Shown: piece after piece, positions 1-21,353 of the stretch
Layout of the letters: each line of letters starts with the position of its first letter
Numbering within the stretch: the stretch's first letter is position 1
From: a virus
Length of the DNA stretch: 21,353 bases
Direction: 5' to 3' (one strand)
IMG/VR virus record: IMGVR_UViG_3300042509_000119
Coordinates: 1 to 21,353 of that record
Position numbers and translations under genes: made by a program
The notes under the pieces: model-generated
Told to the model about the DNA's origin: nothing
The model's database searches: none
Seen by the model: the letters and a program-made list of their open reading frames with translations, nothing else

Positions 1-390
1 ACAATCGAAAAGCAGGGCAAGGGCGAATACGATCTGGACGTATGTCTGAAGGGTTACATCTCGCGGCTTCGGGAGATGGCAGCATCTCGCGTTGGCAATG
101 GCGATCTCAACCTCACGGACGAGCGCGCCCGGCTTGCCAAGGAGCAGGCCGACGCCAAAGAGATGGAAAACGCGATCACGCGGGGCGAATTGGTGTACAT
201 TGAGGACGTGGCAAAGCGGGTCGAGGTCGCGCTGTCCAATGTGAAGACCAAGTTGCTGGCCGTGCCAACCAAGGTCGCGCCCGAAGCGGCGGCGGCTGAT
301 GACGCGAAGGAAGTGCAGGCGCTCATAGAGCGACATATCATTGAGGCTTTGAATGAACTCGCAGGAATCAACGAGGCAGACGCAGGCTGA
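1..390 (+). CDS. Terminase small subunit, Nu1-like (5' end missing)
   Basis: This frame is open from the first base, so the gene begins outside the window and only its C-terminal 129 residues are seen. Small terminase subunits bind phage DNA at the packaging site and recruit the large subunit. The visible part begins with a YDL..CLKGYISRLREMAA-type stretch, the end of the N-terminal DNA-binding region in Nu1-family proteins. It continues as a charged helical segment (ERARLAKEQADAKE) and ends in an Ala/Glu-rich helical tail, as expected for the part that contacts the large subunit. The next gene is GpA-type TerL, starting 38 bases before this stop, which is the lambda Nu1-A arrangement. The family call rests on the pattern of the retained helices and on position. 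The helix-turn-helix itself cannot be seen. Confidence 0.78.
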   Translation, partial: TIEKQGKGEYDLDVCLKGYISRLREMAASRVGNGDLNLTDERARLAKEQADAKEMENAITRGELVYIEDVAKRVEVALSNVKTKLLAVPTKVAPEAAAADDAKEVQALIERHIIEALNELAGINEADAG

Positions 391-2203
391 CAAGCTGGAA
401 GCCCGGCTCGTTGAGGCCGTGTCGCTGGCAATGAAGCCGCCGCCGAAGCTGACGGTGAGCGAATGGGCTGACACCTTCAGGGTGCTTTCGAGCGAGAGTT
501 CGGCAGAGCCGGGCAAGTGGTCCACATCGCGGGCCGAGTATCAGCGCGGGATGATGGATGCTGTGTCCAACCCCGACATTGAGACTGTCGTTCTGATGAC
601 ATGCGCGCAGGTCGGCAAGACCGAGCTTATCAACAACGTCGTCGGCTATCACATCCACCAAGACCCGGCCCCGATGCTGGTGGTCCAGCCGACGCTGGAG
701 ATGGCGCAGACATGGTCGAAAGACCGTCTGGCTCCATGCCTGCGCGATACGCCCGTTCTGAGCAACAAGGTCAAAGACCCCAGATCACGCGACAGCGGCA
801 ACACGACGCTGCACAAGACATTTGCTGGCGGCCATGTCACTGCCTGCGGGGCGAACAGCCCGGCCAGCTTGGCATCTCGCCCGTGCCGGGTGATCCTGTG
901 CGACGAGGTTGACCGCTATCCGATCAGCGCAGGCACAGAGGGCGACCCCGTCTCGCTGGCCAAGAAGCGATCCAGCACGTTCTGGAACCGCAAGATCATC
1001 TTGGTCAGCACGCCGACCGACAAAGGGGCAAGCCGGATCGAAGCAGCCTACTCGGAGAGCGATCAGCGCAAGTTTTTCGTGCCTTGCGGGGATTGCGGCG
1101 AAACACAGGCGCTAAAGTGGGGGCAGGTCCACTGGACGGACAAAAACCCGTATTCGGCGGTTTACACCTGTGAGCATTGCGGATCGGCGTGGGATGACGC
1201 GGCGAGATTTCGGGCGATCAGGAAGGGCAAATGGCAGGCCACCGCCGAGCCGAAGGGCAAGGTCGCTGGCTTCCACATTAATGGCCTGTATAGCCCGTGG
1301 ACCCCGCTTTATGAGGCCGTCTCGGACTTTATGAACAGCAAGCGCGATCCCATGCGCCTGAAGACGTGGATCAACACGTTCTTGGGCGAGACATGGGAAG
1401 AGCAGGGCGAACAGATCGACGAGATGGACCTGATGGAGCGGGCCGAGAACTGGGGCGATGAGTTGCCCGAGGATGTGCTGCTCATCACCGCTGGCGTTGA
1501 CGTGCAGGACGACCGCTTGGAAATCGAGATCGTTGGCTGGGGCCGAGGCGAGGAAACATGGTCGCTGGCCTATGAGACGATGTACGGCGACCCATCGTCG
1601 GCTGAATTGTGGAACCGCCTCGACGTGACGTTGGGGCGGAAGTTTGACCACCCGACCTTGGGTGACATGGTCATTCGATCTGTCTGCGTGGACTCTGGCG
1701 GCCACTACACCCAGCAGGTCTACAACTATGCGCGGCTGCGGGCTGGCCGACGTGTGTTCGCCATCAAGGGCGTCGGCGGCGAGGGCAAGCCGATTGTGGG
1801 CAGGCCGACGAAGAACAACATCGGCAAGATCAATTTGTTCCCGGTCGGCACCGACACGGCCAAGGAGATCGTCTACGCACGGCTGAAGATCAGGGAGGAG
1901 GGCGAGGGCTATTGCCACTTCCCGGTTGGCCGCAGCGACGAGTATTTCCGCATGCTGACGGCTGAAAAGAAGGTCACGCGCTACTTCAAGGGCAGGCCGA
2001 GGATGGAGTGGGCAAAGATCAGGACGCGCAACGAAGCCCTCGACTGCCGGGTCTATGCGACGGCTGCTTTGGCTATTCTCAACCTAAACCTTGAGGCTGT
2101 TTACACTCAGGCCCAAAATCGGGTATCATCTGGTGAGCAACCTGCGGCCCCCCGCAAGCCGAAGGTGCCGATGCGGAGCGGTTTTGTCCACGGATACAGG
2201 TAA
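353..2203 (+). CDS. Terminase large subunit, GpA family
   Basis: This is the packaging motor ATPase and nuclease (616 residues; lambda gpA is of similar size). The N-terminal ATPase has a Walker A-like CAQVGKTE at residues 84-91, Walker B VILCDEVDRY at 180-189 and a coupling motif ILVSTPT at 216-222. Between the domains are two CxxC pairs (C245/C248 and C273/C276), the zinc-binding knuckle seen in GpA proteins. The C-terminal RNase H-fold nuclease shows GVDVQDDRLE (acid at D383), VCVDSGG (D447) and RNEALDC (E561, D564) as likely metal-binding acids. The start at 353 has GAGG six bases upstream and overlaps the small subunit gene by 38 bases, implying coupled translation. A later in-frame ATG at 431 is possible but would lose N-terminal residues usual for the family. 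The identification is firm. Confidence 0.96.
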   Translation: MNSQESTRQTQADKLEARLVEAVSLAMKPPPKLTVSEWADTFRVLSSESSAEPGKWSTSRAEYQRGMMDAVSNPDIETVVLMTCAQVGKTELINNVVGYHIHQDPAPMLVVQPTLEMAQTWSKDRLAPCLRDTPVLSNKVKDPRSRDSGNTTLHKTFAGGHVTACGANSPASLASRPCRVILCDEVDRYPISAGTEGDPVSLAKKRSSTFWNRKIILVSTPTDKGASRIEAAYSESDQRKFFVPCGDCGETQALKWGQVHWTDKNPYSAVYTCEHCGSAWDDAARFRAIRKGKWQATAEPKGKVAGFHINGLYSPWTPLYEAVSDFMNSKRDPMRLKTWINTFLGETWEEQGEQIDEMDLMERAENWGDELPEDVLLITAGVDVQDDRLEIEIVGWGRGEETWSLAYETMYGDPSSAELWNRLDVTLGRKFDHPTLGDMVIRSVCVDSGGHYTQQVYNYARLRAGRRVFAIKGVGGEGKPIVGRPTKNNIGKINLFPVGTDTAKEIVYARLKIREEGEGYCHFPVGRSDEYFRMLTAEKKVTRYFKGRPRMEWAKIRTRNEALDCRVYATAALAILNLNLEAVYTQAQNRVSSGEQPAAPRKPKVPMRSGFVHGYR

Positions 2204-2790
2204 TGGCCAATCTTTTTGACGCTGCCAACGCGCCAGAGGGCGAACCGCTTGAGATCGTCGTCGGCGATTTCATTCAGTGGAAGCGTTCTGATCTGGTTCA
2301 GGACTACCCGCTGGCATCCTACAGCGCGCAGTATGTCGCTCGGATCACGGGTGGTGGGAACACGGAAGTCACGATCCCTGCCACCGAAACGGGCAATACA
2401 TATCTGTTCACAGCATCAAGCTCAACGACATCTGGATTTGAGCCGGGTTACTATCACTGGCAGCTTGAGGTGATCCAGACATCAAGCAGCAACCGCTTGG
2501 TGGTGGATCGCGGCGAGTTCACAGCGCTAGCCGATCTGGACGTGAACGGTGCCGATCCTCGCAGCCACGCTCAGATCATGATCGACAAGATCGAATCGAT
2601 CCTGCAAGGCAAGGCCGACAGCGATGTCGGCAGCTACTCCATCGCTGGCCGCTCTCTGACCAAGATGAGCTTTGCCGAGTTGATGACGGCGCGGGACCAA
2701 TACAAGGCCGAGTTCCAGCAGGAGGTCGTCAAGGACCGAGCGCGGCGCGGTAAGCCCACAGGAAGCACGATTAAAGTGAGGTTCGGCTGA
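2203..2790 (+). CDS. Head-tail connector, gpW-like C-terminus with extra N-terminal beta domain
   Basis: This 195-residue protein lies between terminase and portal, the position of lambda gpW (68 residues), which plugs the portal and accepts the tail connector. Residues about 120-195 resemble gpW. They contain a helix around IMIDKIESIL, a short beta turn (SIAGRSLTKMS), a second helix with RDQYKAEF and a basic end RRGKPTGSTIKVRFG. Residues about 10-110 look like a separate beta-rich domain, with an FxxWKRSDL pattern and an FEPGYYHWQ strand. That pattern recalls Ig-like or BppU-like N-terminal domains of other phage proteins. The start overlaps the terminase stop as TAATG, and the stop overlaps the portal start as TGATG. 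The W assignment combines position with weak pattern matching. The N-terminal domain is of unknown role. Confidence 0.62.
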   Translation: MANLFDAANAPEGEPLEIVVGDFIQWKRSDLVQDYPLASYSAQYVARITGGGNTEVTIPATETGNTYLFTASSSTTSGFEPGYYHWQLEVIQTSSSNRLVVDRGEFTALADLDVNGADPRSHAQIMIDKIESILQGKADSDVGSYSIAGRSLTKMSFAELMTARDQYKAEFQQEVVKDRARRGKPTGSTIKVRFG

Positions 2791-4256
2791 TGGGCCTTTT
2801 CGACATGTTCAAGCGCCAGAAAAAGGCGACCGGGAAGCGTGATTATCTGGCCGCCTCAAAGGGCCGCCTGTACATGGACTTCAAGGGCAGCAACAAGTCT
2901 GCCGACTCTGAGATTCGGTGGGTTCTGCGTGATCTACGCAACCGCGCCCGCGAACTGGAGCGTAACAACGAATACGCCCGCCGCTATCTGCAACTCGTTC
3001 AGACCAACGTGGTCGGCGAGAATGGCTTCCGCCTTCAGCTAAAGGGCCGGAACATCGATGGCTCCATCGACATGGCCGGGAACAACATCATTGAGGCGGC
3101 TTGGGCCGAGTTCTCGCGTCTCGGCGGATCGACCGTTGACGGCAAGATGTCGATGACAGACCTGTCGAATGCAGTGGTTCGCGGCGTGAAGCGTGACGGC
3201 GAGGTGTTCCTGCACATCGTCCGCAAGCCCTATCTGCGCCACGGCATCGGCGTTCAGATCATTGAGCCTGATCGCGTCGATGAGCAGATGAACGAGACGC
3301 TGCGCGACGGCAATCAGGTCCGCATGGGCGTGGAGTTGGACTCGGTGACGCGACGGGTTTCTGCTTATCACGTCTTGGTGAACAACCCCGGCGACTACGA
3401 CTACACCACCACGACGACGGGCCTCTACCGCCAGCGCATCCCGGCAGATCAGATGATCCACATCTATGTGCAGGAGCGCGCAGATCAGACCCGTGGCGTG
3501 CCTGAGCTTGTGACAGCCATGCCAGCGTTGAAGATGCTGCACGGCTATCGTGAGGCAGAACTGACTGCTGCCCGCGTCGGCGCGTCCAAGATGGGCTTCT
3601 TCACGTCTCCGGCTGGCGATGGCTTCACGGCTGACGGGTTCGAAGACACCTTCACCCCGATGTACGACGCTGAACCCGGCACGTTCCATCAGCTTCCGGC
3701 TGGCGTTGATTTCACCCCGTTTGACCCCAACCACCCGACATCGGCCTTTGCGGACTTTGAGAAGGCGATCCTGCGCGGCATCGCTGGCGGTCTGGGCATC
3801 AGCTACACTGCGCTGGCCAACGATCTGGAAGGCACGTCCTACTCGTCGATCCGGCAGGGTGCGCTTGAGGAGCGGGACTTCTACAAGACCCAGCAGCATT
3901 TTTTCATCGAACACTTCATCGATCCGCTGTTCCGCGTTTGGATGGCCCACGTCATGGACTTCGCGCTGATCCCGATCAACGGGCCGGGCAAGTTCGACAA
4001 GTTCTCAATGGGCATATCTTGGCGTGCGCGTGGCTTCCAGTGGGTTGACCCGCTGAAGGAGATCAACGCCGCCGTCGTGGGCTTGCAGAACGGCATCATC
4101 AGCCACACCGACATCGCTGCTACCTATGGCCGTGATGCTGAAGAGACCTTCGCGCAGATTGAGCGCGACAAGGAAATGGCCAAGCAGTTTGGGCTGGCGA
4201 TGGCCTACGAGCCATTCGGGTCGAAGCTGCCTGTCGAAGCTCAGGTGGAGGAATAG
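2790..4256 (+). CDS. Portal protein, lambda (gpB) family
   Basis: This 488-residue protein should form the dodecameric ring at the capsid vertex through which DNA enters and leaves. Lambda-family portal features run in order. There is a short basic N-terminus, then RNRARELERNNEYARRYLQLVQTN-type helices near 48-72, GENGFRLQLKGRN near 76-88, and VKRDGEVFLHIVRKPY near 134-148. These are followed by IIEPDRVDEQMN (about 158-169) and the conserved IPADQMIHIY..ERADQTRGVPELVTAM segment (about 219-245) with its helix-rich clip and wing region. The C-terminal stretch GISWRARGFQWVDPLKEINA is also typical. Lambda gpB is about 530 residues and is processed. No processing site is evident here. The next gene begins three bases after the stop and its Shine-Dalgarno sequence lies at the end of this gene. 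Confidence 0.94.
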   Translation: MGLFDMFKRQKKATGKRDYLAASKGRLYMDFKGSNKSADSEIRWVLRDLRNRARELERNNEYARRYLQLVQTNVVGENGFRLQLKGRNIDGSIDMAGNNIIEAAWAEFSRLGGSTVDGKMSMTDLSNAVVRGVKRDGEVFLHIVRKPYLRHGIGVQIIEPDRVDEQMNETLRDGNQVRMGVELDSVTRRVSAYHVLVNNPGDYDYTTTTTGLYRQRIPADQMIHIYVQERADQTRGVPELVTAMPALKMLHGYREAELTAARVGASKMGFFTSPAGDGFTADGFEDTFTPMYDAEPGTFHQLPAGVDFTPFDPNHPTSAFADFEKAILRGIAGGLGISYTALANDLEGTSYSSIRQGALEERDFYKTQQHFFIEHFIDPLFRVWMAHVMDFALIPINGPGKFDKFSMGISWRARGFQWVDPLKEINAAVVGLQNGIISHTDIAATYGRDAEETFAQIERDKEMAKQFGLAMAYEPFGSKLPVEAQVEE

Positions 4257-4258
4257 CA

Positions 4259-6391
4259 ATGCCATATGCCAATGAACATGCTGCCCGCATCCGCGATCCT
4301 CGCCAATACGACAGCTTCCGCCGTCGCAACAACGGCGGTGGCCGTGGCGTTGACTACATCTTCGGCATCAAGGACGACACCAGCGAGATTCAGGCGATCC
4401 GTTTCCGAACTCAGTTCTTCACTGTGGCAGAGGCGCGGGCATGGCTGGATCGCAATAACTTTGAGCCGATTGAGTTTGAGCCTGCCACCGAAGAAGCGCG
4501 CTCTATGCAAGATGGGGGTGAGTTTGATATGATCGCCCGTGAAATGGAGGACGCAGCGATGCTGGAAGAAGAACACATCGAACCGACCGAGGCGCAAGAG
4601 GATGATCTTGAGCTTCAGGCCGAGCGTTATTCGCGTGACGGGATCGAAACCCGTGCGATGGCATTTGAAGACAAGGTGATCGATGGTGACGCCCGGCGCG
4701 TCAAGATCGCTGTCTCGTCCGAGGAACCCGTTGAGCGGTCCTTCGGCATTGAAATCCTCGACCACAAGCCCGGCAGCATCGATCTGTCGTTCTTGAATTC
4801 TGGCCGAGCGCCCCTTCTGCTGGATCACGATCCGACCAAGCAGATCGGCGTTGTAGAATCGGTTGCCTTGGATGGCTCGGCACGGCGTCTCCGTGCGACT
4901 GTTCGTTTCGGGAGAAACGGGCTTGCCAAAGAGGTTTTCGATGACGTGACTGATGGCATCCGAGCCAACATCTCGGTCGGCTATCAGATCAACAAACTCG
5001 ACAAGGAAGGCAAGGAAACGTACCGAGCCACTTCTTGGATGCCTATGGAAGTTTCCATCGTTTCTATCCCCGCCGACAGGACAGTTGGCGTTGGCAGATC
5101 GGCGGCGGACGACCTGACCACCTCTATCCCTGCAACCCCTATCAAGGAGGCCAAAATGGCTGAATTTGATCTGGACGCGGTCAAGGCCGAAGCTGCCCGT
5201 GCCGCTGCCAAAGATGCTAGCGAGATGATCCGTCTCGGCGCATCGCACAACAAGCGTGATCTGGCTGAAAAAGCCATCTCTGCTGGCCGTTCTCTCGCGG
5301 AATTCCGTGGCGAACTGCTGGAAGCAATCGGCAACAAGCCTCTGGAAACGGCCAACATCGGCCTGACCCAGAAAGAGGTCCGCAAGTTCTCGCTCATGGC
5401 TGCGATCCGCGCTATGGCGAACCCGACCGACTTCCGCGCTCAGGAAGAAGCCCGTTTCGAATTCGAAGCCTCGGCTGCTGCCCAGCGTGCTGCTGGCGTC
5501 GATGCCAAGGGTCTGATGATCCCCGGCGACGTTCTGCGGTCGTGGGCAAAGCGTGATTTGAACACCTCGGACGACTCCAGCGTGATCGCGCAGGACTTCC
5601 GTGGCGGTGACTTCATCGACGTTCTGCGTAACGCTTCGTCTGTGATGCAGGCTGGCGCGACCATGCTGACGGGCCTCAAGGGCAACGTAGCTATCCCGAA
5701 GAAAGCTACTGGCTCTGCGGCTGGCTGGATTTCGACGGAAGGCGGCGCTGCTTCTGAGTCGGAGCCGACCTTCGGTCAGGTCACCATGACCCCGAAGACG
5801 CTCGGTGCCTTCACCGACATCACGCGCCTGATGATGATGCAGTCCTCGCCCGATATCGAAGCTCTGGTTCGTGACGACTTGTCGCGGGCTATCGCTCTCG
5901 CTATCGACCTCGGCGGCCTGCGCGGCACTGGTTCCTCGGGCCAGCCCACTGGCATCAAGGCGACCTCGGGCGTCAACAAGCCGACCGCCTTCGCGGCTGC
6001 CAACCCGACCTTCGCTGAAGTCGTTGCTCTGGAAACCGCTGTGGCCGAGGACAACGCTCTGCTGGGCAACCTCGCGTACATCCTGCCTGCTGGCATGTAT
6101 GGCGCGCTGAAGACCACCGCCAAGGCCTCTGGTCAGGGTCTCTTCGTGGTCGAGCAGCCGGGCAACACGATCAACGGCTATCGTGCGATTGTCTCGAACC
6201 AAGTCACCGCTGGCGACCTGTTCTTCGGCAACTTCTCGGACCTGCTGATCGGCATGTACGGCGGCTTGGACATCCTCGTCGATCCTTACACCTCGTCCAA
6301 CACTGGCACCGTGCGTATCCGCGCACTCCAGACGGTCGATGTGGCGGTTCGTCACGCTGTGTCCTTCGCCTACAACAACGACGAAACCTAA
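4259..6391 (+). CDS. Fused prohead protease (S78) and HK97-fold major capsid protein
   Basis: This 710-residue protein has three parts. Residues 1-80 carry MPYANEHAARIRDP, then FGIKDDTSEIQAIRFR and AEARAWLDRNNFEPIEFEPA, a small domain often found in front of phage head proteases. Residues about 130-280 are an S78 prohead protease. Its likely catalytic residues are H190 in PLLLDHD, S239 in ANISVGY and E264 in MEVSIVSIPAD. From M300 on, a helical delta (scaffold) segment is followed by the HK97-fold shell domain, including IPGDVLRSW, GWISTEGGAASESEPTFGQVTMTPK, RDDLSRAIA and QPTGI. Such fusions are known and protease cuts release the capsid protein. GGAGG precedes the start at 4259. An internal start at 5156 is annotated separately. 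Call certain for the capsid and strong for the protease. Confidence 0.94.
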   Translation: MPYANEHAARIRDPRQYDSFRRRNNGGGRGVDYIFGIKDDTSEIQAIRFRTQFFTVAEARAWLDRNNFEPIEFEPATEEARSMQDGGEFDMIAREMEDAAMLEEEHIEPTEAQEDDLELQAERYSRDGIETRAMAFEDKVIDGDARRVKIAVSSEEPVERSFGIEILDHKPGSIDLSFLNSGRAPLLLDHDPTKQIGVVESVALDGSARRLRATVRFGRNGLAKEVFDDVTDGIRANISVGYQINKLDKEGKETYRATSWMPMEVSIVSIPADRTVGVGRSAADDLTTSIPATPIKEAKMAEFDLDAVKAEAARAAAKDASEMIRLGASHNKRDLAEKAISAGRSLAEFRGELLEAIGNKPLETANIGLTQKEVRKFSLMAAIRAMANPTDFRAQEEARFEFEASAAAQRAAGVDAKGLMIPGDVLRSWAKRDLNTSDDSSVIAQDFRGGDFIDVLRNASSVMQAGATMLTGLKGNVAIPKKATGSAAGWISTEGGAASESEPTFGQVTMTPKTLGAFTDITRLMMMQSSPDIEALVRDDLSRAIALAIDLGGLRGTGSSGQPTGIKATSGVNKPTAFAAANPTFAEVVALETAVAEDNALLGNLAYILPAGMYGALKTTAKASGQGLFVVEQPGNTINGYRAIVSNQVTAGDLFFGNFSDLLIGMYGGLDILVDPYTSSNTGTVRIRALQTVDVAVRHAVSFAYNNDET
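5144..5150 (+). promoter_or_regulatory. Strong internal ribosome binding site for capsid protein
   Basis: The site is AAGGAGG, a perfect anti-Shine-Dalgarno match, five bases before the in-frame ATG at 5156. It lies inside the linker between the protease and the capsid domain. Most genes in this window have weak sites or rely on stop/start overlap, so this is one of the strongest sites present. Confidence 0.8.
5156..6391 (+). CDS. Major capsid protein from internal start (nested in the fusion gene)
   Basis: An in-frame ATG at 5156 (residue 300 of the fusion) would give a 411-residue protein consisting of the delta segment plus HK97-fold shell domain. That is the usual size of a free major capsid precursor, about 400 residues. 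It sits five bases after a perfect AAGGAGG and lies exactly at the protease/capsid domain boundary. The same 16-base initiation sequence, with one difference, precedes the start of the next gene at 6451. A phage head needs several hundred capsid subunits and only tens of protease molecules, so a separate strong start solves the ratio problem of the fusion. The motif, frame and spacing are seen directly. That the product is made is an inference, though a strong one. Confidence 0.78.
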   Translation: MAEFDLDAVKAEAARAAAKDASEMIRLGASHNKRDLAEKAISAGRSLAEFRGELLEAIGNKPLETANIGLTQKEVRKFSLMAAIRAMANPTDFRAQEEARFEFEASAAAQRAAGVDAKGLMIPGDVLRSWAKRDLNTSDDSSVIAQDFRGGDFIDVLRNASSVMQAGATMLTGLKGNVAIPKKATGSAAGWISTEGGAASESEPTFGQVTMTPKTLGAFTDITRLMMMQSSPDIEALVRDDLSRAIALAIDLGGLRGTGSSGQPTGIKATSGVNKPTAFAAANPTFAEVVALETAVAEDNALLGNLAYILPAGMYGALKTTAKASGQGLFVVEQPGNTINGYRAIVSNQVTAGDLFFGNFSDLLIGMYGGLDILVDPYTSSNTGTVRIRALQTVDVAVRHAVSFAYNNDET

Positions 6392-6407
6392 TGGTTTTGA
6401 AGTGGAA

Positions 6408-6431
6408 TGGGGGCGGCTTCGGTCGCCCCCA
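6408..6431 (+). promoter_or_regulatory. Stable UUCG-tetraloop hairpin after the capsid gene
   Basis: Bases 6408-6417 pair with 6422-6431 around a C(UUCG)G tetraloop. The ten-pair stem includes one G-U pair, and seven of its pairs form an unbroken GGGGGCG/CGCCCCC block. No T-run follows, so it is not a standard Rho-independent terminator. It lies 17 bases after the capsid stop and ends nine bases before the next Shine-Dalgarno sequence. Likely roles are protecting the capsid mRNA 3' end, marking a processing point, or partly lowering downstream expression. The structure is seen in the sequence; the role is inferred. Confidence 0.72.
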
Positions 6432-6450
6432 ACCTCAACAGGAGGCTAAA

Positions 6451-6669
6451 ATGGCAAACTACCTGATCCTAAAATCCTGCATGGCTGGCGGCGCTGCCCG
6501 CAGTGCTGGCGAGATCGTCGAACTGTCTGAGCAGGAGGGCAAGTCTCTCTTGGCTATGGGTCGGGTTGATGTTGCCCCAGAGAGCGCGGCTCCTGCCGTC
6601 GCTGATCGCAGCGTTGCACTTGATACCAGCGATGCGCCTAAAGTTTCGAAGCGGGCCAAGAAGGAATAA
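6451..6669 (+). CDS. Small protein downstream of capsid, unknown function
   Basis: This is a 72-residue protein starting MANYLILKSCMAGGAARSAG. It has a short N-terminal part with the pattern xGxxxxxGEIVELSEQEGKSLLAMGRV, followed by an Ala/Asp-rich linker and a lysine-rich end. Small proteins with this 'GEIVEL..xxLLxMGR' layout are common just after capsid genes in phages, but I know no tested function. AGGAGG at 6440-6445, five bases before the ATG, sets the start. An earlier in-frame ATG at 6391 overlapping the capsid stop is less likely, because the 60 bases it adds are occupied by the hairpin. The basic C-terminus could bind DNA or the capsid surface, which is speculation. Confidence 0.72.
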   Translation: MANYLILKSCMAGGAARSAGEIVELSEQEGKSLLAMGRVDVAPESAAPAVADRSVALDTSDAPKVSKRAKKE

Positions 6670-6671
6670 TC

Positions 6672-6968
6672 ATGGCCCTGCCCTTCGCCACCGATCTGCT
6701 GACACTGTTCAACGTCAATGAGTTCGCGGTCAACGTCACTTACAGTGGCGGTACGATCCGTGGCATCTTTGACAATGAGACGGTGCCAGTGGACGCTGGC
6801 GGCTTTGTTTCCGTGCATCAGGAGCAGCCTCGCCTGACCTGTCGCACCACGGATGTCCCATCCATTGCAGAGGACCAGACGATGGTCATCTCTGGCGTGA
6901 CCTACAAGGTTCGCGCTTGGATACATGATGGCACGGGCGTCACCGTTGTTCAGTTGGAGAAGCAGTAA
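6672..6968 (+). CDS. Head-tail joining protein, gpFII-like
   Basis: This 98-residue protein matches the pattern of lambda gpFII (117 residues), which joins the filled head to the tail end. It has an N-terminal hydrophobic start, GTIRGIFDNE near 29-38, a middle PRLTCRTTDVPSIAED section (about 54-69), and the typical ending DQTMVISGVTYKVRAWIHDGTGVTVVQLEK. The RGIFD motif and the 'G..Y.V....DG.G...L.L' end are the family's clearest marks. GAAGGA lies seven to twelve bases before the ATG. Its stop overlaps the next start as TAATG. Its place after the capsid and before a gpU-like gene matches the lambda order. Call by motif and position. Confidence 0.78.
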   Translation: MALPFATDLLTLFNVNEFAVNVTYSGGTIRGIFDNETVPVDAGGFVSVHQEQPRLTCRTTDVPSIAEDQTMVISGVTYKVRAWIHDGTGVTVVQLEKQ

Positions 6969-7423
6969 TGTCCCACGTCAGAAAGCAGATACGCGACCAG
7001 TTCGTGACGCGTCTGACCTCTGGCGTCACTCTGGTCTCCAGCCGGGTTTTCGCCACGCGGGTCTATCCGCTGACGCAGGCCAAGTTGCCAGCCATCACGG
7101 TCACAGCGGGTGCGGAGACATCCGGCCTGATGACGATGGGCGCGACGATGGGCGTCAAGTCATTGGATCGTACGGTGGAGATCACGGTTTCAATCTATGA
7201 GAATGCCACTGCATCGCTTGATAGCGCGGTTGACGCCATCGCGGTGCAGGTTGAAGAGGCTATCGGAGCGGACTTCACGCTAGGTGGCATTGCGAAGGAA
7301 TCGGTGCTAACATCGACGAGCATCGACTTTTCTGGTGAGACTGAGCAGCCTGTTGGCATCGCAACGATGACTTTTGCTGTAAGGTATGTCACTAGTCTAA
7401 CTGATGTCGAAACAGCCAAATAA
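6968..7423 (+). CDS. Tail terminator / minor tail protein U-like
   Basis: This is a 151-residue protein, against 131 residues for lambda gpU, the ring protein that stops tail tube growth and joins the tail to the head. The N-terminal helix HVRKQIRDQFVTRL, then SSRVFATRVYPLTQAKLPAITV, EITVSIYENA and the central helix SLDSAVDAIAVQVEEAIG give the mixed alpha/beta order of gpU-like proteins. They end in strands such as GIATMTFAVRYVTS. The start overlaps the previous stop (TAATG). The 14-base gap after its stop holds the ribosome binding site of the tail tube gene. Family assignment rests on pattern and on position between the joining protein and the tube protein. A tail completion protein of another name is possible. 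Confidence 0.72.
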   Translation: MSHVRKQIRDQFVTRLTSGVTLVSSRVFATRVYPLTQAKLPAITVTAGAETSGLMTMGATMGVKSLDRTVEITVSIYENATASLDSAVDAIAVQVEEAIGADFTLGGIAKESVLTSTSIDFSGETEQPVGIATMTFAVRYVTSLTDVETAK

Positions 7424-7437
7424 AGGAGGCTCCTGCT

Positions 7438-7830
7438 ATGGCTACGCACGCTGGCAGCGAAGGCACCGTCAAAGTCGGAGCCAACGCAATCGCCGAAATT
7501 CGGTCGTATTCGATTGAAGAATCGGCTGACACCCTTGAAGACACCTCTATGGGTGATAGCGCACGGACCTATAAGCCGTCGCTGACCACCTACACCGGGA
7601 CGATTGACGTTCTGTGGGACGAGACCGACACCACGGGCCAAGGCGCTCTGACCATCGGTGCCTCCGTCACGCTGAACCTCTATCCCGAGGGTTCGACCAC
7701 TGGTGACATCTATTACACTGGCACCGCCATTGTGACGGGTCGCTCCATCTCTGCGTCGTATGACGGTCTGGTTGAGATGTCGATCAGCGTGCAAGGCACT
7801 GGCGCTCTGTCGCAAGCGACGGCTTCCTAA
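7438..7830 (+). CDS. Major tail tube protein
   Basis: This 130-residue, beta-rich protein should stack as hexameric rings to make the tail tube. The pattern EESADTLEDTSMGDSARTYKP (approximately residues 26-46), then TGTIDVLWDETDTTGQGAL and LNLYPEGSTTGDIYYTGTAIV, is typical of the tail tube protein family found in many siphoviruses of Proteobacteria. A perfect AAGGAGG at 7423-7429, eight bases before the ATG, makes this one of the best translated genes by sequence. That fits a protein needed in hundreds of copies. It lacks the extra C-terminal Ig domain of lambda gpV. Its stop overlaps the next start as TAATG. Confidence 0.88.
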   Translation: MATHAGSEGTVKVGANAIAEIRSYSIEESADTLEDTSMGDSARTYKPSLTTYTGTIDVLWDETDTTGQGALTIGASVTLNLYPEGSTTGDIYYTGTAIVTGRSISASYDGLVEMSISVQGTGALSQATAS

Positions 7831-8174
7831 TGAGCTTGGCGAAGCGCATTGCAGCCAAGCGGGCTGACCAGCAACGTGGCTTCGTCGATGTCGAAGAATG
7901 GGGCGAGGGGGAAACTCCCCTTCGCCTCTTCTTCACGTCTGTGAGCGCACGGGACATCGAAAAGGTCCAGCGCAAGTACAAGGACTTTCTGACCAACACC
8001 TCCTTGGGTGCGATGGTCGAGATGGTCATTGAAAAGTGCGAAGACCAAAAGGGCGACAAGGCGTTCACCCTTGAGGATAAGCCGATCCTGATGGGTGAGG
8101 CTGTCGGCGTGATCGCCAAAGTGTTCGGCGCGGTCTTCAACGCGACGAGCATTGAGGATCACACAAAAAACTAA
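7830..8174 (+). CDS. Tail assembly chaperone, short form (gpG analogue)
   Basis: This is the zero-frame product of the tail chaperone cassette, 114 residues, sitting between tube and tape measure genes as in lambda. These chaperones coat the tape measure protein before the tube assembles. It begins with a basic helix (SLAKRIAAKRADQQR), then a beta section (TPLRLFFTSVSARDIEKVQRKYKDF) and helical segments with FTLEDKPILMGEAVGVIAKVFGAVF. Its last codons read AAA AAC TAA and contain the slippery heptamer. The start overlaps the tube stop as TAATG. Sequence resemblance to lambda gpG itself is low. The call comes from position, size and the frameshift into a gpT-like tail. Confidence 0.85.
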   Translation: MSLAKRIAAKRADQQRGFVDVEEWGEGETPLRLFFTSVSARDIEKVQRKYKDFLTNTSLGAMVEMVIEKCEDQKGDKAFTLEDKPILMGEAVGVIAKVFGAVFNATSIEDHTKN

Positions 8175-8335
8175 GAGGCGACCCATTCAGGCTCAACTTG
8201 GTGGCGCTGGCAGACAGGTTGGGCAAGACCATCTCGGAGATTGAGGAAATCTCGCTTGATGAGTATAATGAATGGGTGGCCTACTTTGCCGTCATGAAGG
8301 AGCGCGAGGAAAATGAGCGAAAGACTCGTATTTGA
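7830..8335 (+). CDS. Tail assembly chaperone, frameshifted long form (gpGT analogue)
   Basis: A -1 shift at 8165-8171 joins 7830-8171 to 8171-8335, giving 168 residues: all 114 of the short form plus 54 more. The added part reads LRGDPFRLNLVALADRLGKT, then ISEIEEISLDEYNEWVAYFA and a charged end. It has the 'DPF.LN..ALA..LGKT..EIE....EY.EW.AYF' pattern of the T-type half of tail chaperones in many phages. This half has no ATG of its own near its beginning, so it can only be made by the shift. Its end overlaps the tape measure start at 8313 by 23 bases. In lambda, G coats the tape measure and the T half recruits tube subunits. The same split is inferred here. Confidence 0.87.
8165..8171 (+). 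promoter_or_regulatory. -1 ribosomal frameshift site (A AAA AAC)
   Basis: The heptamer is in the exact X XXY YYZ phase relative to the chaperone frame and is followed at once by the zero-frame stop TAA (8172-8174). Slipping back one base continues into a 54-codon frame with T-like coding content. A Shine-Dalgarno-like TGAGGA (8153-8158) lies seven bases upstream and could stimulate the shift. I found no convincing downstream stem or pseudoknot by eye. Confidence 0.88.
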
Positions 8336-10175
8336 GTTGCAGGCCATCGACCGCGCCACTGCGCCGTTGAAGGCCGTTCAGGCTCAGGTCGGCGCGACGG
8401 CTAAATCTGTTGACGCTGCCAGCGCCAGCATGGGTCGGTTTGCCCAAAAATCTGGCCTTGCGAACAGAGAAACCCAAAGGTTTTTCCGAGGCGCTCTCCA
8501 GCAAGCTGGTTATCAGATGGGCGACTTCGCGGTTCAGGTGGCGAATGGCACTAATGGCGTGCAGGCCTTCGGTCAGCAGGCCGCTCAGATGGCTGGCGTG
8601 TTCGGTCCATTCGGCGCAGTTCTTGGAGCAGTTATTGCGTTAGGTTCTGCGCTTTATGTATCCTTTGAGCGCGCCACATCTGCCTCAGACGGCTTGTCTC
8701 AGTCTGCCAACAATCAGACAATCGCGATGAATAATCTGTCCGGCGCGATAGATGAAACCATTCAGAAGCTCAACGAATATCGGTTTGGCGGCTCTGCGAC
8801 TGAGTTTGCGAAAAACGAGATTGAGAACATCAGGTCTCAGGTGCAGGGCTTGAGAGAACTTCTTGCTGGTCTTCGGGCAACAGAGACGGGCGGCGGCTCT
8901 ACTGGTCTTGAGCAGATTAAGGCGATGTTCGCCAGAGACGCGGCGATTGAAGAGTTCAAGACGCGAAAGGAGGCTTTGCGCGTCCTTGAGGAGAAGCTGC
9001 AAGTCCTAGAGGCATACAACGAAGCCCAGCGCATGCTGAACGGCGGCCTGTCTGTTCAGGCTGGGATCACTGCTGGCTTGGTCTACGATAAGCAGGTTGA
9101 GCTTCGTGCCGCAAAAGAGGCCGCCAAAGCAGCAGAGCAGGCTGCGATAACGGACAGATATCGCACAGACGTGTTCCATGCACTTGCCGGGGAGACGGCA
9201 TCTGTAAGCATGCACATGAGCGAGGCATTCAAGTCTGGCCTTGGACTTAGCCAAATTGATGTCTCAAGTGGCATTGCCGCCGCTGCAAACTCCGCCGCCC
9301 GTCTTGCAAAGGATTTGGGTATTAGCCTTGGCGCTGCTCAAAAAATGTTGCAACTTGGCTATCAGGGCAGTGGGCGGCCAGTTCTTGATCCAAGAGACCC
9401 GAGGTATAATGAAAGCGCCGCCATGCGTGCTTCTAATTTCGGGTTCACCTACGATAGAAGCTATGGCAATGACACCGCATCCGCAGCATCTCGCGGCGCA
9501 GGCGGCGGCGGCGCTATGGACCCGCTCAAGCGCCTGCGCGAACAGATTGACCTTGAGCGCCAGCTTATCGGGATGACCGAGGCCAAGCAGCAGGTCATAA
9601 AGTCCCTTGGCGATGATTGGCAGAAGTATGACATGTCGGTCATCGACGGTCTGGCGCAGCAAATCTCGGAGATGGAGAAGTTTAAACAGATCGGCTCGAC
9701 CATTAAGGAATCGTTCTCCAAGGCGTTCATGTCGATGGTGGACGGCACCAAATCTGTGAAGGACGCCTTCAAACAGATGGCTCGTAACATCATCATGGAA
9801 CTCTACGAAGTTCTGGTGGTTAAGCAGCTTGTCGCTGGTGTAACTGGGGCATTCGGAAAGGCATTCCCTGTCCTTGGCAAGGCGCTCGGGTTCATGGCAG
9901 ACGGCGGCACGATGCAGGCCAATCGGCCCTACATCGTTGGTGAGCGCGGGCCTGAATTGATGGTGCCGGGCCGCAGCAGCGCAGTAATACCAAATGACAG
10001 GCTTGGCGGAGGTGGCGCGGTTATCGTCAACCAAACGATAAACGTCTCCACGGGCGTGCAGCAGACCGTCCGCGCCGAGATCAAATCGCTGATGCCGCAG
10101 ATCGCGGACAGCGCCAAGGCGGCTGTCTTGGACGCCAAGCGGCGCGGTGGCGCATATGGGGGAGCCTTCGCATAA
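8313..10175 (+). CDS. Tail tape measure protein
   Basis: This 620-residue, mostly helical protein sets tail length and helps DNA cross the membrane. It starts SERLVFELQAIDRATAPLKA, a common opening of tape measure proteins, followed by long Ala/Gln/Glu-rich helices. A hydrophobic stretch at about 92-116 (MAGVFGPFGAVLGAVIALGS and following) could insert in the host membrane. Coiled-coil-like segments lie at about 160-300. Near the end are FMADGGTMQANRPYIVGERG and PELMVPG (about 525-553), the classic C-terminal 'ADGG..VGERGPEL.VPG' signature of this family. It starts inside the T-like frame with GAGGA upstream. At roughly 0.15 nm per residue, a tail of at most about 90 nm would be expected. Confidence 0.94.
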   Translation: MSERLVFELQAIDRATAPLKAVQAQVGATAKSVDAASASMGRFAQKSGLANRETQRFFRGALQQAGYQMGDFAVQVANGTNGVQAFGQQAAQMAGVFGPFGAVLGAVIALGSALYVSFERATSASDGLSQSANNQTIAMNNLSGAIDETIQKLNEYRFGGSATEFAKNEIENIRSQVQGLRELLAGLRATETGGGSTGLEQIKAMFARDAAIEEFKTRKEALRVLEEKLQVLEAYNEAQRMLNGGLSVQAGITAGLVYDKQVELRAAKEAAKAAEQAAITDRYRTDVFHALAGETASVSMHMSEAFKSGLGLSQIDVSSGIAAAANSAARLAKDLGISLGAAQKMLQLGYQGSGRPVLDPRDPRYNESAAMRASNFGFTYDRSYGNDTASAASRGAGGGGAMDPLKRLREQIDLERQLIGMTEAKQQVIKSLGDDWQKYDMSVIDGLAQQISEMEKFKQIGSTIKESFSKAFMSMVDGTKSVKDAFKQMARNIIMELYEVLVVKQLVAGVTGAFGKAFPVLGKALGFMADGGTMQANRPYIVGERGPELMVPGRSSAVIPNDRLGGGGAVIVNQTINVSTGVQQTVRAEIKSLMPQIADSAKAAVLDAKRRGGAYGGAFA

Positions 10176-10795
10176 TGGCAATCAGTTATCCTCTCGCGCT
10201 GCCGACACACACAGGCATCCGCAGCATCGAACTGCGGGCCGTCAATGCGGTGGCCTACAGCAGAAGCCCCTTCACCTTCGCTGGGCAGGCCTTCGCCTAT
10301 GCTGGCCAGATGTGGCAGGCTGATGTGACATTGCCGCCGATGAAGCGAGCAGACGCTGAACAGTGGGTCGCTTGGCTCGTCAGCTTGCGCGGATCACTGG
10401 GAACATTACTGCTCGGCGATCCTCTCGGAGCGACTGCGCGTGGTGTCGCAACAGGCACGCCGCTCATCAAGGGTGGATCGCAGACTGGCGGCACCATCAA
10501 CATCGACGGGGCAACATCCGGCGTCACTGGCTGGCTGAAGGCTGGCGACTATGTGCAGATCGGCAGCGGCGGGACGGCACGCTTGCACAAGGTCTTGCAG
10601 GACGCCAACAGCGACGGCTCTGGCAACGTCACGCTTGAACTCTGGCCGCACGTCCGCACCGCGCCAGCCGACAATGCAGCCGTGACCGTAAGCAGCGCCA
10701 AGGGTCTTTTTAGATTGGCCAGCAACGAGCAGGCTTGGTCGATCAACGAGGCCAGCATCTACGGCATCACGTTCTCAGCGATGGAGGCTGTCTGA
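10175..10795 (+). CDS. Distal tail (Dit)-like protein
   Basis: This 206-residue protein directly follows the tape measure, where distal tail or lambda gpM-type ring proteins lie. The N-terminal half has IELRAVNAVAYSRSPFTFAG, MWQADVTLPPMKRADAEQWV and LVSLRGSLGTLLLGDPLG. The C-terminal half has GTPLIKGGSQTGGTINIDGA, then LKAGDYVQIGSGGTARLHKV, and closes with ITFSAMEAV. The 'SPFT..Q......W.A.....P....A..W..WL..LRG' pattern followed by a small inserted beta domain ('LKAGDYVQIG') recurs in tail-tip proteins of alphaproteobacterial phages and prophages. The start overlaps the tape measure stop (TAATG) and its stop overlaps the next start (TGATG). I am fairly sure of a tail-tip ring role but not of the exact family name. 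Confidence 0.68.
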   Translation: MAISYPLALPTHTGIRSIELRAVNAVAYSRSPFTFAGQAFAYAGQMWQADVTLPPMKRADAEQWVAWLVSLRGSLGTLLLGDPLGATARGVATGTPLIKGGSQTGGTINIDGATSGVTGWLKAGDYVQIGSGGTARLHKVLQDANSDGSGNVTLELWPHVRTAPADNAAVTVSSAKGLFRLASNEQAWSINEASIYGITFSAMEAV

Positions 10796-11346
10796 TGTCG
10801 AGAACCGTTCCAGCCGCGATCCTGACCGCTCTGGCCCAGCCCGAGGTCTATCCGTTCTATGCCGTCGAGATGATGTTCGACACGGCTCCCCTGCGGCTCT
10901 GGACGGGCTACGGCGACCGCACGATCAGCCTCAACACCTACATCGGCACGGGTAACTTGATGTCGATCAGCGGGCTTGAGGAGGCTGGCGATTTGTCGGC
11001 CAAGTCGGCATCCCTAACCTTGAGCGGCATCGACAATGCCATCGTCGCACTGGCGCTGGCAGAGCCTTATCAGCGTCGGATTTGCCGCATCTTCTTCGGC
11101 GTCTCCAGCGTGTCTGATGTGGTCGAGGTGTTCTCTGGCTACATGAACACGATGACCATCGAAGACAGCGGCGAGACATCGAACATCTCCCTGACGGTCG
11201 AGAGCAAGCTGATCGAACTGAACCGGGCTAGAGTTCGCCGCTATACGCACGAAAGCCATCAGGCGCGGCACCCAGACGACACCTTCTTTAGCTTCGTCGC
11301 AGACCTTCAGGACAAGTCGGTGGTATGGGGCAGGAAGGAAGCATAA
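10795..11346 (+). CDS. Tail tip hub-associated minor tail protein
   Basis: This is a 183-residue protein from the ATG at 10795, which overlaps the previous stop as TGATG. An in-frame ATG 60 bases earlier lies inside the previous gene and is less likely. It contains YPFYAVEMMFDTAPLRLWTG, YGDRTISLNTYIGTGNLMSI, then SGLEEAGDLSAKSASLTLSG, a VFSGYMNTMTIED section and a final RRYTHESHQARHPDDTFFSF segment ending in VVWGRKEA. This 'RLWTG.G....TYIGTG.L..I.G..E' layout is common in minor tail proteins placed between the Dit-like gene and the cell-wall peptidase gene. That is the position of lambda gpL and of the gene transfer agent hub protein. I recognise the pattern but know no tested function. A base-plate hub or adaptor is likely. 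Confidence 0.6.
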   Translation: MSRTVPAAILTALAQPEVYPFYAVEMMFDTAPLRLWTGYGDRTISLNTYIGTGNLMSISGLEEAGDLSAKSASLTLSGIDNAIVALALAEPYQRRICRIFFGVSSVSDVVEVFSGYMNTMTIEDSGETSNISLTVESKLIELNRARVRRYTHESHQARHPDDTFFSFVADLQDKSVVWGRKEA

Positions 11347-11765
11347 AGGCGCTGCACGCCTTCTTGCGTGAGGTCGCGAGCAGGCCTTTCGAATGGGGCG
11401 TGTGGGATTGCCTGATTTTCACCAACACAGCTTTCCGGCGCATGTACGGCAAAGGGTGGGGCGATGATCTGGCGGGCCGTTACATGGACGCAGGACGCCC
11501 TCTGACGCGCTTCCAGCTTCGCCGGGAGTATGGCTACCAAAATGTCGAGGACGCGCTGTCTGAGCGTCTTTCGCAGGCCTACAATGTGCCGCCGAGAGGC
11601 GCGCTGGTCGTCGGCAGTTCTGGCGTGATACAGGCGAGATATATGGGCGTTGGCTTTGGAATATCTGTCGGATCAAACGCGGCGTTTCTTTCCGAGGCTG
11701 GCGTGGTATATTACCCCATCGAATACATCGACAGCGCATGGGTGAGAAACGATGACGCCGCTTAA
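11325..11765 (+). CDS. DUF6950-type, NlpC/P60-like tail protein
   Basis: This 146-residue protein has FEWGVWDCLIFTNTAF (Cys at residue 29), then WGDDLAGRYMDAGRPLTRFQ. Its 'F.WG..DC' start is that of phage papain-like peptidases of the DUF6950 or NlpC/P60 kind, which occupy this slot before the J-type gene and may open peptidoglycan at the tail tip. There is only one histidine (residue 11), and it precedes the cysteine. The usual catalytic His after the Cys is therefore absent, and enzymatic activity is doubtful. The gene starts 22 bases inside the previous one, without a good Shine-Dalgarno sequence, and overlaps the next by 14 bases, suggesting coupled translation. A structural role is a fair alternative. 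Confidence 0.68.
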   Translation: MGQEGSIKALHAFLREVASRPFEWGVWDCLIFTNTAFRRMYGKGWGDDLAGRYMDAGRPLTRFQLRREYGYQNVEDALSERLSQAYNVPPRGALVVGSSGVIQARYMGVGFGISVGSNAAFLSEAGVVYYPIEYIDSAWVRNDDAA

Positions 11766-14700
11766 AAAGCTCCTGACAGGCACAACGTCGCTTTCGCATC
11801 CGGGCTATTTGGTGCGGGTTCCTGCCATCGCTGGGGCCATCGCGGGCGCACTTGGTGTCACCAGCGTTGTCGGGACGTTCCTGGTTTCAGCCGCTGTTTA
11901 TGTCGGCGTGTCACTTGTGACATCTTGGGCTGTCGCCGCCCTGACGCCAAAGCCTGATCTTTCTGGAACCCGTGGCACGCTGGTCAACGCACGCGAGGCC
12001 GCAGCCCCGCAGGAGTATGTCTACGGCACCGTCCGCAAGGGTGGCGTCATCAGCTACATGGAAGCCACGGGCGGTCAGAACGAGTATCTGCACATCATCC
12101 TGACGCTGGCGGGCCATGAGGTTGCATCTATCGGCAACATCTACATCGACGATCAGGTCGCATCGCTCGACGCCAATGGCTTCGTCACCAGCCAAAGCTG
12201 GAATAGCAAGATCAGGATCAAGAAGTACACGGGATCGCAGACAGCCGCTCCGGCTGAACTTTTGGCCGAAAGCGCCCAGATCGACAGCAGCTTTGTCGGC
12301 TATGGCATCGCCTACCTTTACATCCGTTTGGAGTATGACCAAGACGCATTCCCCAACGGGATGCCGCTTTTCACCGCCATCGTAAACGGCAAGAAGGTCT
12401 ATGACCCGCGCAATGAACTGACGGCACTTTCTGCCAACGCCGCCCTCTGCGTGCGCGATTACATCATCACGGACTATGGCCTCGGCGACGTTGGCGTGGA
12501 TGAAACCACCTTCGCAGCCGCAGCAAACATCAGTGACGAGAACGTCACGCTGGCCACCAGTGGCACGGAAAAGCGGTACACAATGAACGGCGTCATTCGG
12601 GCCGATCAAACGCCGGGCAGCGTGTTGCAAGACATGATGACGTCCTGCGCTGGCACGTTGTTCTGGGGTCAGGGAAGCTGGCAACTCAAGGCTGGCCACT
12701 ATACCAGCCCGGTCAAGACCTTCACGCTGGATGACTTCCGCAGTCCGATCCAGATGCAGACCCGGCAGTCGATGGCCGACGTGTTCAACGTCGTGCGCGG
12801 CACGTTCACCGACAGGTCTCAGGATTATATCGTTGCTGACTATCCAGAGATGACGAGCGCGACGTATCTGGCGGAAGACAACAACGTCGAAACCCCGCTG
12901 GACCTGACCCTGCCCTACACGACCTCGGCGGCCACCGCTCAGCGCATTGCTGCCCTGACGCTAAACCGTGGCCGGGAGCAGATCACCCTGAACGCAGACT
13001 TTAGCGTTGCAGCTTTCGGCGTGCAGGTCGGCGATATCGTCGGCATCACCAACAGCCGATACGGCTGGTCTGCCAAAGAGTTCGAGGTTGTCGGCTGGCA
13101 GTTCTTTGCGGATCAGGATGCTGGCGATCTGCGCGTCAAGCTGACCCTGCGCGAAACATCAGAGGCAGCCTTCGATTGGGATGCCGAAGAGACGGCGATC
13201 ATCAGCAACAACACCACGCTGCCGATCTTCAACACCGTGCCAGCGCCGTCCGACCTTGTTCTGACGGCCACGACTGTTCTGAACGATGACGGCATCGCTC
13301 TGCCTGCCATCCGTGCGTCTTGGACGGCCACGGTGGACCGCTTCGTGCAATACTATGAGGTGCAATATAAGCGCCTCGGCGGCGAGGAGGATTATGGCTC
13401 CATTGCCGACGCGCAGACCGACAGCGAGAACTGGGGCAGCATTACTGTGTCTGCCACCGAGAGCGAGGATTGGGGGCTTACCAACGAGCCGATCATCACG
13501 CCGGATGCGGAGTATGTCAGCGTACTCGGGACGACGAACAGCTTCCTGATCCAGCCCGTCTTGAACGGTTATGACTACATTGTGCGCGTCCGCGCCGTAA
13601 ACTCGCTTGGCGTGCGGTCTCCGTTCATCACGAACTCGATTGCATCAGTCGGCGACACGACGCCTCCCGGCACCCCGTCGAACCTTACATCATCGCCGGG
13701 TCTGAAATACATCGAACTGCGTTGGATCAACCCGGCAGATCAGGATTTTGCCCACGTCGAAATCTGGGAAAGCGCGACCAACAATCTGGCCAGCGCCACG
13801 CAAGTCGGCGAGTCGTCCGGCTCAAACTTTGTCCGCGCCAATCTCGCAAATGACGTGACGCTCTATCACTGGATCAGAGCGGTTGACTATTCTCTGAACA
13901 AGTCGCCCTTCACGTCGTCCGTCAACTCGACCACGCTCTTGATCGCACCTGCGGACTTCGACCAAGCTGTGAACGATCTGTTTACCGAGGCTGGAGCGTT
14001 TGGCGTCGAGCCTGTTTCGTCGCTGCCAGCTACAGGTGGCTTCGACGGCCAGCTTGTGCTGCTTCTGCCTGAGATCACGATCTACCGCTGGGATGCCACC
14101 ACGTCGGCATGGTCCACAGACATCTACACGGCTTCCTCGCTTTCGGCGGGTTCAATCACATATGCCAGCTTTGCCGCTGGCATTGAGCCTGTCGGCGTGG
14201 TCAACACCCTGCCCACTGTCTCTGGCTATGTCGGCCCAAGCGTTGTCGTGCTGACCACAGACGGCAAACTCTATCGCCTCGTCAGTGGCGCGTGGACAGC
14301 AGCGGTCAGCACATCGGACATCAACGGCACGCTCGGGGCAGGCCTGTTCCCGACTAGCCTGCGTCCTGTTGAGGTTGTCGCTTCTCTGCCGTCGATTGAT
14401 CTTTATCAGGGCCGGATCGTCCTGCTGACGACAGACAACAAACTGTATCGCTACACAGGCTCTACGTGGACAGCCGCCGTGCCTGCGACCGATCTTACCG
14501 GGCAGATCACCGGGACGCAGATCACCGACAACGCCATCACGACCAGCAAGATCGCGGCCAACTCCGTGACGGCCACCCAGATCAATGCTGGCGCTGTGAC
14601 GGCAGACAAGGTGAGCGCAGGCGCAATTTCCGCCGACAAGATCGCGGCCAACGCTGTGACGGCTGACAAAGTTGCCGCCAACGCCATCACGGCGGCCAAG

Positions 14701-15120
14701 ATCGCGGCTGGGTCCATCGAAAGCGACAAGCTGGCGGCCAACAGTGTCATCGCTGGCAAGATCGCGGCTGGCGCTGTCAACGCAGACCAGATCGCGGCCA
14801 ACGCGGTTGTCAGCGCAAAGATCGCGGCTGGCCAGATCACAGCAGACAAGATCGCCACCGATGCGGTCACGGCTGACAAGATTTTGGCTGGGTCGATCAT
14901 CACGTCTAAGATCGCCGCTGGTGCTGTCACGGCGGCACAGGTATCGGCTGGTGCGATTACAGCGGATAAGCTGAACGTGTCATCATTGTCCGCCGTCAGC
15001 GCAACCATCGGCACGCTGCAAAGCGCACCGTCCGGCGCACGTCTTGTAATCCAAGACGACAAGATCAGCGTGTTCGACAGCAGCGGCACACTGCGCGTTA
15101 GGATCGGGAACTTGGCATGA
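11752..15120 (+). CDS. Tail tip / host specificity protein, J-like
   Basis: This is the largest protein of the window, 1122 residues. Residues about 22-66 are Ala/Gly/Val-rich and hydrophobic (VPAIAGAIAGALGVTSVVGT and on), as in the membrane-interacting start of some tail-tip proteins. Residues about 75-490 form the central hub, with QEYVYGTVRKGGVISYMEAT, YIIVRLEYDQ-like strands and AATAQRIAALTLNRGREQIT. Fibronectin type III-like domains lie at about 497-625 and 638-725. Three 59-residue repeats follow from residue 753, then fifteen 10-residue repeats from residue 927 to 1076, and a C-terminal beta section ending in RVRIGNLA. J proteins form the central fibre that contacts the host receptor. 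The start overlaps the previous gene by 14 bases and the end overlaps the next as ATGA. Confidence 0.9.
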   Translation: MTPLKKLLTGTTSLSHPGYLVRVPAIAGAIAGALGVTSVVGTFLVSAAVYVGVSLVTSWAVAALTPKPDLSGTRGTLVNAREAAAPQEYVYGTVRKGGVISYMEATGGQNEYLHIILTLAGHEVASIGNIYIDDQVASLDANGFVTSQSWNSKIRIKKYTGSQTAAPAELLAESAQIDSSFVGYGIAYLYIRLEYDQDAFPNGMPLFTAIVNGKKVYDPRNELTALSANAALCVRDYIITDYGLGDVGVDETTFAAAANISDENVTLATSGTEKRYTMNGVIRADQTPGSVLQDMMTSCAGTLFWGQGSWQLKAGHYTSPVKTFTLDDFRSPIQMQTRQSMADVFNVVRGTFTDRSQDYIVADYPEMTSATYLAEDNNVETPLDLTLPYTTSAATAQRIAALTLNRGREQITLNADFSVAAFGVQVGDIVGITNSRYGWSAKEFEVVGWQFFADQDAGDLRVKLTLRETSEAAFDWDAEETAIISNNTTLPIFNTVPAPSDLVLTATTVLNDDGIALPAIRASWTATVDRFVQYYEVQYKRLGGEEDYGSIADAQTDSENWGSITVSATESEDWGLTNEPIITPDAEYVSVLGTTNSFLIQPVLNGYDYIVRVRAVNSLGVRSPFITNSIASVGDTTPPGTPSNLTSSPGLKYIELRWINPADQDFAHVEIWESATNNLASATQVGESSGSNFVRANLANDVTLYHWIRAVDYSLNKSPFTSSVNSTTLLIAPADFDQAVNDLFTEAGAFGVEPVSSLPATGGFDGQLVLLLPEITIYRWDATTSAWSTDIYTASSLSAGSITYASFAAGIEPVGVVNTLPTVSGYVGPSVVVLTTDGKLYRLVSGAWTAAVSTSDINGTLGAGLFPTSLRPVEVVASLPSIDLYQGRIVLLTTDNKLYRYTGSTWTAAVPATDLTGQITGTQITDNAITTSKIAANSVTATQINAGAVTADKVSAGAISADKIAANAVTADKVAANAITAAKIAAGSIESDKLAANSVIAGKIAAGAVNADQIAANAVVSAKIAAGQITADKIATDAVTADKILAGSIITSKIAAGAVTAAQVSAGAITADKLNVSSLSAVSATIGTLQSAPSGARLVIQDDKISVFDSSGTLRVRIGNLA
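14008..14538 (+). repeat. Three 177-base (59-residue) repeats in the J-like protein
   Basis: Units begin at 14008, 14185 and 14362, exactly 177 bases apart. Shared pattern: (E/R)PV..V..LP...GY.G..V.LTTD.KLYR...G.WTAAV..SD. Units 2 and 3 are closely alike, with LTTD(G/N)KLYR and WTAAV shared; unit 1 is diverged (LLLPEITIYRW, AWSTDIY). The last part of unit 3 merges into the 10-residue repeats. Confidence 0.8.
14530..14979 (+). repeat. Fifteen 30-base (10-residue) repeats in the J-like protein
   Basis: Fifteen in-frame units follow the consensus (G/N)A(V/I)TADKIAA, for example NAVTADKVAA, GAISADKIAA and GAITADKLNV. At DNA level the phrase AAGATCGCGGC recurs at whole multiples of 30 bases. The hydrophobic residue spacing suggests a regular fibrous stalk, probably trimeric. 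Similar 'ADKIAA' tails occur in other phage tip proteins. Confidence 0.88.
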
Positions 15121-15425
15121 GTTACGGCATCCTCATTCCGAATATCACCAGCCTGACCTCCACGCCGGAAGTTTTTAGAGGCGCTCGTTTGCTCAGGATA
15201 GTTCAGGCAAGAGATTGGAACGGGTCTCAGTCTGTGCCTGAGTTTAATTCGGCTAGTGGTTTTTTCTATGCAAGAAGCAATGTGAACGCCGCAGCAACGC
15301 CAAGGATGATATTCGACAACTCATCAAAGGTCTTTTCTTGGTCGGTTGGAGGCTCTGGAGCAGTCAACGACACCAACTGGTCTAGGAACTTTGACGTGTT
15401 TTTCTTTGCCAGCGGAGCAGTCTGA
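15117..15425 (+). CDS. Small tail-tip-associated protein, MSYG type (first copy)
   Basis: This 102-residue protein begins MSYGILIPNITSLTSTPEVF and is rich in Phe, Ser and Asn. It has beta-type stretches ASGFFYARSN, MIFDNSSKVFSW and NFDVFFFASGAV. I do not know its function. The MSYG start is shared with the next gene and with small proteins (DUF6453-like) found after J genes in other phages, which may cap or decorate the tail tip. It overlaps the J stop as ATGA and the next start as TGATG. Base composition looks lower in G+C here: one 60-base line (15301-15360) counts 28 G/C, against 39 in a line of the J gene (12001-12060). Confidence 0.62.
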   Translation: MSYGILIPNITSLTSTPEVFRGARLLRIVQARDWNGSQSVPEFNSASGFFYARSNVNAAATPRMIFDNSSKVFSWSVGGSGAVNDTNWSRNFDVFFFASGAV

Positions 15426-16123
15426 TGTCCTACGGAATCGTTGCTTATGACGCCACAGGGGACACAGTCTTTGACTCTAATTTCGCCGCATTTGCGTATG
15501 AAAGAAAGGTCACTCTTTCTGGGCTGAACAGGCCCAGCACATCATTTTTTTATGCCACATACGATCCGTTAAACCCAACTGCGCCCGTCACGTCGCAAAT
15601 CTTGAGGACGGGCTTTCACGATTACACCACCGATGCCGTCTGGACAGGAGACGCAAATCGATCTTCAGCTATCCTTGCGTTCAACATCCCGGTCGGTGGG
15701 TTTGTTTATTATTACGCAGGGCTGGGGCGCGTCTTTACAAGTTTTGCCTCATTGCAGGTTGCCGTCCTGAAGCCATTCAATGTTCTTGGTAACGGGTCCG
15801 CAACTTATGGGGCCACTGTCAGGAACGCAAATCAAGACATAACTTGGTCATCTTCTTGGCCGCTTGTCAGGATACAGGGGCCATTGAGGAACGCCACGAC
15901 ATACGAAGAGACAAGCTGGTTCGCCCTGTCTGGCAACACAAGGCGAAGGCTAAACTCAAGTGGCGGTCCTACTGGCTTGAGAAATTGTGTTGTAGGGCTT
16001 CAGAGAACAAGCGCGACTCAAATCCAATGTCTTTACGGACTTTTGGACTTTGTAAACTTTGATGGATATGGAGCCGACACGCAAGACCAAGCGGGCCTCG
16101 TCCTTTTCAACATCAATGTATGA
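15425..16123 (+). CDS. Tail-tip-associated protein, MSYG type (second copy)
   Basis: This 232-residue protein starts MSYGIVAYDATGDTVFDSNF, the usual opening 'MSYG..(V/A)(Y/F)(N/D)A.G...FDS' of small DUF6453-like phage proteins. Further features are STSFFYATYDPLNPTAP, a glycine/tyrosine stretch GGFVYYYAGLGRV, and a beta-rich ending DQAGLVLFNINV. No catalytic motif is visible. It shares its first five residues and an FFYA motif with the gene before it, so the two may be diverged tandem copies. Both have lower G+C than their surroundings (27 of 60 in 15541-15600), suggesting recent exchange, as is common for host-contact genes. A tail-tip or receptor-binding accessory role is inferred from position. 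Confidence 0.62.
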   Translation: MSYGIVAYDATGDTVFDSNFAAFAYERKVTLSGLNRPSTSFFYATYDPLNPTAPVTSQILRTGFHDYTTDAVWTGDANRSSAILAFNIPVGGFVYYYAGLGRVFTSFASLQVAVLKPFNVLGNGSATYGATVRNANQDITWSSSWPLVRIQGPLRNATTYEETSWFALSGNTRRRLNSSGGPTGLRNCVVGLQRTSATQIQCLYGLLDFVNFDGYGADTQDQAGLVLFNINV

Positions 16124-16179
16124 CCTAGCCCAACCCGCCTGAATCGTGATACAAAGAGGCGCAGCTTCGAGGTGACAGC
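16124..16179 (+). promoter_or_regulatory. Intergenic spacer with ribosome binding site for the tail fibre gene
   Basis: This 56-base gap is one of only two spacers longer than 20 bases in the window, the other being 6392-6450. GAGGTG at 16169-16174 lies five bases before the fibre ATG. A weak CGCCT/AGGCG inverted repeat (16137-16141 and 16157-16161) is present. I see no convincing promoter. Confidence 0.5.
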
Positions 16180-18261
16180 ATGACTAAGCAGGTTCAACGC
16201 CGCCGTGGGACTTCCACCCAGCACACCAGCTTCACGGGTGCCGAGGGTGAAATCAGCGTCAACACGACCAACAAGTCGATCCACGTTCACGACGGAACGA
16301 CGGCTGGCGGTGTGGAAGCGGCGCGGGCTGATCTTGCCAATGTCTCCGACACCAGCCTGAACAATGCCCTCTCGGGCAACACGCTGGCATCCCTTACCAT
16401 CACCTCCGCCGACATCAACGGCGGCACCATTGATGGCACGACCATCGGCGGCACGTCTCCGGCTGCTGTCACTGGAACGACCATCACGGCCACTGGCGAC
16501 GTGACCATCCCCGACAAGATCATCCACGCTGGCGATACCAATACCGCCATTCGTTTCCCTGCGGCTGATACCGTGACGGTGGAGACGAGTGGGGCTGAGC
16601 GGTTGCGGGTGGATAGTTCGGGGAATGTGCTGGTCGGAACCACCTCCGCTCCTGCTACGGCGAGTCTGCTCACCTTGTCAGCGCCCGCAAACACACTTTA
16701 CGGAACCTTTAATGCGGCAGGGCAGACATACAGTTACTTGACGATGCAGACGAGCGGAACGGATTTTGGCTACATTGGCCCCGGCGCTCTGGATTTGCCA
16801 GCCACTATGAGCATTGTTGCTGCTGGCGCTCGTTCTCTTACTCTTGGCACCAACGGCGCAGAACGTATGCGGATTACCTCTGCTGGTGATGTGGGGATCG
16901 GTGCTACGCCGACAGGGTTTGGCCGCTTTGAAGTAACTCAGGCAACCAACAAGCGCATCTTAACTTCGACCGCTGCGGCTTACGGTGGAAACGCCTTTGT
17001 TGGCATTAATGATGCTGGTGCAGAAGTCGCCTTTGGTATTGCAGGAAGCCAGCTTATTTTTGCCACTGGTGCCACAGAACGCCTCCGCATCGACAGCAGC
17101 GGCAACGTGGGGATTGGGACGAGTAGTCCTACTGCGGCAAAACTTGTCGTTACAACAGGCGATACCGCGCAGACAGCGCAATTTCAAGGGGCTACAGGAA
17201 GGGTTCGCGTTCGGGGGTATCAAGACGCGACGAGTGGCGGTATAATTGACAGCACCAACACTGCGGAAAACGCGTACGCTCCGCTTACGTTGCAGGCCTC
17301 TACGCTTCGGCTGCTAGGCAACAATGCAACTGGAATTACTGTAGACGCATCAGGCAACGTGGGGATTGGGACGAGCAGCCCATATGCGGATACTGGTTAT
17401 CAGGCGCTCGACATTCGTGGAAGCACTGGGGCGCAAATTCAGCTTGGCACTACTTCTGGGCGTGAAGGAGAAATCTCCTCAAACGCTACAAGCGGCCTGA
17501 CCCTCAATACAATCAACGTCACGCCGATTAGGTTTTTCACTAACGGCAATGAACGCATGCGTATCGACGGATCAGGCAACGTGGGGTTTGGCTTGACCTC
17601 TCCCAGCTATAAAGTCCATGCTTCTGGTTATCTTGCTTCAACCGCCCAAGGCACAACCTCGCTCTTTGGGTCCGACAGCACCGGGACATTTGTAGGAAAC
17701 ACCTCGGCTACGGCACCTGTCTATTTTTGGACAAACGGTGCAGAACGCGCCCGCATCGACAGCAGCGGGAACCTGCTGGTTGGGACGACGAGTGCGTCCT
17801 GTGGCGGCTCTACGATGCGCCAGCATGTCAGCGCCACTGATTTTGTTCTGGGCGTCACAACTGCTGCCTCTGGAAATACGCAAGCTGTTCGTTTCGCCTA
17901 CGGAACTACAGCAGTTGGTTCAATCACTTTAACTGGCTCCGCCACCACCTACGCCACCACGTCCGACTACCGCCTGAAAGAGAACGTCCAGCCCATGCAG
18001 GATGCTCTGGCGAAGATCGCCCAGTTGAACCCTGTGACCTACACATGGAAGGCTGACGGCTCGGACGGCCAAGGCTTCATCGCGCATGAACTGCAAGCTG
18101 TCGTGCCTAATTGCGTATCGGGTGAGAAGGACGCTGTAGATGCCGAGGGCAACCCGCAGTATCAGGGCGTAGACACCTCGTTCTTGGTCGCCACCTTGGT
18201 GAAAGCCGTTCAGGAACTCAAGGCCGAGGTTGACAGCCTCCGCGCACAACTTAACCCCTAA
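16180..18261 (+). CDS. Tail fibre with C-terminal S74 intramolecular chaperone
   Basis: This is a 693-residue fibre. The N-terminus (QRRRGTSTQHTSFTGAEGEI, then HVHDGTTAGG) is the attachment segment seen in many fibres. Six repeats of the type (G)xERxRIDSSGNVGIGTSSP lie at about residues 138-540, a common fibre shaft motif. The end is an S74 peptidase/chaperone: TSDYRLKENVQPMQDALAKI, LNPVTYTWKADG, then QGFIAHELQAVVP and a terminal coiled coil AVQELKAEVDSLRAQ. S595 and K600 have the Ser(+5)Lys spacing of the known self-cleaving dyad, so about 99 residues would be released after trimer folding. GAGGTG precedes the start. It should bind the host surface receptor together with the J-like tip. Confidence 0.92.
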   Translation: MTKQVQRRRGTSTQHTSFTGAEGEISVNTTNKSIHVHDGTTAGGVEAARADLANVSDTSLNNALSGNTLASLTITSADINGGTIDGTTIGGTSPAAVTGTTITATGDVTIPDKIIHAGDTNTAIRFPAADTVTVETSGAERLRVDSSGNVLVGTTSAPATASLLTLSAPANTLYGTFNAAGQTYSYLTMQTSGTDFGYIGPGALDLPATMSIVAAGARSLTLGTNGAERMRITSAGDVGIGATPTGFGRFEVTQATNKRILTSTAAAYGGNAFVGINDAGAEVAFGIAGSQLIFATGATERLRIDSSGNVGIGTSSPTAAKLVVTTGDTAQTAQFQGATGRVRVRGYQDATSGGIIDSTNTAENAYAPLTLQASTLRLLGNNATGITVDASGNVGIGTSSPYADTGYQALDIRGSTGAQIQLGTTSGREGEISSNATSGLTLNTINVTPIRFFTNGNERMRIDGSGNVGFGLTSPSYKVHASGYLASTAQGTTSLFGSDSTGTFVGNTSATAPVYFWTNGAERARIDSSGNLLVGTTSASCGGSTMRQHVSATDFVLGVTTAASGNTQAVRFAYGTTAVGSITLTGSATTYATTSDYRLKENVQPMQDALAKIAQLNPVTYTWKADGSDGQGFIAHELQAVVPNCVSGEKDAVDAEGNPQYQGVDTSFLVATLVKAVQELKAEVDSLRAQLNP
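16591..17796 (+). repeat. Six fibre-shaft repeats (ERxRIDSSGNVGIGT type)
   Basis: Units start near 16591, 16855, 17068, 17331, 17544 and 17737. Each encodes ERLR(I/V)DSSGNV(G/L)(I/V)GT followed by variable sequence. A 23-base identity occurs at 17101-17123 and 17353-17375. Spacing varies (about 190-265 bases), so the motif, not the whole unit, is conserved. Confidence 0.82.
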
Positions 18262-18280
18262 CCCCGAAAGGAGGATCAAG

Positions 18281-18862
18281 ATGGCCGAGAAAAAACCAAA
18301 CGTCATCACGATCAACGACGTGACCGCTTACCCCGTAGAAGGGGTTGACCCCTGTTACTATCTTACCGCCGCCGGAGACGTCTACTCAACAAAAAGAGGG
18401 CTCCCAGAGCGGCTCTCTGGTGTTGTCGGCAATAACGGATACAAGGCATTTACCTTCCGCAACGCTGGAAAGGATGTCCGTTTAAGTCTGCACAGGCTGT
18501 TGGCTGCTCATTTTTGCGAGAAGCCAGATGGCTGTGATGTGGTCAACCACAAGGATGGCGACAAGCTGAACAACGCCATTGAGAACTTAGAGTGGGTCAC
18601 GGCAGGTGATAACGTGCGTCATGCTTATGCGACAGGACTGATGCAGAAGTCGGACTATGTTCACATTGCTAAGATGGTTTTGGCATCACATGGCAGACGC
18701 GCCAAGTTTACAAAGGTCGAGGCCGACCAGATTGCTGAGGAGTACTCCGCGATGGAAAAGCCTGAATACGCAGTCATAGCCAAACGTCTGGGATGTGGCA
18801 CCGAAACGATCCGCAGGATTGTCTTGGGTCAACAGAAGATTTTTAAGGAGATCGCGGCATGA
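18281..18862 (+). CDS. Free-standing HNH homing endonuclease with NUMOD4-like start and HTH
   Basis: This is a 193-residue protein. Residues about 18-80 (YPVEGVDPCYYLTAAGDVYS, GYKAFTFRNAGKDVRLSLHRLLAAHF) fit a NUMOD4-like segment running into the HNH fold. VVNHKDGDKLNNAIENLEWV (88-107) is the HNH core, with H90 and N97/N98, N102 as likely active-site residues. Residues about 143-182 (FTKVEADQIAEEYSA, then IAKRLGCGTETIRRI) form a DNA-binding helix-turn-helix. Such genes cut copies of a locus that lack them and spread by repair. AAAGGAGG at 18267-18274, six bases before the ATG, sets this start; an in-frame ATG at 18230 lies inside the fibre gene. The first 17 residues look unlike an endonuclease start and resemble the next protein's. 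Confidence 0.9.
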   Translation: MAEKKPNVITINDVTAYPVEGVDPCYYLTAAGDVYSTKRGLPERLSGVVGNNGYKAFTFRNAGKDVRLSLHRLLAAHFCEKPDGCDVVNHKDGDKLNNAIENLEWVTAGDNVRHAYATGLMQKSDYVHIAKMVLASHGRRAKFTKVEADQIAEEYSAMEKPEYAVIAKRLGCGTETIRRIVLGQQKIFKEIAA

Positions 18863-19056
18863 AGACCGTAGATATTAACGGAACGGAATATAGTGAAGAC
18901 CAACTGACGGACGAGCAGAAGATGCTCATCAATCACGTTGCTGATCTGGACCGCAAGATCGGTTCGACACGGTTCAACCTTGACCAGCTTCAGGTTGGCC
19001 GTGATGCCTTCGTCAACATGCTCACCGCCTCGCTGGCACAAGGAGAAACCGAATGA
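18859..19056 (+). CDS. Small coiled-coil protein, DUF6447-like
   Basis: This 65-residue protein starts MKTVDINGTEYSEDQLTDEQ and continues with helices NHVADLDRKIGSTRFNLDQL and GRDAFVNMLTASLAQGE. The pattern '(T/D)ING.EY....L(T/S)(D/E)E.K......V..LD..I......L....ARxAF...L' is that of short phage proteins annotated DUF6447, often next to tail fibre genes. No function is known to me. A helical adaptor or fibre-related factor is possible. AAGGAG lies nine bases before the ATG, inside the end of the HNH gene, and the start overlaps the HNH stop as ATGA. The end overlaps the next start as ATGA. Confidence 0.72.
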   Translation: MKTVDINGTEYSEDQLTDEQKMLINHVADLDRKIGSTRFNLDQLQVGRDAFVNMLTASLAQGETE

Positions 19057-19355
19057 CCGCCGTCATCACTTGGAAGATTTCCCAACTCGACCGCAATGCC
19101 GCTGATGGTGGCGTGACGACCGCCCACTGGACCGTGACTGCCGTTGACGGGGAACACAGCGCCTCCGCATACAGCACCGCAGGCTTCACCCCTGACGCAT
19201 CGGCTGCGGGCTTCAAGCCCTACGACAGCCTGACCGAAGCCGACGTGCTGGCGTGGGTCTGGGGTTCCGTGGACAAGGACGCCGCAGAGGCCAGCCTGTT
19301 GCAGCAGATCGAAGCCCAGAAGGCACCTGTCACCCTGACCGGGACGCCGTGGTAA
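19053..19355 (+). CDS. Conserved phage protein, DUF7936-like
   Basis: This 100-residue protein reads MTAVITWKISQLDRNAADGG, then VTTAHWTVTAVDGEHSASAY, LTEADVLAWVWGSVDKDAAE and a PVTLTGTPW end. The 'ITW.I..L.R...DGGV..AHW..TA.DG...A..YGT' pattern, followed by a 'LTE..VL.WV' helix and a 'NP....GTPW' tail, recurs in phage proteins annotated DUF7936. These lie after fibre genes and have no known function. It looks like a small alpha/beta domain with no catalytic motif that I can name. AAGGAG lies about eight bases before the ATG, which overlaps the previous stop (ATGA). One base separates its stop from the next start. Confidence 0.68.
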   Translation: MTAVITWKISQLDRNAADGGVTTAHWTVTAVDGEHSASAYSTAGFTPDASAAGFKPYDSLTEADVLAWVWGSVDKDAAEASLLQQIEAQKAPVTLTGTPW

Positions 19356-19356
19356 A

Positions 19357-19599
19357 ATGACGACCGAGATGCTCTGGAGCCTCGGTCTATCAGCAGCACT
19401 CGGCCTCATTGGCTGGGTGCTGAAAAACCACGTCGAAGAGGTCAAGCGGCTGCAAATCCTGCTGAACAGGACGCGGGAGGAAGTAGCCCGTGACTACGTT
19501 ACGCGGGCCGACATGCACACCGACATGAACCGGGTCATCTCGCGGCTGGACAACCTCGACAAGAAAATCGACGAACTGATGCGGAGCCTTGCCAAATGA
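19357..19599 (+). CDS. Small membrane protein with coiled coil
   Basis: This is an 80-residue protein. Residues about 5-23 (MLWSLGLSAALGLIGWVLK) form one transmembrane segment. The rest is charged and helical with heptad spacing (EEVKRLQILLNRTREEVARD, then ISRLDNLDKKIDELMRSLAK), so a coiled coil is likely. Proteins of this type are frequent in phages near lysis genes and have been called hypothetical or holin-like. A single-TM plus coiled-coil product followed by an overlapping lipoprotein gene also recalls inner/outer spanin pairs, but this is shorter than known inner spanins. Its topology cannot be read with certainty. The stop overlaps the next start as ATGA. Confidence 0.7.
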   Translation: MTTEMLWSLGLSAALGLIGWVLKNHVEEVKRLQILLNRTREEVARDYVTRADMHTDMNRVISRLDNLDKKIDELMRSLAK

Positions 19600-19811
19600 G
19601 ACTTGCCCTCATCCTCTTGGTCGCTGGCTGCGGCCCTGTTACTGTATCGTCCGTGGCCTACACGACGGCCTGCCCGAAAGGTGACCGCCAGTGCGAAATC
19701 CGCCAAAACGCAGAGACCCTGTACTACATGGCGCACGGAGACGCGGCCAACGAACTGCTATGCTCCGGCGATACGCGGGACGTTATGGGTGCGCTCTGCT
19801 CTGTCTACTGA
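19596..19811 (+). CDS. Small cysteine-rich lipoprotein
   Basis: This is a 71-residue protein with a very short signal MRLALILLVAGC, whose VAGC fits the lipobox. Lipid attachment at C12 and envelope location are expected. The mature part has four more cysteines (C26, C33, C56, C68), enough for two disulfides in the periplasm. It overlaps the membrane coiled-coil gene by four bases (ATGA), and the next secreted-protein gene starts 52 bases before its stop. An outer spanin is one possibility given order and lipobox, but spanins are usually Pro-rich and Cys-poor. I do not recognise the family. The start is supported only by the overlap and the signal sequence. Confidence 0.62.
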   Translation: MRLALILLVAGCGPVTVSSVAYTTACPKGDRQCEIRQNAETLYYMAHGDAANELLCSGDTRDVMGALCSVY

Positions 19812-20473
19812 CGACAGCAGCCACCGCCCAAGTCAGCGGTGATCTAAACACCAACAGCGGCAACACCAACTCCACCATCGACAGCGGCAACATTTCGACC
19901 AGCGAGACGCGGAACTACAACGGCGCTGGCTCGTCTCCGTTCTCTACGCCCGTGCCGACAGCCGCAGCGCCGACAGTCATGGGCGGCGGCGGAAATGATA
20001 GCTGCCTGATCCCTAAGCAGCAGGCTTTCCAGATTTCGATCTTCGGACGCGCCGAGGGCAGCATGGAGCAAGATGAGGAGTGCAACCGCCGCAAGGACGC
20101 CCGCCTGCTCGGCACACCGCAAGAAGCTGGCGGGCTGGGCCTGCAAGTCAGTGGTATTTCGGTCATGTGCGACAACGCCCAAATCTACAAAGCTATGGCG
20201 CTGGCCAGCACACCATGCCCGATCTACAGCATTGAGACGGGCAAGCTTCTGGTAGGCCGCGAGGGCTATCTGGCCATGCGTGACAATCCCTACATTTATG
20301 TGGTAGGGTACGCGCAAGATCAGTCCTTCTGGGACACATTCCTGATGATCGGAGAGGAACTGCCCGATGTCGTACCTCAAGAAAGCAGCGGCCCTACTCT
20401 GTCTGAGCGTTTCCGCCGCTCACGCCGATCCGACGATGACGGACCTACAGGGGTCAGCCCAGACAATCCTTAA
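19760..20473 (+). CDS. Secreted protein of unknown function, Sec signal peptide
   Basis: This is a 237-residue protein from the ATG at 19760. That start gives a clean signal peptide: RR at 3-4, a hydrophobic core CALLCLLTTAATA and an Ala-x-Ala cleavage site before Q24. A GTG at 19691 is in frame but would bury it. Residues about 26-50 are Asn/Ser/Thr-rich (NTNSGNTNSTIDSGN), then YNGAGSSPFSTPVPTAAAPT, GGGGNDSCLIPKQQ and a cysteine-bearing domain (SCL, EECNRR, VMCDNAQ, TPCPIY). The 'YNGAG.S......AAAPT....GNDSCL' pattern occurs in phage-encoded secreted proteins whose role is unknown to me. No Shine-Dalgarno sequence is seen, so it is probably coupled to the lipoprotein gene. Its last 107 bases overlap the next gene. 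Its charged C-terminus RFRRSRRSDDD may be constrained by that overlap. Confidence 0.66.
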   Translation: MLRRYAGRYGCALLCLLTTAATAQVSGDLNTNSGNTNSTIDSGNISTSETRNYNGAGSSPFSTPVPTAAAPTVMGGGGNDSCLIPKQQAFQISIFGRAEGSMEQDEECNRRKDARLLGTPQEAGGLGLQVSGISVMCDNAQIYKAMALASTPCPIYSIETGKLLVGREGYLAMRDNPYIYVVGYAQDQSFWDTFLMIGEELPDVVPQESSGPTLSERFRRSRRSDDDGPTGVSPDNP

Positions 20474-21116
20474 CCAGTTGTCAGCGGCCCAGAGCCTGAC
20501 GGCTGGCGCGGTCTACAGTGCTGGACAGGGCGACATCCTCGCACCGGGCGTCATGCAGACGGCGACAGTCACCGAACAGATGCGGCTTGATTACAACGCT
20601 GATGTGCAGGGGGTAATCGACGCGACATACTACAACGCCGAGATGTTGTTTCAGGATCAATACGCCGCAACAATGGTCAATCTCGATTCGGCTGTCGATA
20701 ACCTCGTTGCCGCGACTGCGGTTTTGATGGAGGTGCAGGCGGTGGCCAACATGGCAGCCAACGCCGACACGGTGCAGGAGCAGATGGCCGTGCAGGCTGT
20801 CCTAACCAACAATGACATGACCGTCAGCGCCGCCGACGTGAACAACTACAACAACGCTCTCGGCGCTGTGCAGTCCTACGCCCGCGATGCTGGTGCCTTT
20901 TTGGCGGCCTCCCGCAACACGACCATGACCGGGACTGTGGACGCCTATGCTGCCAACAGCGGCACCAACCTGTACGGCGCGACGGTGGCCTACTCGCCCA
21001 CGTTTGACATCATGAACATCACCGCAGCCAACGTCTTCGGCATTGGCCTGCAAGGGCTGCTTGGTGCTGACACTGTGACGCTGGCCGACGTGTACGCTGC
21101 GGGCTACGGCTCGTGA
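20367..21116 (+). CDS. Secreted Ala/Asn-rich helical protein, Sec signal peptide
   Basis: This 249-residue protein begins MSYLKKAAALLCLSVSAAHA, a textbook signal peptide with AHA cleavage before D21. The mature part has repeating helical, Ala/Val/Asn/Gln-rich stretches: TILNQLSAAQSLTAGAVYSA, RLDYNADVQGVIDATYYNAE, LDSAVDNLVAATAVLMEVQA, ANADTVQEQMAVQAVLTNND and VNNYNNALGAVQSYARDAGA. There is no cysteine after the signal and no motif I can name. Related-looking proteins occur in viral genomes beside the preceding secreted type, so the two may act together in the periplasm or outside the cell. GGAGAGGA lies upstream at 20351-20358. The first 107 bases are shared with the previous gene. The stop overlaps a GTG start (GTGA). 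Confidence 0.68.
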   Translation: MSYLKKAAALLCLSVSAAHADPTMTDLQGSAQTILNQLSAAQSLTAGAVYSAGQGDILAPGVMQTATVTEQMRLDYNADVQGVIDATYYNAEMLFQDQYAATMVNLDSAVDNLVAATAVLMEVQAVANMAANADTVQEQMAVQAVLTNNDMTVSAADVNNYNNALGAVQSYARDAGAFLAASRNTTMTGTVDAYAANSGTNLYGATVAYSPTFDIMNITAANVFGIGLQGLLGADTVTLADVYAAGYGS

Positions 21117-21353
21117 GTGAAGAAGCTGAAACCACTGGCCTGCGGATCGCGGGCTTTGACGTAAAGGGCTGGTGGTTCGCCGCCGCCCTGCCCGTCCTGT
21201 CTGGTATCAGCGGCACGATTTACTATGGCTACGATGTTGTGAACAGGTTCTGGGGCGTGGAGGAAAGCGTTGCCGAAGTTCTGGATGTGGTCAGCCGGGT
21301 GCAAACCCTTGAGCAAGCGATCCAAGACAACGATGTGCGCGGCCTTGCACCGA
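21113..21353 (+). CDS. Membrane protein with coiled coil, 3' end beyond window
   Basis: From a GTG at 21113, which overlaps the previous stop as GTGA, the frame is open for 80 codons to the window edge. The product starts (M)SEEAETTGLRIAGFDVKG, then has a hydrophobic stretch WWFAAALPVLSGISGTIYYG that can span the membrane. A helical charged part follows (VNRFWGVEESVAEVLDVVSR, VQTLEQAIQDND) with coiled-coil spacing. Small proteins of this build are common in phage genomes next to secreted or lysis genes, but I do not recognise a function. The GTG start and coupling are inferred from the overlap, and coding is supported by the open frame and membrane pattern. Its real length is unknown. Confidence 0.62.
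   Translation, partial: MSEEAETTGLRIAGFDVKGWWFAAALPVLSGISGTIYYGYDVVNRFWGVEESVAEVLDVVSRVQTLEQAIQDNDVRGLAP

Follow-up and report, generated by a model that had tools for sequence, protein, structure and literature searches.

Five overlapping genes at the end of a virus record encode proteins with features of membrane insertion or export, a block of which many marine and freshwater phages have a version, and the question they raise is whether these proteins act together at the host envelope and at which stage of infection.

Gene block and its source

The window analysed here comprised the whole of an IMG/VR record (21,353 b), whose gene content was mostly of siphovirus-type morphogenesis (TerL, portal, major head protein, tape measure, distal tail, J, and S74 fibre). 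Five ORFs, designated p1 to p5, ran from position 19357 to the end. Their overlaps, computed from the coordinates, were 4, 52, 107, and 4 b, and the encoded proteins were, in order, a transmembrane (TM) protein with a coiled coil, a lipoprotein, two Sec-type secreted proteins, and a second TM protein with a coiled coil. The signal peptides and lipobox of p2, p3, and p4 were read by eye. The ORFs, overlaps, and envelope-type signals agreed with those given in the initial annotation. The features were as follows.

19357..19599, plus strand: p1, small TM and coiled-coil protein, 80 aa; loosely linked member
19596..19811, plus strand: p2, lipoprotein, 71 aa (60 aa mature), four non-lipid Cys; mini-paralogue of the p3 Cys domain
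19671..19799, plus strand: four-Cys core of p2, residues 26–68
19760..20473, plus strand: p3, Sec-type secreted protein, 237 aa from its ATG; phrog_20531, function unknown
19829..19945, plus strand: Asn/Ser/Thr-rich N-terminal region of p3, short in the window; pLDDT below 50 at model residues 23–78
20003..20221, plus strand: four-Cys domain of p3, residues 82–154, the best conserved part of the family
20367..21116, plus strand: p4, Sec-type secreted protein, 249 aa; predicted helical bundle with a C-terminal sheet
21113..21353, plus strand: p5, N-terminal 80 aa of a 143-aa TM and coiled-coil protein; open at the record end

Comparison of p4 with its relative in locus L073 showed 32, 20, and 77 differences at codon positions 1, 2, and 3, respectively, and the 107-b overlap of p3 and p4 was identical in all 126 window-clade loci scored (duplicate contigs counted); p1 to p5 were therefore considered real genes. 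A chimeric record was considered unlikely, since loci L008 and L037 share the tail-fibre region as well as the block with the window.

Conservation and exchange of the block

The p4 search yielded 101 related stretches and the p3 search 136, of which 80 were kept in each case, and a profile search found at least 573 related stretches among 600 pattern-matched ones (80 of 573 were kept). The locus sets were fetched with p3 or p4, so the presence of these two genes in them is by construction. The groups called window clade, CRP-like, and divergent were assigned by locus number, not by tree.

A survey of relatives for gene co-occurrence and order, as suggested in the initial annotation, showed that the order p2-p3-p4-p5 was kept in all 67 distinct window-clade loci holding the four genes. 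In the set of 40 distinct loci whose upstream sequence reached 8 kb or more, p2 and p3 were found in all 40, p4 in 39, p1 in 36, and p5 in 34, the last count being lowered by contig ends. At 60% or more of their length, the J fibre was found in two of these 40 loci, the S74 fibre in four, and the HNH gene in none; short DNA patches upstream of position 18500 were common to 39 of 141 loci. In 140 DNA matches across p3 (duplicates counted), the left edge of homology fell at 19350–19399, the start of p1, in 83, at 19550–19599, the start of p2, in 17, and at 18850–18899 in 17. Because the gene order is kept, the fibre genes rarely co-occur with the block, and the homology edges cluster at the starts of p1 and p2, the block is an exchanged module.

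The module occurred in podo- (HTVC023P), myo- (Mosig), and sipho-type (the window) phage records, and also in CRP-810 and CRP-207. Judged by sequence comparison across distant phages, its deep core is p3, a slot occupied in the window by p4, and p5, with p3 and p5 as the constant parts. The five genes are not equal partners: p2 to p5 are inherited and exchanged as a unit, p1 is loosely attached, and the deep core is smaller. As p2 to p5 form one inherited and exchanged unit, it is plausible that these exported and membrane proteins form one complex. In the available parts of papers on cultured carriers (PMC11288001, PMC9038755, PMC9599517) the module was unmentioned, which does not imply its absence from print.

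The four-Cys secreted protein p3

The p3 signal (ATA/Q, read by eye) was of Sec type. All 14 members of p3 alignment A2 matched phrog_20531, and the four Cys were invariant in its 14 rows and invariant or at least 90% conserved in the 47 rows of alignment A3. The repeat-like region was about 40 aa long in the window, and Asn/Thr/Ser repeats reached several hundred aa in L195-type loci. A region so variable in length is unlike a fixed tether, which speaks against a spanin-like tether.

The p3 model (pLDDT 69.7, pTM 0.52) had no match in fold searches with Foldseek against PDB (best E 0.74) and VIA (Z at most 2.6), a result that says nothing about the fold. Profile A3 had one match among PDB sequences, a designed protein at E 0.63. 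Among 50,697 phage records, p3 was found in 11 (E 0.01 or better), and the named hosts were Pelagibacter and Roseobacter-group bacteria. When 84,980 genomes were scanned with A2, limited by pattern, 17 loci were revealed, which the record titles place in MAGs or bins and one apparent single-cell assembly; the p3 model matched 16 of them, with no match in L225. These loci are probably binned phage DNA, and a host-gene origin of p3 is accordingly disfavoured. The p3 protein of CRP-810 was deposited as 'OmpA family', in our view a mislabel; where the module genes of HTVC023P, CRP-810, and CRP-207 have not been mislabelled, they are unannotated.

p1 and the lipoprotein p2

In profile searches p1 matched phrog_462, labelled lipoprotein, at E 2.2e-9, and phrog_739, an Rz-like spanin, only at E 0.14. 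It was found several hundred bases away from p2 in some of the loci (e.g., L042, L055, and L106) and is the least tied of the five genes.

The p2 lipobox (VAG-C) follows an 11-residue signal. Its Cys was retained in all 11 aligned p2 proteins, and the four non-lipid Cys were conserved as well. In the 40 near loci p2 always had at least 83% identity. It was not found by the p2 model in pelagiphages or in L178–L194, which are p3 loci of other lineages; an outer-membrane lipoprotein is therefore not part of the deep core.

Profile comparison of p2 with p3 gave a probability of 90.8 and E 1.2e-6 (a single comparison, with a shallow p2 alignment of Neff 1.9), with Cys aligned on Cys. Without the signal, the score was 37.1, against 16.8 for the best of 100 column shuffles and 12.1 for the reversed profile. 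Each model also recognised ORFs of the other gene, with values as low as 7e-6 for the p2 model on p3 and 2e-7 for the p3 model on p2. The central two Cys were spaced by 23 residues in p2 and pelagiphage p3 and by 29 in the window p3. From these profile comparisons, p2 is best described as a lipid-anchored mini-paralogue of the p3 four-Cys domain. Among 63 distinct p3 proteins, 23 were accompanied by p2 and had no hydrophobic C-terminal tail, 13 had the tail without p2, and 27 had neither; the two never occurred together, a pattern confounded by descent.

The p4 slot

The p4 signal (AHA/DP, read by eye) was of Sec type. The model (pLDDT 88.3, pTM 0.70) was a helical bundle with a C-terminal sheet; in a Foldseek search of PDB nothing matched it below E 0.07, and VIA returned coiled-coil-like entries at Z of at most 7.4, which says nothing about the fold. 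Profile A4 had no match to PDB sequences up to E 1. Related helical-bundle proteins occupied the slot in the window, CRP-like, and divergent groups, and unrelated secreted proteins occupied it in pelagiphages and in the L195-type loci inspected. By sequence, the slot thus contains one or the other of two unrelated types of secreted protein.

The conserved end of p5

In relatives p5 had 143 aa; the window copy is cut by the record end, and its C-terminal NP[LM] tail would lie beyond. Homologues of p5 differed in sequence but had a C-terminal NP[LM] followed by zero to four residues in 116 of the 123 distinct loci; endings in the remaining seven were NPI (four), KPL (two), and NPY (one). This count was obtained after the TM cut-off had been lowered from 1.4, which gave 102 of 145 loci with losses mostly in the window clade, to 1.0, a change made after the first result, with only distinct p3 counted. 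At both cut-offs, none of 4,452 other ORFs passed. An NPL- or NPM-tailed TM protein was found downstream in all 11 p3-bearing phage records, and in HTVC115P it was not the gene adjoining p4. Two tblastn queries of the phage collection gave one and three p5 matches, all of them in p3-bearing records. The charge rule applied to 36 p5 proteins gave N-in for 13, N-out for 8, and a tie for 15, a mixed outcome that counts against the lysis-stage reading. From its conservation, the NP[LM] end looks like a docking end.

In CRP-810 and CRP-207, p5 was deposited as 'lysozyme'. No lysozyme model matched the CRP-810 protein, and in our view the label is a mislabel in both records.

Lysis genes around the module

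The absence of an endolysin beside the block, as stated in the initial annotation, was an artefact of the window edge. An endolysin-type gene followed p5 at about 1.1 kb (median 1,099 b) in every one of the 52 distinct window-clade loci that extend more than 2.3 kb beyond p5. Between the two, 51 of the 52 loci had a small gene with two TM segments, which corresponded to phrog_25359 (function unknown) and matched the holin phrog_9987 only at E 0.074; a SNase-like gene with a signal-like start was present in 41 of the 52. The endolysin-type gene matched PG_binding_1 at E 1.6e-14 in L020 and was deposited as chitinase A in MW202675; its relative in L204 had only a sub-threshold match to Glyco_hydro_19.

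Lysis genes of other types were found in other lineages: an M15_3 peptidase directly after p5 in HTVC023P, an Amidase_2 gene 0.9 kb before p3 in HTVC033P, a Phage_lysozyme gene 2.0 kb after p3 in MW202481, GTA_holin_3TM in Mosig, where it lies 0.2 kb ahead of p3, and in the L190 contig, where it lies about 20 b past p5, a GH19-model gene in L204 and L213 whose end is 2 b short of the p3 frame, and GH108 near the module in L172. The neighbour-family survey drew on 275 ORFs (161 clusters), with 109 listed and 84 scanned, and on the commonest 25 of 44 families. Because lysis genes of various types adjoin the module in these lineages, action at the lysis stage is favoured.

This linkage is not general. 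In CRP-810, the module was located at about 45–46 kb, and EF-hand-like and GTA_holin_3TM genes at 21 kb; in HTVC202P, about 19 kb of the record separated the M15_3 peptidase from the module (about 10 kb for a circular genome); and in AP013540, Amidase_2 was about 13 kb away. The models used recognised no lysis gene nearby in HTVC115P, Baldr, and most CRP-like loci, and no endolysin at the module of CRP-207.

Recognised spanins were also sought. Near p3, none of 184 loci had a credible protein with a lipobox and a C-terminal TM segment (u-spanin type). With laxer criteria, a scan that covered 206 loci and recovered three of three controls gave 46 matches, of which 44 were the two-TM gene read from an inner start and two were without that shape. 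The Rz model PF03245 had no match over cut-off in 30 records; one match below cut-off (E 2.2e-4) lay at 28.5 kb in HTVC033P, not at p5. Some of these lysis regions also encoded another small exported protein, Cys-rich and of CQDP type, which was lipoprotein-like in L207; such a protein, rather than p2, could be the outer-membrane partner.

Comparison of HMO-2011-type phages at one site

The site compared was marked by a flank gene present in nine distinct HMO-2011-type phages; CRP-235 was without the flank gene. At this site CRP-207 carried p2 to p5 and then an EF-hand-like gene overlapped by p5 (below Pfam cut-offs, two TM segments by eye), a family also found directly 3' of p5 in L153 and L058. 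CRP-603 and CRP-2 had a single TM-coil gene there, and that of CRP-603 had relatives elsewhere in other genomes (e.g., CRP-13 and CRP-345). CRP-9, without the module, had an EF-hand-like gene, an endolysin, and a gene for a protein with a lipobox and a C-terminal TM segment at the site. CRP-345 and CRP-1, also without the module, had the same three kinds of gene nearer the terminase, and the last carried the label 'spanin2 family' in the CRP-345 record. CRP-13 had an endolysin in the region, and no lysis-type gene was recognised at the site in HMO-2011 and MW202701. These arrangements suggest that the module may stand in for lysis functions at this site.

The three records matched by a u-spanin-like profile (A6) were those used to build it. 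In 27 other records the profile had no credible match, neither in the 21 with the module nor in the six without it, one match of E 0.0056 inside a 1395-aa frame being discounted. Since A6 was built from the positives and was absent from module-less records too, the complementarity of module and u-spanin is weak and partly circular; this and the CQDP-type candidate lower the confidence in the lysis reading.

Proposed function and alternatives

Lysis and superinfection exclusion, both named in the initial annotation, remain the leading candidate roles. We tentatively favour p2 to p5 as an envelope-bridging lysis-stage module, spanin-like in function and in no known spanin family; it is the first choice among the explanations, held with less than even confidence. 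The transferable late-gene module would build a complex performing the outer-membrane step that spanins perform in other phages. In this complex p5 would be anchored in the inner membrane and extend its coiled coil and NP[LM] tail into the periplasm, and p2 would be held in the outer membrane by its lipid. Both p2 and p3 would display the same kind of four-Cys domain, p3 being the soluble form, and p4, or the unrelated slot protein, would be a periplasmic middle piece. Once holin and endolysin have acted, the assembly would join or disrupt both membranes. The conservation and order of the genes, the signals read by eye, the p2/p3 homology, the p5 tail, and the frequent lysis-gene neighbours are observed, and the topology, location, mutual binding, and lysis role of p2 to p5 are inferred.

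Superinfection exclusion or receptor masking is an unlikely explanation, yet the strongest of the competitors. By analogy with T5 Llp and Rtp45, p2 would bind the inner face of the phage receptor, p3 would be a soluble form also coating receptor-bearing debris, and p4 and p5 would be helpers. According to PMC12685063, Rtp45, at about 6 kDa, has a disulfide between Cys30 and Cys38, and factors of this type also prevent adsorption to fragments after lysis. In size, lipidation, and possible disulfides p2 fits the type, and in the window it lies downstream of the fibre genes. However, p2 is nearly constant in the loci in which the J and S74 fibres are rare and is thus not co-inherited with a single receptor-binding protein; moreover, its profile (A1) had no match to PDB sequences up to E 5, and the deep core is often without p2.

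It is doubtful that p2 to p5 form no single complex and instead modify the envelope independently, being kept together only by gene overlap and recombination. The two unrelated protein kinds in the p4 slot and the coming and going of p2 would fit such an arrangement, but p3 and p5 were never seen apart in the tblastn searches and the 11 phage records.

A surface or periplasmic fibre or matrix, in which p3 would be a repeat-rich fibre with a Cys cap that aggregates cells or debris like curli and the p4-slot proteins would be adhesins, is quite improbable. The Asn/Thr/Ser repeats of distant p3 proteins are consistent with it, as is the label 'putative carbohydrate binding domain containing protein' under which the p4-slot proteins of HTVC033P and AP013540 were deposited. 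Curli genes are reported in other pelagiphages and in Melnitz (PMC9599517, PMC7029224, PMC9004378). The window p3, however, has only the short repeat-like region, and no outer-membrane exporter was found in a search limited to CsgG, which was present in none of 13 module-bearing records and in four of 14 known genomes used as a positive control. Membership of the curli type VIII secretion system was rejected, the CsgG pore gene being absent.

It is very unlikely that p2 to p5 are virion components or factors borne by the virion: they are late-region genes, beside fibres (the window, CRP-810) or before TerL (HTVC202P, AP013540), but they have export signals and, in p5, a TM segment, and the block is common to phages with different structural genes.

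Relation to known systems

Like spanins, the module combines a putative inner-membrane-type single-span coil protein (p5) with a small lipoprotein (p2), often among lysis genes. The o-spanin of Rz/Rz1 is Pro-rich, and its gene overlaps or is embedded in the i-spanin gene. As a small lipoprotein, p2 resembles that partner, with a presumed outer-membrane location; it differs in being Cys-rich rather than Pro-rich (two Pro among the 60 mature residues), in not being universal, and in lying before two further secreted genes that separate it from p5, and PF03245 was not matched over cut-off. Unlike u-spanin ('spanin2') loci, those with the module had no recognised lipobox and C-terminal-TM protein near p3.

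T5 Llp and Rtp45 are likened to p2 by kind, as small lipoproteins of similar mature size with possible disulfides, and the search of PDB sequences with the p2 profile gave no match; p2 differs in its four non-lipid Cys, its paralogy to a secreted neighbour, and its place in a multi-gene unit. The curli genes of pelagiphages and Melnitz are alike in encoding exported proteins in phages of aquatic bacteria, with Asn/Ser/Thr-rich repeats in some p3, but they are a different gene set. By the searches made, the module belongs to no known spanin family, is not curli, and has no PDB relative by sequence or fold.

A new class may be represented here, a multi-protein spanin-like machine of aquatic phages made of p5, p3, an exchangeable p4 slot, and a variable p2 or hydrophobic-tailed form, with the four-Cys domain soluble as p3 and, in some lineages, present as the p2 lipoprotein or the form with a hydrophobic C-terminal tail; taken as one joint claim, this is possible but unlikely. 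Overall, the finding is a conserved, mobile envelope module that is wider than first described. In our judgement, phage handling of the outer membrane in many aquatic bacteria is poorly annotated. The module is common and gives defined families, namely the p3 Cys domain, the p5 NP tail, and the p2 paralogue. If the lysis reading is true, it would add a spanin type; if the exclusion reading is true, it would add a widespread exclusion system.

Module proteins, their deposited labels, and a u-spanin-like family

A hydrophobic tail was found at the C-terminus of the secreted protein p3 in several distant phages (L217, L219, L222, L224, L226-L228, and others). Comparison of 63 distinct p3 proteins showed that the lipoprotein p2 adjoined none of the 13 tailed p3 proteins, and that the tail was present on none of the 23 p3 proteins having p2. 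The deposited names of p5 (membrane plus coiled coil) and p3 in the L128 and L129 records appeared to be mislabels:
L128:7321-7743 and L129:3292-3873, p5, 'lysozyme'
L128:5935-6690, p3, 'OmpA family'

For the u-spanin-like family of HMO-2011-type roseophages (lipobox and C-terminal TM; L238:2365-2739, L240:4784-5149, and L242:4870-5211), a significant Pfam match was not found.

Genes flanking the module

Upstream, the front and back halves of p1 (membrane plus coiled coil; window 19357-19599) and its homologues appeared to be variously combined, giving a mosaic look. The HNH endonuclease gene directly downstream of the S74 tail-fibre gene (window 18230-18862) was present in 0 of the 40 relatives with sufficient upstream sequence.

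Two kinds of protein were encoded after p5:
L020:11136-11363, L133:2828-3016, L204:9456-9740, and L207:9631-9816, small protein, either exported or TM, that has several Cys and a YRYPCQDP motif
L020:11862-12269 (PF00565, E 3e-12) and L133:3443-3850, staphylococcal-nuclease-like protein with a signal-like start

The YRYPCQDP-motif protein was also carried by distant lineages, and the L207 version was lipoprotein-like. The order module (p2-p5), staphylococcal-nuclease-like gene, and endolysin-type gene was found in 41 of the 52 close loci with more than 2.3 kb after p5.
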